Shown here: positions 1 through 64,000 of the stretch, piece after piece
Layout: each line of letters starts with the position of its first letter
Position numbering within the stretch: the stretch's first letter is position 1
Program-made: the position numbers and the translations under genes
Assembly: GCF_000010285.1 (NCBI RefSeq)
Contig: NC_010617.1
Span: 1,054,001 to 1,118,000 of the forward strand
Reading direction: 5' to 3'
DNA length: 64,000 nucleotides
From: Kocuria rhizophila DC2201
GTDB taxonomy: Bacteria > Actinomycetota > Actinomycetes > Actinomycetales > Micrococcaceae
Notes under the pieces: model-generated
Told to the model about the DNA's origin: nothing
The model's input: only the letters and a program-made list of their open reading frames with translations
The model's database searches: none

Positions 1-1190
1 ACCGGAACAACGGTCCGGACGTGGACGACGTCGAGATCACCGAGGACGACGTCCTGCTGCCCGTGGCGGGCATCCTGGACGTGCTCGACAACTACGCGTT
101 CGTGCGCACCTCCGGCTACCTGCCGGGCCCGTCCGACGTGTACGTGAGCCTGTCCCAGGTCAAGAAGAACAACCTGCGCAAGGGCGACGCCGTGGTGGGC
201 GCCATCCGTGCCCCGCGCGAGGGCGAGCAGCACAACAACTCCCGCCAGAAGTTCTCCGCCCTGGTCCAGCTGACCTCGGTCAACGGGCGCACCCCGGAGG
301 AGAACAAGGAGCGGGTGGAGTTCAACAAGCTCGTGCCGCTGTACCCGCAGGAGCGGCTGCGCCTGGAGACCGATCCCAAGAAGATCGGTCCCCGCGTGGT
401 GGACCTGGTGGCGCCGATCGGCAAGGGCCAGCGCGGCCTGATCGTCTCCCCGCCCAAGGCCGGCAAGACCCTCATGCTGCAGTCGATCGCCAACGCGATC
501 ACCACCAACAACCCCGAGGTGCACCTCATGATGGTGCTCGTGGACGAGCGCCCCGAGGAGGTCACCGACATGCAGCGCACGGTGAAGGGCGAGGTCATCG
601 CCTCGACCTTCGACCGTCCCGCGGACGACCACACCACGGTGGCGGAGCTCGCGATCGAGCGCGCCAAGCGCCTCGTGGAGATGGGCATGGACGTGGTGGT
701 CCTGCTGGACTCCATGACCCGCCTGGGCCGCGCGTACAACCTCTCGGCTCCCGCGTCCGGGCGCATCCTCTCCGGTGGTGTGGACTCCGCGGCGCTGTAC
801 CCGCCCAAGAAGTTCTTCGGCGCCGCGCGCAACATCGAGAACGGCGGCTCGCTCACCATCCTGGCCACGGCTCTCGTGGAGACGGGCTCCAAGATGGACG
901 AGGTGATCTTCGAGGAGTTCAAGGGCACCGGCAACATGGAGCTGCGCCTGTCCCGCCAGCTGGCGGACCGCCGCATCTTCCCGGCCGTGGACGTCAACTC
1001 CTCCGGCACCCGCCGCGAGGAGAACCTGCTCTCGCCCGAGGAGATCAAGATCATGTGGCGCCTGCGCCGCGTGCTCTCCGGTCTGGAGCAGCAGCAGGCC
1101 CTGGAGCTGCTCACCAGCAAGCTGCGGGACACGCAGTCCAACGCCGAGTTCCTGATGCAGGTCCAGAAGACCACGCTGGCCGGCCACTAG
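1..1190 (+). CDS. rho: Transcription termination factor Rho (5' end outside window)
   Basis: Rho is the hexameric RNA helicase that terminates transcription. The reading frame is open from position 3, so the true start lies upstream. The visible part runs from the end of an N-terminal extension (acidic residues [10 protein letters not shown]) through the RNA-binding cold-shock-like domain ([12 protein letters not shown]) into the ATPase core. There the P-loop SPPKAGKT, the [11 protein letters not shown] segment, the Walker B region [11 protein letters not shown] and the Q-loop region [21 protein letters not shown] are intact. It ends normally at TTLAGH. The next gene, prfA, follows after 52 bases. 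High-GC actinobacteria often carry a long Arg/Asp-rich insert in the missing part; that is family knowledge and not visible here. Confidence 0.97.
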
Positions 1191-1242
1191 GAACCGCACC
1201 CGCGGTCCGCCCGTCCCACCCGTCGATCAAGGAGTCCACCCC

Positions 1243-2352
1243 ATGTCCGATCCTGTTCAGCCGCTGCTGGACGAGCACGCCCAGCTGCAGCGTGAACTGG
1301 CGGACCCCGCCGTCCACGCGGACGCCGGACGGGCCCGGAAGCTGGGGCGCCGCTACTCGGAGCTCAACGGCATCGTGGAGGCGCACCGGCGGGTGGAGCG
1401 GCTCTCCGAGGACCTCGAGGCCGCGCGCGAGCTCGGGAGCATGGACCCCGAGCTCGCCGCGGAGGTCAAGCCGCTCGAGGAGGAGCTCGCGGTGGCCAGG
1501 GAGGCGCTGCGGCGCAAGCTGGTCCCGCGGGACCCGGACGACGGGCGCAACGTGATCCTCGAGGTCAAGGCGGGGGAGGGCGGGGACGAGTCCGCGCTGT
1601 TCGCCGGTGACCTGTTGCGCATGTACATGCGCTTCGCGGAGCAGTCCGGTCTCAAGACCGAGATCCTCTCCTCGACCCCCACCGAGCTGGGCGGCTACAA
1701 GGACGTCCAGCTGGCGGTCAAGGGCAGCTCCTCGGACCCGTCCGAGGGGGCGTGGGCCCGCTTCAAGTACGAGGGCGGGGTGCACCGGGTGCAGCGCGTG
1801 CCCGTGACCGAGTCCCAGGGCCGTGTCCACACCTCGGCCGCCGGGGTGCTCGTGTTCCCCGAGGTGGACGAGCCGGACGAGATCGACATCAGCCAGAACG
1901 ACCTCAAGATCGACGTCTACCGCTCCTCGGGCCCGGGCGGGCAGTCCGTGAACACCACGGACTCCGCCGTGCGCATCACCCACGTGCCCACGGGCATCGT
2001 GGTGTCCATGCAGAACGAGAAGTCCCAGCTGCAGAACCGTGAGGCCGCCATGCGCGTGCTGCGCGCCCGGCTGCTCGCGCACCAGCAGGAGCAGATCGAC
2101 GCGGAGAACGCCGCCGCCCGCAAGTCCCAGGTGCGCACCGTGGACCGCTCGGAGCGGATCCGCACCTACAACTTCCCGGAGAACCGGATCGCGGACCACC
2201 GCACGGGCTACAAGGCCTACAACCTGGACCACGTGCTGGACGGCGCGCTGGAACCGGTGATCGCCTCGGCGGTCGAGCTCGACGAGAAGGCCCGCCTGGA
2301 GCAGCTGGGCCAGGACTCGGCGGAGCAGGGGTCCGCGGGCCGGAGGGGCTGA
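1243..2352 (+). CDS. prfA: Peptide chain release factor 1
   Basis: Class I release factor that reads UAA and UAG and triggers peptidyl-tRNA hydrolysis. The 369 residues match the family length. The GGQ catalytic motif is at about residues 232-234 ([12 protein letters not shown]), and the anticodon-mimicking tripeptide at 187-189 is P-V-T, the RF1 type rather than the RF2 SPF. The ATG start is preceded by AAGGAG with good spacing. It begins a tight unit with prmC, whose GTG start is 4 bases after this stop; PrmC methylates the Gln of the GGQ motif, so the pair is functionally linked. Rho lies directly upstream, without the rpmE gene found between rho and prfA in mycobacteria. Confidence 0.97.
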
Positions 2353-2356
2353 CCCG

Positions 2357-3226
2357 GTGGGCAGCACACTCGCCCAGGCCATCGCGTGGGCCCGCGCCGA
2401 GCTCACCGCGGCCGGTGTGGCCTCCCCGGACAACGACGCCGCCCTGCTCGCCGCCCACGCGCTCGGGCTCTCCCGCGGTGAGACCGAGGCCCGGGCGATC
2501 CTGGGGTCTCCGGAGCCGGAGGGGTACCGCGAGCTGGTGCACCGCAGGGCCGCGCGCGAGCCCCTGCAGCACATCACGGGCACGGCCCCCTTCCGCCAGC
2601 TCGAGCTCGCCGTGGGGCCCGGGGTCTTCGTGCCCCGTCCTGAGACGGAGCTGCTCGTCCAGCTCGCCCTGGACCACGCGCGTGCGTGGCGCGAGGCCGG
2701 CGAGGTCCATCCCGCGGTGATCGACCTGGGCACGGGCTCGGGGGCCATCGCCCTGGCCGTGGCGAGCGAGGACCCCGCGTGCCGGGTCACCGCCGTGGAG
2801 CGGGAGCCCGCCGCCCTGGCGTGGACCCGTCGCAACCTCGCGGGCACCCGGGTGCGGCTGCTGGAGTGCGACTACCGGGACGTCTCGGTGCCCACCGCCG
2901 GGCGGTTCTGCGTGGTGGTCACCAACCCGCCCTACGTCCCCGAGACGGACGTCCCGCGTGATCCCGAGGTGCGGGAGCACGATCCCGCCACGGCCCTCTA
3001 CGGCGGGGACGCCACGGGGATGCGCCACCCGCTCGCGGCCATGGACACGGCCGTGCGGGTGCTGCGCCCCGGGGGGTCGTTCATCATGGAGCATGCGGAG
3101 TCCCAGGTCGAGGCCGTGGCGCACGCGCTGCGCGAGCGGAGTTTCCGCAACGTGGAGCTGCACCGCGACCTCACGGACCGTCCCCGGGCCACCAGCGCGG
3201 TGCTGCCCGGGGACCCCGGCAGCTGA
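2357..3226 (+). CDS. prmC: Release factor glutamine methyltransferase
   Basis: S-adenosylmethionine-dependent enzyme that N5-methylates the Gln of the GGQ motif in release factors. The 289 residues have the small helical N-terminal domain, the VIDLGTGSGAIALAVA SAM-binding motif and the diagnostic NPPYVP motif that binds the glutamine side chain. GTG start with GGAGGGG about 8 bases upstream. Translation is probably coupled to prfA. The following gene starts about 100 bases later. Confidence 0.95.
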   Translation: MGSTLAQAIAWARAELTAAGVASPDNDAALLAAHALGLSRGETEARAILGSPEPEGYRELVHRRAAREPLQHITGTAPFRQLELAVGPGVFVPRPETELLVQLALDHARAWREAGEVHPAVIDLGTGSGAIALAVASEDPACRVTAVEREPAALAWTRRNLAGTRVRLLECDYRDVSVPTAGRFCVVVTNPPYVPETDVPRDPEVREHDPATALYGGDATGMRHPLAAMDTAVRVLRPGGSFIMEHAESQVEAVAHALRERSFRNVELHRDLTDRPRATSAVLPGDPGS

Positions 3227-3332
3227 GCCGCGGCCGGGCACGGCCACCGCGCCGGCGGGTCAGCCCGGCCGGGCGGCGCGGCGACGGCGCGCGGAACGCA
3301 CACAGACAGACGGAGAGCGTGAGGAGTTGCTC

Positions 3333-4397
3333 GTGAGCGAGATCATGTCCTGCGGGACGCAGGAGGAGCTGGAAGCCGCCGTGGCGCGGGCCGCGGAGGT
3401 GGCCGGGGACGGCGAGTGCGTGGTGCTGCCCACCGACACCGTCTACGGCATCGGGTGCGACGCCTTCTCGGCCCCGGGCGTGCAGGGGCTGCTCGGCGCC
3501 AAGGGGCGCACGCGGGAGATGCCCCCGCCCGTGCTCATCGCCCGCCCGGAGGTCATGGACGCCCTCGCGGACGAGATCTCGGACGACGCCCGCGCCCTGG
3601 CCCGGGCGTTCTGGCCCGGTGCCCTGACCATCGTGTGCTGGGCGCGGCCCTCGCTCGGGTGGGACCTCGGCGAGACCCACGGGACGGTGGCCCTGCGTGT
3701 TCCCGACGACGCCGTGACCCGCGCGGTGCTGGAGCGGGTGGGCCCCATGGCGGTCTCCTCCGCCAACCGCACGGGGATGCCCGCGGCCCGCACGGCCGAG
3801 CAGGCCCGGGAGATGCTCCAGGACCGCGTGGCGCTGTACCTCGAGGCCGGGCCCCGGCCCGTCCGGGAACCGGCCGCCGGTGCGCGGGACGCCGCCTCGA
3901 CCATCGTGGACTGCACGGGGGAGACCCCGGTGGTGCTGCGCCACGGCGCCATCACCCTGCAGCGGCTGCGCGAGGTGGTGCCGGCCGTGCACGGGGGTGG
4001 CACGGAGGACGCGCCCGCACCGACCGAGCCCGGCGCGGATCCCGCGAGCGCGGCGCCAGGGACGACCGGTGCGTCGGTTCCGGGCTCGGGTGCCGGAAAC
4101 GACGCCGCTGCTCACGCCGACGGCTCTGCCGTGCCGGCCACTTCTCCGGCCGGGGAGAGCGGGGCGGACACCGCGGACCAGGAACTCATCACCGCCATGG
4201 TGCAGGATGCCGCCGGATCGGACACCGCTTCCGTGGACCAGCTCCGGGACCGTGACGGCTCACCGGAACCGCGCTGGAACGGCACCCGGGCGCTCAGCAT
4301 GGACGAGGCGCAGCTGCTGGTGGCGGGGGACCGGGACGAGAGCGCGAGTATGCGGGCCCACCACGATCTGCCCGGCGAGGACCGCCCCGCGCACTGA
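3333..4397 (+). CDS. Threonylcarbamoyl-AMP synthase (Sua5/YrdC/TsaC family) with long C-terminal tail
   Basis: Makes threonylcarbamoyl-adenylate for the t6A37 modification of tRNAs. The YrdC fold spans about residues 1-210 and shows LPTDTVYGIG, the K-x-R stretch AKGRTREMPPPVLIARPEV and the SSANRTG motif. About 140 further residues are low-complexity and rich in Ala, Gly, Pro, Thr and Asp, and do not look like the usual Sua5 C-terminal domain. GTG at 3333 follows GAGGAG with 6-base spacing; ATG 3345 is an in-frame alternative. The prfA-prmC-Sua5 order matches M. tuberculosis Rv1299-Rv1301. Family assignment is firm; the role of the tail is unknown. Confidence 0.9.
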   Translation: MSEIMSCGTQEELEAAVARAAEVAGDGECVVLPTDTVYGIGCDAFSAPGVQGLLGAKGRTREMPPPVLIARPEVMDALADEISDDARALARAFWPGALTIVCWARPSLGWDLGETHGTVALRVPDDAVTRAVLERVGPMAVSSANRTGMPAARTAEQAREMLQDRVALYLEAGPRPVREPAAGARDAASTIVDCTGETPVVLRHGAITLQRLREVVPAVHGGGTEDAPAPTEPGADPASAAPGTTGASVPGSGAGNDAAAHADGSAVPATSPAGESGADTADQELITAMVQDAAGSDTASVDQLRDRDGSPEPRWNGTRALSMDEAQLLVAGDRDESASMRAHHDLPGEDRPAH

Positions 4398-4412
4398 GCG
4401 CACGTGCACGGT

Positions 4413-4505
4413 TCGCACGGCATGCGTGAACCCAACACACGGGTCGCACGGCGCACGCCCGCCGATCGCACGGCGCACGCGCACCCAGCGCGCGGATCGC
4501 ACGGC
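4413..4505. repeat. Four spaced copies of TCGCACGGC in a convergent spacer
   Basis: The nonamer TCGCACGGC occurs at 4413, 4444, 4466 and 4497, mostly followed by variants of GCACGC. The spacer (4398-4662) lies between the convergent ends of the Sua5-type gene and the epimerase gene. No convincing reading frame or simple terminator hairpin was found. It looks like a diverged short tandem duplication. Confidence 0.55.
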
Positions 4506-4662
4506 AGAGGCGGACTGGGCGGACGGTGGCACCGCACCTCGGCGGCGTCGTTCCCGGCGCATGCGGCGGACGAGCCGGACCGACGCGTGCACCCGGGTCG
4601 CATGCCACCGGGCCTTGAGGAAGATGTCCGCGGACCGGGTGGGCGCCGCGGCCCGCCGGGTC

Positions 4663-5631
4663 TCAGCGTCCGAGGGCCAGGTGCGCCTGGCGCAGGACCT
4701 CCTGGACGTGGGGCTCGGGGAGCACACCGTTCTCGTGGGCCCACCCGGGGACCTGCTCCTGGCCGAACCACGTGACCTCCAGGCGGCGGATGGCCCCGGC
4801 GTAGCGGTGGCCCGCGACTCCCGAGGCGAAGCGCGCCGAGGCGATCGCCGCGCGGCACAGCCACGGCGGCAGGGCCAGGGGATCGCGGCGGCCCGCGTCG
4901 CGCAGCACGGAACCGGTGGTCGCGCCCTCCCAGGGCTGCAGGATCACCGGGGGCAGGGGCCGCGGGAACTCGCCGACCGCCACCGTGAACTGCGCGAGCG
5001 CGGTCACGGACGTCACGGGGGTGTGCGCGGAACCGTCCCCGGCCACGGAGCTCAGGGGGGAGGACGCGAAGCGCGCGAGCATACGGGTGGTGCGGCGCTC
5101 GCTGCCCATCACCGAGGTCGCCCGGATCACGGTGAGCTGGGGAGCGCCCTGCTCGGAGCGCCACTCGGAGTGCAGGCGGTACAGGGCGGACTCGCCCAGC
5201 GCCTTGGAGAAGGAGTAGGGGGAGAACGGGGCGGTGCGGATGGACTCGTCGAGCACCGGGGCGTCCGCCTGCACGGAGGCCGAGCTCATGTGGATCACCC
5301 GGCGCACCCCCGTGCGGTGGGCCGCCAGGGCCACGAGCACCGGCAGCAGGGCGTTGGCCCCGGTGAGGGACTGCTGGTGCGTCTGGTCCGGGGCGGCCAG
5401 GCCCGCGGCGTTGACCACCGTGTCCGCTCCCGCGAAGGAGTCGGCCAGGTAGTCGATCACCGACTCCAGCCGCTGGGCGTGCTCCACGAGGTGGTGGACG
5501 GTCGTGGCCGGCGAGGCGAGACGCGGCGAGGCCACCGGTGTCACCGGGATCTCCCGTGCCTGCAGGGCCGTGGTGATGGCGGAACCGATGAAGCCCGTGG
5601 CTCCGAGCACGCGCCAGCTGTGAACCGTCAC
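4663..5631 (-). CDS. NAD-dependent epimerase/dehydratase family protein
   Basis: Extended short-chain dehydrogenase of 322 residues. It has the N-terminal dinucleotide-binding GATGFIGS, a central SSASVQ segment and the catalytic YSFSK (YxxxK). Such enzymes act on nucleotide sugars; the exact substrate cannot be read from the sequence. GTG start at 5631, chosen because GGAGGAG lies 7 bases upstream; a longer frame would run into the divergent promoter region. It is transcribed away from the glycosyltransferase genes next door, suggesting but not proving a role in the same envelope polymer. Confidence 0.85.
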   Translation of the reverse strand: MTVHSWRVLGATGFIGSAITTALQAREIPVTPVASPRLASPATTVHHLVEHAQRLESVIDYLADSFAGADTVVNAAGLAAPDQTHQQSLTGANALLPVLVALAAHRTGVRRVIHMSSASVQADAPVLDESIRTAPFSPYSFSKALGESALYRLHSEWRSEQGAPQLTVIRATSVMGSERRTTRMLARFASSPLSSVAGDGSAHTPVTSVTALAQFTVAVGEFPRPLPPVILQPWEGATTGSVLRDAGRRDPLALPPWLCRAAIASARFASGVAGHRYAGAIRRLEVTWFGQEQVPGWAHENGVLPEPHVQEVLRQAHLALGR

Positions 5632-5665
5632 TGTGTGTCTCCTCCCGTGGTGGTGCGTCCATCGT

Positions 5666-5671
5666 ACGGTA
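5666..5671 (-). promoter_or_regulatory. Candidate -10 element (TACCGT) of the epimerase gene
   Basis: Reading the minus strand, TACCGT lies about 35 bases before the GTG start, leaving a short leader that contains the GGAGGAG ribosome-binding site. No clear -35 element. Confidence 0.35.
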
Positions 5672-5751
5672 GCGCCCCGGAGCGCTCCGGGGACCTCCAC
5701 CGGCACGGCGCGGGTGCCCCGACGTCCAGCCGGCCTCCGGGTGCGCGTTGA

Positions 5752-5757
5752 TAGACT
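5752..5757 (+). promoter_or_regulatory. Candidate -10 element (TAGACT) of the glycosyltransferase operon
   Basis: TAGACT within the 220-base divergent spacer 5632-5851. It would give an untranslated leader of roughly 90 bases before the ATG at 5852. This may be the promoter for the envelope genes and possibly read on into atp. Weak evidence. Confidence 0.3.
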
Positions 5758-5851
5758 CCGACAGTTCACCGGCACCCGGCACGCTCCCCACCGGGCGGGC
5801 CCGCCGCGGAACGGATCAGCACCGCACACCACGAGTCGTCCCGGGGGCGTC

Positions 5852-6784
5852 ATGACCGCAAGCAGTCCGAAGGCCGCCGCCCAGTCGGGCACGAACGTGG
5901 GTGTCGCGTGCGTCACGCAGGACCGCCCCGAGGACGTCGCCACCCTGATCGACGCGCTGCGGGTCCAGACCGACCCCGTCGCGAGTCTGAGCCTCGTGGA
6001 CGCCGGGCGCACCCCGTTGGACGAGGCGGAGCTGCGCGAGCGGATCGGGGGAGCGTTCGAGCTGAACTACCGCCGCTCCGAGGCCAACCTCGGCGGTGCC
6101 GGCGGTTTCGCCCTGGCGATTCTCACCGCGCTCGCGAGTGGTGCGCAGCAGGTGTGGCTCATGGACGACGACGCCCACCCCGAGGACCCCGACTGCCTGC
6201 GGATCCTTCGCGCGGCCGCCCGCGACCGCGGCCTGGCCGTGGTCTCACCGCTGATCGTGGCCCCGCAGGACCACAGCCTGCTGTCCTTCCCGTACCGACT
6301 GGAGGGCGGGATCACCCACCGGCGCGCGGACCTCGAGCCCCTGGGCTTCCTGGACTCGTACGCCAACTTCTTCAACGGTGCCCTCGTGGACGAGTCCGTG
6401 TTCTTCCGGGTGGGGCTGCCGGACTTCAAGCTGTTCCTGCGCGGGGACGAGGTGGACTTCCTCGTGCGGCTGCGCCGGAGCGGGCTGCCGTTCGGCACGG
6501 TCACCACCACCGCGGTGTCCCACCCGCCGGGATGGGACGAGGAGCACGTGGTGGTCCCGGGCAGGCTGCAGGTGCTGATCCCCCCGGGGGAGTTCAAGCA
6601 GCGCCACTTCTTCCGCAACCGCGGCTACGTCTCGTGGCACTACAAGCGCGTGGTGCAGCTGGGCGCGGACGCGATCGGCTACCCCGCCCACTACCTCAGG
6701 AACCGCGACCTGAAGGGGCTGCGGACCTGGGCCAAGCTCTACACGGACGGCATGCGCGGGCGGGGTTTCGGTGGCCCTCGCTGA
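5852..6784 (+). CDS. Family 2 glycosyltransferase
   Basis: GT-A fold glycosyltransferase of 310 residues. The nucleotide-binding start is GVACVTQDRPEDVATLIDAL, followed by NLGGAGGFALAI and the metal-binding WLMDDDAHPEDPD acidic cluster. RGDEVDFLVRLRRSG resembles the acceptor/catalytic region of galactofuranosyl- and rhamnosyl-transferases (GlfT-like). No membrane span, so cytoplasmic. ATG 5852 chosen because homology begins shortly after it. The next glycosyltransferase overlaps it by 14 bases. Donor and acceptor sugars are unknown. Confidence 0.88.
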   Translation: MTASSPKAAAQSGTNVGVACVTQDRPEDVATLIDALRVQTDPVASLSLVDAGRTPLDEAELRERIGGAFELNYRRSEANLGGAGGFALAILTALASGAQQVWLMDDDAHPEDPDCLRILRAAARDRGLAVVSPLIVAPQDHSLLSFPYRLEGGITHRRADLEPLGFLDSYANFFNGALVDESVFFRVGLPDFKLFLRGDEVDFLVRLRRSGLPFGTVTTTAVSHPPGWDEEHVVVPGRLQVLIPPGEFKQRHFFRNRGYVSWHYKRVVQLGADAIGYPAHYLRNRDLKGLRTWAKLYTDGMRGRGFGGPR

Positions 6785-7631
6785 GGCCCTGGACCCTGCC
6801 GGGTTCCCCGTCCCGTTCTCGGTGCTGCTGCCCGTGTACCGGGCGGACACGCCGGAGCGGCTGCGTCGGGCCGTGGAGTCCAACACCGTGGAGCAGACCC
6901 GCCCGCCCGCGGAGGTGCTGATCGTCCAGGACGGCCCCGTGGCGGCGTCGTTGGACCGTGAGATCCACCGCCTCGAGGCCGAGTCCCCGGTGCCCGTGCG
7001 GGTGCTGCGCCTGGCGCGCAACCAGGGCCTCGCGCACGCCCTGGACGCCGCCCTGCCACGGTGCGCGCACGACGTCGTCGCGCGGGCCGACGCGGACGAC
7101 GTCGCCTACCCGCGGCGCTTCGAGCTGCAGCTGCCGCTCGTGGAGGACGGCGCGGACCTTGTGGGCGCGTCCATGCACGAGATCGGCGACGACGAGTCCC
7201 GGCCCGTGGCCCTGCGCACGGCACCCGTGGGTGCCGAGCGGATCGCGGCCGTGAGCCGGCGCCGCAACCCGATCTCCCACCCCACTGTGGTGTTCCGGCG
7301 CAGCGCAGTCCAGGCCGTGGGCGGCTACGAGGACGTCCCGATGGCCGAGGACTACTGGCTGTGGGCCAGGATGCTGCACGCGGGCGCGGACGTGCGCAAC
7401 GTCGCGGAACCCCTGGTGGGCTACCGGATCTCGGCGGGCTCCTACGAGCGCCGCGGCGGCTACCGCGTGCTGCGGGCCGAACTGGGTCTGCAGGCCCGGC
7501 TGCGGTCCCTCGGGCACGTGGGGTTCCTACAATGGGCCACGAACGTCATGGTGCGTGGCGGCTACCGGTTCGTGCCCCTGCGGGTGCGCGAGACCGCCTA
7601 CCGGCTCATGGTGGGCCCCCGCAACGGCTGA
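6771..7631 (+). CDS. Family 2 glycosyltransferase
   Basis: 286-residue GT-A glycosyltransferase starting FSVLLPVYRADTPERLRRAV, with VLIVQDGP, the NQGLAHALDAAL segment and the metal-binding ARADADDVAYPRRFE (DxD type). AEDYWLWARMLHAG matches the conserved ED-Y-LW motif of this family. GTG start inside the end of the upstream gene (14-base overlap), indicating translational coupling. Two consecutive GT2 enzymes suggest successive additions to a lipid-linked oligosaccharide; specificity unknown. Confidence 0.87.
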   Translation: MALAEALDPAGFPVPFSVLLPVYRADTPERLRRAVESNTVEQTRPPAEVLIVQDGPVAASLDREIHRLEAESPVPVRVLRLARNQGLAHALDAALPRCAHDVVARADADDVAYPRRFELQLPLVEDGADLVGASMHEIGDDESRPVALRTAPVGAERIAAVSRRRNPISHPTVVFRRSAVQAVGGYEDVPMAEDYWLWARMLHAGADVRNVAEPLVGYRISAGSYERRGGYRVLRAELGLQARLRSLGHVGFLQWATNVMVRGGYRFVPLRVRETAYRLMVGPRNG

Positions 7632-7660
7632 GCCGCGCACCCGAAAGGACTTGTCACCCC

Positions 7661-9682
7661 ATGGTCAACCCCGTCACCACCCCCCGAGCGGACAAACCGG
7701 TCGCGTGGCTGTGGATCCAGATGATCCTGGACTCGGTTGCGTGGATCGTGGCGCTGTGGGTGGCCGTGCTGCTGCGCTTCGAGCTGCACATCGAGCTGGT
7801 CTCCGTGGGCGGGGTGGTCGTCGCGTGCCTCGTGGCGGTGGTGCTGCAGCTGCTCGTGGGGTTCTCCTTCGCCCTGTACAAGGGGCGCTACTCGTTCGGC
7901 AGCTTCGAGGAGGCCAAGCTGCTGGTGGTGGTCACGGTGATCGTGACCGCCCTGCTCGAGGGCGTGCTGCTGGTCTTCGGCGTCTCGCTGTGGATCCCAC
8001 GGTCCCTCGGTTTCATCGCCTTCCCCTTCGCGTGCCTGCTGATGGCCGCGTTCCGCTACCTCAAGCGCATGTACCAGGAGTCCACGGCCAAGCCCGGTGA
8101 CCAGGCCCAGAACGTGGTGATCTTCGGCGCCGGTGCGCTCGGCACGTTCCTGGTCCACCGCATGATGCAGGACCCGGCCTCGGGCTTCCTGCCGGTGGCC
8201 CTGCTCGACGACGACCCCGCCAAGAAGCACCTGCGGATTTCCTCCGTGCCGGTCATGGGCACCCTGCACGACGCCGCCTCCGTCCTGGAGCACACGCGCG
8301 CCGGGGTGCTGATCGTGGCCGTCGCGGACGTGGACCCCCGCACCATGCGCCGCGTCTCCGACGCCGTGGAGGGCACGGGCACCCGCGTGATGACCGTCCC
8401 GCCGCTGAGCGACATGCTCACCGGCGCGCACCAGAGCGTGGACCTGCGGGACATCTCCATGGAGGACCTGATCGGGCGCCGCCCCGTGGACATCCACGTG
8501 GACGCGATCGCCGGCTACGTCACGGGCAAGCGCGTGCTGGTCACCGGTGCCGGCGGCTCCATCGGCTCCGAGCTGTGCCGCCAGCTCGTGGGCTTCGAGC
8601 CGTCCGAGCTGATCATGGTGGACCGGGACGAGTCCGGGCTGCAGGCCACCCAGATCTCCATCACCGGCCGCGGGCTGCTGGACGGCAACGACACCGTGCT
8701 GTGCGACATCCGGGACACCGACGCCGTGTCCAAGGTCTTCGAGGACCGCCGCCCCCAGGTGGTCTTCCACGCCGCGGCCCTCAAGCACGTCTCCCTGCTG
8801 GAGCAGTACCCGGACGAGGCCTGGAAGACCAACGTGATGGGCTCCCTGCACGTGCTCAGCGCGGCGGCCGCCGTGGACGTGGACGTGTTCGTGAACATCT
8901 CCACGGACAAGGCGGCCAACCCCACCACGGCCCTGGGACACTCCAAGCGCGTCGCGGAGAAGCTCACCGCCTGGATGGGGGACCGCACGGGCAAGCGCTA
9001 CGCGTCCGTGCGCTTCGGCAACGTGTTCGGTTCGCGCGGGTCCATGCTGCCGCTGTTCGCGGAGCAGATCCGCCAGGGCGGGCCCATCACGGTCACCCAC
9101 CCGGACGCCACCCGCTACTTCATGACCATCCCGGAGGCCTGTCAGCTGGTGATCCAGGCCGGAGCGATCGCCCGCGGGGGAGAGGTGCTCATCCTGGACA
9201 TGGGCCAGCCCGTGCGGATCATGGACATCGCCCAGCGGCTGCGCTCGATGTCCGGGCGGGAGGACATCCGCATCGAGATCACCGGGCTGCGCCACGGCGA
9301 GAAGCTGCACGAGGACCTCATCGGGGCGGGGGAGACGGACGAGCGCCCCTTGCACCCCAAGATCTCCCACGCCAAGGCCGAACGCCTGGACCCGGCCAAC
9401 CTGGACCGCCACGTGTGGAAGGTGCGCGGCGGGATGATGTTCACCGGCTCCATCCCGCAGGTCGCGGTCAGCACCCAGCCGAGGATCACCGACTTCTCGG
9501 TGCCGCGCGCCGCGGAGCGCTCGGGCACCTCCGGCGGTCGGCGCGACGACGACGCCGCCCCGGGATCGTCCGGCTCCTCCGCTCCCGGTGGCGCCACCTC
9601 GGCCGCCACGACCCCGGTGCCCCCGGACGAGCCGGGCTCCGGCCACCCCGGTGGCACCGCGCGGACGGGAGGGGACTCATGA
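7661..9682 (+). CDS. Membrane nucleotide-sugar 4,6-dehydratase/epimerase (CapD/FlaA1-like)
   Basis: 673-residue polysaccharide biosynthesis protein. Four hydrophobic segments fall in about residues 15-140. A first Rossmann-like domain follows (VVIFGAGALGTFL, about 150) and then the catalytic SDR domain starting VLVTGAGGSIGSELCRQL (about 290). NISTDKAANPTTALGHSKRVAE contains the variant catalytic triad typical of this family. The tail after about residue 620 is Gly/Ser/Pro/Ala-rich. Family members convert UDP-GlcNAc-type sugars for capsule or O-polymer synthesis. GAAAGGA lies upstream of ATG 7661. The stop overlaps the ATG of the next gene. Confidence 0.9.
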   Translation: MVNPVTTPRADKPVAWLWIQMILDSVAWIVALWVAVLLRFELHIELVSVGGVVVACLVAVVLQLLVGFSFALYKGRYSFGSFEEAKLLVVVTVIVTALLEGVLLVFGVSLWIPRSLGFIAFPFACLLMAAFRYLKRMYQESTAKPGDQAQNVVIFGAGALGTFLVHRMMQDPASGFLPVALLDDDPAKKHLRISSVPVMGTLHDAASVLEHTRAGVLIVAVADVDPRTMRRVSDAVEGTGTRVMTVPPLSDMLTGAHQSVDLRDISMEDLIGRRPVDIHVDAIAGYVTGKRVLVTGAGGSIGSELCRQLVGFEPSELIMVDRDESGLQATQISITGRGLLDGNDTVLCDIRDTDAVSKVFEDRRPQVVFHAAALKHVSLLEQYPDEAWKTNVMGSLHVLSAAAAVDVDVFVNISTDKAANPTTALGHSKRVAEKLTAWMGDRTGKRYASVRFGNVFGSRGSMLPLFAEQIRQGGPITVTHPDATRYFMTIPEACQLVIQAGAIARGGEVLILDMGQPVRIMDIAQRLRSMSGREDIRIEITGLRHGEKLHEDLIGAGETDERPLHPKISHAKAERLDPANLDRHVWKVRGGMMFTGSIPQVAVSTQPRITDFSVPRAAERSGTSGGRRDDDAAPGSSGSSAPGGATSAATTPVPPDEPGSGHPGGTARTGGDS

Positions 9683-10929
9683 GCGCCGTGGCAGTGTCCG
9701 TTTCCCTGGTCCCCGCCGCATGGGCGTCCGGCCTCCCTGGCGCGGTCATTCCCGGTGCTGCCGCCGCGCAGATCGCGGCCGCGGGGCCCGGACAGCCGTG
9801 GCTCGCACCCCACGCGCACCCCCTGGGACTCGCGCCCGCCGCGGGGGCCTGGGTCCCGGACCTCGTGACCGGTCCGGCCGCGCTGTCCGACGGCGACGCG
9901 CTGCGGATGATCCTGGGGCTCGCGCCCTGGACCCTCGGCCTCGCGTTCGCGCTCTCGGCCGTGCTGCCGTTCGCGGTGCGTCCGCTGCTGACGCGGTGGG
10001 GCGTCGTCGACATCCCCTCGGACAGGTCCTCGCACTCCCGCCCGGTGCTGCGCGGCATGGGCCTGGCCGTGGCGCTCGCGCTGATCCTCAGCTACGGCGC
10101 GGCCCTGGTGACCGGGCTGATCCCCGTCGACCGCTCGATCGCCCTGGTGGTGCTCGCCATGACCGTCGGCAGCGCCGCGCTCGGCTGGGCCGAGGACTAC
10201 CGCGGGGTGTCCATCGGCGTGCGGCTCGGGGTGCAGGCGCTGATCGGCGCACTGGGTACCGCCGCGCTGATCGTGGCCCTGGGCATTCCCGCGTGGTGGT
10301 GGCCCGTGGGGGTCGCGGCCACGGTGGCCTACATCAACATCGCCAACTTCATGGACGGGATCAACGGTATCTCCGGGCTGCACGGCGGCGCGGTGGGCCT
10401 GCTCTACGCGTGGGCCGGCGGCGTCAACGACATGGCCTGGATGGTGTGCGCAGGCCTCGCCCTGGCCGGTGCGTTCCTCGGCTTCCTGCCCTGGAACCTG
10501 GGCCGCGGCACGGTGTTCCTGGGGGACGTGGGCTCCTACGTGCTGGGCGGGGCCATTGCGGCGATGGCGATCGGCGCGTTCCTCTCGGGCGTGTACGTGG
10601 AGTTCCTGCTGCCGCCCCTGCTCATCTACCTCGCGGACACCGCCGTGACGCTCGTGCTGCGGATCCGCCGCGGCGAGGTCTGGTACAAGCCGCACCGCCA
10701 GCACGCCTACCAGCGGCTCACGGACGCCGGTCTCAGCCACGTGCAGTCCGCCCTTACGGTCACCGCGGCCACGGTGCTCGTGAGCCTGATCTCGCTCTAC
10801 GGGCTGCGCGCCAACGGCACGGGCTCGGTGGTCGCCGGGCTCGCCGTGGTGCTCGTGGTGGTCGCGTACCTCGCCGCCCCGGTCCTGCTCGCCCGCAGGC
10901 GCCCCGCCGGCCGGGAGCCGCGCGCGTGA
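9679..10929 (+). CDS. Undecaprenyl-phosphate sugar-1-phosphate transferase (WecA/TagO/MraY family)
   Basis: Integral membrane enzyme of 416 residues that loads a sugar-1-phosphate (probably GlcNAc-1-P) onto the polyprenyl phosphate carrier and so starts a cell-surface polymer. Family motifs are visible: DIPSDRSSHSRPVLRGMG, the Asp-rich AEDYRGVSIG, NIANFMDGINGISGLHG, FLGDVGSYVLGG and the HRQHAYQRL His motif. About 10-11 hydrophobic spans, preceded by an unusually long N-terminal stretch of about 85 residues. Orthologous in position to M. tuberculosis Rv1302 (rfe/wecA), just upstream of atp. ATG overlaps the stop of the dehydratase gene. Confidence 0.9.
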   Translation: MSAVAVSVSLVPAAWASGLPGAVIPGAAAAQIAAAGPGQPWLAPHAHPLGLAPAAGAWVPDLVTGPAALSDGDALRMILGLAPWTLGLAFALSAVLPFAVRPLLTRWGVVDIPSDRSSHSRPVLRGMGLAVALALILSYGAALVTGLIPVDRSIALVVLAMTVGSAALGWAEDYRGVSIGVRLGVQALIGALGTAALIVALGIPAWWWPVGVAATVAYINIANFMDGINGISGLHGGAVGLLYAWAGGVNDMAWMVCAGLALAGAFLGFLPWNLGRGTVFLGDVGSYVLGGAIAAMAIGAFLSGVYVEFLLPPLLIYLADTAVTLVLRIRRGEVWYKPHRQHAYQRLTDAGLSHVQSALTVTAATVLVSLISLYGLRANGTGSVVAGLAVVLVVVAYLAAPVLLARRRPAGREPRA

Positions 10930-11408
10930 GCGCTCCCGCGCCGGCCACCCCGCACGACGCCGCCGCCCCCGGCCGCCCGTCGTACGCGCCGGGAGCCCGC
11001 GCCGCCGCCGCCGGGGCCATGTTGCTCGCCGTGCTGCTGCTCGTCGCGGCCTACCGCCCGGGCCTCGGGGACGGCGTCCGCTCCGCCTGCTTCGGCGGGG
11101 GACTCGTGCTGCTGAGCGCCGGGGCCACCGTACTGGTGGCCGCCCAGCTGTTCCGCACCGCACCGGCGGCCACCGCCCCCGCGCTCGCGGCCCTCTACCT
11201 GATCAAGGTCCTCGCGTTCGGGTGGCTGCTGCTCGTCCCCGGGACGCCCCCCTGGCTGGCGCCGGGGACCTTCCTTACCGCAGTGCTCACCGTGCTCGCG
11301 GCCACAACGGTGGGTTCCGCCGTGCTGGCCCACCGCGTGAGCACGCGGGAGGCCCGACTGGTGGCCGCCGCCGCACCCGCAGCCCCCTCCGAGAAGGAGA
11401 CACCATGA
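10926..11408 (+). CDS. Small membrane protein upstream of the ATP synthase genes
   Basis: 160 residues with about four hydrophobic segments (near residues 27-42, 57-75, 83-103 and 111-130). It sits where M. tuberculosis has Rv1303, the small membrane protein preceding atpB. GTG start overlaps the upstream stop and its own stop overlaps the next ATG, so translation is coupled. Position and size fit an AtpI-type assembly factor, but no diagnostic motif was recognised. Confidence 0.7.
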   Translation: MSAPAPATPHDAAAPGRPSYAPGARAAAAGAMLLAVLLLVAAYRPGLGDGVRSACFGGGLVLLSAGATVLVAAQLFRTAPAATAPALAALYLIKVLAFGWLLLVPGTPPWLAPGTFLTAVLTVLAATTVGSAVLAHRVSTREARLVAAAAPAAPSEKETP

Positions 11409-11785
11409 CCACGCCACAGGATCCCCGAGGGCCGCGCCGGACACCGGGGCTGCGCTCCGCCTCGGAGCGCTACACCCGGGCCGCACGCCAGGACACCCTG
11501 CACACGGCGGGGGAGCTCGTGGAGCGCGGAGGACTCGGCGGAGGACTCGCCGTGCTGCTGTACGTCGTGGTCGGTGCGGCGTTTTGGAGTTTGATAGGCT
11601 GGCTCCTGGATCACCTGCTGGGAACACGGTGGATAGTGATCGCGGGAGCCGTCTTCGGCGCGTCCGCCGGGGTGTACCTCGGCTACCTCCACATGAGGGA
11701 CGCTCTGAACCGCAGCACCACCCCGCAGAAGACCCCCTCGGAGACAAGGACGTCAGCCGAACCGGGCCCACGGCCCGGCGCGTGA
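11405..11785 (+). CDS. AtpZ/AtpI family F0F1-ATPase accessory protein
   Basis: 126 residues with two hydrophobic helices (about 46-66 and 75-95) joined by a short loop. The pattern GGGLAVLLYVVVGAAFWSLI then GWLLDHLLGTRWIVIAGAVFG with the G-x-x-L/D signature is typical of AtpZ/AtpI, which helps c-ring assembly and may carry Mg or Ca. ATG overlaps the previous stop (ATGA). It lies 30 bases before atpB. Confidence 0.8.
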   Translation: MTTPQDPRGPRRTPGLRSASERYTRAARQDTLHTAGELVERGGLGGGLAVLLYVVVGAAFWSLIGWLLDHLLGTRWIVIAGAVFGASAGVYLGYLHMRDALNRSTTPQKTPSETRTSAEPGPRPGA

Positions 11786-11815
11786 CCGGTCTGGATACCG
11801 CAGAAAGGACCCGTA

Positions 11816-12607
11816 TTGAACCCCGCCCTGAGGATTCCGGCCGAATTCGTGGCCCCGTCCACGGAAGACATGCATCTTCCCCCGTTCTTCGAGGTCGGTT
11901 CGTTCGCCTTCGGCAAGCAGACCCTGCTGATCCTCCTCTCGGTGGTGCTGATCGCTGGCTTCTTCATGTTCGTGATCCGGCGCCGAGCCATGGTCCCTTC
12001 CAAGGGTCAATACCTGGGTGAGATGGGCTACGGGTTCGTGCGCAACCACCTGGGCCGCGACATCATCGGCGAGAAGGACTTCCGCCCGTTCGTGCCCCTG
12101 CTGTTCACCTTTTTCTTCTTCCTGCTGGTGAACAACCTCTTCGGGTCCATCCCCGTGCTGCAGCTTCCCACCTTCTCCCACCCGGGCTCCGCGTACATCC
12201 TCGCGGCCATCGCCTACGTGATTTGGGTGGGCGTGGGCATCAAGCGCCACGGCCTCGGGCAGTTCATGGTCAAGATGACCATGCCCCCGAACGTCCCCAA
12301 GATCCTCTACGTGATCCTGATCCCGCTCGAGTTCCTCTCGAACCTCATCATCCGCCCCGTGACCCACGCCCTGCGTGTGTTCGCCACCATGTTCGCCGGT
12401 CACATGGCCATCATGGTCGCGGCGGCCCTGACCGCGTTCCTCGCCACCGAGGTGGGCGGCGTGATGGGCATCGGCGGTTCCGTGTTCGGCATCGTGCTGG
12501 GACTGTTCATCTACTTCCTCGAGGTCCTCATCCAGGTCCTCCAGGCCTACATCTTCACCCTGCTGTTCGCCGTGTACGTACAGGGCGCACTGCAGGAGGG
12601 GCACTAG
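11816..12607 (+). CDS. atpB: ATP synthase F0 subunit a
   Basis: Membrane stator subunit forming the proton half-channels. 263 residues with five to six spans. The essential arginine is in THALRVFATMFAGHMA, and NNLFGSIP is the usual a-subunit motif. TTG start at 11816, preceded by AGAAAGGA at suitable spacing; no ATG or GTG lies in a better position. The C-terminal helix IYFLEVLIQVLQAYIFTLL is conserved. Confidence 0.95.
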   Translation: MNPALRIPAEFVAPSTEDMHLPPFFEVGSFAFGKQTLLILLSVVLIAGFFMFVIRRRAMVPSKGQYLGEMGYGFVRNHLGRDIIGEKDFRPFVPLLFTFFFFLLVNNLFGSIPVLQLPTFSHPGSAYILAAIAYVIWVGVGIKRHGLGQFMVKMTMPPNVPKILYVILIPLEFLSNLIIRPVTHALRVFATMFAGHMAIMVAAALTAFLATEVGGVMGIGGSVFGIVLGLFIYFLEVLIQVLQAYIFTLLFAVYVQGALQEGH

Positions 12608-12721
12608 CCCCACGAAGGAGCGCGACCCCCGGGCCGCTCACCCCTGACCATCGCCCGCTTACGACTCCCGTAACGGCACCACGGCCCGCACCCGCGGGCA
12701 CCCAGAAAGGAAATATCCACA

Positions 12722-12925
12722 ATGGAAGGTTCGCTTAGCGTCATTGGCTACGGTCTCGCTGCCATCGGCGGTGGCATCGGTGTGGGTCTCATCTTCGCTG
12801 CCTACATGCAGTCCGTGGCCCGCCAGCCCGAGTCCCAGCGCGTCCTGCAGCCCATGCTGTTCATGGGCTTCGCAGTGGTCGAGGCCCTGGCCATCCTGGG
12901 CCTGGTCCTCGCGTTCATCAAGTAG
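12722..12925 (+). CDS. atpE: ATP synthase F0 subunit c
   Basis: 67-residue hairpin of two helices forming the rotor ring. The Gly-rich first helix ([18 protein letters not shown]) and the polar loop ARQPE are present. The proton-carrying Glu is in [10 protein letters not shown] of the second helix. A strong AGAAAGGA with A/T-rich flank (AAATATCCACA) precedes the ATG, consistent with the high translation this multi-copy subunit needs. Confidence 0.97.
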
Positions 12926-12973
12926 GGCAAGGCCCATCGGACAAGCCCTAACTAGAGAACAGGAATCGCGCTC

Positions 12974-13522
12974 ATGAACGCAATGGTGTTGGCAGCCGAA
13001 GAGGCCAATCCTCTCATCCCGGACGTCTGGGAAATGCTGATTACCGGCATCGGGTTCGTGATTCTGCTCTTCATCGCGATCAAGTACATCGTCCCGGCGT
13101 TCGAGAAGGTCTTCAAGGACCGCGCGGACGCCATCGAGGGTGGACTTGCCAAGGCCAAGGCCGCTCAGGCCGAGGCCAAGGCGGCTCGCGACGAGTACAA
13201 CCAGCAGCTCGAAAGTGCCCGCCTCGAGGCCCAGAAGATCCGTGAGGAAGCTCGCTCAGAGGGCGAGAAGATCCTGGCGGACTTCAAGGACCGGGCCAAC
13301 ATGGAGTCGGCTCGGATCACCGAGAACGCGCACAAGGCCATCGAGGCCGAGCGTGCCGCGGCCGTCGTCTCCCTGCGGGACGAGGTCGGCACGTTGGCAA
13401 CACAGCTCGCGTCCAAGATCGTCGGTGAGTCCCTCAACGACGACGACCGCGCCAACCGCGTGGTGGATCGCTTCCTGGCGGACCTGGATGCCGAGCAAGG
13501 TCGCACGGGAGCTGCACGGTAA
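12974..13522 (+). CDS. atpF: ATP synthase F0 subunit b
   Basis: 182 residues: one N-terminal membrane span (ITGIGFVILLFIAIKYIV) and a long charged, Ala/Glu/Lys-rich coiled coil forming the peripheral stalk. ATG start. Its TAA stop overlaps the ATG of atpH by one base (TAATG), so the stalk subunits b and delta are translationally coupled. Confidence 0.95.
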   Translation: MNAMVLAAEEANPLIPDVWEMLITGIGFVILLFIAIKYIVPAFEKVFKDRADAIEGGLAKAKAAQAEAKAARDEYNQQLESARLEAQKIREEARSEGEKILADFKDRANMESARITENAHKAIEAERAAAVVSLRDEVGTLATQLASKIVGESLNDDDRANRVVDRFLADLDAEQGRTGAAR

Positions 13523-14334
13523 TGGCAGAAGCATCGAACGAACCCTACCGTCCGCTCACCGTGGACGTGGACCGCTGGGCGGCGGCCGCAACCCCCGAGA
13601 TCGCGCACCAGCTGTTCGAGATCGTGGACATCGTGGACGCCAACGGCGCACTGCGCCGTGCCCTCACGGATCCCTCCCGCTCCGGCGAGGACCGCGCACG
13701 TCTCGTGCACACGCTCCTCGACGGGCGGGCGAACGAGGTGGCCGTGGACATCGTGGCCGAGCTCGCCTCCCAGCGCAGCGCCACCGAGCGCCAGCTGGGG
13801 GACGGGATCGAACGCACCGCGGTGCTCGTCGCGGCGGCCGCCGCGGAGAACCGCGGGGGCGGACACGCCCTCGAGGCCCTCGTGGACGACCTCATCCGGT
13901 TCAAGTCCATGCTGGACCGCTCCGCGGACGTCCAGCGGGCGTTCTCGGACTCCCGCGCGAGTGCCGAGGCCAAGGTCACCCTGGCCCGTCGACTCGCGCA
14001 CACGGAGTCCGACGAGGCGGCCCTGCTGATCGAGCGCGCCGTGAGCGCTCCGCGCGGATCCCTCCCCGGTCGGCTGCTGGAGCAGTTCGCCCAGTGGGTC
14101 GCGGACCGGCAGCAGCGCTGGATCGCTCGCGTGGAGACGGCCCGACCGCTGGGCGAGGAGCAGCTGGCCAGGCTGCAGGACGGTCTGAACCGCCTGTACG
14201 GCCGGGACCTCAAGCTCACCACCGAGACCAATCCTTCGCTGGTCGGAGGCCTGCGCGTGCAGGTCGGTGAGGAGATCATCGACGGTTCGCTCACGCACCG
14301 GCTGGGCCAGCTGCAGCAGCGGATCGGGGCCTGA
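13522..14334 (+). CDS. atpH: ATP synthase F1 subunit delta
   Basis: Joins the b stalk to the top of F1. 270 residues, much longer than the roughly 178 of E. coli and like the long delta of other actinobacteria. The conserved C-terminal end is GGLRVQVGEEIIDGSLTHRLGQL. Start overlaps the atpF stop. A 171-base gap follows before atpA, in which no feature was recognised. Confidence 0.93.
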   Translation: MAEASNEPYRPLTVDVDRWAAAATPEIAHQLFEIVDIVDANGALRRALTDPSRSGEDRARLVHTLLDGRANEVAVDIVAELASQRSATERQLGDGIERTAVLVAAAAAENRGGGHALEALVDDLIRFKSMLDRSADVQRAFSDSRASAEAKVTLARRLAHTESDEAALLIERAVSAPRGSLPGRLLEQFAQWVADRQQRWIARVETARPLGEEQLARLQDGLNRLYGRDLKLTTETNPSLVGGLRVQVGEEIIDGSLTHRLGQLQQRIGA

Positions 14335-14505
14335 TCCTCTCGTGGAGCGAGGATCGCGGGGAGTCGGTCGGTGCCGGCATCTCGTCGCGTTGCCTCCACG
14401 GGCCGCCCGAGCGGCTGCACGGCGATGGGGCAACGCATCGCGACAAATACAAGCTTGGTCATTGCTGACGCGATGATCACACGACGTAGAGAGCAGGGAC
14501 AGCAG

Positions 14506-16131
<1,626 letters not shown>

Positions 16132-16188
16132 CCGCTGAGGTGGTGCGCCGGGACCCGGCGCACCACCGCGGTGCCGAAAGGAAAATCC

Positions 16189-17100
16189 ATGGGAGCGCAG
16201 ATTCGGGTCTACCGACAGAAGATCGCGTCCACGTCGTCCATGAAGAAGATCTTCAAGGCGATGGAGATGATCGCGACCTCGCGCATCAACAAGTCCCGTC
16301 AGGCTCTCGAGGGTGCGTACCCGTACGCCAACGCGCTGACCCGCGCGGCCTCCCAGATCGCCACGCAGCACAACATCTCCCACCCCCTGACTACGGTCCC
16401 GGACCAGGTGCGGCGCTCTGCCGTGATGGTCTTCACCTCGGACCGCGGTCTCGCGGGGTCCTACTCCTCCAACGTGCTCAAGCGCACGGAGGAGCTGCTG
16501 GAGCTGCTGCGCTCGCAGGGCAAGGAAGCTCGCGTGTACCTGGTGGGCCGCAAGGCCAAGGCGTACTTCGACTTCCGGCACCGTGAGTACGACGAATTCT
16601 GGACGGGCAACACGGACAACGCCAGCACGGAGCGCGCCGAGGAGCTCACGGAGCGGCTGATGCACGACATCAGCGCCCCGCACGAGGACGGGGGCGTGGA
16701 CGAGGTGCTGCTGGTGTACACGCAGTTCAAGTCCATGGTCACGCAGGAGCCGCGGGTGCTGCGGCTGCTGCCGCTCGAGATCGCGGACGCCAACGACCTC
16801 GGGGACGACGTCTCCGAGCGTTTCGAGGACCTGCGGGAGCACGCCAGCCACTTCGAGTTCGAGCCGAACCCGGAGGAAGTGTTCAACGAGATCCTGCCGC
16901 GCTACGTGCGGGCGCGGGTGTACTCGGCGCTGTGCCACGCGGCGTCGAGCGAGCTGGCCTCGCGCCAGCGGGCCATGAAGGCCGCCGGTGACAACGCCAC
17001 GGAGCTCATCAAGAAGTACACGCGTCTGATGAACAACGCCCGCCAGGCGGAGATCACCACCGAGTTGACCGAGATCGTCAGTGGCGCCGAGGCCCTCTAG
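16189..17100 (+). CDS. atpG: ATP synthase F1 subunit gamma
   Basis: Central rotor shaft, 303 residues. N-terminal helix [28 protein letters not shown], Rossmann-like core ([20 protein letters not shown]) and C-terminal helix [25 protein letters not shown] are all present. GAAAGGAAAATCC precedes the ATG. Confidence 0.96.
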
Positions 17101-18609
<1,509 letters not shown>

Positions 18610-18612
18610 GCC

Positions 18613-18891
18613 ATGGCCGAGCTCATCGTGGAAATCGTCGCCCTGGATCGCAAGATCTGGGCGGGTGCCGCGCGGCTGGTCCGTGTGCGCACCACCGAGG
18701 GCGACATCGGCATCATGCCCGGTCACGAGTCCATGGCCGGTCTGCTCAAGCCGGGCGAGTTCGCGATCGACCGCGTGGACGGGGACCGGCTCGGCGGCCG
18801 GATCGACTCCGGACTCGTGTCGGTGGACGACAACCGCGTGACGGTGGTGGCCGACAAGGTCACCCTGGACGCGGAGCAGCGGTCCGCCTGA
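18613..18891 (+). CDS. atpC: ATP synthase F1 subunit epsilon, short form
   Basis: 92 residues covering only the N-terminal beta-sandwich (ELIVEIVALDRKIWAGAARL, EGDIGIMPGHESMAGLL). The C-terminal helix-turn-helix that acts as an inhibitory brake in the roughly 135-residue E. coli protein is absent, and the frame closes cleanly, so this is not a frameshift. Short epsilon subunits are known in several actinobacteria. Last gene of the operon; a GC-rich hairpin follows. Confidence 0.93.
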   Translation: MAELIVEIVALDRKIWAGAARLVRVRTTEGDIGIMPGHESMAGLLKPGEFAIDRVDGDRLGGRIDSGLVSVDDNRVTVVADKVTLDAEQRSA

Positions 18892-18913
18892 TCCGCAACC
18901 GCCAGGTCGACGT

Positions 18914-18946
18914 CGACCCCCGTGCCCCGCTGGGGTGCGGGGGTCG
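18914..18946 (+). terminator. Hairpin after the atp operon
   Basis: CGACCCCCG at 18914-18922 pairs with CGGGGGTCG at 18938-18946, with an inner CCCC/GGGG pairing. It lies 22 bases after the atpC stop. No U tract follows, which is normal in this window. Confidence 0.65.
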
Positions 18947-19036
18947 TCGCCGTTCGGCCACCCTGTGACGGGGTGCGTGGACGCCACGCCCGCCGGAGCA
19001 CGGCAGGAGGGGCGCCACCGCGCCCGAGGAGGAAAC

Positions 19037-20320
19037 GTGGAAGAGACGATCGAGGTTCACGGACCCACGGTGGTCCAGGGGCGGCTGCCCGTGTACGGGG
19101 CCAAGAACAGTGTGCTCAAGCTCATGGCCGCGGCCCTGCTCGCCCCGGGCTGCTCCACCATCACCAACGTCCCGGAGATCCAGGACGTCACCGTGATGGC
19201 GGAGCTGCTGCGCCGGCTGGGCTGCGACGTGCACTACGACGCCGCCGGGCGAACCGTGGCGATCGACGTCCCCGAGGAGCTGGGTCACCAGGCCGACTAC
19301 GACCTCGTGCGCGCCATGCGTGCCTCGATCTCCGTGTTGGGTCCGCTGATGGCCCGCTGCCGGCGTGCGGAGGTCGCGCTGCCGGGCGGCGACGCGATCG
19401 GCACCCGCGGTCTGGACATGCACCGTGCGGGGCTCGAGGCCATGGGCGCGACACTGAGCATCGAGCGGGGGTTCCTGCGCGCGAGCGCCCCCGGCGGACT
19501 CGTGGGCGCCACCTACCGCCTCGGCTATCCGTCCGTCGGTGCCACCGAGAACCTCATGACGGCGGCCACCACGGCGCGGGGGGTCACCGTTCTGGAGAAC
19601 GTGGCGCGTGAGCCCGAGATCGTGGACATCGGGCGCATGCTCCAGGCCATGGGTGCCAGGATCGACGGGCTGGGCACCACCACGCTGACCATCACGGGCG
19701 TGTCAGCCCTGCACCCGGTGACGCACCGGACCGTGGCGGATCGCATCGTGGCCGGCACGTGGGCGTTCGCGGCCGCCGTCACGGGCGGGACGGTGGAGAT
19801 CGCCGGAGCGGAGCCGGAGCACATGGCCGTGGTGCTGGACAAGCTGCGCGCGGCCGGCTGCGAGATCACCACGGGGCAGGGGGTACTCACGGTCAGGGGA
19901 CCCGAGCGGCCGCGGGCGATCAACGTGTCCACGCTGCCGTACCCGGGCTTCCCCACGGATCTGCAGCCGTTCGTGGTGGCCCTCAACGCGGTGGCGGAGG
20001 GGTCCGGGATCATCACCGAGAACGTGTTCGAGGCCCGCTGGGGCTTCACCGCGGAGCTGGAACGGCTCGGGGCCAGGGTGCACCTGGACGGCCACCACGC
20101 CCGGGTGGACGGCGTGCCCGCTCGCACTCTCTCGGGCGCTCCCGTCGAGGCCATGGACATCCGCGCCGGAGCGGCCCTGGTGATCGCGGGCATGGCCGCG
20201 GAGGGCACCACGGAGGTCTCCGGGGTGGAGCACATCGACCGGGGCTACGAGCACTTCGTGGAGAACCTCTCCGCCGCCGGGGTGGCCGTCCAGCGCAGGG
20301 TCAGCGCGGGCCGCGGCTGA
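19037..20320 (+). CDS. murA: UDP-N-acetylglucosamine 1-carboxyvinyltransferase, Asp-type (fosfomycin-insensitive form)
   Basis: First committed step of peptidoglycan synthesis: transfers enolpyruvate from PEP to UDP-GlcNAc. 427 residues with YGAKNSVLKLMAAALL, the loop LPGGDAIGTRGLDMH and the C-terminal RGYEHFVENLSAAG. The residue corresponding to E. coli Cys115, the target of fosfomycin, is Asp119 (GAC, 19391-19393), as in M. tuberculosis MurA, where Asp gives intrinsic resistance. GTG start follows GAGGAGGAAAC. It is separated from atpC by a hairpin, so probably its own unit. The convergent csp gene shares a strong terminator. Confidence 0.96.
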   Translation: MEETIEVHGPTVVQGRLPVYGAKNSVLKLMAAALLAPGCSTITNVPEIQDVTVMAELLRRLGCDVHYDAAGRTVAIDVPEELGHQADYDLVRAMRASISVLGPLMARCRRAEVALPGGDAIGTRGLDMHRAGLEAMGATLSIERGFLRASAPGGLVGATYRLGYPSVGATENLMTAATTARGVTVLENVAREPEIVDIGRMLQAMGARIDGLGTTTLTITGVSALHPVTHRTVADRIVAGTWAFAAAVTGGTVEIAGAEPEHMAVVLDKLRAAGCEITTGQGVLTVRGPERPRAINVSTLPYPGFPTDLQPFVVALNAVAEGSGIITENVFEARWGFTAELERLGARVHLDGHHARVDGVPARTLSGAPVEAMDIRAGAALVIAGMAAEGTTEVSGVEHIDRGYEHFVENLSAAGVAVQRRVSAGRG

Positions 20321-20414
20321 GCTGCGGAGGGACCACCCGCTGCCGACCGCGCGCGTTGCGGAACGCCCTTGCGCCCGTGAGCAGGGGAGCGGGGAGGTGC
20401 TGGCCGTGACATGC

Positions 20415-20451
20415 GGAAGGCCCCGCCACCCATGGGGTGGCGGGGCCTTCC
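20415..20451. terminator. Bidirectional terminator between murA and the cold-shock gene
   Basis: A perfect 17-bp inverted repeat (GGAAGGCCCCGCCACCC at 20415-20431, its complement at 20435-20451) with a 3-base loop lies between convergent stops, 95 bases after murA and 17 bases after the csp stop. The strongest simple hairpin seen in the window. Confidence 0.85.
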
Positions 20452-20467
20452 GGGTCCGAGGGGACTG

Positions 20468-20671
20468 TCAGATGACGGTCACACCGGTGGCCTGGGGGCC
20501 CTTCTGGCCCTGGCCGATCTCGAACTCGACGCGCTGGTTCTCCTCGAGCGTGCGGAAGCCACCCGACTGGATTTCGCTGTAGTGGACGAAGACGTCGCCG
20601 TCAGCGTCGTCCGGCGTGATGAAGCCGAAGCCCTTCTCTGCGTTGAACCACTTAACGGTGCCCTGAGCCAT
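20468..20671 (-). CDS. Cold-shock domain protein (CspA family)
   Basis: 67-residue single OB-fold RNA/DNA chaperone. RNP1 KGFGFI and RNP2 VFVHY are present, with the start [17 protein letters not shown] and the end [16 protein letters not shown] lies upstream of the ATG. A leader of roughly 120 bases with a small hairpin precedes the gene, as expected for cold-regulated csp mRNAs. Several paralogues are usual in these genomes, so no allele letter is given. Confidence 0.95.
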
Positions 20672-20703
20672 AATGGGGCATCTCCTTCTGGAGTATGTAG
20701 TGC

Positions 20704-20721
20704 GTGCACACGGTTGTGCAC
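20704..20721 (-). promoter_or_regulatory. Hairpin in the csp leader, upstream of the ribosome-binding site
   Basis: GTGCACA at 20704-20710 and TGTGCAC at 20715-20721 form a perfect 7-bp stem with a 4-base loop, about 33 bases before the csp start on the minus strand. It may be part of a temperature-responsive leader; this is inference. Confidence 0.4.
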
Positions 20722-20797
20722 CTGAACTGGTACCGCGAGAAGGCTGTGGATGCGGCTCACGATGTGTTGTGCCACAGCGCCAGTCAGAACTTCACGC

Positions 20798-20824
20798 TCG
20801 CTACCATTCCTGCGAGCATGTCAA
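20798..20824 (-). promoter_or_regulatory. Candidate csp promoter
   Basis: On the minus strand a consensus TTGACA (20824-20819) is followed after 15 bases by TAGCGA (20803-20798). This gives a leader of about 120 bases. The spacer is short, so the -10 call is tentative. The rest of the 363-base spacer 20672-21034 shows no gene. Confidence 0.45.
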
Positions 20825-21034
20825 ACATGAAGCGAGAACATCACAAGCATCACACACCGGCGGTCGAGGGTCAACAGTCCTCAGGGCGCTGAGCACAACT
20901 GTGACGTGGCTCCCGAGGGGCTCCCGTGCCTGCACGGACGCGCAGGAGACAGCATGCCCTCGGCGGGGCTCGGCTGGTGACGGCGACGACGATCCCGTGC
21001 CGCGGTCGCGCCACGGCGGGGGGCCCGGGCGGTG

Positions 21035-21730
21035 TCAGAAGAGCCGGGACTGGGTGTCCACGTTGCCGCGCATCTCGTCGTAGTCCAGGCTGAGGCACTC
21101 GATCCCGCGGTCCCGGGCGAGGGTGCGGGCCTGGGGCTTGATCTGTTGGGCGGCAAAGACTCCGCGCACCGGACGCAGCAGCGGGTCCCGGTTGAGCAGC
21201 TCCAGGTAGCGGGTCAGCTGCTCCACCCCGTCGATGTCACCGCGGCGCTTGAGCTCCACGGCCACGGTGGCGCCGTTGGCGTCACGCGCGAGGATGTCCA
21301 CCGGTCCGATGGTGGTGGGGTACTCACGGCGCACCAGGGAGAAGCCCTCCCCGAGCAGCGTGATCTGCTCCGCGAGCAGCCGTTGCAGATCGGCTTCCAC
21401 GCCGTCCTTGATGAGCCCGGGGTCCGCGCCGAGCTCGTGCTCGAGCCGACTGTGCACGGTCATGATGTGGATCACCAGCCGGTCGTCGGACTTGCCGGCC
21501 TGGACCTCCCACACCTCCTTGACACCGTCAGCGAGCAGCTCCTCGGAGGGCTCGCGCACGCGCAGGGTGGCGGGCGGGCTCATCCAGTTCAGCGGCTTGT
21601 AGGAGCCGCCGTCCGAATGGATCAGCACCGAGCCGTCCGCCTTGAGCATGATGAGGCGCCGTGCCAGGGGCAGGTGGGCATTGAGCCGCCCCTCGTAGCG
21701 AACGGAGCAGTCGGCAATCACTAAACGCAC
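21035..21730 (-). CDS. nucS: Mismatch-specific endonuclease NucS (EndoMS)
   Basis: 231 residues. NucS cuts both strands at mismatches and carries out mismatch repair in actinobacteria that lack MutS/MutL. The N-terminal DNA-binding domain starts [16 protein letters not shown]. The C-terminal nuclease domain has GPVDILARD and [20 protein letters not shown] (PD-(D/E)xK type). The extreme C-terminus ends QSRLF, the clamp-interacting tail position. GTG start at 21730 lies 6 bases after a TAGGCT -10 element, indicating a leaderless mRNA. Positional equivalent of Rv1321. Confidence 0.95.
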
Positions 21731-21736
21731 CCGGAC

Positions 21737-21742
21737 AGCCTA
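21737..21742 (-). promoter_or_regulatory. -10 element of leaderless nucS (TAGGCT)
   Basis: On the minus strand TAGGCT is followed by 6 bases and the GTG start, so transcription would begin at or next to the start codon. This supports the chosen start. Confidence 0.6.
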
Positions 21743-21757
21743 TCCGCACGGCACGCC

Positions 21758-21937
21758 GGCGCACCCACCAGGTCGTGTTGCCGGACGGGAGGGACCCCAT
21801 CACCCGCTACCGCGGTGTGCGCCGGCGTGCCCACCGGGACGGTACGTGGCGCACCCACCGCGGCGTGCTGCCGAACGGGAGGCACCCCATCACCCGCCAC
21901 CGCGGTGTACACCGGTGTGCACACCCGTACGGCGGGC
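21758..21937. repeat. Two diverged 90-bp tandem repeats
   Basis: Units 21758-21847 and 21848-21937 align without gaps. They share GGGAGG-ACCCCATCACCCGC-ACCGCGGTGT blocks and are roughly 80% alike by eye. The 329-base spacer 21731-22059 holds no other gene. An open frame on the minus strand repeats every 30 codons through it, but it has no recognisable start context, and I treat it as chance. Confidence 0.7.
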
Positions 21938-22033
21938 ACCGGCTCACCCCGCCCGCGTGAGACGCGCGCCCGTGCAGCACTCACGGTCTCGCCCGCTCGC
22001 GGGACAGGTGCGGCTGCGGGGCGCGGGACCGGG

Positions 22034-22050
22034 CGCGGCGGCGTCGTCGT
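22034..22050. repeat. Copy of the CCGCGGCGGCGTCGTC-type intergenic sequence
   Basis: CGCGGCGGCGTCGTCGT directly after the stop of the AI-2E family gene. The same sequence recurs at 27908-27923, 47053-47106, 54767-54782 and 61381-61428, in two cases as both arms of a perfect hairpin. Confidence 0.5.
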
Positions 22051-22059
22051 GGGCCGGCG

Positions 22060-23241
22060 TCAGCGGGCGTCCTGGCGGGGGACGAAGACCTCCCGGACCA
22101 GGAGCAGCCCCGCGGCGGCGGTGGGGATGGCGATCAGCGCACCCAGGACGCCCCAGAGCGCGCCGCCGGCCGCCACGGCCACGATGGCCACGGCGCCGGG
22201 CACGGCCACGGCCCTGGACATGATCCGCGGGGAGATCACGTAGGCCTCCACCTGCAGGTAGGCGAAGTAGCCCAGGGCGTAGGGCACCACCGTGTTCCAC
22301 CCGCCGAGGGTGGCCACGAGGCTCACGAAGACCCCCGCGATCACCCCGCCCACCAGCGGGATGAACGCGAGCAGGGCCACGAAGAGCACCAGGAGGGAGG
22401 CGTAGGGGACTCCGGTGATGCTCATGAGGATGAAGGCCACCGTGGCGTTGAGCAGCGCCACGCAGGCTTGGCCCATCACGTAGTTGCCCACGCCGTTGAT
22501 CATCCTGTCCCCGAGGTGGGTGACCCGGGCGCGCTTGCTGGCCGGGGCCAGGCGGTAGCACCACGCCTTGATGGTGGGCCACGAGAAGAGGAAGTACAGC
22601 GTCAGGGCCATCACGATCAGCGTCCCCGTGACGCCGTTGAGCACCACCCCGCCCACGTTCACCACGGAGCCGAACATCCCGCCCAGGAAGTTCTCGTCGG
22701 AGGCGAGCCTCTCCTGCAGGCCGCTGGCGCCCTTCTGCACCGAGGCGGCGATGTCGAAGCGGTCGTTGAGCGCGTGGTAGAGGTCGGAGTGCATGAAACT
22801 GTCCACGAACTCGGGGACCCGGGCCGCGAACTGCTGGGCCTGCTCCACCATCCGCGGCACCACCACCAGGATGAAGGTGGTCAGGGCCAGGGCCAGGGCG
22901 AGGATCACCGCGGCCGCGGCCAGGGCACGGGGCATGCCCTTGGACTCGAGCCAGCGCACGAGGGGATCGAGGCCCAGCGAGATGAACGCCGCGGTCACGA
23001 TCCACCCCACGAGCCCGCCCACGTTGGTCAGCACGTAGTAGCCGAGCAGTGCGAAACCCACGCCCACGGTCAGGAGGAACCCGGTCTGCACCGGGTGGGC
23101 CTTCGCGGGGACCGGGTGGTCCCACGGGGCGCGCGGCTGCCCGGTCCCGTCCTCACGCGGTTCGGGTGGAACCTCGAACTTGCGGCGGGAGGGGCGGAAG
23201 CGCGCGGGCTGCTTGTGCTGGGAACCGGGGCTGGTGCTCAC
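22060..23241 (-). CDS. AI-2E family (PerM/YdiK-like) membrane protein
   Basis: 393 residues. After a charged N-terminus of about 55 residues come seven to eight hydrophobic segments: a pair near the N-terminus, a long soluble stretch (about 130-200), then the conserved block ALTLYFLFSWPTI and FVALLAFIPLVGGVIAGV. This is the AI-2E transporter family (UPF0118); substrates of most members are unknown. GTG 23241 is chosen over an in-frame ATG at 23295 because TACGCT lies 6 bases before the GTG, fitting the leaderless pattern of this window. Confidence 0.85.
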   Translation of the reverse strand: MSTSPGSQHKQPARFRPSRRKFEVPPEPREDGTGQPRAPWDHPVPAKAHPVQTGFLLTVGVGFALLGYYVLTNVGGLVGWIVTAAFISLGLDPLVRWLESKGMPRALAAAAVILALALALTTFILVVVPRMVEQAQQFAARVPEFVDSFMHSDLYHALNDRFDIAASVQKGASGLQERLASDENFLGGMFGSVVNVGGVVLNGVTGTLIVMALTLYFLFSWPTIKAWCYRLAPASKRARVTHLGDRMINGVGNYVMGQACVALLNATVAFILMSITGVPYASLLVLFVALLAFIPLVGGVIAGVFVSLVATLGGWNTVVPYALGYFAYLQVEAYVISPRIMSRAVAVPGAVAIVAVAAGGALWGVLGALIAIPTAAAGLLLVREVFVPRQDAR

Positions 23242-23247
23242 GCCGGA

Positions 23248-23253
23248 AGCGTA
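23248..23253 (-). promoter_or_regulatory. -10 element of the leaderless AI-2E family gene (TACGCT)
   Basis: Minus strand: TACGCT, 6 bases, then GTG 23241. A second palindromic hexamer region (CCATAATGG, 23292-23300) lies upstream and could serve the divergent thioredoxin-fold gene. Confidence 0.5.
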
Positions 23254-23388
23254 CAACGCCTGCCGGGTGGAGGATCCCCACGGCGTGGTGCCCATAATGG
23301 CAGCAGCACGAATGCCCGGGCGTCAGCGCCCGGCAGCCAGCCCACGACGCCCCACACCGGTGCCCGGGTGGGGCCACAGGAGGTACAC

Positions 23389-24402
23389 ATGAGCGAGTTC
23401 CCCCGTTCCCCGCAGCCCCGCCCGACGTCCGCCGGTCCCGGTGCGGGCTCCCCGACCGGGGCTCCCGGCTCGGGCCGGACGGACGCCGAGCCGAGCGTTC
23501 CCGCGTCCGTGCGCGGTGCCGTGGACCTGGGCGCCGCGACCGCCCCGGCCGGGGGCACCGGGGGCGACGCCGCGGCGTCGGGCTCCGGGGCGGGTGCCGG
23601 CAGCTACCGCGTGGCGCTGAGCACCGCCACCTTCCAGCAGTACGCCGAGGCGTCCGCGTCCTACCCCGTGGTGGTGGTGCTGCACGCGCCGCAGAGCCCC
23701 GAGTCCGAGCAGTTCGCGGACACCGTGGCCGCGGTGGTGGACGAGTTCGCGGGCAAGCTGCTGCTGGGCACGGTGGACGTCTCCGCCGAACCCCAGATCG
23801 CGCAGGCCTTCCAGGCCCAGACCGTGCCCACCATGGTCGCCCTGCTGGGTGGGCGCGTGGTGCCGCTGGTCAACTCCACGGTGCCCGAGCAGCAGGTGCG
23901 GGAGCTGCTCACGGAGCTCGTGGCGCTCGCGCAGCAGAACGGGGTGACCGGCACCGCGGAACCCACCTCCCAGGCCGAGCCGGCGCCCCTGCCGCCGCTG
24001 CACCAGGAGGCGCTGGAGAAGCTCGAGGCCGGTGACCTGGACGGCGCGGAGGCCAGCTACAACCGGGCCCTGGCCGAGAACCCGGGGGACCACGACGCCA
24101 AGCTCGCCCTCGCCCAGGTGCATCTGCTGCAGCGCGTCAGCGCCATGGACGCCACTGCGGTGCGCGAGGCCGCGGCGTCGAACCCCTCCGATGTCGCGGC
24201 CGCGCTCGACGTCGCGGACCTGGACCTCTCGGGCGGTCACGTGGAGGACGCCTTCCGGCGGCTGCTCACCGTGGTGCGCACCACGGCCGGGGAGGACAAG
24301 GACGCCGCCCGGGCCCGCCTGGTGGACCTCTTCGACGTGGTGGGCGCCGACGATCCCCGCGTGGTCGCGGCGCGCTCGCAGCTCATGCGCGCGCTGTTCT
24401 GA
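23389..24402 (+). CDS. Thioredoxin-fold/TPR protein (YbbN/CnoX-like co-chaperone)
   Basis: 337 residues. A low-complexity Gly/Ala/Pro/Ser N-terminus (1-75) is followed by a thioredoxin fold (about 80-185) and TPR-like helices (about 205-337, starting HQEALEKLEAGDLDGAEASYNRAL). The active-site position reads LHAPQSPESEQF, with no CxxC, so it cannot act as a normal disulfide reductase. This matches the YbbN/CnoX class of holdases and the position of Rv1324. AGGAGG lies 7 bases before the ATG. Confidence 0.88.
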   Translation: MSEFPRSPQPRPTSAGPGAGSPTGAPGSGRTDAEPSVPASVRGAVDLGAATAPAGGTGGDAAASGSGAGAGSYRVALSTATFQQYAEASASYPVVVVLHAPQSPESEQFADTVAAVVDEFAGKLLLGTVDVSAEPQIAQAFQAQTVPTMVALLGGRVVPLVNSTVPEQQVRELLTELVALAQQNGVTGTAEPTSQAEPAPLPPLHQEALEKLEAGDLDGAEASYNRALAENPGDHDAKLALAQVHLLQRVSAMDATAVREAAASNPSDVAAALDVADLDLSGGHVEDAFRRLLTVVRTTAGEDKDAARARLVDLFDVVGADDPRVVAARSQLMRALF

Positions 24403-24475
24403 TCCGGGCCGCGTCCCGGCCGGCGGCTCGGCCCCGAGCGTGGCGCAACATGGCGCGGCGCCCGTGCGCGCCGGT

Positions 24476-24481
24476 TAGCGT
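24476..24481 (+). promoter_or_regulatory. -10 element of the leaderless ABC transporter operon (TAGCGT)
   Basis: TAGCGT, 6 bases, then ATG 24488; no ribosome-binding site precedes the ATG. Confidence 0.55.
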
Positions 24482-24487
24482 GGGGCC

Positions 24488-25465
24488 ATGAGCATCCCAC
24501 CGAACGGACCCACGACGCCGCGCCGCGAGCCCGCTGCGGACGCCGCGCCCCCGGCCGAGACCCAGGCCCCACGAGACGGCACGGCGCCCGCGCCGTGGTC
24601 ACCTCAGGACCACGACGCCGCGGGGTCGGACACCACACCGCGCCCGGCTGCCGGGGTCCCCGGGAGCGGGGCAGCGGCCACGGGTGCCGCGGCACTCGTG
24701 CTGCGGGAGCTCACCAAGATCTACGGGCACGGAGCCCGGCCCGCGGCGGACCGCGTGGACCTCACCGTGCCGCGCGGCTCGTTCTACGGCCTGGTGGGGC
24801 GCAACGGTGCGGGCAAGACCACCACGCTGTCCATGGCCACCGGCCTGCTGCGCCCCACCTCCGGGCAGGTGCTCGTGGGAGGCGGCAGCCGGGACGAGCT
24901 CGCGGACGTGTGGCGTGACCCCGTCACGGCCAAGCGCCGCATGGGCGTGCTCCCGGACGGGGCCCACCTCTTCGACCGGCTCACGGGCCGCCAGCTCGTG
25001 GCCTACTCGGGTCTGCTGCGCGGCATGGACCGCCAGCTCGTCAAGGAACGCACCGAGGACCTGATCACCGCGATGGACCTGCAGGACGCCGCTGGGCGCC
25101 AGGTGCAGGACTACTCCGCCGGCATGACCAAGAAGATCGCCCTGGCTGCGGCCATGATCCACGCGCCCAGCCTGCTGGTGCTGGACGAGCCGTTCGAGTC
25201 CGTGGACCCGGTCTCCGCCGCCAACATCCGCTCCCTGCTGCACCAGTACACGCAGTCCGGCGGCACCGTGGTGGTCTCCAGCCACGTGATGGACCTGGTG
25301 CAGCGCATGTGCGACCACGTGGCCGTGATGGACCAAGGGCGTGTGCTCGCCCAGGGGACCATGGAGCAGGTCTGCGACGGCATGTCCCTGGAGGACCGTT
25401 TCGTGTCCTTCGTGGGCGGCCGCACCGAGGCGGGGGAGGGGCTGCAGTGGCTTCGACCGGAGTGA
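24488..25465 (+). CDS. ABC transporter ATP-binding protein
   Basis: 325 residues. About 75 disordered N-terminal residues, then the ATPase: Walker A GRNGAGKTTTLS, signature YSAGMTKK (a variant of LSGGQ common in exporter ATPases), Walker B LLVLDEPFESVD and the switch His in VVVSSHVMDLV. The resemblance is to the CcmA/DrrA type that pairs with a separate permease. The next gene overlaps it by 19 bases and is the permease. Substrate unknown. Confidence 0.92.
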   Translation: MSIPPNGPTTPRREPAADAAPPAETQAPRDGTAPAPWSPQDHDAAGSDTTPRPAAGVPGSGAAATGAAALVLRELTKIYGHGARPAADRVDLTVPRGSFYGLVGRNGAGKTTTLSMATGLLRPTSGQVLVGGGSRDELADVWRDPVTAKRRMGVLPDGAHLFDRLTGRQLVAYSGLLRGMDRQLVKERTEDLITAMDLQDAAGRQVQDYSAGMTKKIALAAAMIHAPSLLVLDEPFESVDPVSAANIRSLLHQYTQSGGTVVVSSHVMDLVQRMCDHVAVMDQGRVLAQGTMEQVCDGMSLEDRFVSFVGGRTEAGEGLQWLRPE

Positions 25466-27291
25466 ACCAGACCCCCGGCGGTGCGCTGCCGGAGCCGTCG
25501 GCGCACGGCCGTGACGGCACGGCTGCCGTGCCGGGCGGCATCGACCCCGGGACCCGCGCTCCCGCGGCGGCCCACGGCACGGCCGTGCCCGGTGGGGCGG
25601 CCGACCGGCCCTTCGCGCCCGAGCGGCAGGAACCCGTGCCCGACGCCGCCGTCCCCGCCTCCGTGCGCCCCGCGCCGTCCGGGCAGGAGCACGTGAGCCA
25701 CCGCTTGCGCGTGCTCGAGGAGGCGCGGCGGCTCGCGGGGCTGAAGTGGCACATCCTCGTCAACACGCTGACCCGCAGCACGTGGATCCTGGTGGGCACC
25801 GTCCTGGGAGGGCTCTACGCCCTGTCCATCCTGGCCATGCTGCTGGGTGGGATGTTCTTCCTGGGGTCCGAGCCACTGGAGGTGGTGACCGCGGCGTCCG
25901 TCCTGGGTGGCACCACCGTGCTGCTGGGCTGGTGGGTGGTGCCCGTGCTCACCTCCAAGGCTGATGCCACGCTGGACCCCGCCCGGCTGGGCCTGTTCCC
26001 GCTGAGCACCCCGGGGGTGCTGGCCGGTCAGGTGGTCGGCGCGGTCATCGGGATTCCCGGGATCCTCACGGTCATCGCGCTGGTCGGGTGGCTGTTCTGC
26101 TGGCGTTCCTCCCTGCCCGCCGTGGTCGCCGCCGCGCTGTGCGCGGCCCTGGCGGCGCTGCTGGCGTTCACGGGGGCGCGCTGCGCCGCCGCGCTGGCGG
26201 CTCGGCTGGCCAAGGGACGGCGTTCCACCGAGATCGTCTCGGTGCTCAGCCTGCTCCTCGTCGTGCTGCTGGCCCCGATCATCACGTCGGTGGCCACCGG
26301 CGTGGAGCGCGTGTGGGACAGGCTGCCCGGCTGGGCCGCGGTGCTGTCCTGGACGCCGCTCGGCGCGGTCTGGGCCGTCCCGGGTGACGTTGCCCAGGGG
26401 CACTGGGGCGCCGCCCTGCTCCGCCTCCTCATCGTGCTGGCCACCCTCGTGGCGCTCGCGGTCGCGGCGCGGTTCGCGCTGGACCGGGCACTGGGCGACG
26501 CCGCCGGGGGTGCCGCGCGCGCCACGGGCAGGTCCGTGGTGGGCATGGGTCTGCTCGACCGCTTCCCGTCCGCTCCGTGGGGCGCGGTCGCGGCGCGGTG
26601 TCTGACCTACTGGCTCAGGGACCCCCGGTACTCGGCGTCCCTGCTCATGGTTCCGGCCATGGGCGCGGCGCTCTGGTTCATGAGCGGTGAGGGGGGAACC
26701 GCCATGTGGCTGCTGCCCCCTCTGGTCGCCCTGCTGATGTCCTACTCGATCTCGGCGGACATCTCCTACGACAACACCGCGTTCAGCCTGCACCTGCTGG
26801 CCCCGGTGCCCGGGTGGGCCGACCGCCTGGGACGCGTGGTGGCCATGCTGATCGTGACCACGCCACTGCTGCTGATCGTCACCGGGCTGTGGCTGGCCCG
26901 GGTGCAGCGCTGGGACGCGTTGCCGGCGATGCTCGGTGTCTGCCTCGCGCTGCTGCTGTGCGGGGCGGGGCTGGTCTCGGTGGTCTCCGCGCGCTACACG
27001 TACCCCACGCCGCCGCCGGGGGCCTCGCCGCTGAAGACTCCGCAGGGCTTCACGCTGCTGAACCTCGTGGTGCAGTTCGTCACCATGGGGCTCATCATGG
27101 TGCTCGCGCTGCCCTCGATCGTCGCGCTGTTCGTGTTCCTCGGCTCGGGTGCCGCGCTGTGGGGCTGGATCGCCGTGGCGGTGGCCCTCGCGGAGGGCGC
27201 GGCGCTGCTGTGGATCGGTGTGCGCCTGGGCGGGAAGTGGCTGGATGCCCGCGGGCCGGAGATGCTGCAGGAGGTCGCGGGCTACCGCTGA
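25447..27291 (+). CDS. ABC transporter permease
   Basis: 614 residues. About 95 polar N-terminal residues, then roughly 12 hydrophobic segments in two halves (about 110-320 and 380-600). GTG 25447 is chosen because GGGGAGGGG lies 6 bases upstream; GTG 25462 is an alternative. It overlaps the ATPase gene, so the two form one transporter. The shape fits two-component exporters of actinobacteria; nothing indicates the cargo. Confidence 0.85.
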   Translation: MASTGVNQTPGGALPEPSAHGRDGTAAVPGGIDPGTRAPAAAHGTAVPGGAADRPFAPERQEPVPDAAVPASVRPAPSGQEHVSHRLRVLEEARRLAGLKWHILVNTLTRSTWILVGTVLGGLYALSILAMLLGGMFFLGSEPLEVVTAASVLGGTTVLLGWWVVPVLTSKADATLDPARLGLFPLSTPGVLAGQVVGAVIGIPGILTVIALVGWLFCWRSSLPAVVAAALCAALAALLAFTGARCAAALAARLAKGRRSTEIVSVLSLLLVVLLAPIITSVATGVERVWDRLPGWAAVLSWTPLGAVWAVPGDVAQGHWGAALLRLLIVLATLVALAVAARFALDRALGDAAGGAARATGRSVVGMGLLDRFPSAPWGAVAARCLTYWLRDPRYSASLLMVPAMGAALWFMSGEGGTAMWLLPPLVALLMSYSISADISYDNTAFSLHLLAPVPGWADRLGRVVAMLIVTTPLLLIVTGLWLARVQRWDALPAMLGVCLALLLCGAGLVSVVSARYTYPTPPPGASPLKTPQGFTLLNLVVQFVTMGLIMVLALPSIVALFVFLGSGAALWGWIAVAVALAEGAALLWIGVRLGGKWLDARGPEMLQEVAGYR

Positions 27292-27319
27292 GCCGGGATC
27301 GGGGAAGGGGCTCACGGGG

Positions 27320-27325
27320 TACAGT
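27320..27325 (+). promoter_or_regulatory. -10 element of the leaderless DUF3039 gene (TACAGT)
   Basis: TACAGT, 7 bases, then ATG 27333. The GTG codons at 27324 and 27327 fall inside or too close to the hexamer, which supports the ATG. Confidence 0.55.
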
Positions 27326-27332
27326 GGTGGAC

Positions 27333-27668
27333 ATGGACACCACCGAAGCCCAGCACGTCGGGGGCCCCTTCTCGCGGTCCTCCCGGGTGCTGAACAGCAC
27401 CGAGTCAGGCACGGAGACCGTGGGGGGAACCGCCACGATCGAGCGGGAGGAGACCCGCCAGTTCGCGGAACCCGGTGACCACGAGCGGTTCGCCCACTAC
27501 GTCCGCAAGGAGAAGATCATGGAGTCGGCGCTGTCCGGCGAACCCGTGATCGCCCTGTGCGGCAAGGTGTGGACCCCCGGTCGCGATCCCCAGCGCTTCC
27601 CGGTGTGCCCGGAGTGCAAGGAGATCTACCAGGGTCTGCGCCCCGGCAAGGACCAGCCCGAGAACTGA
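27333..27668 (+). CDS. DUF3039 family protein
   Basis: 111 residues. The conserved core is GGTATIEREET, then EPGDHERFAHYVRKEKIMESAL, GEPVIALCGKVWTPGRDPQRFPVCPECKEIY. The Cys of ALCGKVW, the CPEC pair and the nearby His could hold a zinc ion (inference from spacing). Function is unknown; the family is restricted to actinobacteria, to my knowledge, and often lies beside the helicase gene found downstream here. Confidence 0.85.
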   Translation: MDTTEAQHVGGPFSRSSRVLNSTESGTETVGGTATIEREETRQFAEPGDHERFAHYVRKEKIMESALSGEPVIALCGKVWTPGRDPQRFPVCPECKEIYQGLRPGKDQPEN

Positions 27669-28081
27669 CAGCACCACCGCAGCACCCCCGTCCCGCCCCG
27701 CGGGACACCGGCGGCGCCCGCGCAGCGGGCGCCGTTGCCGTGCCGGGCGACGGCGCTGCGGACTGCACCGCGCGACGGCACGGGCCCGTTCTTCGACGCC
27801 GGTGATCGGCACCTCGCGCCTGACCCGGCCGCGGTGCGCGTGCCGGCACGGGAAGTCGACACCGGCTTCGGACGTCGGCACCACTCGAGCGATCCCCGGG
27901 AACTGCGCCGCGGCGGCGTCGTCGGGCGAGGGGTGCCGAGGACGGGCGACAGGACCGGGGAAGTGCGGAACGGGCGCGGGGCAACCCCTGCCCGCGGACC
28001 CGACCGGGCGGCGTCGTCCGCAAGAACTCTGGAGAAACGGTGGAAACGCGCGCCACAGCGCGCGGAGAGGACGAGCACCAC
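27669..28081. other. Spacer of 413 bases between the DUF3039 and helicase genes
   Basis: Contains a terminator hairpin (27712-27734) and a copy of the CCGCGGCGGCGTCGTC sequence (27908-27923). No ORF here has a family resemblance or a ribosome-binding site. No clear promoter for the helicase was found. Confidence 0.5.
27712..27734 (+). terminator. Hairpin after the DUF3039 gene
   Basis: CGGCGCCCGC (27712-27721) and GCGGGCGCCG (27725-27734) form a perfect 10-bp stem with a 3-base loop, 43 bases after the stop. Confidence 0.65.
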
Positions 28082-29881
28082 GTGTCTGAGAACGACCAGA
28101 TGTCCCTGTTCGGGGCGGCGGCCGACCTGCCTCCGGCGTACCCGGATCGAGCGGCGTGGGGCACTGCCCCCAAGCTGCGTGCCTGGCAGGCGGAGGCCAT
28201 CCAGCGCTACGAGCAGGCGCAGCCGCGGGACTTCATGGCCGTGGCGACCCCCGGCGCCGGCAAGACCACCTTCGCGCTCACCGTGGCCAAGAAGCTGCAC
28301 GACGCCGGTGTGGTCCAGCGCGTGACCGTGGTGACCCCCACCGAGCACCTGAAACGGCAGTGGGCGGACGCCGCCGCTCGCGTGGGGCTCGCCATCGACC
28401 CCAACTTCAAGAACGCGGACGGCCAGCACGGGCGGGGCTACATGGGTGCGGCGGTGACGTACGCCCAGGTGGCGAACAAGCCGCTGCTGCACCGGGCCCG
28501 GACCGAGGCCGGACGCACGCTGGTGATCATGGACGAGATCCACCACGCGGGTGACGCGCTGTCCTGGGGTGACGGGCTGCGCGAGGCCTTCGAGCCGGCC
28601 ACCCGTCGGCTCGCGCTCACGGGTACGCCCTTCCGCTCGGACACCTCGCCCATTCCGTTCGTGCGCTACGAGGAGGACGGGGACGGCATCCGCCGCTCCA
28701 CGGCCGACTACACGTACGGCTACGGCAACGCGCTGCAGGACCACGTGGTGCGCCCCGTGATCTTCATGGCCTACTCGGGGCAGATGCGGTGGCGGACCTC
28801 GGCGGGTGAGGAGATGGCCGCGCAGCTGGGGGAGGGCTTCACTAAGGACATCACGTCCCACGCGTGGCGCACGGCCCTGGACCCGCAGGGCCAGTGGATC
28901 CCGTCCGTTCTGCGCGCCGCGGACCAGCGCCTGACCCAGGTGCGCCGCACCGTGCCGGATGCGGGGGCGCTCGTGATCGCGACCGACCACCAGGACGCCA
29001 AGGCCTACGCCGAGCAGCTGCACGCGCTCACGGGGGAGCGGCCCACCGTGGTGCTCTCCGACGACAAGGCCGCCTCGAACAAGATTGACCAGTTCTCGGA
29101 GTCGGACAAGCGCTGGATGGTGGCCGTGCGCATGGTCTCCGAGGGGGTGGACGTGCCCCGCCTCGCGGTGGGGGTCTACGCGACGTCCACGTCCACGCCG
29201 CTGTTCTTCGCCCAGGCCGTGGGCCGCTTCGTGCGCGCCCGCAAGCGCGGGGAGACCGCGTCGGTGTTCCTGCCGTCGGTGCCCGTGCTCATGGCGCTCG
29301 CCAACTCCATGGAGGAGGAGCGGGACCACGCGCTGGACAAGCCCAAGAGCGTGCCCGACGTCGTGGACTTCGACCAGCCCATGGAGACCGGCTGGGACGA
29401 CGACCTGCTGGAGGAGGCCAACCGTGAGGAGCGTGCCTCGTCCGCGCTCGCGCAGGGCAACTTCCAGGCCCTGGACTCGGACGCGTCCTTTCACGGTGTG
29501 CTCTTCGACGGCGGCGCGTTCGGCGGCGGCGCGGCCGTGGGCTCGGAGGAGGAGGCCGAGTACCTCGGGATCCCCGGCCTGCTGGATCCCGAGCAGGTCT
29601 CCGAGCTGCTGCGGGAGCGCCAGTCGCGCTCGGCCCAGCGGCAGGGCGGCGGCACGGCCCCCGAGCAGCCCCCGGTCCCGGACCACCGGCGGCTCAAGGA
29701 CCTGCGGGCCCAGCTGTCCAAGAACGTCTCGGCGTGGTCCGCGCGCACGGGCACACCGCACGGCGTGATCCACAACGAGCTGCGCACCAAGTGCGGCGGT
29801 CCGCCCGTCGCGCAGGCCTCGGAGGAGCAGCTCAACGCGCGTCTCGCGATGCTGCAGCGCTGGTTCATCGGCCGCAAGTAG
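28082..29881 (+). CDS. DEAD/DEAH-box superfamily 2 helicase with N-terminal QMSLF motif
   Basis: 599 residues. Q-motif-like LRAWQAEAIQRY, Walker A ATPGAGKTTF (about 56-64), motif Ia VVTPTEHLKRQW, DEAH-type MDEIHHAGDALSWG, motif III ALTGTPFRSD, and a C-terminal RecA lobe with VRMVSEGVDVPRLAVGVYAT and QAVGRFVRARK (motif VI). Residues 6-10 are QMSLF, matching the sliding-clamp-binding consensus QL(S/D)LF. GTG 28082 has GGAGAGGA about 10 bases upstream; GTG 28040, with GGAG 5 bases upstream, is an equally possible start that would add 14 residues. Role probably DNA repair or replication; inferred only. Confidence 0.85.
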   Translation: MSENDQMSLFGAAADLPPAYPDRAAWGTAPKLRAWQAEAIQRYEQAQPRDFMAVATPGAGKTTFALTVAKKLHDAGVVQRVTVVTPTEHLKRQWADAAARVGLAIDPNFKNADGQHGRGYMGAAVTYAQVANKPLLHRARTEAGRTLVIMDEIHHAGDALSWGDGLREAFEPATRRLALTGTPFRSDTSPIPFVRYEEDGDGIRRSTADYTYGYGNALQDHVVRPVIFMAYSGQMRWRTSAGEEMAAQLGEGFTKDITSHAWRTALDPQGQWIPSVLRAADQRLTQVRRTVPDAGALVIATDHQDAKAYAEQLHALTGERPTVVLSDDKAASNKIDQFSESDKRWMVAVRMVSEGVDVPRLAVGVYATSTSTPLFFAQAVGRFVRARKRGETASVFLPSVPVLMALANSMEEERDHALDKPKSVPDVVDFDQPMETGWDDDLLEEANREERASSALAQGNFQALDSDASFHGVLFDGGAFGGGAAVGSEEEAEYLGIPGLLDPEQVSELLRERQSRSAQRQGGGTAPEQPPVPDHRRLKDLRAQLSKNVSAWSARTGTPHGVIHNELRTKCGGPPVAQASEEQLNARLAMLQRWFIGRK

Positions 29882-29901
29882 CGCCCGGGGCGCGGCGCCG
29901 C

Positions 29902-29918
29902 TCGGGACTGCTTCCCGA
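29902..29918. terminator. Small hairpin between convergent helicase and pncA genes
   Basis: TCGGGA (29902-29907) pairs with TCCCGA (29913-29918) across a 5-base loop. Short, so weak as a terminator; the 100-base spacer has no gene. Confidence 0.3.
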
Positions 29919-29981
29919 ACCGGGCCGGCTCCCCTCCCACACCGAGCTGCAGCCCACGGGGCCGCGCCCGGCGGGGAGACG

Positions 29982-30599
29982 TCAGGGCAGGTCGGTGAGG
30001 ACCTCCACCCCCACGTCCTCCAGCTCCGCGACGGCGCGCTCGCCGCCCTCCTCGGACACGGGTGCCGTGAGAGGCAACAGCAGCCGGGTCTCGTAGCCGG
30101 CGTCCACCGCGTCGCGTGCGGTGGCCAGCACGCAGTGGTCCAGGGCGAGCCCCACCACGTCCACGGCCTCGACGTCGCGCTCGCGGAGCCAGTCGTCGAG
30201 GCTCACGCGGTCCTCGTCCGCGGCCTCCTCGGGCTCTCCCATGGGGACGTCCACGTCCGGGGCGGACAATCCCTCGAAACCCGAGTAGGCGGCGTCGTAC
30301 GCGCCCTTGCGGAAGAACTCGGTGACGTGCTCGGTGTCGAGGTCCGGGTGGGTCTCCGCGCCCGGGGTGTCCGCCACGCAGTGGACGGGCCAGCTCGTGA
30401 CCCAGTCCGGGGTGTCGCTGAAGTGCTCTCCCGGGTCCACGTGCCAGTCCTGCGTGGCCGCGACCGCGGCGTAGTCCGCGTGGTGGTCCTCGAGGTACTC
30501 GGAGATCCCCGCGGCCACCGCGGCGCCCCCGGCGACGGCCAGGCTGCCGCCCTCACAGAAGTCGTTCTGGACGTCCACGATCAGCAGTGCAGTGCGCAC
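29982..30599 (-). CDS. pncA: Nicotinamidase (isochorismatase fold)
   Basis: Hydrolyses nicotinamide to nicotinate in the NAD salvage route. 205 residues. Catalytic Asp in ALLIVDVQNDFCEGGSL, metal-binding Asp/His set in ATQDWHVDPGEHF, catalytic Lys in FFRKGAYDAAYSGF and catalytic Cys in GLALDHCVLATARDA. GTG 30599 chosen because GGGAGGA lies just upstream. It follows pncB on the same strand, 14 bases after that gene's stop, so the two consecutive salvage steps are probably co-transcribed. Confidence 0.93.
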   Translation of the reverse strand: MRTALLIVDVQNDFCEGGSLAVAGGAAVAAGISEYLEDHHADYAAVAATQDWHVDPGEHFSDTPDWVTSWPVHCVADTPGAETHPDLDTEHVTEFFRKGAYDAAYSGFEGLSAPDVDVPMGEPEEAADEDRVSLDDWLRERDVEAVDVVGLALDHCVLATARDAVDAGYETRLLLPLTAPVSEEGGERAVAELEDVGVEVLTDLP

Positions 30600-30613
30600 G
30601 GTGTCCTCCCTGC

Positions 30614-31951
30614 TCAGTGTGCGGTTCCGGGTTCGATCACGGTGGGGATCACGGGCTCGCCCTCGGAGAGCCGACGGGCGGCGCGGGGCAGCTCGGCCAC
30701 GGAGGCCGCATGGCGCTCGCGCGCCCTGCGCACGCCGGCCGGGCCCGTGAAGCCCTCGCGCAGCTCCCCGCCGGTGACGTAGTCCACGAGCAGGGGGCGG
30801 TCGTCGCCGTCGTCCTGGGGCGTGTGGGACACGCCCACGATCTCGTGCGTGGCCACGCCCTGCGGATTGCGACGCCGCAGCGCGTGCTTCTCGCCGCCCA
30901 CCGACGCCTTCCCGGAGGAGGCCTTCGCCACGGGTTCCATGGTGCCGGAGACGCCCTCGCGCGAGACGAGCTTGTAGACCATCGAGGAGGTGGGCGCCCC
31001 CGATCCCGTGACCAGGCGGGTGCCCACGCCGTAGGAGTCCACGGGGGCGGCGCGCAGCGCGGCGATCGCGTACTCGTCCAGGTCGCTCGTGACCGTGATG
31101 CGGGTGTTGGGGTTGCCGAGCTTGTCCAGCAGAGCGCGCACGGAGGCCGCCTGGGTCACCAGGTCGCCCGAGTCCAGGCGCACGCCGCCCAGGTCCGGGC
31201 CCGCGATCTCGACGGCCAGACGGACGGCCCGTTCGACGTCGTACGTGTCCACCAGCAGCGTGGTGGACACGCCCAGGGCGTCGAGCTGCGCGCGGAAGGC
31301 CTGCTCCTCGGAGTCGTGCAGCAGCGTGAAGGAGTGGGCGGCCGTGCCCACGGTCCGCACGCCGTAGCGGAAGCCCGCCTCCAGGTTGGAGGTGGACTCG
31401 AAGCCCGCGACCACGGCGGCACGGGCGGCCGCGACCGCCGCCTGCTCGTGGGCACGGCGCGACCCCATCTCGATGCACGGCCGGTCACCCGCGGCACCCA
31501 CCATGCGCGAGGCGGCGGAGGCCACGGCGGAGTCGAAGTTGAGCACGGAGAGGATGTAGGTCTCCAGCACGCACGCCTCGGCGAAGGAGGACTCGACGCT
31601 CAGCAGCGGGGAGTGCGGGAAGTAGGTCTCGCCCTCCGCGTAGCCGCGGATCTGGCCCGTGAAGCGGAAGTTCTCCAGGTACGCCACCGTGGCGGCGTCC
31701 ACCACGCGGGTGTCACGCAGGAAGCGCAGCTGCTCGTCCGTGAAGCGGAACTGCTCCAGGCCCTCCAGGACGCGCCCCACCCCGGCGAGGACCCCGTAGC
31801 GGCGGCCGTGCGGCAGGCGGCGGGAGAAGACCTCGAACACGCTGCGCCGGGACGCCGTGCCCGCGCGCAGCGCGGCCTGCAGCATCGTGAGCTCGTAGTG
31901 GTCCGTCAACAGGGACGTGGGCTGTGGGTGCCAGGAGGAGTGCTCGTTCAC
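30614..31951 (-). CDS. pncB: Nicotinate phosphoribosyltransferase
   Basis: Converts nicotinate to nicotinate mononucleotide using PRPP. 445 residues with LLTDHYELTMLQAALRAG, CIEMGSRRAHEQAAVAAARAA (active-site region with the phosphorylated-His motif) and GVRLDSGDLVTQ. GTG start 31951 lies 6 bases after TAGGCT on the minus strand, indicating a leaderless message. First gene of a pncB-pncA pair. The clpS gene starts divergently 66 bases away, as in M. tuberculosis Rv1330c/Rv1331. Confidence 0.95.
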   Translation of the reverse strand: MNEHSSWHPQPTSLLTDHYELTMLQAALRAGTASRRSVFEVFSRRLPHGRRYGVLAGVGRVLEGLEQFRFTDEQLRFLRDTRVVDAATVAYLENFRFTGQIRGYAEGETYFPHSPLLSVESSFAEACVLETYILSVLNFDSAVASAASRMVGAAGDRPCIEMGSRRAHEQAAVAAARAAVVAGFESTSNLEAGFRYGVRTVGTAAHSFTLLHDSEEQAFRAQLDALGVSTTLLVDTYDVERAVRLAVEIAGPDLGGVRLDSGDLVTQAASVRALLDKLGNPNTRITVTSDLDEYAIAALRAAPVDSYGVGTRLVTGSGAPTSSMVYKLVSREGVSGTMEPVAKASSGKASVGGEKHALRRRNPQGVATHEIVGVSHTPQDDGDDRPLLVDYVTGGELREGFTGPAGVRRARERHAASVAELPRAARRLSEGEPVIPTVIEPGTAH

Positions 31952-31957
31952 GCTGCC

Positions 31958-31963
31958 AGCCTA
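31958..31963 (-). promoter_or_regulatory. -10 element of leaderless pncB (TAGGCT)
   Basis: Minus strand: TAGGCT, 6 bases, then GTG 31951. It shares a compact divergent spacer with clpS. Confidence 0.6.
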
Positions 31964-32003
31964 GTGCGCCGTTCACGGTGAGCACATCCGCGCGACCCAC
32001 GGC

Positions 32004-32009
32004 TACCAT
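32004..32009 (+). promoter_or_regulatory. -10 element of leaderless clpS (TACCAT)
   Basis: TACCAT, 7 bases, then ATG 32017. An in-frame ATG at 32008 overlaps the hexamer and is therefore unlikely to be used. Confidence 0.5.
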
Positions 32010-32016
32010 GGGTGCG

Positions 32017-32367
32017 ATGTCCACTTCTGCTGCTCCGGCCCCCGTCCTCGCGCCCGGCGTCCTGGTGAGCGCGGCCCCTGCGGAGTCCCCCACGGTGGCC
32101 CGCGAGGACCAGGCGGCCACCGCCATGAACGTCCCGTGGAACGTGGTGGTCTGGGACGACCCCGTGAACCTCATGAGCTACGTGGTCTACGTGTTCCGGG
32201 CGCACTTCGGCTACTCGGACGCCAAGGCCCGCACCCTCATGCTCGAGGTCCACCACAGCGGCCGCTCGATCGTGTTCACCGGCTCCCTGGAGGAAGCCGA
32301 GGCCCACGTGAGCTCGCTGCACGGGTACGGACTGTGGGCCACGTACGAGAAGGCGGGGGAGAACTGA
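32017..32367 (+). CDS. clpS: ATP-dependent Clp protease adaptor ClpS
   Basis: Delivers N-degron substrates to ClpC or ClpA. 116 residues: a disordered N-terminus of about 35 residues, then the core [21 protein letters not shown], the helix [21 protein letters not shown] and the C-terminal [11 protein letters not shown]. The hydrophobic-pocket region ([13 protein letters not shown]) fits N-end recognition. Its TGA overlaps the next ATG (TGATG), coupling it to the DUF2017 gene. Confidence 0.94.
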
Positions 32368-32927
32368 TGGCGCACGGTTTCAAGCGCACGCGCAAGGGCA
32401 TCGTGGGCCGCTTCGAGGCACCCGAGGTGCGGCTGCTGCAGAAGCTGTTCGCGGACGTGGGGGAGACCCTCGAGCCCGAGCCCCGGCAGACGGAGGACCC
32501 CCTGGAAGCGCTCGTCGGGTGGGACGAGGACGTCCCCGAGCCGCAGGACCCGGCGCTGCGCAGGCTGCTGCCCGCGGCGTCGTCGGACCCGGAGCAGGCC
32601 GCCGAGTTCCGCCGGCTCACCGACCGCTCGCTGCGCGAACGCAAGATGGCGGCGCTGCGGGCCTCGTCCCTCGCGCTCGAGGCCGAGCCCGTCGTGCTGA
32701 GCACCGAGCAGGCGCAGGACTTCGCGCGCTCGCTCAACGACGTCCGCCTGGTGCTTGCCGCGCGGCTGGGCATCGACTCCACCGAGGACGCCGAACGGGT
32801 GGGCGAGCTCACGGACTTCGGGCGGGCCGAGTCCGTGGAGCAGTACATGGGCGTGGTGTACAACTTCGTGTCCTGGCTGCAGGAGTCCCTGATGAACGCG
32901 CTGCTGAAGACCCTGCCCGGCGCGTGA
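32367..32927 (+). CDS. DUF2017 family protein
   Basis: 186 residues, mostly helical and charged, starting [41 protein letters not shown] is followed by LVLAARLGI and the C-terminal [20 protein letters not shown]. It lies directly behind clpS as in mycobacteria (Rv1332 position), which suggests a partner in ClpS or Clp protease function, but no activity is known. Start overlaps the clpS stop. Confidence 0.85.
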
Positions 32928-32981
32928 GCCGTACGCACCGGCACAGTTCGTCTCATGTGGGCGGGTGGCGCCGGGACGCAC

Positions 32982-32987
32982 TACAGT
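32982..32987 (+). promoter_or_regulatory. -10 element of leaderless murI (TACAGT)
   Basis: TACAGT, 8 bases, then ATG 32996; no ribosome-binding site before the ATG. Confidence 0.55.
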
Positions 32988-32995
32988 TTTCCGTT

Positions 32996-33889
32996 ATGCA
33001 GGCTGAGCCCGAACGTCGCCCCGGACCGAATCCCAACTCGCCCATCGGCGTGTTCGACTCGGGTGTGGGCGGGCTCACGGTGGCCCGGTCCATCATCGAC
33101 CAGCTGCCCAACGAGGAGATCCTCTACGTGGGGGACACCGCGAACGGACCCTACGGCCCCCTGCCCATCGCGCAGGTGCGCTCGAACGCGCTGCGGATCA
33201 TGGACGACCTCGTGGACTCCGGCGTCAAGCTGCTGGTGATCGCGTGCAACACGGCCTCGGCGGCGGTGCTTCGGGACGCCCGTGAGCGCTACACGCGCGG
33301 GTACAGCATCCCCGTGACCGAGGTGATCCAGCCCGCTGTGCGACGCGCCGTGGCCACCACGCGCTCCGGACGCGTGGGGGTGATCGGCACCGAGGCCACC
33401 ATCGGCTCCCGGGCCTACAACGACACCTTCGCGGCGGCCCCGCAGCTGGAGATCACGTCCGTGGCGTGCCCCGCCTTCGTGGAGTACGTGGAACGGGGTG
33501 TGACCTCCGGGCCCGAGCTGCTGAGCACCGCCCAGGAGTATCTGCAGCCCCTCAAGGACGCCCAGGTGGACACCCTGGTGCTCGGCTGCACCCACTACCC
33601 GCTGCTCACGGCCGTGATCTCCTACGTGATGGGCGAGAGCGTGAACCTGGTCTCCTCCGCCGAGGAGACCGCCCGCGACGTCTACCGCAGCCTGCTGGAC
33701 AACGGCCTCGAGCGGGACCCGTCCCTGGCGCCCCACCACGAGTTCCTCGCCACGGGGGACCCGGCGAGCTTCGAGGTCCTGGCCCAGCGCTTCCTGGGAC
33801 CGGAGGTGCTGCGCGTGCGCCACACCTCCTCCGTGGCCGAGCAGTACCCCACGGGCTCCCTCTCGACGATCCACCCGGCTCAGCGCTGA
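32996..33889 (+). CDS. murI: Glutamate racemase
   Basis: Supplies D-glutamate for peptidoglycan. 297 residues. [14 protein letters not shown] with the substrate-binding Asp-Ser, the first catalytic Cys84 in IACNTASAA, the second Cys198 in LGCTHYPLL, and [12 protein letters not shown] are all present. Start of a tight gene string: the phosphodiesterase-like gene begins 25 bases after its stop. The order murI-MBL-rph-rdgB is that of Rv1338-Rv1341. Confidence 0.96.
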
Positions 33890-33914
33890 GCCGGCAGCAG
33901 AAAGGCGCGATCCC

Positions 33915-34754
33915 ATGATCCTCACCGTGGTCGGCAACTCGGGCAGCTTCCCGGGCCCGAGCTCCCCGGCGTCCTGCTACCTGGTGTCGGGCCAGGACGC
34001 GGAGGGGCGCACGTGGCGGATCGTGCTGGACATGGGCAACGGAGCCCTGGGCACGCTCCAGCGCTACATCGACCTGCACGCGATCGACGCGATCATGCTC
34101 TCCCACCTGCACCCGGACCACTGCGTGGACGTGGGAGGACTCCACGTGGCGGTCAAGTGGGATCCCCGAGGCTGGAACGCCGGGACCATACCCCTTTACG
34201 GGCCCTCCGCGACGCACACCTACCTCAACCAGCTGCACATGCTGCCCCCCGAGCACTCGATGGCCACGGAGTTCGACTTCCACGTGTGGCAGCCGGGCCG
34301 GCCCGTGACGGTGGGCCCCTTCACGGTCGCCGCGTTCCCGGTGAACCACCCCTGCCCCGAGCCGTTCGCGCTGCGCGTGGAGTACCACGGGCCGCACGGC
34401 ACCGAGGTGCTCACGTACTCCGGGGACACCGACTCGTGCGACGAGCTGGTGGCCGCGGCGCGGGACGCGGACGTGTTCCTGTGCGAGGCGGCCTACGAGG
34501 AGGGCCGGGAGGACCACCTGCGCGGGATCCACCTCACCGGCCGACGCGCGGGGGAGGCCGCCACCGCGGCACACGTGCGGCGCCTGCTGCTGACCCACCT
34601 GCCCGTGTGGAACGACCCCGAGGTCACGGCGGGGGAGGCCGCCGAGGTGTTCGCGGGGCCCGTGTCCGTGGCCCTGCCCGGCAGGAGCTACGACGTCGCC
34701 GGGCCGACCGATCGTTCGTTCGATGCGTTGGCACGGGCCGGAACCGCGGACTAG
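33915..34754 (+). CDS. Metallo-beta-lactamase-fold protein, Rv1339-like (probable cyclic-nucleotide phosphodiesterase)
   Basis: 279 residues. Metal ligands: [11 protein letters not shown] (HxHxDH with a following Cys), [23 protein letters not shown] and the distal LLLTHLPVW. Fold and gene position match M. tuberculosis Rv1339, reported as an atypical class II cAMP phosphodiesterase; RNase Z-like proteins share the core motifs. Cyclic-nucleotide hydrolysis is thus inferred by position and family. AGAAAGG lies 9 bases upstream of the ATG. Confidence 0.8.
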
Positions 34755-34757
34755 TCT
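34752..34757 (+). promoter_or_regulatory. -10 element of leaderless rph (TAGTCT)
   Basis: TAGTCT, 7 bases, then ATG 34765. The hexamer overlaps the TAG stop of the upstream gene, so rph has a promoter of its own inside the gene string. Confidence 0.55.
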
Positions 34758-34764
34758 GGCACCC

Positions 34765-35574
34765 ATGACTTCGCCTACCGATCCGGCACGATCCACCGCG
34801 AACCCCACGGGCGAGGGCGGCACCGCATCACCCGCCGTGGTGCGGGCCGATGGACGCTCCGTCGCGGAGCTGCGGCCCATCACGATCACCCGCGGCTGGT
34901 CCGAGCAGGCGGAGGGCTCCGCGCTGATCGAGTTCGGAGGCACCCGCGTGCTGTGCACCGCTTCGCTCACGGAGGGCGTGCCCCGCTGGCTCAAGGGCGA
35001 GGGGCGCGGCTGGGTCACCGCGGAGTACGCGATGCTCCCGCGCGCCACGTCCACCCGCTCCGCCCGCGAGTCCGTCAAGGGCAAGATCGGCGGGCGCACC
35101 CACGAGATCTCCCGGCTGATCGGGCGCTCGCTGCGCTCCATCATCGACCTCGAGGCCCTCGGTGAGAACACCGTGGTGCTCGACTGCGACGTCCTGCAGG
35201 CCGACGGCGGCACCCGTACCGCCTCCATCACCGGCGCCTACGTGGCGCTTGCCGAGGCCATCAACTGGGCCCACGACAACGGCGTGCTCAAGCGCCGCGT
35301 GAACCCCCTGACCGACTCCGTGGCGGCGGTCTCCGTGGGCATCATCGACGGTGTCCCCATGCTGGACCTGCCGTACGTGGAGGACGTCCGCGCCGAGACC
35401 GACATGAACGTGGTGGTCACGGGTTCGGGCGACTTCGTGGAGGTCCAGGGCACCGCGGAGGGCGCCCCGTTCCGCCGCGACGAGCTCGACGCGCTGCTCG
35501 ACCTCGCGGTCGCGGGCTGCTCCCAGCTCGCGCAGATCCAGCGGGAGACCCTGGAGAGCACCCGTGGCCGGTGA
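34765..35574 (+). CDS. rph: Ribonuclease PH
   Basis: Phosphorolytic 3' to 5' exonuclease that trims tRNA precursors. 269 residues; about 25 disordered residues precede the core. [19 protein letters not shown], the Arg-rich [27 protein letters not shown] and [22 protein letters not shown] are conserved. The rdgB start lies within its last codons (11-base overlap). Confidence 0.96.
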
Positions 35575-36241
35575 CACGCCCGGCGCGCGGGTGGTGCTTG
35601 CCACGCACAACCAGGGCAAGGTCCGCGAGCTGCGGGCCATGCTCGCGGCGGCCGGCATCACCGATCCCGCCGCGGTGGTGGACGCGGGCGCGGCCGGCCT
35701 GGGCGACGTCGTCGAGACTGGGGTGACCTTCGCCGAGAACGCGCTGCTCAAGGCCCGCGCCGCGGCGGCCGCGACCGGTCTGGTGGCGCTCGCCGACGAC
35801 TCCGGGCTCGCCGTGGACGTGATGGGCGGCTCCCCGGGGATCTTCTCCGCGCGCTGGTCCGGTCGCCACGGCGACGACGCCGCCAACCTGGCCCTGCTGC
35901 TCGCCCAGCTCGGCGACGTGGCGCCCGAGCACCGGTCCGCGCGCTTCGTGTGCGCCGCGGCGCTCGCGGCCCCGGACGGCACCGAGCACGTGGTCACGGG
36001 CGAGCTGCCCGGCCACATCCTCACCGCCCCGGCGGGGGAGAACGGCTTCGGCTACGACCCCGTCTTCGCCCCGGAGGGGGAGAACGGGCGCAGCCTCGCG
36101 CAGCTGGACGCCGAGCACAAGAACCGGATCAGCCACCGGGCCCGGGCCATGGCAGCGGCCCTGCCGCCGCTGCTCGACCTGCTGCACGCGTCCGGCAGCG
36201 GCCACGCGGGCGCCCCGCTCGAACCGGAGTCCGAGGTCTGA
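35564..36241 (+). CDS. rdgB: dITP/XTP pyrophosphatase (RdgB/HAM1 family)
   Basis: Removes deaminated purine triphosphates such as ITP and XTP. 225 residues. [60 protein letters not shown] and [16 protein letters not shown] are family motifs. GTG start inside the rph end. The usual rph-rdgB pairing is kept. Confidence 0.95.
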
Positions 36242-36244
36242 CCC

Positions 36245-37105
36245 ATGACGTTCGCCTGCGGATACCTCCCGTTCGCCCGAGCCGTGGAAGCGGTCCTGGC
36301 GGAGGCCGGTGTCAGCGTGGAGCGCTCGGAGTGGGAGCTGCACGCGGGCGGGTCCGCGCACATCGTGGTCAACGCCGGGCACATGATGAGCGTGCGGATT
36401 GCCAAGAACCCCATGTCGGGGGAGAACGTCAGGCGCCGCACACGCGCACTGTCCCGCCTGCCGGAGTTCGACTTCGCGGTGCCCCGCCCCCTGACTCCCG
36501 TGATCCAGGACGGGCGCTACACCGCGGTGGGCATGACGTGGATCCCCGGGGCACCCCGGGATCCCGGCCCCGTGGACCCCGCGCAGCTGCACCGGGTGCT
36601 CGAGCAGATCCGCCACGCGGACGCATCAGCGGCCGAGCCATGGCTGGACCGCCCCGGTCAGCACTGGGGCGGGCACCGGCGGCGCCACGTGCTGCTGGAG
36701 CAGGTGCTGCCCCGGCTGCTGCCCCGCAACCGGGACCGCGCCCTGCACGCCATCCAGGACCTCGTGGCGCTGGAGAACGTGACGCCGCGGCTCGTGCACG
36801 GTGACCTGATGGGCTCCAACATGCTGTGGCAGGGGGATCACCTGGTCGGGGTGATCGACTGGGACCACGCGTGCCTGAGCGATCCCGCCTACGACGTCGC
36901 GTCCCTGGGTCTGTGGTTCGGCTGGCCCAGCGTGCGTGCGGCCACCGACGAGGAGTGCTTCGAGCGCGCCCGGCTGCACGCCAGGATCTTCCCGCTGCAG
37001 GCCGTGGCGTACGCGCTGCACCACGAGCTCGACACCGCGCAGGTCCGCCAGGCCGTGGAGAAGGCGGACGCGTGGTACGAGACCCGGGCGGTCGCCGTCG
37101 CGTGA
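36245..37105 (+). CDS. Aminoglycoside phosphotransferase-fold (APH/choline kinase-like) protein
   Basis: 286 residues. HGDLMGSNMLW is the Brenner-type catalytic loop and GVIDWDHACLSDPAYDVA the metal-binding motif. The nucleotide-binding half is less clear. Many actinobacterial members are small-molecule kinases of unknown substrate; nothing here indicates antibiotic resistance. ATG 3 bases after the rdgB stop, so probably co-transcribed. Confidence 0.82.
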   Translation: MTFACGYLPFARAVEAVLAEAGVSVERSEWELHAGGSAHIVVNAGHMMSVRIAKNPMSGENVRRRTRALSRLPEFDFAVPRPLTPVIQDGRYTAVGMTWIPGAPRDPGPVDPAQLHRVLEQIRHADASAAEPWLDRPGQHWGGHRRRHVLLEQVLPRLLPRNRDRALHAIQDLVALENVTPRLVHGDLMGSNMLWQGDHLVGVIDWDHACLSDPAYDVASLGLWFGWPSVRAATDEECFERARLHARIFPLQAVAYALHHELDTAQVRQAVEKADAWYETRAVAVA

Positions 37106-37134
37106 GGCCCGGTGCCCGTGTCGGACCCCGTCCC

Positions 37135-37140
37135 TAGGGT
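37135..37140 (+). promoter_or_regulatory. -10 element of the leaderless exonuclease gene (TAGGGT)
   Basis: TAGGGT, 6 bases, then GTG 37147. Confidence 0.5.
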
Positions 37141-37146
37141 GGACAC

Positions 37147-37728
37147 GTGCCTGTCAGCTTCACCGCCATCGACTTCGAGACCGCCAACCGCAGCCTCGCC
37201 TCCGCGTGCGCCCTGGGCGTGGTGCGGGTGCGGGACGGGCAGGTGGTCGACACCAGGTACTCCCTCATCCGGCCGCCGGCCGGCCACGACGCCTTCGAAC
37301 CCGGCAACGTCCGGATCCACGGCATCCGGCCCGCCGAGGTCACGCACGCACCCACGTTCGACAGGCTGTGGGACTGGATGTGCGAGAACATCACGCCAGA
37401 GGACCCCGACGCCGTGCTCGTCGCGCACAACGCTGTGTTCGACACCGGCGTGGTCAAGGCCGCCAACCGCGCGTGCGGTCGGGACCCGAGGCCGTGGGAC
37501 TACGCCTGCACGCTGCGCCTCGCGCGCGCGGCGTACACGCTGCGCTCCTATGCCCTGCCCTCGGCCTCCCGGGCGGCGGGCGCGGAGGTCGAGGACCACC
37601 ACAACGCCCTCAGCGACGCGCTGGCGTGCGCGGGCATCGTCCTGGACCTCGCCCGGCGCAGCGGGGCGGACACGATGCCGGATCTCGCCGCCCACTACGG
37701 TGTGCGCCTCCAACGGGCGCTGCTGTGA
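37147..37728 (+). CDS. DEDDh-family 3'-5' exonuclease
   Basis: 193 residues with the four acidic ligands and His of the DnaQ fold: FTAIDFETAN (D, E), LVAHNAVFDTGVV (D) and EDHHNALSDALACA (H, D). Such small proteins resemble the DNA polymerase III epsilon subunit but usually act in repair or RNA turnover. Specific target unknown. Confidence 0.88.
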   Translation: MPVSFTAIDFETANRSLASACALGVVRVRDGQVVDTRYSLIRPPAGHDAFEPGNVRIHGIRPAEVTHAPTFDRLWDWMCENITPEDPDAVLVAHNAVFDTGVVKAANRACGRDPRPWDYACTLRLARAAYTLRSYALPSASRAAGAEVEDHHNALSDALACAGIVLDLARRSGADTMPDLAAHYGVRLQRALL

Positions 37729-37809
37729 CGCGCCCGATCTGATCCGGAACCACGCGCAGCGCAGGGGCTGCCGCGGCCGCACCTCAGCGGTGCGTGCTCC
37801 CGTGCGGGG

Positions 37810-38856
37810 TCACGGCCGCCAGAGTGAGAGCCAGGTCTCGGCCAGCGTGAGGAGCTCGGAGCGGGTGGCGAGTGCCACCGGGGCCTGCGCGGACTCCCCG
37901 GGAGCCTCGAGTCCCCAGCGCGCGGCCGCCACGGTGGTGGTCACGGCCCGCGCGGCTGCCTGGACCGTGTCGTCCCCGGGCAGCATGTCGGAGGCGCACC
38001 GGGCGACGTCGTCCCCGGAGTCCTGCGCCGTGGCGTCCGTGCCAGCGGCCGCTTCGAGCAGGGCGGCCAGTCCGCGCACGAGGGCGGTGGACGCGGCGTG
38101 CTCCGGTGCGGGGGCCGGTTCTGCGGGGTCCAGCAGCGCGCGGCGTGACCCGGGGTTTGTGCACGCGTGCAGCAGGTCCAGGGTGTGCGGGGCGGGGCGG
38201 GTGAGCAGGCCGCACACGCGGGCGGTCTCGGCCACCACCTCACGCAGTTCCGCCCCCGACGCACGGGCGCGGACCGCGGCGTGGACCGCCAGCGCCATGC
38301 CCACCGCGGCGGTCTGGGCCTCCGGGCTGCCGTGGGTGATGGCCGCGGAATCGACCGCGAGGGCCACGAGAGGCTTCCAGCCGATGCCCGGCAGCACACC
38401 GTAGGGGGCGGTGCGGGCCAGGAGCTCGGGGCTGCCGGCGAGCGGCAGCACGGGCCGCATGACCTCGCCCAGAGCGCCGGTGGTCAGCGCATCGAACGTG
38501 TCCCCGCCGTGCTCACCCGGCGCGGCGAGAGTGGGGTGCTCCCGGTCGAAGCCGTCGGACGGTGGGTGGGGTGCATCCTCTGGCAGCCGCGCGCCGTTCT
38601 CGACCGCCCAGCGCAGGTACGCCAACCACGCACACGCGGTGGGATCGGCGTTCTGCCCGTCCGCGGCCCAGCGGGCCACCTCGTTCAGTGCGCTGACCGT
38701 GCGGGCGGCCAGTTGGGTGGACTGGTCGGGCCCCGGACCACCGGAGGCCACCCAGGGGGCCAGGACCACGCCGCGCACCGACCCCGGATAGGAGTCCGAC
38801 GCCGCGTCCAGCCCGTGGTCTCGGTCCAGCAGTTCGGTGGGGTGCTCACGTGTCAT
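37810..38856 (-). CDS. ADP-ribosylglycohydrolase family protein with degenerate metal sites
   Basis: 348 residues, mostly helical. SAAITHGSPEAQTAAVGMALAVHAAV is the conserved central block of the family. The first metal motif, normally TDDT-Q near the N-terminus, reads GPDQSTQL, and the second, normally GGDTDT, reads PGDDTVQA, so several magnesium ligands are changed. The N-terminal GDALG loop is also missing. It may bind ADP-ribose without hydrolysing it, or have another activity. ATG 38856 follows TAGACT by 6 bases on the minus strand. Confidence 0.75.
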   Translation of the reverse strand: MTREHPTELLDRDHGLDAASDSYPGSVRGVVLAPWVASGGPGPDQSTQLAARTVSALNEVARWAADGQNADPTACAWLAYLRWAVENGARLPEDAPHPPSDGFDREHPTLAAPGEHGGDTFDALTTGALGEVMRPVLPLAGSPELLARTAPYGVLPGIGWKPLVALAVDSAAITHGSPEAQTAAVGMALAVHAAVRARASGAELREVVAETARVCGLLTRPAPHTLDLLHACTNPGSRRALLDPAEPAPAPEHAASTALVRGLAALLEAAAGTDATAQDSGDDVARCASDMLPGDDTVQAAARAVTTTVAAARWGLEAPGESAQAPVALATRSELLTLAETWLSLWRP

Positions 38857-38862
38857 GGGCCC

Positions 38863-38868
38863 AGTCTA
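38863..38868 (-). promoter_or_regulatory. -10 element of the leaderless ADP-ribosylglycohydrolase-like gene (TAGACT)
   Basis: Minus strand: TAGACT, 6 bases, then ATG 38856. Confidence 0.55.
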
Positions 38869-38928
38869 GGAAGCCCGCGGGCCGGGGGTGGCCACGGCTA
38901 GAGACGGCACGGCCGGGGACGGCACGGG

Positions 38929-40041
38929 TCAGCGGGTCGAGCCCGGGCAGCCCACGCCCGAGGGGTTGATCCTGCAGTCGTCCGCCACGTTGTGCACGGT
39001 GGCCCGCCACACGCTCAGCCCCACGGGGGGCGAGGTGACCTGGTTGTAGCCCATGACCGGCTGCCACCCGGTGTCGGCGATGTTGTACTCGCCGTAGAAC
39101 GAGGTGGTCAGCACCACGGAGAAGTCACCGGTGGAGCGGTACACGTGCGACGTGTCGGTGGGAACGTCCCACTGACCGTCGGCCAGGGGAGCGCCCGTCA
39201 GCGGAGTGGGGCCCAGGGTGGCCCCGTCGCCGTAGTTCCAGGTGTACTGCACGGGGTAGGCGCGCACGGACACGGGGTACCCGCCCAGGGTGGTGGTGAA
39301 CGTCTGGGGCTGGGCCACCGCGTACACGTTGGTGTTCATGTTCTTGAGGGTGTCGGGTGCGGGTTGCACGTGGCTCTCCGCGGGCGCCACCGCCAGCCGC
39401 TGGAAGTCCTGGATGGTGAAGACGGGCAGGGACACGAAGCCGTCCTCCCCGGCGCCGTCCGCCTGCGCGTTGGACACGCACATCTGCGTGCCGCGTGCCG
39501 ATCGCTGACCGTCCGAGGCCCCGCCCACCACGATGTCCATGTTCACGCCGGCCGCACCGGAATCGTCTGTGCACTCCTGCTGGGAGCGGCACCCGCGCAG
39601 GGCGGCGCCCTTCTCACCCGTGCACGGGTCCTGCAGGCCGTACGTGGTCCGGTTCTTGGCCGTGTCCATGAGGCGGGCGTTGAAGAAGATGGAGTCGTCA
39701 TTCGACATCAGGGCATTCCGCAGAGCGCGCTGAAAATCTGGATCGGTATCGGGGTTCCATGTGTCAGAAGCAGAGCCAGATTGGCCGCCAGTGCGACCTG
39801 CAGGACCTCCGATTCCTGCAGTACCTCCATTAGGATGCACCGTTTTACTGAGGGAAATTGAAATATCGGAGCCGCTTGCTTGTGCATCGGAAGTTGCGAG
39901 ACCGGCTTCGTCACCCTGACCCCATCCGTCTGCGGAGTCAGCTGCGCTCGCGGGACTCTGCATCGTGAATGCAGCTAGAAATAAAATTGATGCAACCGCA
40001 ATAAGCGCGCATGTTTTTGTGTACCACTGGGAGTAAATCAC
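38929..40041 (-). CDS. Secreted protein with PKD-like domain
   Basis: 370 residues. Signal peptide at the N-terminus (positive TK, hydrophobic CALIAVASILFLAAF, cleavage probably after SPASA). A polar Gly/Ser stretch follows, then a middle region with paired cysteines (DPCTGE, RGCRSQQECTDD) and a C-terminal PKD-like beta domain (VQYTWNYGDGATL, SHVYRSTGDFSVVLTT). No enzyme motif seen; probably surface or extracellular. GTG start overlaps the lipoprotein stop by 4 bases. Its N-terminal part is AT-rich and uses a TTA Leu codon, rare here, unlike its GC-rich C-terminal part. Confidence 0.8.
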   Translation of the reverse strand: MIYSQWYTKTCALIAVASILFLAAFTMQSPASAADSADGWGQGDEAGLATSDAQASGSDISISLSKTVHPNGGTAGIGGPAGRTGGQSGSASDTWNPDTDPDFQRALRNALMSNDDSIFFNARLMDTAKNRTTYGLQDPCTGEKGAALRGCRSQQECTDDSGAAGVNMDIVVGGASDGQRSARGTQMCVSNAQADGAGEDGFVSLPVFTIQDFQRLAVAPAESHVQPAPDTLKNMNTNVYAVAQPQTFTTTLGGYPVSVRAYPVQYTWNYGDGATLGPTPLTGAPLADGQWDVPTDTSHVYRSTGDFSVVLTTSFYGEYNIADTGWQPVMGYNQVTSPPVGLSVWRATVHNVADDCRINPSGVGCPGSTR

Positions 40042-40380
40042 AATGAGCCCCGAGGAGAGGCCGTTACATAGATCCAGTTCCCGCCGCTGTAAATGAGCGA
40101 AGTGTCTAGAATTTTATCACTTTCATATGGGGCTTGCCGACTTGCGGTTTTCCCATGATCCACAACCAGGAACCCTGCACTTTTTGCATTCACTGGCATC
40201 GTGTACTCGCCTGTCGTGCGTTTCACGAACGTGCCGGGGAGGATGGTTGCAGACTCGGACCCTCCAGCCATCCAAGACCCGGACTTATATATTTCCTCAA
40301 TGCGTCCGTATTGGGCGGAGCATCGATCACACGTCGTCGATGTGAGCTCTCGAATAATGCTCGTGTCGCCAGTCTGGATG
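39841..40380. other. AT-rich patch across a gene junction
   Basis: Hand count gives 284 G+C in 540 bases, about 53%, against about 70% around it. It covers the last part of the lipoprotein gene and the first part of the PKD protein gene, with no stop or frameshift. No repeats, tRNA or transposase flank it. Confidence 0.8.
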
Positions 40381-40793
40381 GAGTACCACTGCGCATCCGC
40401 CCGGTAGTTCAGGAACGCCTGCGCGCCGGCCTCTGTCTCCTGCGCGGCCTCCTTGGGCATCACCGGTTTCGGCACGTTGCGGGCGGGATGCTCCAGGGTG
40501 GCGGGTTCGTAGTCGTCCGGGACCTTCTGGCCCGTCGCGAGAACGGTGGGCTCCTGGGGGCGCCAGTCCTCGGGCAGCGGGGACGACGATCCCGTGGTGG
40601 AGGCGCTGGCAGAGGCGGGTGGGGTGCTGGGCGAGGCGGCGTCGTCGTGCGAGGAAGCGCTGGACGCGGTGGGCTGGGGGGAGGCGGAGCCGTCCGCCGC
40701 GGGGCCACCCCCGCAGCCACTCAGCGTGAGTGCCGCGACTCCGGCGACCACCAGGGCGCGTGCCCCCACTCGTGCGGACCGTGCATGCTGCAT
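40038..40793 (-). CDS. Lipoprotein (DUF6318-like)
   Basis: 251 residues. Lipoprotein signal with lipobox LTLSGC (Cys27), then about 60 Ser/Thr/Pro/Ala-rich linker residues. The conserved part follows: DYEPATLEHPARNVPKPVMP and FLNYRADAQWYSIQTGDTSIIRELTS, plus a Cys pair TCDRCSAQY. Function unknown. ATG 40793 is preferred (AGGGAG 10 bases upstream, short signal peptide); an ATG at 40841, 7 bases after a TATGCT hexamer, is a possible leaderless start that would add 16 residues. Forms a coupled pair with the PKD protein gene. Confidence 0.78.
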   Translation of the reverse strand: MQHARSARVGARALVVAGVAALTLSGCGGGPAADGSASPQPTASSASSHDDAASPSTPPASASASTTGSSSPLPEDWRPQEPTVLATGQKVPDDYEPATLEHPARNVPKPVMPKEAAQETEAGAQAFLNYRADAQWYSIQTGDTSIIRELTSTTCDRCSAQYGRIEEIYKSGSWMAGGSESATILPGTFVKRTTGEYTMPVNAKSAGFLVVDHGKTASRQAPYESDKILDTSLIYSGGNWIYVTASPRGSL

Positions 40794-41111
40794 GTGCCGT
40801 GAACTCCCTGCGTCGCGGACCCGGTGTGATGCACCGGACATTTCCCAGAGCATAGAGCGGGAACGCTCGCCTCAGGGGGCGCATTCACGCAATTGTGGAC
40901 AACGGAGAACATGCACATGCATGACGCCAGGTCAGCGGGGTGCCGACCGCGCGACCACCGCGGAGAATTCATCATGTTTCAGGCGCCCACGCCCTGGAAA
41001 CGATGCATAATCATGGACTTGGGGGGGGCGTTGCCCTCACGGCCCGGCGTCCGATCTGCACCGGGTGCCGATCCGCTCGTGGATGTCCGAGGGCCCCGTT
41101 ACGGTGAGCCC
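40794..41111. other. Divergent spacer between the lipoprotein gene and sbcD
   Basis: Holds TATGCT (40854-40849, minus strand), a likely -10 for the lipoprotein gene, and a 6-bp hairpin (CCGGTG/CACCGG, 40821-40837) in its leader. It also holds a run of eight G at 41021-41028 and the sbcD -10 element. No gene seen. Confidence 0.45.
41100..41105 (+). promoter_or_regulatory. -10 element of leaderless sbcD (TACGGT)
   Basis: TACGGT, 6 bases, then ATG 41112. Favours this ATG over in-frame upstream codons. Confidence 0.5.
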
Positions 41112-42335
41112 ATGCTGATGCTGCACACCTCCGACTGGCACCTGGGACGCACGTTCCACGGGGTCGACATCCTGGACGTCCAGGCTCGGGCCATGACGGA
41201 GATCGTCGCGTGGGTCCGTGAGTACGACGTCTCGGTGGTGCTCGTCTCCGGGGACGTCTACGACCGTGCCCAGCCCCGCACGGAGGTGGTGGAGCTGCTC
41301 AACCGCACACTGGGTGAGATCCGTGAGGCCGGGGCCCAGGTGGTCCTCACGAGCGGCAACCACGACTCCCCGGCCCGTCTCGGCTTCGGGTCGCAGATCA
41401 TGTCCCATGGCGGCGTCCACCTGCTGACCACACTTGAGGACGCATGGCGGCCGGCGCTGTTCACGCAGCGCGACGGTCGGCTCACGGTGTCCCGGGGCGC
41501 AGTGCCGGCGGGAGAGCCCTCCGCCGGTTCCCCCGTCGCCGCCGCGGAGGACACCACGGTGGCCGTCTACGGCATCCCCTACCTAGAACCGCGCGCCGCC
41601 GCGCCCCTCCTGGACTGTGCACCCACCCACCAGGGTGTCCTGGGTGCGGTGACGGCGCGGATCGACGACGCCCGCAACCGTCCCGGGGTCCCCACCGTGG
41701 TGATGGCCCACGCCTTCGTCACGGGCGCCGAGCCCACCGACTCGGAGCGGGTGGTCGACTCGGGCGGACTGGGCACGGCGTCCGCGGAGATTTTCGCGGG
41801 ACACGACTACACCGCCCTGGGCCACCTGCACCGACGGCAGCGCGTCATCGAGACCGTGCGCTACAGCGGATCGCCCGTGGCCTACTCGTTCTCGGAGGCG
41901 GAGCACTCCAAGGGTGCGTGGCTCGTGGACGTGCGGTCCGACGGCGTGCACGGGGTGACGCCCCTGGACCATGCGTCCGGGATGCGCCTGGCCCGGCTCA
42001 GGGGACAGCTCGACGCGCTGCTGACGGAGCCGGAGCACACCCGTGCCCAGGACGCCTGGTGCCAGGTGGTGCTCACGGACGCCGAACGCCCCGCCGCGGC
42101 CATGGAACGGGTCCGCACCCGGTTCCCCCACACCGTGGAGCTGCGCTGGGAACCGGAGGGAAGCCGGGCCGCCACCCCGCTGGGCTACAGCGCACGAGTC
42201 GCCGGTGTCGCCAGCCCGGGGGAGCTGTGCGCCCGGTTCTACGACCACGTCCGGGGCCGGTCGCTCTCGCCGTCCGAGGCCGCCGAGCTGGACGACGCGG
42301 TGGCGGCCGTGTGCGAGAAGGGAGCCGGGCGATGA
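41112..42335 (+). CDS. sbcD: Exonuclease subunit SbcD
   Basis: Mre11-type nuclease of the SbcCD complex, which opens hairpins and processes DNA ends. 407 residues. Phosphoesterase motifs: HTSDWHLGRTFHG, LVSGDVYDR, TSGNHDSPARLGFGS, MAHAFVTG and LGHLHRRQ. The C-terminal capping domain is present. Its stop overlaps the start of sbcC by 4 bases (ATGA). Confidence 0.95.
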   Translation: MLMLHTSDWHLGRTFHGVDILDVQARAMTEIVAWVREYDVSVVLVSGDVYDRAQPRTEVVELLNRTLGEIREAGAQVVLTSGNHDSPARLGFGSQIMSHGGVHLLTTLEDAWRPALFTQRDGRLTVSRGAVPAGEPSAGSPVAAAEDTTVAVYGIPYLEPRAAAPLLDCAPTHQGVLGAVTARIDDARNRPGVPTVVMAHAFVTGAEPTDSERVVDSGGLGTASAEIFAGHDYTALGHLHRRQRVIETVRYSGSPVAYSFSEAEHSKGAWLVDVRSDGVHGVTPLDHASGMRLARLRGQLDALLTEPEHTRAQDAWCQVVLTDAERPAAAMERVRTRFPHTVELRWEPEGSRAATPLGYSARVAGVASPGELCARFYDHVRGRSLSPSEAAELDDAVAAVCEKGAGR

Positions 42336-45300
42336 GACTGCACCGGATGGAGATCACGGCGTTCGGGCCGTTCGCCGGCCAGGAGGTCGTGGACTTCGAG
42401 GGGCTCAACCGCGCCGGGGTGTTCCTGCTCAACGGGGAGACGGGTTCCGGCAAGACCAGCGTGCTGGACGCGATCTGCTTCGCGCTCTACGGAACGGGAC
42501 CCACCACGGCGGCCAAGGGCGGACGCAAGGCCCAGCACAGCGACCACGCCGACCCCCACACCGGGCCACGGGTGGACGTCGAGTTCTCGGCCGGGGGTCG
42601 CCGCTGGCACGTGAGCCGCACGCCCGCGTGGCGAGAGCCCTCCTCGCGCGCCGCCTCGGGATGGACCGAACGCCACGCCACCGTGCTGCTGCGCGAGTCG
42701 GTCGAGGGCCAGTGGATGGAGCGTGGCTACCGGCCGGACGACGTGGGGCAGCAGATCCACCACGCGATCGGGCTGGACCGCGAGCAGTTCACCCAGGTCA
42801 TGATGCTGCCCCAGGGCCGTTTCGCCCGTTTCCTGCAGGCCGGGTCCAAGGAACGGGAGGAGCTGCTGGAAACCCTCTTCGGCACCGATGTGTACGCCGG
42901 GATCCAGGACGAGCTCAAGGCCCGGGCGGATCACGCCAAGCAGCAGCTGCGGGACGCGGGCGCCGAGGCGCAGCGCACCGAGGAGCTGCTGGAACGCTTC
43001 CGCGCCAGGCTGCTCGCGGCCGTGGAGGAGCTGCCCGCTCGAGCCCAGGACGAGGTCGAGGGGACCCCGGTGGCGTCGTGGGCGCCGCGGGAACAGGCGG
43101 TGGACGAGACCGGGCCATCGGACGGGCCCGCGCAGTGGACGGACCCCACGGGGGAGACCCCGAGCGCCACGGGCAATGAGGACGACGGCCGCGGTCCGGA
43201 GGATGCCCGCGACGTCACTGCCCGGTGGGCGGACCTCGCCGGGGCCGGTGGTGCGCTCGTGGACGCGGTGGACCGCGCTCGTCAGCGAGCCGCCGAGGAG
43301 TTCACGGTGGCCCAGCGCAGGGCCGCTGGGCTCGAGGCCGCGCGGGAACGGCTGGACCACTTCGACAGCCTCACCCGACGGCGCGAAAAACTGTCCGAGG
43401 AGCACGAGCGCGCGCAGGACGCCGCCCGCACGCTGCAGGAGCACGACGCCGCGCACCAGCTCCAGGACGTCGTCCAGGCCTCTCGCACGGCCACCCGGGA
43501 GGAGACGGAGGCGGCGCAGCGCGTCAGCGATCTCCGCACCGAACTCGCCCCGCAGAGCCCGCCGGGGCGCTCCGGCCGCCAGGTGCTGGCGGAGCACGCC
43601 CCGCTGCTGGACGAGCAGCTGGCGGCGAGGGCGTTCTCGGCGTCGTTGCGCGATGCCGCCGTGGCCGCGCGGGAGGCGGCCCGCCGGGCCGTCGAACGGG
43701 CCGGGGCCCTGGAGCGGGACCGGGCCGACATGGAGCGCGAGACCCGGCACCTGCAGCAGCTGGAGGGGGCGGAGCAGCAGCTGCGGGAGCGGATGGAGGG
43801 CGAACGCGTGGCCCTCGCCGAACGGGAGCACGACCTGGAGCAGCTGCGCTCGGACACCAGGGACGAAGCCCTCGTGCGAGAGCGGGCCCGCAGTGCACGG
43901 GCCGCGGTGGAGGCGAGCCGGGACTACGAGCACGCCAGGGCCACGGCGGAGCAGCGGGGCCGGGACTACGAGCGGGACGAGACCGCCCGCCGGGAGGCCG
44001 CCCGTCACGTGGAGGGGCTGGAGGCGCTGCGCTTCGAGCACGCGGCCTCGGCACTGGCCGAGGAGCTGGCACCGGGGGCACCGTGCCCGGTGTGCGGTTC
44101 CACGTGCCACCCCGAACCGGCCACCGCGGCTCCGGGTGACGAGGTCACGGTGGCGGACCTGGAGCGTGCCCGGGCCGCACGGGACGCCGCACAGGACACT
44201 GCGGATGCCTCCCACGCCACGTGGCAGCGGGCCCAGCACGCCGCCGCCGAGGCCCTGGGACGCGGGGCGGAGGAGGATCTCGACGCCGTGGTGGAACGCG
44301 CACGGCGGGCCGCCGAGGAGGAGACCGAGCTCGTCGCGCGGCTCGAGCGGGCGGAGCGCATCGCCCGCGCGGTCGCCTCGGGGCGCGAGACGCTCGCCGA
44401 GGTGGAGGAACGTGCTGCGAGCACGAGTGCCGAGGCCGCCAGCGCACGGATCCGGGTGGACGCGGCGGCACAGCACTGCGACCGTGAGCGCGAGCAGCTC
44501 GCGCAGAGCCTGCGAGGCTTCAGGGACGCCCCGCGGTTCCTGGAGCACGCCGAGCAGCTGCTGGAGCACCTCGACGCTTGGGAGAGCGCCCACAGGGCGC
44601 ACGAGCAGGCCCGGGAGCACGCCCGACTCAGCACGCACGCTCTGGAACGCGCGGTGTCCGCCTCACCGTTCGACGGCGCGGCGGACGTCTCCCGCGCACT
44701 GCTGGAACCGGGGGAGGCCCGGGAGCTCCGGACCTGGTGGGAGGCCCACGAGCGGGATGCCGCCGCCCTCGACGCCGAGCTCGCCACGGAGGAGATGCGC
44801 CGCGCCGCGGCCCTCGACGGGCCGGAACGCGAGGAACTCTCCGACGCCGCCCTGTCCCGCGCGGCCCTCGCGCGCGACGATCTGGACATGCTGCGTGACC
44901 GGCTCACCCGGCAGCTCGGGGGTCTGCACGCCCTCGTCGAGGACATCACCGCCACCGCGAGCCAGATCCCGGATCAGGACGCCCGCCACCGCGGCATCCG
45001 GGAGCGCGCGGCCACGCTCGGCGGTCTCGCGGACGTGGCCACCGCCACGTCCTCCGAGAACTCCCTGCGCATGACCCTGACCTCGTTCGTGCTCGCGGCC
45101 AAGCTCGAGCAGGTGGCCGCCGTGGCCTCCGAGCACCTCAGCCGCATGTCCTCCGGTCGCTTCACCCTGGTGCACACGGACCAGACCCGGGGCGGCGGCA
45201 AGTCGGGGCTCGGCCTCGAGATCGACGACTCCTGGACCGGTGTGCGCCGCGGCACCGAGACGCTGTCCGGGGGTGAGTCCTTCTTCACCTCCCTCGCGCT

Positions 45301-45571
45301 GGCCCTCGCGCTCGCGGACGTGGTGCGGGCGGAGGCCGGTGGCCGGGACATCGACACGTTGTTCGTGGACGAGGGTTTCGGCTCCCTGGACGAGCAGACC
45401 CTGGAGCAGGTGCTGGAAACCCTCGACGGGCTGCGCCGTGACGGACGGGTGATCGGCGTGGTGTCCCACGTCAGCGAGATGAAGCAGCGGATCGACACGC
45501 AACTGGTCGTGACTAAGACCCCCCAGGGCTCCCACCTCGGCATCGAGGCGGACCCGTGGTCTCCCGCGTAG
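42332..45571 (+). CDS. sbcC: Exonuclease subunit SbcC
   Basis: Rad50-like ATPase partner of SbcD, 1079 residues. N-terminal Walker A LNGETGSGKTSVLDAICFALYG, a long coiled coil with the zinc-hook CPVC at residues 585-588, then signature LSGGESFFTSLALALAL and Walker B DTLFVDEGFGSLDEQTL. A low-complexity acidic, Pro/Thr-rich stretch of about 65 residues (about 235-300) interrupts the first coiled-coil arm. Coupled to sbcD. The last bases contain the -10 element of the next gene. Confidence 0.95.
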   Translation: MRLHRMEITAFGPFAGQEVVDFEGLNRAGVFLLNGETGSGKTSVLDAICFALYGTGPTTAAKGGRKAQHSDHADPHTGPRVDVEFSAGGRRWHVSRTPAWREPSSRAASGWTERHATVLLRESVEGQWMERGYRPDDVGQQIHHAIGLDREQFTQVMMLPQGRFARFLQAGSKEREELLETLFGTDVYAGIQDELKARADHAKQQLRDAGAEAQRTEELLERFRARLLAAVEELPARAQDEVEGTPVASWAPREQAVDETGPSDGPAQWTDPTGETPSATGNEDDGRGPEDARDVTARWADLAGAGGALVDAVDRARQRAAEEFTVAQRRAAGLEAARERLDHFDSLTRRREKLSEEHERAQDAARTLQEHDAAHQLQDVVQASRTATREETEAAQRVSDLRTELAPQSPPGRSGRQVLAEHAPLLDEQLAARAFSASLRDAAVAAREAARRAVERAGALERDRADMERETRHLQQLEGAEQQLRERMEGERVALAEREHDLEQLRSDTRDEALVRERARSARAAVEASRDYEHARATAEQRGRDYERDETARREAARHVEGLEALRFEHAASALAEELAPGAPCPVCGSTCHPEPATAAPGDEVTVADLERARAARDAAQDTADASHATWQRAQHAAAEALGRGAEEDLDAVVERARRAAEEETELVARLERAERIARAVASGRETLAEVEERAASTSAEAASARIRVDAAAQHCDREREQLAQSLRGFRDAPRFLEHAEQLLEHLDAWESAHRAHEQAREHARLSTHALERAVSASPFDGAADVSRALLEPGEARELRTWWEAHERDAAALDAELATEEMRRAAALDGPEREELSDAALSRAALARDDLDMLRDRLTRQLGGLHALVEDITATASQIPDQDARHRGIRERAATLGGLADVATATSSENSLRMTLTSFVLAAKLEQVAAVASEHLSRMSSGRFTLVHTDQTRGGGKSGLGLEIDDSWTGVRRGTETLSGGESFFTSLALALALADVVRAEAGGRDIDTLFVDEGFGSLDEQTLEQVLETLDGLRRDGRVIGVVSHVSEMKQRIDTQLVVTKTPQGSHLGIEADPWSPA

Positions 45572-45574
45572 GCT
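45569..45574 (+). promoter_or_regulatory. -10 element (TAGGCT) formed from the sbcC stop codon
   Basis: The TAG of TAGGCT is the stop codon of sbcC; 7 bases later comes GTG 45582. Fits the leaderless pattern. Confidence 0.5.
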
Positions 45575-45581
45575 GACGCTC

Positions 45582-46865
45582 GTGAACTCCACCACCCGTG
45601 ACCGCGCGCCGTCCTCCGCAGCCCGGGCTCCCCGCGTCGGACGGATCGGCAGCGACCTCCAGCTGAGCACCATCACGCTGCTGCTGCGCCTTCCGCAGGT
45701 CATGGCCCCGCTGGGCGTGCTCACGTGGCTCGCCGTCTCGGCCTCCTCCGCGTGGGCCGCGGCGCTCGGGGCCGCAGCCCTGTGTCTGGGCATGGCCGTG
45801 TGCGGGCTGGGCATGGCCGTGTTCGCCACGGTCCGGTGGCGGCTGTGGGCGCTCGCGGCCATCTCCGTGATCCAGGGCATCGTGATGTGGCAGCTCTCCC
45901 GCGTGGACGTCAGCGCGGTCTCCACCACCTGGGACGCCGCGGGCGAGTTCGCCCCGTTCTTCGTGGCCGGCCTGTCGCTCGCACCCATGGGCCTCGCCGC
46001 GCGACTGCGGTGGGCGTCGGTCTTCGCCGGTGAAGAGCGCCCCGGGGCCTTCGGGGCCGCGATGCGGCGCGAATCCGTCAACGAGGCCCTGGCCACCGTG
46101 CTCGGCGCCGCGCTCACGGGACTGCTGGCGGTGCTGGCCGGCCCCTCGTCCGTGCTGCGGGCCTCGGCAATCCTGTCCGTGCTCATCATGCTGCTGTTCG
46201 TGCTGCACCCCTCGGCGCGTCAGCCGCAGGCCAACATGCCCGTGCACCTGTGGCGCCAGGACCACTGGCCCACCCGCGCGCAGCGGCGCACCGCGTTCCG
46301 GCTGCGCCACGGGGTGCTCTACGGGATCGCGGCACTCAACGCGCTGCTGGGCGCGGCCCAGGGCTGCCTTGCGGTGTACTCGGTGTCCCTGGACACCGTG
46401 GAAAGCATGGGGGTCATGTACGCGCTGCTCGGTTTCGGGGCAGCGGTGGGCTCCACGCTGGCCGTGCGCTTCCGGCACCGGGTCACGGCGGCCAACATGT
46501 GGGTGCTCGTGGCCACCGGCGCGCTGCTGACCTCCATGCTGCTGTCCGGGCCCTCCGGCGCGCTCGGCTACGCCCTGGTGCTCATGGCGGTCGGCTTCTT
46601 CTCCGGCCCGTGCCTGCTGTGCATCCACAGCTGCGCGGGCCAGGTGGACATGGCCCGCGGCTACCTCGGACTCGTGGCCCTCATGAACATCGCCACCGGC
46701 GCGGCCACGGCCGTGGGGCTGATCGTGTGCGCGTACCTCGGGGTGCGGTGGGACTACATGTCCGCGGCGATGATCCCCGTGGCCGCCGCCATGGCCCTGC
46801 TGGGGTCCGCCCTCGTGTTCTGCTACGGACTGCGTCGCACCCCCGGCCCCGATCCCAGGATCTGA
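45582..46865 (+). CDS. Major-facilitator-like membrane protein
   Basis: 427 residues with about 12 hydrophobic segments and a larger charged loop near residues 215-245 (HLWRQDHWPTRAQRRTAFRLRHG). The overall shape fits the major facilitator superfamily, for example the efflux type, but no signature motif was recognised and the substrate is unknown. GTG 45582 lies 10 bases after the sbcC stop. Confidence 0.7.
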   Translation: MNSTTRDRAPSSAARAPRVGRIGSDLQLSTITLLLRLPQVMAPLGVLTWLAVSASSAWAAALGAAALCLGMAVCGLGMAVFATVRWRLWALAAISVIQGIVMWQLSRVDVSAVSTTWDAAGEFAPFFVAGLSLAPMGLAARLRWASVFAGEERPGAFGAAMRRESVNEALATVLGAALTGLLAVLAGPSSVLRASAILSVLIMLLFVLHPSARQPQANMPVHLWRQDHWPTRAQRRTAFRLRHGVLYGIAALNALLGAAQGCLAVYSVSLDTVESMGVMYALLGFGAAVGSTLAVRFRHRVTAANMWVLVATGALLTSMLLSGPSGALGYALVLMAVGFFSGPCLLCIHSCAGQVDMARGYLGLVALMNIATGAATAVGLIVCAYLGVRWDYMSAAMIPVAAAMALLGSALVFCYGLRRTPGPDPRI

Positions 46866-47174
46866 GCGGCCGGTACCCGAGCCACTCCGCGGTTGGGCAC
46901 GATGCCGCCGCGGCGTCACGCCACCGCGCACGCGTGCGCCCCGCATGACGTCGATGCCCGGCTCAAGCACCCCTCCCGTCCCTACCATTCCGCCCGCCGC
47001 CACCGTCCCGCCCGGCTCCACCATTCCCCACAGCTGCACCCCTCCGCACAGCACGACGCCGCCGCGGAACCGTGCTCTCGCATGGCGGTTCCGCGGCGGC
47101 GTCGTCGGGCAACGGCCGGAACGCCACCCGGCCGGTGGTCGGGCCGACGCGCTCGGGGGCGCGTCGGCGTCGGC
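46866..47174. other. Convergent spacer with proline-codon-like low-complexity sequence
   Basis: Between the stops of the membrane protein and the MBL hydrolase genes. 46945-47050 has imperfect repeats of CCACCATTCC/CCGCCCG type that look like coding low complexity in several frames but lack start context. A strong hairpin at 47053-47105 follows. Confidence 0.45.
47053..47105. terminator. Perfect 20-bp hairpin between convergent genes
   Basis: The arm at 47053-47072 (ACGACGCCGCCGCGGAACCG) is exactly complementary to 47086-47105, with a 13-base loop. The right arm contains CCGCGGCGGCGTCGTC, the sequence shared by several spacers. It could terminate both neighbouring genes. Confidence 0.8.
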
Positions 47175-47858
47175 TCAGTGGCCGCGGGCGATCCACTCGC
47201 CGAGGTGGGGCTTCTCCTCGCCCACGGTGGTGGGGTCACCGTGCCCGGGGAGCACCAGGGTGTCCTCCGGGAGGGCGAGGAGCCGCTTCTCGATCGAGGC
47301 AATGATCGTGGGGAAGTCCGAGTACGAGCGTCCCGTGGCGCCCGGACCACCCTGGAAGAGGGTGTCCCCGGTGAAGATCACGCCGTGCTCCCCGAGCTGC
47401 GGGGCGTGGAAGACCACGGAGCCGGGGGAGTGCCCCGGCGTGGCCAGCACCGTGAACTCCACGGTCCCGGTCACCAGCTGCTGACCGTCGTGCAGCGGCT
47501 CGGGCTCGGGACCCTGCGGGTGGACGTCGTGCCACAGCATGAGGTCCTCGTGGCTCATGAGCACCGGGGCGTCCGTGCCCAGTTGCTCCACGAAGTCCCG
47601 GACGGCCTTGATGTGGTCGTCGTGGCCGTGAGTGAGCAGCACGTGGGTCACGGTGCGCTCACCGACCGCGGCGATCACCGCGTCCGGGTCGTGCGCGGGG
47701 TCGATGACCACGCACTCGGCGGCGCCACCGACGATCCACACGTTGTTCTCCACCTCCCAGGAGCCGCCGTCGAGGTTGAAGGTTCCCTCGGTCACGCACT
47801 TCTGGACGGTCACGCCACCGCTGGGATCGGTGAGGACGGTCTCCGGGTGGGCGCTCAC
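47175..47858 (-). CDS. Metallo-beta-lactamase-fold hydrolase, probable S-formylmycothiol hydrolase
   Basis: 227 residues of glyoxalase II type: [13 protein letters not shown] (HxHxDH), [21 protein letters not shown] and [14 protein letters not shown] start overlaps the stop of the mycothiol dehydrogenase gene by 4 bases, so the two are translated together. In mycobacteria mscR and an MBL gene are paired in the same way (Rv2259/Rv2260). Hydrolysis of the S-formylmycothiol product to formate is the natural step; this is inferred from context. Confidence 0.8.
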
Positions 47859-48952
47859 CGTGCCAGCTCCACCACGGAGCGCAGCACCTTGCCGGCGCGC
47901 ATGGTGTCGAACGCCGCCTCGACGTCCTCCAGGCCGATGCGCTCCGACACGAAGGCGTCGAGGTCCAGACGACCGAGGACGTACTGGTCCACGAGCATCG
48001 GGAAGTCGCGGGAGGGCAGCGTGTCCCCGTACCACGCGGACTTGACGGAGCCTCCCCGGGAGAACACCTCGTCCAGCGGCAGGTCCACCGTGGTGCCCGG
48101 GTTCGGAACCCCCACCAGCACCACACGCCCCGCGAGATCGCGGGCCCGGAACGCCTGCATGAAGGTGTCCGCGACACCCACGGCATCGATCACGAGGTCC
48201 GCCCCGAACCCGCCGGTGAGCTCGCGGATGCCCTCCACGGCGTCCGCGGAGCGGGAGTTGACGGTGTGCGTGGCGCCGAGCCGCTGGGCGGTGCGCAGCT
48301 TCTCGTCGTCCACGTCCACGGCGATGATCGTGGTGGCGCCGGCCAGTGCGGCACCCGCGATGGCCGCAGTGCCCACACCGCCGCAGCCGATCACGGCCAC
48401 GGACTCCCCGCGCTTCACGGCGCCGGTGTTGATGGCCGCGCCGATGCCCGCGGTCACGCCGCAGCCCAGCAGACCCACGGCCGCGTACTGCTCGTCCTCG
48501 AGGGGGGTCTCGATGCGGGTGCACTGGCCTGCGGCCACGAGGGTCTTTTCGGCGAACGCGCCGATCCCCAGCGCGGGCTCCAGCTCGGTGCCGTCCTCCA
48601 GGGTCATCTTCTGCGTGGCGTTGTGGGTGTCGAAGCAGTACCAGGGCTCACCCCGGCGGCACGCGCGGCACTCGCCGCACACGGCCCGCCAGTTGAGGAT
48701 CACGTGGTCGCCCACGGAGACCTCGGTGACGCCCTCACCCACGGCGCTGACCACGCCGGTGGCCTCGTGGCCCAGCAGGTACGGGAAGTCCTCCCCGACA
48801 CCGCCCACCTTGTAGTGCAGGTCCGTCTGGCACACCCCGCACGTGAGGACGTCCACGAGGGCCTCCCCGGGCCCCGGATCCGGGACCAGGATGGTCTCCA
48901 CGGACGCCGGGGCGTCCTTCTTCAGCGCCACTACGCCTTTGACCTTGTGCAT
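47855..48952 (-). CDS. mscR: S-(hydroxymethyl)mycothiol dehydrogenase
   Basis: NAD-dependent, mycothiol-dependent formaldehyde dehydrogenase. 365 residues of the zinc alcohol dehydrogenase superfamily. Catalytic zinc ligands in CGVCQTD and GHEATG, structural zinc cysteines in [15 protein letters not shown], and the cofactor site [20 protein letters not shown]. The start [15 protein letters not shown] fits the mycothiol type. GGAGG lies 7 bases before the ATG. Confidence 0.9.
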
Positions 48953-49027
48953 GCGATTGCCTCCGTCAGGGTGCTCGGTTGGTTGTCCCTCCCAGTATGC
49001 GCGGTGCCCGGTTTCGCGGCACCCGGG

Positions 49028-49123
49028 CCCCGCGCGGTTCGCCGACCGGCGAACACCGCGGCCGGCCCGGGTCGGCCCCGCGCGCTTCCCCGCCCGGCGG
49101 ACACCGCGGCCGACCCGGGTCCG
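49028..49123. repeat. Two 48-bp tandem repeats
   Basis: 49028-49075 and 49076-49123 align without gaps at roughly 85-90% identity by eye, with shared blocks CCCCGCGCG, ACACCGCGGCCG and CCCGGGT. A second pair, CCTGGCATGTGAGAAGCCC and CCTGGCACGCGAGGAGCCC, lies at 49153 and 49188. No gene in the 428-base spacer 48953-49380. Confidence 0.65.
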
Positions 49124-49290
49124 GCACCGGGCGACGTCGTCACGCGGGGGCACCTGGCATGTGAGAAGCCCAGGGTGCGAGGGAGGGCCTGGCACGCGAG
49201 GAGCCCCGGTGCACGCAAAAGCCCGGGGCGGGCGACAACCCGCTCCCGAGGAGGCGGGCGCTCGGGGAAACACCCCCGGGGACACGCGAA

Positions 49291-49322
49291 GGGGCCCGCA
49301 CGGTCTCGACCGTGCGGGCCCC
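49291..49322 (-). terminator. Hairpin after the YihY-family gene
   Basis: GGGGCCCGCACGGT (49291-49304) and its exact complement (49309-49322) form a 14-bp stem with loop CTCG, 58 bases downstream of the stop on the minus strand. Confidence 0.75.
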
Positions 49323-49380
49323 TGTCACGCCCCGTCCGTGGTCGGCGCACCGCGTGGGTGGCGGGCCGACCGGCCGGGTG

Positions 49381-50466
49381 TCAGTCCTGCGAGGGCTTGG
49401 AGTAGTCCACGTGCTCGGTGTGCAGCCGGATCTTGCGACCCTCGGCCTCGAGCTTCTCCTCCTTGGCGCGCAGCTTCTCCACCTGGGCGGTGTCACGCGG
49501 GGGCAGCTGGATGGTCTCCTCGGCGCGGATCCCGCCCTGCAGCTGGCGGCCGCGCTCGAGCTCGGCGTCCACCTCGGCCCCGAACAGCAGCGCGTTGTTC
49601 ATGATCCACAGCCCCAGCAGCAGGATGATCACGGAGCCGATGACCCCGTACGTGGCGTTGTACTTGGCGAAGTTCGCCACGTAGAACGCGAACGCCAGAC
49701 CGGCGACGATCATGAACACCAGGGAGATGGCCGCACCGGGGCTCATCCAGCGGAACTTGGGCTGCTGCACGTTGGGGGTCGCGTAGAACAGGATGGCGAT
49801 CAGCAGCACCAGCAGGAGCAGCACCACGGGGATCTTGACCCAGTTCCACACGGTCACGGCGGTGGAGCCCAGCCCCACGGCGTCGCCCAGGGTCTGGGCG
49901 AGGTCGCCAGAGAGCAGCACCATGACCATCACGGCGGCCACGATGAGCACCACGATCAGGGTGACGAGCAGCATCACGGGCTTGAGCTTCCAGAAGGGGC
50001 GCCCCTCGGAGACCTCGTAGATGCGGTTCAGGGCCCGGGAGAACGCCCCGGTGTACCCGGACGCGGTCCACAGAGCGCCCACGATGCCGACCACCAGCGC
50101 GAGTCCCGCTCCGGACTGCGTGGTGAGCTGGGAGATGGGATCGGAGAGCAGCTCCACGAGCGCGGACGGGGCGTACTGGTTCAGGAAGTCCAGGATGGCC
50201 TTGGTGGTGGCCTCGCCCTGGCCGAACACGCCCAGCAGCGAGACGAGCGCCAGCAGGGCCGGGAAGACGGAGAGCACGGCGAAGTAGGTCAGGGACGCCG
50301 CGAGATCGGTGCAGCCGTCCTTGGTGAACTCGGACAGCGCGCGCTTGAACACGTACCCCCAGGACTGGCCCTTGAGCTTGCCGGGGGAGTCGGGCTTGGA
50401 GTCGTGGTCCGGGTGGGGCGCGGCGTCGTCCCTGGCCGCGGTGGACTCCAGGTGCTGGTCGGTCAT
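49381..50466 (-). CDS. YihY/BrkB family inner-membrane protein
   Basis: 361 residues. A polar N-terminus (about 35), then six hydrophobic segments with family blocks DLAASLTYFAVLSVFPALLALVSLLG, ALWTASGYTGAFSRALNRIYEV and YGVIGSVIILLLGLWIMNNALLFGAEVDAELER. The charged C-terminal tail is about 45 residues. Once thought to be RNase BN; actual function is unsettled. ATG 50466 preceded by AGAGGA. Transcribed in the same direction as the MarR gene but separated from it by a terminator. Confidence 0.88.
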   Translation of the reverse strand: MTDQHLESTAARDDAAPHPDHDSKPDSPGKLKGQSWGYVFKRALSEFTKDGCTDLAASLTYFAVLSVFPALLALVSLLGVFGQGEATTKAILDFLNQYAPSALVELLSDPISQLTTQSGAGLALVVGIVGALWTASGYTGAFSRALNRIYEVSEGRPFWKLKPVMLLVTLIVVLIVAAVMVMVLLSGDLAQTLGDAVGLGSTAVTVWNWVKIPVVLLLLVLLIAILFYATPNVQQPKFRWMSPGAAISLVFMIVAGLAFAFYVANFAKYNATYGVIGSVIILLLGLWIMNNALLFGAEVDAELERGRQLQGGIRAEETIQLPPRDTAQVEKLRAKEEKLEAEGRKIRLHTEHVDYSKPSQD

Positions 50467-50560
50467 GGGGGTCCTCTCGAGGGGTGTCTGCTGGACGCAG
50501 GTGCTCCGAGCAGTGTACTGACTTCCCGCCCCGCGGTCCCTCGAACACCTCCGGATGCAG

Positions 50561-50593
50561 CACCGCGCCCGTGAACGGTTCACGGGCGCGGTG
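50561..50593 (-). terminator. Hairpin after the MarR-family gene
   Basis: 16-bp perfect inverted repeat (50561-50576 with 50578-50593), with core CGCGCCCGTGAAC. It is 81 bases downstream of the MarR stop on the minus strand. Confidence 0.75.
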
Positions 50594-50673
50594 CGGTGCC
50601 GCAGTGCGGCGCGGGTGGGCGGTGCGCGGACGGGACGCGGGCCCGGCCGGCCCGTTGCGGGCCGAGCCGGCGC

Positions 50674-51120
50674 TCAGCGGGACAGCGAGAGCGCGTACTG
50701 GTGTATGCGCTCGCTGAGCCGCGTGAGCACCCTGATCTCCTGGGCGTCGAGAGCGGTGCTCATGACGTCCGCGACCTTCTGGTCGTTGTCCGCGGAGATC
50801 CGCTCGTAGAGCCGGCCCCCGGCCTCGGTCAGGGCCACCCGCACGCCCCGCAGGTCCTGCGAGTCCTGGCGGCGGGTCACGAGGCCCTTGTTCTCGAGGC
50901 GTTCGAGCATCCGGGACAGGCTGGACTGCGTCAGCAGCACGTGGCTGTTGAGATCCCGCAGTCTGAGCCCGCCGCGGTCGGCGCCGTGCAGCGTGGCCAG
51001 CACCTCGAACTCACGGCGCGACAGGCCCTGCAGGTCCACGTCCCGCTGCAGCTGCCGGGTCACCGACACATGACAGCGGCTCAAAGCATCCCACGCCTCG
51101 ATACTCCCCCTTGACGTCAT
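50674..51120 (-). CDS. MarR-family transcriptional regulator
   Basis: 148 residues with a winged helix-turn-helix: LSRREFEVLATLH, LRDLNSHVLLTQSSLSRMLERLENKGLV (recognition helix) and wing RRQDSQDLRGVRVALTEAG. ATG 51120 is chosen because AGGGGG lies about 8 bases upstream; an in-frame GTG at 51147 would add nine residues but lies beside an inverted repeat that looks like its own operator. Ligand unknown. mqo lies upstream on the same strand, ending 203 bases before this start. Confidence 0.85.
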   Translation of the reverse strand: MTSRGSIEAWDALSRCHVSVTRQLQRDVDLQGLSRREFEVLATLHGADRGGLRLRDLNSHVLLTQSSLSRMLERLENKGLVTRRQDSQDLRGVRVALTEAGGRLYERISADNDQKVADVMSTALDAQEIRVLTRLSERIHQYALSLSR

Positions 51121-51139
51121 ACATTTCCCCCTAGTAGAA

Positions 51140-51160
51140 ACGTTCACCCCCTATGAACGT
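51140..51160 (-). promoter_or_regulatory. Candidate operator of the MarR-family gene
   Basis: ACGTTCA (51140-51146) and TGAACGT (51154-51160) form a 7-bp inverted repeat with a 7-base spacer, 20-40 bases before the start. This is where MarR proteins usually bind to repress their own gene. Confidence 0.5.
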
Positions 51161-51263
51161 TATCTACATGTTACGAGCGCGCCCCCGTGCATTTCCGGCC
51201 GTGGGTGTCCACACTTCTGGCCGAACCACCCCGGTCTGTCCACGCAAGGGGGCACACGACGAC

Positions 51264-51300
51264 GCGGGGGCCGTCGCGCACGATGCGCAACGACCCCCGC
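51264..51300 (-). terminator. Hairpin after mqo
   Basis: Arms 51264-51280 and 51284-51300 pair over 17 positions. The two non-Watson-Crick pairs become G-U in the minus-strand RNA but C-A in plus-strand RNA, so the hairpin is best formed by the mqo transcript. It lies 22 bases after the stop. Confidence 0.7.
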
Positions 51301-51322
51301 ATGGAGACGGTCGGTCTGGGTG

Positions 51323-52807
51323 CTACTTGATGCCGAGCACCGAGGCCGTGTGGCCCATGATCTCGTCCGTGAGGCGGGGATCGTCGTTGAGCTTGCGGCC
51401 GTAGGCGGGGATGAGCTCCTTGATCCGGGGCTCCCACTCGGACATCTTGGCGGGGAAGCACTTGGACAGCAGGTTCAGCATGATCGGCACGGCGGTGGAG
51501 GCGCCGGGGGAGGCCCCCAGCAGCGCGCCGATGGAGCCGTCCGCGCTGGTGACCAGCTCCGTGCCGAACTGCAGCACGCCACCCTTCTGGGGATCGGACT
51601 TCATGACCTGCACGCGCTGGCCCGCCTCGATCAGCTCCCACTGGGACTCCTCCGCGGTGGGGTAGTACTCGTGGAGGGCGTCGATGCGCTGCGAACGGGT
51701 CTTGGTCAGCTCGCCCACCAGGTACTTCACGAGGTCCAGGTTGGCCATGCCCGCGCGGGTCATGGGGTACAGGTTGTGCGCGCGCACGCTCTTGGGCAGG
51801 TCCAGCAGGGAGCCGTGCTTGAGGAAGTTGGGCTTGAAACCGCCGTACGGGCCGAACATGATGGCGCGCCGGCCGTTGACGTAGCGCGTGTCAAGGTGGG
51901 GCACGGACATGGGCGGGGCTCCCACGGAGGCCTGGCCGTAGACCTTGGCGTTGTGCTGGGCGGTCACGGTGGGATCCGTGTTGCGCAGGAACAGCCCGGA
52001 CACGGGGAAGCCGCCGTAGCCCTTGGCCTCCTTAATCTTGGACTTCTGCAGCAGCGGCAGGGCGCCGCCGCCCGCGCCCAGGAACACGAAGCCCGCGCGG
52101 ATCACGCGGTTGTTGTCGCTGTTGAGGCGGTCCACCACGGACACGAGCCAGGAGCCGTCGCTCTGGCGGTCCAGGGTGGTGACCTCCTGGCCGTACTCCA
52201 CGGTGATGTTGCGGCCCTGGAGGTGGTTCAGCAGCTGGTTGGTCAGCGCGCCGAAGTCGACGTCCGTGCCCTCGGGGGCGAAGGTGGCCGCCACGCGTCC
52301 GGCTCCGCGGCCGTGCATGGTCAGGGGCGCCCACTGGGCGATGAGGTCGCGGTCCTCGGTGAACTCCATGCGTTCGAAGAGCTTGTTGGGCTTGAACGCG
52401 TCGTAGCGGGCCCGGAGGTAGTCGGCGTGGTCGTCGCCGAAGACCATGGACACGTGCGGCACGGGGTTGATGAAGGTGTTCGGGTCCTCCAGCGTGCCGT
52501 TCTCCACGAGGGAGCTCCACATCTGGCGGGTCACCTGGAACTGCTCGTTGATGGTCAGCGCCTTCTCCGCGCTGACGGTGCCGTCCGCGGCCTGCGGGGC
52601 GTAGTTGAGCTCGCACAGGGCGGAGTGGCCGGTGCCGGCGTTGTTCCACGCGTTGGAGCTCTCGAGCCCGGCGGCGTCCAGGCGCTCCAGCACGAGCATC
52701 CTCCACTCGGGCTGGAGGTCGTTGAGCAGCGTGGCCAGCGTGGCGCTCATGATGCCGGCGCCCACGAGGACTACGTCGGCGGTTTCGGTGGGCTGAGGTG
52801 ATGTCAC
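51323..52807 (-). CDS. mqo: Malate:quinone oxidoreductase
   Basis: Membrane-associated FAD enzyme that oxidises malate to oxaloacetate and reduces quinone, feeding the respiratory chain. 494 residues. FAD-binding DVVLVGAGIMSATLATLL, SNAWNNAGTGHSALCELNY and FLGAGGGALPLLQKS are family signatures. GTG 52807 is chosen because GGGAG lies 6 bases upstream; an ATG at 52861 is only 2 bases after a TACCCT hexamer and is probably in the promoter. Confidence 0.94.
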   Translation of the reverse strand: MTSPQPTETADVVLVGAGIMSATLATLLNDLQPEWRMLVLERLDAAGLESSNAWNNAGTGHSALCELNYAPQAADGTVSAEKALTINEQFQVTRQMWSSLVENGTLEDPNTFINPVPHVSMVFGDDHADYLRARYDAFKPNKLFERMEFTEDRDLIAQWAPLTMHGRGAGRVAATFAPEGTDVDFGALTNQLLNHLQGRNITVEYGQEVTTLDRQSDGSWLVSVVDRLNSDNNRVIRAGFVFLGAGGGALPLLQKSKIKEAKGYGGFPVSGLFLRNTDPTVTAQHNAKVYGQASVGAPPMSVPHLDTRYVNGRRAIMFGPYGGFKPNFLKHGSLLDLPKSVRAHNLYPMTRAGMANLDLVKYLVGELTKTRSQRIDALHEYYPTAEESQWELIEAGQRVQVMKSDPQKGGVLQFGTELVTSADGSIGALLGASPGASTAVPIMLNLLSKCFPAKMSEWEPRIKELIPAYGRKLNDDPRLTDEIMGHTASVLGIK

Positions 52808-52917
52808 TGTTTCTCCCGTGCGTGCAGGGTGGGCGCGGCACTGCGCCCCGGCGTTCGTCATCCAGGGTATCCCCAGCCCCGGCCAACTCCCAACGTGCGG
52901 CGGGGCCCTCGGGCGCC

Positions 52918-54525
52918 TCAGGAGAGCTGGATCTCGTTGAACCGTTCGAAGCCCGTGGAGGTCAGGGGGAAGTTCACCACGCGGGAGCTCACGGCCACCG
53001 CGGAGACGGGGTGGGACAGCGGGACCGCGGGGACCACCTCGGACACACGGTCGTTGAGTGCCTTGTAGGACGCGGTGCGCGGATCTCCCTGGGCCATGGC
53101 GGCGGCGCGGTTGACCGCGGTGCTCAGCCCGGCGTCGTCGCAGCCGAGCCGCGCCTGCGAGGAGCCCAGCAGGGGCCCCAAGAAGCTGTCCGGGTCCCGG
53201 AAGCTGCCGCTCCAGCCCAGGAGGCTCAGCGCGTGGTCCGCCCCGGGGTCGGTGGCGGTCTCCACGTAGCCGTCCTCCCAGTCCACGGGCACGGGGGTGA
53301 TGCGGAATCCCGCGCGCGTGAGCTGCGCGGAGATCTGGGCGTAGACGCGCTCCGGCTCCTGCAGGTACATGCGCGAGGTGTTGCGGGGGTAGCAGAACCT
53401 CAGCCGCTCACCCTTGTACGCGCTGCCCCGGAGCAGGTCCTTGGCGTGCTGGGGGTCGTAGCCCGGCAGCTGCAGGTGCTCGCCGTTGACGTTGAAGCGC
53501 GCGGGCACGAACTGGTCCGCCACGTTGGTGCCGTTGGGGAACAGGGAGGTGGCGAGGGCGCGGCGGTCGATCGCCGCGGCGACGGCGCGGCGGACGGAGA
53601 CGTCCCTGAGGGCCGGCACGCGCTGGTTGAGCCCCAGGTAGGACACGGCGTAGGGGTCCCGGTAGAGCACCTGCACGCCCTCCCGGGCGAGGGGGGCGAA
53701 GTCGTCTAGGCCGACCAGGTCGTACGCGTCCACCTCTCCGCCCAGCAGGGCCGCGCAGCGCACCTCGGCGTCCGGGATCACCCGCATCTCCAGGGAACCC
53801 ACCTGGCCGAGGTCCCCCCAGTAGCGCTCGTTGGACACCAGCTTCACAGTGGTCCCCGAGGCGGAGTCGAAGCGGAACGGGCCCGTGCCCACCGGGTGCT
53901 CGTCCTCGGTGCCCGCCTCGATGCTGCCGGGGGAGGCGATGCCGAAGGCCGGCTGCGTGAGCGCGGAGAGCAGGGGGCTGTACGGGCGGGTGAGCGTGAG
54001 GACCACGGTGCGCTCGTCCCGGACCTCCACGCCGGCGTAGGACGTGGACACCATTGGATCCGTGTAGCCGTGGCGGAAGGTGGTGGCAAACGCGCTGCGG
54101 TGCGCCCACGGCTCGCCGGACTCGGCCTGCGCCCGCCACTTGTCGAAGTTGGCCTTGACCGCGGCAGCGTCGAGCTCGGTGCCGTCGTGGAAGCGGACGT
54201 CGTCCCGCAGGGTGAACGTCACGGAGCGCTTGTCGTCCGCGATCTCCCAGGACTCGGCGAGTCCTGGCGCGGGCTCGCCCGTGGAACGGTCCGCGCTCAC
54301 GAGGCCCTCGAGGATCTGCGTGGAGATCCGTGAGGTCTCCTGCGAGTTCCGCCGGGACGGGTCCAGCCCGGTGGGCGCCGCGGCGTGGGCGAGCACGAAC
54401 GTGCCGTTCGGCACCGACGGGCTGCCGCCGGAGCGGGCGCCGCGCTCGCCGCACCCGGCCAGCGCGAGGCCGAGACCCGCGGCGGCCAGGAACGTGCGCC
54501 GCCCGAAAGCGTTCTCAGCGCTCAC
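52918..54525 (-). CDS. Peptide/oligopeptide-type solute-binding lipoprotein (SBP family 5)
   Basis: 535 residues. Twin-arginine RRTFLAAAG (R9, R10) followed by lipobox LAGC (Cys25), so a Tat-exported lipoprotein. The SBP_bac_5 domain includes LDPSRRNSQETSRISTQILEGL, ESWEIADDKRSVTFTLRDDVRFHDG and YLGLNQRVPALRDVSVRRAVAAAIDR. GTG 54525 is the only start compatible with the signal and with the tRNA gene upstream. No permease or ATPase gene is adjacent, so its transporter is elsewhere or unknown. Confidence 0.88.
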   Translation of the reverse strand: MSAENAFGRRTFLAAAGLGLALAGCGERGARSGGSPSVPNGTFVLAHAAAPTGLDPSRRNSQETSRISTQILEGLVSADRSTGEPAPGLAESWEIADDKRSVTFTLRDDVRFHDGTELDAAAVKANFDKWRAQAESGEPWAHRSAFATTFRHGYTDPMVSTSYAGVEVRDERTVVLTLTRPYSPLLSALTQPAFGIASPGSIEAGTEDEHPVGTGPFRFDSASGTTVKLVSNERYWGDLGQVGSLEMRVIPDAEVRCAALLGGEVDAYDLVGLDDFAPLAREGVQVLYRDPYAVSYLGLNQRVPALRDVSVRRAVAAAIDRRALATSLFPNGTNVADQFVPARFNVNGEHLQLPGYDPQHAKDLLRGSAYKGERLRFCYPRNTSRMYLQEPERVYAQISAQLTRAGFRITPVPVDWEDGYVETATDPGADHALSLLGWSGSFRDPDSFLGPLLGSSQARLGCDDAGLSTAVNRAAAMAQGDPRTASYKALNDRVSEVVPAVPLSHPVSAVAVSSRVVNFPLTSTGFERFNEIQLS

Positions 54526-54591
54526 CGCACGCCCTTTCTGCCGCCGTCTCCTCGAGGTGCCCGGCGGTGTCGGGCACCCCGTGCGTCGTCG

Positions 54592-54673
54592 TGCGCAAGA
54601 CGGGAGTCGAACCCGCACGCCCTGGGGCACAGGAACCTAAATCCTGCGTGTCTGCCAGTTCCACCACTCGCGC
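54592..54673 (-). tRNA. tRNA-Leu (anticodon UAG)
   Basis: Acceptor stem GCGCGAG pairs with CTTGCGC (one G-U). Anticodon stem CAGGA/TCCTG encloses loop TTTAGGT, giving anticodon TAG. The long variable arm and the T arm GGGTTCGACTCCC are present. CCA is not encoded. It lies between the bcp gene and the solute-binding lipoprotein gene. Confidence 0.93.
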
Positions 54674-54766
54674 AGTCCTGGGGCACGGGCGGGCGAGCGC
54701 CCGCGGCCCCGAGATCGTCCCCCATCCTAACCAGTCGGGGCGCGCCCGCCGCGGGTGCTCGCGGGG

Positions 54767-54782
54767 GACGACGACGCCGCGG
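54767..54782. repeat. Copy of the GACGACGCCGCGG intergenic sequence
   Basis: GACGACGACGCCGCGG lies just downstream (minus strand) of the bcp stop; only one arm of the hairpin seen elsewhere is clear here. Confidence 0.4.
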
Positions 54783-54784
54783 CC

Positions 54785-55258
54785 TCAGGAATCCAGCCCC
54801 AGGTCCCGTCGCAGCTTGGCCACGTGCCCCTTGGCGCGCACGTTGTACTGCGCGAGGTCCACCGTGCCGTGCTCGTCCAGCACCACGGTGGAGCGGATCA
54901 GGCCCTCGTAGACCTTGCCGTAGTTCTTCTTCTCGCCCCACGCCCCGTAGGCCTCGGCCACGCGGTGGTCCGGGTCGGAGAGCAGGGGGAAGCCGAGGTC
55001 GTGCTCGGCCGAGAAGCGGGCGAGGGCCTCGGGGGCGTCCGGGGAGATGCCGACCACCCGGTACCCGGCGGCACCGAGGGACGTCAGACTGTCCCGGAAG
55101 TCACAGGCCTGCGCGGTGCAGCCGGGCGTGGCGGCCCGCGGGTAGAAGTACAGGACGGCGCGCTCGCCCCGCAGGTCGGCCATGGACAGGTGCCCGCCGT
55201 GGGCGTCCGGGAGGGTGAAGTCGGGGGCGGTGTCGCCGGGGCTCAGGCGAGAGGTCAT
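54785..55258 (-). CDS. bcp: Peroxiredoxin, Bcp/PrxQ type
   Basis: Thiol peroxidase of 157 residues that reduces hydroperoxides. Peroxidatic Cys47 in ATPGCTAQACDFRD, with a candidate resolving Cys52 five residues later. TAPDFTLPDAHGG and VLYFYPRA are conserved. ATG 55258 follows GGAAGGA. A MarR-type regulator gene is transcribed divergently 241 bases away and may control it. Confidence 0.93.
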   Translation of the reverse strand: MTSRLSPGDTAPDFTLPDAHGGHLSMADLRGERAVLYFYPRAATPGCTAQACDFRDSLTSLGAAGYRVVGISPDAPEALARFSAEHDLGFPLLSDPDHRVAEAYGAWGEKKNYGKVYEGLIRSTVVLDEHGTVDLAQYNVRAKGHVAKLRRDLGLDS

Positions 55259-55309
55259 GGTGGGGTCCTTCCTCTGGTGACAGATGTTCCCTAATGGACG
55301 CGTCCTCGC

Positions 55310-55458
55310 GTACAGTGCAGGGGTGCAGGACGAGCTTGTCACGTCCGGGACGGGGATGCTCCGCACGCGGGGGCGTGCCGGGCGCCGCTGCGGCGCGACA
55401 CCGACGGTGACGCCGAGAGGTGTGCACCCGCCCGGAGTTGACGACATCGCCACTGTAC
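55310..55458. promoter_or_regulatory. Inverted copies of GTACAGTG/CACTGTAC in the bcp-MarR divergent spacer
   Basis: GTACAGTG (55310-55317) and its complement CACTGTAC (55451-55458) sit at opposite ends of the spacer. The second lies inside a possible promoter, TTGACG (55437-55442) and TGTAAT (55459-55464). Candidate paired operator sites; tentative. Confidence 0.35.
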
Positions 55459-55487
55459 TGTAATGCAACCGAAGCACACCGAGTGGA

Positions 55488-55493
55488 TACAAT
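55488..55493 (+). promoter_or_regulatory. -10 element of the leaderless MarR-family gene (TACAAT)
   Basis: TACAAT, 6 bases, then ATG 55500. Confidence 0.55.
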
Positions 55494-55499
55494 CAGCAC

Positions 55500-56048
55500 A
55501 TGCCCCACAGGAACCCGTGGCCCACGAACCGTCTGCTGTCCACGGCGGCACGACTCGTGGAGCACGCGTGGAACGAGGAGCTCGCCTCGCTCGGGGTGAC
55601 CCACGCGGGAGTCATGGCACTGGACGTCCTGCGCTGCGAGGGCAGCATGACTCAGGCCCAGCTCGCGCACCAGGTGCGGGTCCAGGCGCAGACCATGGGC
55701 AAGACCCTGCACCGGCTCGAGTCCCACGGCCACGTCACCCGGGCCCGGAGCGAACGGGACCGCCGCTCCCACGTGGTGAGCATCTCGTCGGCGGGGGAGC
55801 AGGTGCTCGCGGACGCCGCGAGCATCGAGCAGGACCTGCTCGGAGGGGACGACGGCTCGGACGAGCAGTTCCGGTGCTGGCTCGTGGAGATCATCTCGAC
55901 CCTCGGCGGTGCACGGTGGCGTATGGAGGTCCAGGAGGACCGTGCCGCGTGCGGTGCGGACGTCTCGGGGGAGACCGGTGTTCAGGATGCCGGCGCCCGA
56001 GGCGCCGGGGCTCAGGAGACTGAGGGGCGGGGCACCGCAGCTCGTTGA
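55500..56048 (+). CDS. MarR-family transcriptional regulator
   Basis: 182 residues. Winged helix-turn-helix around LRCEGSMTQAQLAHQVRVQAQTMGKTLHRLESHGHVTRARSERD with the wing RRSHVVSIS. The last 40 or so residues are Gly/Ala/Glu-rich and look disordered. The single Cys of VLRCEG (residue 46) could be redox-sensing, but the usual OhrR N-terminal Cys is absent. Divergent from bcp. Confidence 0.85.
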   Translation: MPHRNPWPTNRLLSTAARLVEHAWNEELASLGVTHAGVMALDVLRCEGSMTQAQLAHQVRVQAQTMGKTLHRLESHGHVTRARSERDRRSHVVSISSAGEQVLADAASIEQDLLGGDDGSDEQFRCWLVEIISTLGGARWRMEVQEDRAACGADVSGETGVQDAGARGAGAQETEGRGTAAR

Positions 56049-56280
56049 CCGGCGCCGCGGCGGCGTCGCACTGACCGCCGTGGCCACGCCCCGGGTGCGA
56101 GTCTCTTCCACCACGGCGGGGTCGTGACGGTTTTCGCGGGCGCATTCCGCCCCTTCGCTCCGCTGCAGCGGCCCGCCGAGACGTGCCGCCCGTCTGGGGC
56201 CCCACCTGCGCTGCACAGAACGGTGGCGTTCGCGGTCGAACGGCACGCGGTTCCTGCACCGGATGGTGTCCGGACACGAC

Positions 56281-56313
56281 GGAAGCCGGACCGCGTGCAA
56301 CGATCCGGCTTCC
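56281..56313 (-). terminator. Hairpin after tRNA-Lys
   Basis: GGAAGCCGGA (56281-56290) and TCCGGCTTCC (56304-56313) form a perfect 10-bp stem, 4 bases downstream of the tRNA on the minus strand. Confidence 0.7.
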
Positions 56314-56316
56314 AGG

Positions 56317-56392
56317 TGGTGCGCCCCCAGGGACTTGAACCCTGAACCCATTGATTAAGAGTCAATTGCTCTGCCAATTGAGCTAGAGGCGC
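56317..56392 (-). tRNA. tRNA-Lys (anticodon CUU)
   Basis: Acceptor GCGCCTC/GGGGCGC, D arm AGCTCAATTGGCAGAGC, anticodon stem ATTGA/TCAAT around CTCTTAA (anticodon CTT) and T arm GGGTTCAAGTCCC. The terminal CCA is encoded, unlike the tRNA-Leu gene nearby. Confidence 0.95.
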
Positions 56393-56543
56393 GGGTATTG
56401 TTCGGGTGGTTGCCCCGGCTCTCACCGTTGCTTTCTCCCTCGCAACGAGAGATAACTTTAGCAGTCCGGCGGGGGGAGTCAAATCCGGTCTCCGAGGGGG
56501 TGGGGGCGGCTCACGGGCGGCGTCCGTGCGGGGCCGCCCACCG

Positions 56544-56549
56544 TAGAAT
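56544..56549 (+). promoter_or_regulatory. -10 element of the leaderless hydroxyacid dehydrogenase gene (TAGAAT)
   Basis: TAGAAT, 7 bases, then ATG 56557. Confidence 0.6.
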
Positions 56550-56556
56550 CGGGCCC

Positions 56557-57528
56557 ATGAGCGACTCGACCTCCCGTGCCCCTTCGTCCCCACTGCGCGT
56601 GATCTCGCTCCCCGAGCAGCGGCTCTTCGACGAGATCAGTGCCGTGACCGAGGACTTCCGGTGCGTGCTGTGGGACCTGGAGGGGGAGCCGCAGGGCTGC
56701 GCCCGGGAGGACGTGGACATCGCGGTGGCTCCCTACTACAGCAGCCGCTGGCGCAGGGACCCCTCGGTCCTGGAGCACGTGCGCCTGCTCCAGCTGCAGT
56801 CCACGGGCTACGACGGCGTGCCCGAGCTCCTCGGGGACGGCACCGCTCTCGCCGCGGCCGGCTGGGTGCACGCGGCCGGCACGGCGGAGATCGCCCTGGG
56901 CCTCATCATTGCCGCCCAGCGCCACCTGGACCGTGCCGTGCTGCAGCAGCACGAGGGCGTGTACAGGTCCTTCTTCTCCCGCGCCGTCGCCGACTCCCGG
57001 GTCACCCTGGTGGGGGTCGGGGAGATCGGGCGTGCGGTGGCCGCACGGCTCGAGCCCTTCGAAGTGGACCTCACCCGCGTGGCCTCCACCGCCCGCGACG
57101 ACGCCTCCGGCCACGTGCACGGCATCGCCGGGCTGCCCGAGATCCTTCCCCGCACGGACATCCTGGTGCTCGCGCTGCCCCTGAACGACTCCACCGCGGG
57201 GCTCGTGGGTGAGCGGCTGCTGCGGCTGCTGCCCGACGACGCCCTGGTGGTCAACGTGGGCCGCGGGCCGGTGCTCGACACGGACGCCCTGACCGCCGAG
57301 GTGCTCGCGGGCCGGCTGCGCTGCGCCCTGGACGTCGTGGACCCGGAGCCCCTCCCGGGGGACCACCCGCTCATGGGCGCGGCCGGTTCCATCGTGCTGC
57401 CCCACGTGGGCGGCTCCAACGTGTCCTACCGGCCGCGCGTCCGGCGGCTGATCCTGGAGCAGCTGGAGCTGATCCGGCAGGGGCGCGCCCCGCAGTTCCT
57501 GGTGAAGCCCGGAGGTTTCACGATGTGA
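56557..57528 (+). CDS. D-isomer-specific 2-hydroxyacid dehydrogenase family protein
   Basis: 323 residues. NAD-binding VTLVGVGEIGRAVAARL, catalytic Arg in VVNVGRGPVLDTDAL, a Glu in ALDVVDPEPLPGDHPL and catalytic His in IVLPHVGGSN. Substrate unknown; the family includes glyoxylate, hydroxypyruvate and phosphoglycerate dehydrogenases, and the short form lacks a C-terminal ACT domain. It precedes the ilv leader on the same strand. Confidence 0.87.
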   Translation: MSDSTSRAPSSPLRVISLPEQRLFDEISAVTEDFRCVLWDLEGEPQGCAREDVDIAVAPYYSSRWRRDPSVLEHVRLLQLQSTGYDGVPELLGDGTALAAAGWVHAAGTAEIALGLIIAAQRHLDRAVLQQHEGVYRSFFSRAVADSRVTLVGVGEIGRAVAARLEPFEVDLTRVASTARDDASGHVHGIAGLPEILPRTDILVLALPLNDSTAGLVGERLLRLLPDDALVVNVGRGPVLDTDALTAEVLAGRLRCALDVVDPEPLPGDHPLMGAAGSIVLPHVGGSNVSYRPRVRRLILEQLELIRQGRAPQFLVKPGGFTM

Positions 57529-57545
57529 GACGGGGTGTCCGCAGT

Positions 57546-57575
57546 TTGACACGGGGGTTGGCTGCGTCACACGAT
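57546..57575 (+). promoter_or_regulatory. Promoter of the ilvBNC operon
   Basis: Consensus TTGACA (57546-57551), 18-base spacer, CACGAT (57570-57575). Transcription would start about 6-7 bases later, at the ATG of the leader peptide. Confidence 0.6.
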
Positions 57576-57581
57576 GAGGTC

Positions 57582-57647
57582 ATGAATTCGGCACAGCGCA
57601 TCATTCGGGACCTCGTACTGGTCGTCCTCATCGGACGACCGGCCTGA
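57582..57647 (+). CDS. ilv operon leader peptide
   Basis: A 21-residue frame, M N S A Q R then [15 protein letters not shown] and TGA. Ten of the 21 residues are Ile, Leu or Val, the end products of the pathway ([11 protein letters not shown]). Ribosome speed across these codons would set whether the downstream terminator forms. The ATG lies 6 bases after the -10, so the leader mRNA itself is probably leaderless. This matches known ilv attenuator peptides of actinobacteria in design. Confidence 0.85.
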
Positions 57648-57670
57648 GGAGCTTCGACGCGCACACCGCC

Positions 57671-57710
57671 AAGGCCCTCAGCCCACGGAACCCGTGGACA
57701 GGGCCTTTTT
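57671..57710 (+). terminator. Attenuator terminator of the ilvBNC operon
   Basis: AAGGCCCT (57671-57678) pairs with AGGGCCTT (57700-57707), with an inner CCACGG/CCGTGG stem. The right arm ends in TT and is followed by three more T, making the only U tract after a hairpin noticed in this window. It lies 24 bases after the leader peptide stop and 87 bases before ilvB. Confidence 0.85.
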
Positions 57711-57796
57711 CATGTACCGGGGCACCACCCCCGCCCCTCGCCGGACACCACCCCGACCGGCACAGTCGCCACCACGCACACAAAGGACACAGCACC

Positions 57797-59674
57797 ATGA
57801 GCAAGGACCAGCCGATCTCACCGGCGGTGATGGCCCAGCGGCGCACGCCGTCCGGACCCACGGCCCAGTCCGCGGACTCGGACCGGGTGCGTCTCACCGG
57901 CACGGCCGCCGACGCCGTCGCCCCCGAGCAGATGACGGGCTCGCAGGCCATCATCCGCTCGCTCGAGATGCTCGGTGTCACGGACGTGTTCGGGCTGCCC
58001 GGCGGGGCGATCCTGCCCACGTACGACCCCCTGCTGGACACGGACAAGATCAACCACGTGCTGGTGCGCCACGAGCAGGGCGCCGGACACGCCGCGGAGG
58101 GCTACGCGCTCGCCTCGGGCCGCGTGGGGGTGTGCCTCGCGACCTCGGGGCCGGGAGCCACCAACCTGGTCACGGCCCTGGCCGACGCCAACATGGACTC
58201 CATCCCCATGCTGGCCATCACGGGCCAGGTGGCCAGCTCCTCGATCGGCTCCGACGCCTTCCAGGAAGCGGACATCGTGGGCATGACCATGCCCGTGACC
58301 AAGCACTCCTACCTGGTGACCGACGCGCAGGAGATCCCGCGCGTCCTCGCCGAGGCCTACCACCTGGCGTCCACGGGCCGCCCGGGCCCGGTGCTGGTGG
58401 ACGTGGCCAAGGACGCCCAGCAGGGGGAGATGACCTTCAGCTGGCCGCCGCACGTGGAGCTCGCCGGCTACCGTCCTGTGACTCGGGGCCACTCCAAGCA
58501 GATCAAGGAGGCCGCACGGCTGATCGCCGAGGCCCAGCGTCCGGTGCTGTACACGGGCGGCGGGGCCATGCGCGCCGACGCCCCGGCCGAGCTCATGGAG
58601 CTGGCAGAGCTCACGGGAGCCCCCGTGGTCACCACGCTGACCGCCCGCGGGATCTTCCCGGACTCGCACCGCCAGAACCTGGGCATGCCCGGGATGCACG
58701 GCACGGTGCCGGCGGTCTACGCGATGCAGCAGGCGGACCTGCTGATCACCCTGGGTGCGCGCTTCGACGACCGCGTGACCGGGCAGCTGGACACGTTCGC
58801 CCCCCATGCCACCGTGATCCACGCGGACATCGACCCCGCCGAGATCTCCAAGAACCGGCTCGCGGACGTGCCCATCGTGGGGGACCTGGCCACGGTGATC
58901 CCGGACCTCACCCAGGCCGTGCGCCAGGAGTTCGAGGAGACCGGCGCGCCGGACCTGAGCACGTGGTGGCAGGCCCTGGACTCGCTTCGGGAGACCTACC
59001 CCCTGGGGTACACCCGCACCGACGACGGCCACGGCAGCCCGCAGCACGTGATCGAGCGGATCTCCGCCCTTACCGGACCCGAGGCCGTGTACGCCTCCGG
59101 GGTGGGGCAGCACCAGATGTGGTCCGCCCAGTTCGTGGACTACGAGCGCCCCCGGCAGTGGCTGAACTCTGCCGGGCTGGGCACCATGGGCTTCGCGGTC
59201 CCCGCGGCCATGGGCGCCAAGGTGGCCCAGCCGGACCGCGTGGTGTGGGCCATCGACGGGGACGGCTGCTTCCAGATGACCAACCAGGAACTGGCCACGT
59301 GCGTGATCAACGACATCCCCATCAAGGTGGCCGTGATCAACAACTCCTCGCTGGGCATGGTGCGGCAGTGGCAGACCCTGTTCTACGACGGCCGGTACTC
59401 CAACACCGAGCTGAACACCGGTCACAACTCCCGCCGGATCCCGGACTTCGTGAAGCTCGCGGACGCCTACGGGTGCGCGGCCCTGCGCTGCGAGCGCGAC
59501 GAGGACGTGGACGCCACCATCCAGCAGGCGCTGGAGATCAACGACCGCCCCGTGGTGATCGACTTCGTGGTCTCGGCGGACGCCATGGTGTGGCCCATGG
59601 TCCCCTCGGGGGTCTCCAACGACCAGATCCAGATCGCCCGCAACATGACTCCCGAGTGGAAGACGGAGGACTGA
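57797..59674 (+). CDS. ilvB: Acetolactate synthase large subunit
   Basis: Thiamine-diphosphate enzyme that condenses two pyruvates, or pyruvate and 2-oxobutyrate, in valine/leucine and isoleucine synthesis. 625 residues. The catalytic Glu is in [30 protein letters not shown] is conserved, and the TPP motif runs from IDGDGCFQM to INNSSLGMV. About 45 extra N-terminal residues precede the core. Controlled by the leader/attenuator upstream. ilvN follows after 3 bases. Confidence 0.96.
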
Positions 59675-59677
59675 TCG

Positions 59678-61328
<1,651 letters not shown>

Positions 61329-61380
61329 TCCGCGCCCGCGTGACCCGTCGCCCGCGGCGGCGGGTCACGCCACACCCCAT

Positions 61381-61428
61381 GACGACGCCGCGGTGCGCCT
61401 CCCACGGGACGCGCACCGCGGCGTCGTC
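61381..61428 (+). terminator. 18-bp hairpin after ilvC
   Basis: 61381-61398 (GACGACGCCGCGGTGCGC) is exactly complementary to 61411-61428, with a 12-base loop. It is built from the same GACGACGCCGCGG sequence found in other spacers. Confidence 0.8.
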
Positions 61429-61440
61429 GTACCCGGCGTA

Positions 61441-61489
61441 GTCGAACGCGGTGGCGCCGAACCCAGGGGTGTCGAAAGCGGTGGCGCCG
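61441..61489. repeat. Short direct repeat, 30-base period
   Basis: GTCGAACGCGGTGGCGCCG at 61441 and GTCGAAAGCGGTGGCGCCG at 61471, one mismatch, between the ilvC hairpin and metG. Confidence 0.55.
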
Positions 61490-61544
61490 GGTCCGGCGCT
61501 GGCGCGCAGCGGAGCAGCGGGCGGGGAGGACGGGCGCGGGTCGA

Positions 61545-61550
61545 TAGAGT
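61545..61550 (+). promoter_or_regulatory. -10 element of leaderless metG (TAGAGT)
   Basis: TAGAGT, 6 bases, then GTG 61557. A GGAGGG touches the start codon, too close to work as a normal ribosome-binding site. Confidence 0.55.
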
Positions 61551-61556
61551 GGAGGG

Positions 61557-63110
61557 GTGACTGAGCAGACTCCCTTCTACGCGACCACGGCCATCTCCTA
61601 CCCGAACGGGGCGCCGCACATCGGCCACGCCTACGAGGCGATCGCGGCGGACACCCTGGTGCGCTTCCAGCGCCTGGACGGCGTGGCCACCCGGTTCCAG
61701 ACCGGCACGGACGAGCACGGGCAGAAGATGCAGCAGACCGCGGAGAAGCTGGGCACCACCCCGCGCGAGCTCGCGGACGCGAACTCCGCGCGGTTCCGGG
61801 AGATGGACGACGAGCTGGGGATCTCCTACGACCGCTTCATCCGCACCACGGACGAGGACCACGCCGCGGCCTCGCAGGAGCTGTGGAAGCGGATGGAGGC
61901 CAACGGGGACATCTACCTGGACACCTACGCCGGGTGGTACTCCGTGCGGGACGAGGCCTACTACGCCGAGGACGAGACCGAGGTGCGCGCCGACGGTCAG
62001 CGCTACTCGATCGGCACCGGCACGGAGCTGACCTGGACCGAGGAGGAGAGCTACTTCTTCCGGCTCTCCCGCTACCAGGACCGCCTGCTGGAGCTGTACC
62101 GCACGGACTTCGTGCAGCCCGAGACCCGCTCGCACGAGATCGCGTCCTTCGTGGGCGGGGGACTGCAGGACCTCTCGATCTCGCGCACCACCTTCGACTG
62201 GGGCGTGCCCGTGCCGGGCAACCCGGACCACGTGATGTACGTGTGGGTGGACGCCCTGACCAACTACCTCACCGGGCTGGGCTTCCCGGACACGGACGCA
62301 CCCCTGTTCCGCGAGTTCTGGCCCGCGTCCGTGCACCTGATCGGCAAGGACATCGCCCGCTTCCACGCCGTGTACTGGCCGGCGTTCCTGATGTCCGCGG
62401 GGATCGAGCTGCCCCGGAAGGTCTTCGCCCACGGCTTCCTGTTCAACCAGGGCGAGAAGATGTCCAAATCCGTGGGCAACGTGATCGACCCCCACGCCAT
62501 GGTCGAGGAGTACGGGCTGGACCAGCTCCGGTTCTTCCTGCTGCGTGAGGTGCCCTTCGGTCAGGACGGCAACTACTCGCACGACGCGATCGCCGGGCGC
62601 ATCAACTCGGACCTCGCCAACGACCTCGGCAACCTGGCCCAGCGCAGCCTGTCGATGGTCGCCAAGAACCTGGGCGGCGAGGTCCCCGAGCCCGGGGAGT
62701 TCACCGCGGAGGACCTCGCGATGCTCGCCCAGGCCGAGGACGTGGTGGCCGAGTACCGGTCCGCGTTCGAGGCTCTCGCCTTCCACCGCGGGCTGGAGTC
62801 CGTGTGGCGTGTGATCGCCTCCGCCAACCGCTACTTCACGGCGCAGGAGCCGTGGGTGCTGCGCAAGACCGATCCCGAGCGCATGGCCACGGTGCTGTAC
62901 GTGACCGCGGAGGTGCTGCGCATCGTGGCCGTGCTCGTGCAGCCGGTGATGCCCGGTTCCATGGCCCGCCTGCTGGAGCAGCTGGGCCAGCCCGAGGGCG
63001 AGGCACGGATGTTCTCCGCCCTGGGCACGCGCCTGGCTCCCGGCACGGTGCTGCCCAAGCCCAGCGGTGTGTTCCCGCGCTACGAGGAGCCGGCGGCGCT
63101 CGCGGACTGA
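61557..63110 (+). CDS. metG: Methionyl-tRNA synthetase
   Basis: 517 residues, class I. HIGH-type motif [18 protein letters not shown] and KMSKS in [14 protein letters not shown]. The connecting peptide ([16 protein letters not shown]) has no zinc-binding cysteines, so this is the zinc-less type. No C-terminal tRNA-binding extension. The message is probably leaderless. Confidence 0.96.
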
Positions 63111-63119
63111 ACCTCGCTC

Positions 63120-63248
63120 GCGGTCCCAGCTCTGCGCACCTCCGAACCCTGCGTGGGGTGGGGCAGCCTGCGGGCGGTCCGAACTCCACGCGGGGACGGG
63201 ATCCAGCCGATCGCCATGGAGGAGGGCCTCGGCGAGCGGTCCGAACTC
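63120..63248. repeat. Diverged direct repeats in the metG-leuB spacer
   Basis: GCGGTCCGAACTC occurs at 63174 and 63236 (62-base period), with a related GCGGTCCCAGCTC at 63120. CCGCATCCG/CCGCGTCCG motifs follow near 63280-63320. The 346-base spacer 63111-63456 has no gene that I can support. Confidence 0.5.
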
Positions 63249-63351
63249 TGCGCGTGGACGGGGCCGTGCCCGCGCGGCACCGCATCCGTGGACGGCGCCG
63301 CATCCGCAGGTGCCGCGTCCGCGCAGCGCGAGCGGGCGTCGTCGTCAACCC

Positions 63352-63389
63352 GGCGGGGCATCCGAGGGTCCCCCCGGGACCGCCCCGCC
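63352..63389 (+). terminator. Hairpin in the metG-leuB spacer
   Basis: GGCGGGGC (63352-63359) pairs with GCCCCGCC (63382-63389) and the inner GGTCCC with GGGACC, with a 7-base one-sided bulge. Probable end of the metG transcript, far (241 bases) from its stop. Confidence 0.5.
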
Positions 63390-63444
63390 GTCTCACCATG
63401 CGGAACGAGCGTTCATCATGTGGATGTTCGGTGCGTCACGGCCC

Positions 63445-63450
63445 TAGCCT
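63445..63450 (+). promoter_or_regulatory. -10 element of leaderless leuB (TAGCCT)
   Basis: TAGCCT, 6 bases, then ATG 63457; no ribosome-binding site. Confidence 0.55.
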
Positions 63451-63456
63451 GGGCGC

Positions 63457-64000
63457 ATGAGTGAAACCACCGCAGCCGAGAGTCCCCGCAGCCACTCCAT
63501 CGCCGTCCTGCCCGGGGACGGGATCGGCCCGGAGGTGGTGGCCGAGGCCGTCAAGGTGCTCGATGCCGTGACCGCACCCGCGGGTGTCACGCTGGAGAGG
63601 ACCGAGTACCCACTGGGGGCCGAGCACTGGCTGGCCACGGGCGAGGTGCTCGACGTCGACACCATGGAACGGCTGCGCGCCCACGACGCGATCCTCTTCG
63701 GAGCCGTGGGTGCCGCCCCCAACGACAAGCGGGTGCCCTCCGGGATCCTCGAGCGGGACCTGCTGCTGAAGCTGCGCTTCGGCTTCGACCATTTCATCAA
63801 CCTGCGCCCGGCCACCCTCTACCCGGGGACCACGAGTCCGCTCGCCGAGCCCGGGGACATCGACTTCGTGGTGGTCCGCGAGGGCACCGAGGGGCTCTAC
63901 GCGGGCAACGGTGGAACCCTGCGCGCCGGCACCGAGCACGAGATCGCCACGGAGGTCTCCGTGAACACGGCCCACGGCGTCCGCCGCCTGGTGCGCTACG
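63457..64000 (+). CDS. leuB: 3-isopropylmalate dehydrogenase (3' end outside window)
   Basis: 181 codons are visible. [22 protein letters not shown] opens the isopropylmalate/isocitrate dehydrogenase fold. [47 protein letters not shown], with the substrate Arg residues, and [15 protein letters not shown] favour LeuB. Leucine-branch enzyme, next to the valine/isoleucine operon ilvBNC but separated by metG. The frame is still open at the last base. Confidence 0.93.

Follow-up and report, generated by a model that had tools for sequence, protein, structure and literature searches.

Transcription attenuators of ilvB, leaderless ones among them, have already been published for Streptomyces (PMC8079986) and Corynebacterium (PMC11857589, PMC10272879). 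In the published account of C. glutamicum, Val-to-Ala changes in the leader abolish the Val response (PMC11857589), and GUA is named as the control or regulatory codon both there (PMC11857589) and in M. tuberculosis (PMC13236596). An earlier survey (Seliverstov 2005; PMC1262725) lists candidates in Corynebacterium, Mycobacterium and Streptomyces that resemble the leader described here, namely short ORFs with Ile/Val/Leu runs that overlap candidate terminators before ilvB; its authors called the mode of ilvB leader regulation unclear. Kocuria is absent from the ilvB leader candidates in the parts of that survey considered here, and our literature searches, judged by title, returned no study of an ilv leader in Kocuria.

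We analysed a 64-kb stretch of the genome of Kocuria rhizophila DC2201 (2,697,540 bases), positions 1,054,001-1,118,000 of NC_010617.1, which we refer to as the window. A sequence-only reading of this DNA had placed a TTGACA promoter, a 21-residue frame and a hairpin with a T tract, in that order, 5' of ilvB, and we found this order confirmed in the sequence, with a terminator of -22.0 kcal/mol (Table 1). The observation of an attenuator with an Ile/Leu/Val leader 5' of ilvBNC is confirmed, and the main points of its interpretation are supported. The -35 and -10 elements of the window are 18 nt apart, and a further 6 nt separate the -10 element from the leader ATG at 57582. The start of ilvC was set at the beginning of the match to its family, NF004017. 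A simple pattern scan of the window listed neither the ilv promoter nor the ilv terminator, the former because its -10 element fits TATAAT at 3/6 positions only, and the latter because its stem has an internal loop, which the scan bars.

Table 1. Features of the ilv leader region and operon in the window (positions in the window).
Feature	Coordinates	Strand	Basis
Inverted repeat GTTTCACGATGTGAGAC, possible NdgR/LtbR-type operator	57515-57531		consensus match; centre ~59 bp 5' of the start codon
-35 element, TTGACA	57546-57551	+	sequence; TTGACA kept in 23/23 Kocuria loci
-10 element, CACGAT (nAnnnT)	57570-57575	+	sequence; 6-7 nt 5' of the start codon in 23/23 Kocuria loci
ilv leader peptide frame, leaderless position, 21 codons, Ile/Leu/Val-rich	57582-57647 (stop 57645-57647)	+	sequence, Kocuria conservation
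Hairpin 1:2, putative anti-antiterminator	57618-57627 with 57633-57642; extension 57611-57615 with 57645-57649	+	folds, Kocuria covariation
Antiterminator (predicted)	57644-57649 and 57651-57654 with 57672-57681 (terminator left arm)	+	ribosome-masked fold
Intrinsic terminator	stem 57671-57707, T tract to 57710	+	-22.0 kcal/mol; counterpart in 22/23 Kocuria loci
ilvB, acetolactate synthase large subunit	57797-59674	+	NCBIfam NF005860, 1102.7 bits vs cut-off 881
ilvN, acetolactate synthase small subunit	59678-60187	+	NCBIfam NF008864, 222.9 bits vs cut-off 119
ilvC, ketol-acid reductoisomerase	60303-61328	+	NCBIfam NF004017, matched from residue 73 of the ORF beginning 60087

Very probably, in our view, this locus controls the ilvBNC operon by translation-coupled transcription attenuation of the classical type. 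The events in the cell, from transcription start and leaderless initiation to termination and the response to branched-chain amino acids (BCAA), are inferred and would fit together as follows. RNA polymerase would begin at the A of the leader ATG or at a neighbouring base, and a ribosome would initiate on the leaderless message. When the tRNAs for Ile, Leu and Val are amply charged, the ribosome would get to the stop codon and mask the strand 57644-57654; the terminator would then form, and the transcript would end about 130 nt past its start. When BCAA tRNA is scarce, the ribosome would halt on Ile/Leu/Val codons, block the extended leader hairpin and leave the stop-codon strand free to pair with the left arm of the terminator while the right arm is still untranscribed, and polymerase would continue into ilvBNC. 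If the leader were not translated at all, the extended hairpin 1:2 would capture the stop-codon strand, and the terminator would form.

The leader RNA folds better than 200/200 dinucleotide shuffles (z -4.66). When the 270 nt 5' of ilvB were shuffled 2000 times by mononucleotide, no shuffle contained a short ATG/GTG frame with 7 Ile/Leu/Val per 8 residues, and a single frame of the 3560 short frames in these shuffles had 6 per 8. Because a structured RNA and a terminator precede a biosynthetic operon, one might think of a metabolite riboswitch, a T-box or another known RNA element in place of a peptide-based attenuator. We give this reading hardly any credence: an Rfam search of the 64-kb window at the gathering threshold found nothing except two tRNAs, and the C. 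ulcerans ilvB-II motif RNA is described as unresponsive to ppGpp by in-line probing (PMC10272879). An Rfam search of 57480-57800 with E up to 5 returned a single match, under its gathering score. The two tRNA genes found by Rfam are on the minus strand, at 56320-56392 and 54592-54673.

To look for the same leader in related genomes, as the sequence-only reading had suggested, we searched 25 genomes of the same genus, the window's own included. Of these, 23 gave an ilvB locus, while G002 (split match, one internal stop) and G019 (without a close match) were left out. The leader was found at all 23 Kocuria loci. Each of them has TTGACA, a spacer of 17-19 nt, nAnnnT and a gap of 6-7 nt to the start codon; the leaderless position first read from the window, where the ATG lies 6 bases past the -10 element, therefore holds at 23/23 Kocuria loci. 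The leader peptides are 18 to 34 residues long, with a variable first half and with 4 to 7 Ile/Leu/Val in some 8-residue stretch, and 16 of them are distinct among the 23 loci, which are related to one another. Conservation of the hydrophobic codons in close relatives had also been anticipated, and the Ile/Leu/Val runs are indeed kept in Kocuria while the other residues of the peptide drift.

We then extended the comparison beyond the genus. Duplicates (L031, L032 and L033, equal to L009, L011 and L020) were removed before counting, and the resulting 107 distinct loci comprise 76 with an accepted leader (23 Kocuria and 53 other) and 31 without. By-hand changes to this set were the dropping of L072 and L107 despite a passing score, the addition of L055 and L098 without a promoter match, and a moved start for L055. 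For the 76 leaders the start was chosen from promoter score and peptide content together. Because the promoter score entered this choice, the comparison of 63/76 with 0/1828 is partly circular, and the proper test is selection by peptide alone. When frames were chosen in that way for at least 6 Ile/Leu/Val in 8, the promoter geometry was present in 28/35 (Kocuria 14/14), as opposed to 36/367 other short frames; with the requirement lowered to 5 in 8, it was present in 55/75 (Kocuria 22/26) as opposed to 9/327. In a class sample of 40 loci, hand-picked out of 196 genomes with a match, 33 have a similar leader arrangement with a promoter score of at least 7; L112, L113, L127, L129, L134 (by hand), L139 and L147 were set aside.

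A T-run rule found no terminator at L022, L039, L056, L092 and L098, which left 71 of the 76 leaders for folding (22 Kocuria, 49 other), and 32 class leaders were folded (L115 is without a terminator). No two of the folded leader-terminator sequences are identical. A few of the 49 other folded loci carry record titles outside Micrococcales. The titles of L057, L065 and L088 (Sporosarcina, Proteobacteria MAG and Bifidobacterium breve MAG) seem at odds with ilvB genes whose best segments are 71-73% identical to the window's, and these are possibly mislabelled or contaminated records. Of the 107 loci, 31 are without an accepted leader, and record titles place 26 of these, by genus or family, in the Microbacteriaceae, where we take the named genera to belong to this family; Microbacteriaceae appear to be without the ilvB leader arrangement. 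For 25 of these loci, no leader was accepted in the 800 nt upstream (L058-L060, L063, L066, L069-L072, L075, L077, L081, L083, L085, L087, L090, L091, L093, L100-L104, L107 and L110), and the 26th, L089, has just 250 nt of upstream sequence. Eighteen of the 25 were searched with Rfam for an element that might take the place of the leader, and none was detected.

The sequence-only reading had further proposed that the leader coding region pairs with the left arm of the terminator, and that the region be folded for competing structures. Folding did uncover competing structures, namely hairpin 1:2, an antiterminator and the terminator. The proposed pairing stands insofar as the left arm has a possible partner in the final stretch of the leader. 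The pairing strand, however, is not the BCAA codons but the stop-codon region together with the bases just 3' of it (57644-57654), and the BCAA codons of the leader form a third, competing hairpin. This hairpin (57618-57642) is built from the Leu-Val-Val-Leu-Ile-Gly-Arg codons. We examined it in a MAFFT alignment, A1, which contains every Kocuria locus except L013, 22 in all. Across the 22 sequences, 89.6% of the cells of its 7 core pairs are standard-paired, compared with 27-51% for slid partners, and 4/7 core pairs are altered on both sides. The numbers of cells paired and of cells changed on both sides, and the covariation score, were each above 500/500 shuffles; the count of core pairs with changes on both sides (69/500 as high) and that of further pair types (430/500) were not. 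Hairpin 1:2 would occupy the anti-antiterminator role of the three-hairpin model.

To follow the switch, we computed sequestration, the probability that the left arm of the terminator pairs upstream when the RNA has been made only to the terminator loop. With a ribosome mask on Val14, covering the RNA to 13 nt past the A site, the best fold of the window is the antiterminator of Table 1, in which the stop-codon strand occupies the left arm. Sequestration in the window is 0.85 with the ribosome on the BCAA codons, 0.00 with the ribosome at the stop codon and 0.16 without a ribosome. The 22 Kocuria loci behave alike, with means of 0.75 on the BCAA codons, 0.12 at the stop and 0.24 in the free state. 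Sequestration on the BCAA codons exceeds that at the stop by more than 0.2 in 22/22 loci, and that of the free state by the same margin in 17/22 loci but not in 5/22. The result is stable to the size of the ribosome footprint, as edges of 10, 13 and 16 nt gave Kocuria means of 0.80, 0.75 and 0.68 on the BCAA codons against 0.15, 0.11 and 0.08 at the stop.

An alternative anti-terminator of the kind that the sequence-only reading called for can thus be drawn, though by itself the window sequence fails to surpass its shuffles in two of three tests. Mean sequestration over the Kocuria loci was 0.87 versus 0.50 for shuffled leaders, with p<0.05 at 14/22 loci and p 0.040 for the window. The antiterminator duplex test gave p 0.24 for the window and p<0.05 in 4/22 Kocuria loci, and the longest-helix test p 0.22 and 5/22, respectively; as a single test, the window's own antiterminator pairing is weak. 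The GGGCCC core of the antiterminator is nearly self-complementary. The GGCCTG/GGTCTG strand is retained even at L018, L021 and L023, where the stop codon has moved 5' of it; the persistence of GGGCCTG (or GGGTCTG) past the stop at these loci is evidence that it is kept as RNA and not as peptide code. The antiterminator was judged by folding each sequence singly, because in A1 MAFFT displaces the terminator arms of L008-L010 relative to the rest. Once the RNA is complete, its equilibrium fold contains the terminator even when a ribosome sits on Val14 (-28.6 kcal/mol), and the switch must therefore be kinetic, set during transcription. Attenuators usually switch during transcription.

We considered whether the leader and terminator might attenuate through overall translation or coupling, and not through stalling on BCAA codons, as has been argued for S. 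coelicolor ilvB. Placing the A site anywhere in codons 2-18 of the window leaves sequestration at 0.83-0.85, so that a ribosome at any of these codons would release the antiterminator; because the fold is insensitive to the position of the A site over this range, BCAA specificity must come from the site at which the ribosome stalls. Codon substitutions in the S. coelicolor ilvB leader had no effect, as quoted in PMC1262725, nor did one Val-codon change in the C. ulcerans leader in B. subtilis (PMC10272879), and in most leaders outside Kocuria the computed antiterminator stops short of the terminator arm. These points are opposed by the persistence of the Ile/Leu/Val codons of Kocuria amid a changing peptide, and by the published changes of leader BCAA codons to Ala, which abolished the response in C. 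glutamicum (PMC11857589) and M. tuberculosis (PMC13236596). The enrichment of the rare Val codon GTA is a further argument for codon-dependent stalling: GTA makes up 24/109 (22%) of the Val codons in the 23 Kocuria leaders compared with 1.3% in their ilvB genes, and 50/159 (31%) in the 53 other leaders compared with 2.7% in ilvB. Stalling of the ribosome is what a rare Val codon in the control stretch would be expected to favour. Control by translation in general is, in our judgement, improbable.

A different possibility is that a transcription factor bound at 57515-57531 exerts the main control and that the terminator is merely a fixed brake. The inverted repeat there is conserved and agrees at 14/15 positions with the NdgR/LtbR motif of PMC8222616, as given in that source, and NdgR is reported to have bound ilvB in S. 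coelicolor (PMC4340878). The motif is degenerate, however, and 41 sites in the 64-kb window (both strands, 57515-57531 included) fit it equally well; moreover, a transcription factor would leave the conserved leader, the covarying hairpin and the ribosome-dependent fold unexplained. We therefore hold it very unlikely to be the main control. Relative to the consensus GTCTCA-N5-TGAGAC, which was drawn by eye from the same loci, 22/23 Kocuria, 34/53 other and 16/33 class leaders have their best match at -66 to -69, counted from the start of the leader. A consensus-free scan for inverted repeats in the 87 other leaders peaked at -88, with a second peak at -67, and outside Kocuria the signal for an operator is not clear. 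In Kocuria, the sequence makes a second layer of BCAA control through 57515-57531 possible, and operator and attenuator may act together as two layers. The gene 5' of the locus (56398-57528) resembles D-2-hydroxyacid dehydrogenases, with scores under every listed NCBIfam cut-off, and its stop codon falls within the possible operator.

Returning to the preferred reading, a classical attenuator, we compared the computed stems of Kocuria with those of its relatives. At the 49 other loci, sequestration is 0.13 on the BCAA codons versus 0.18 at the stop, and 3/49 switch by more than 0.2; at the 32 class loci, the values are 0.14 versus 0.16, and 3/32 switch. The 49 other loci even fall under their own shuffles (0.11 versus 0.31). 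The best helix between the stop region and downstream RNA has p<0.05 in 31/49 other and 17/32 class loci. Outside Kocuria the end of this stem and the start of the terminator lie no more than 3 nt apart in 76/81 cases (expected 22), and the stem ends exactly at the junction in 52/81 (expected 7.5). In 78/81 non-Kocuria loci (46/49 other and 32/32 class) the stem shares at most 3 nt with that of the terminator, whereas in 21/22 Kocuria loci it shares at least 4 nt. This contrast, which rests on computed stem limits, suggests a genus-specific rewiring in Kocuria; it looks new, and the sharpness of the split may reflect a single evolutionary event.

The abutting form may well function, because a small overlap at the boundary is part of the published C. 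glutamicum model and because the response is codon-dependent in C. glutamicum and M. tuberculosis; our arm-sequestration measure would not explain how it does so. As a tentative proposal, about which we are more doubtful than confident, the leaderless ilvB attenuator would be ancestral to the class, and its usual stem would end at the terminator start and act by stacking, sterics or shared boundary bases and not by arm sequestration. In Kocuria, terminator and stem would then have been remodelled jointly to give an antiterminator of the textbook kind, with full overlap. If this is true, one genus displays the change from an abutting to a sequestering mechanism. The contrast between the overlapping form in Kocuria and the abutting form in its relatives might also explain the conflicting results of codon mutations among Actinobacteria.

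The features of actinobacterial ilvB leader-peptide attenuators as a class (a BCAA frame, a terminator, a predicted antiterminator exclusive with it and a third hairpin) are all found in Kocuria, and they add comparative evidence for complete three-hairpin attenuators on leaderless mRNAs in Micrococcales. The kind of attenuator and the leaderless start are already known; what is new here is the Kocuria member and the overlap contrast. Like the Kocuria leader, S. lividans ilvL (MRTRILVLGKRVG; PMC8079986) is a BCAA leader; RNA-seq led to its description as leaderless, and both hairpins and a U-rich region precede ilvBHC there, but its sequence differs from that of Kocuria. At two f31 loci with a leader near-identical to S. 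lividans ilvL (L140 and L141), the stem abuts the terminator, while that of Kocuria overlaps it. The M. tuberculosis ilvB1 leader (PMC13236596), compared by its description, is similar in having a BCAA uORF with LVVI codons, a GUA regulatory codon and a short terminated RNA. In C. glutamicum ilvBNC and the ilvB-II motif (PMC11857589, PMC10272879), the described start site is one nt from the leader start codon, comparable to the leaderless position in Kocuria, and the C. glutamicum operon is likewise described with three hairpins, an antiantiterminator, an antiterminator and a terminator. The two systems differ in how far the stems overlap: by the published description, the C. glutamicum overlap is a boundary trinucleotide at the terminator base, whereas the overlap computed for Kocuria is longer.
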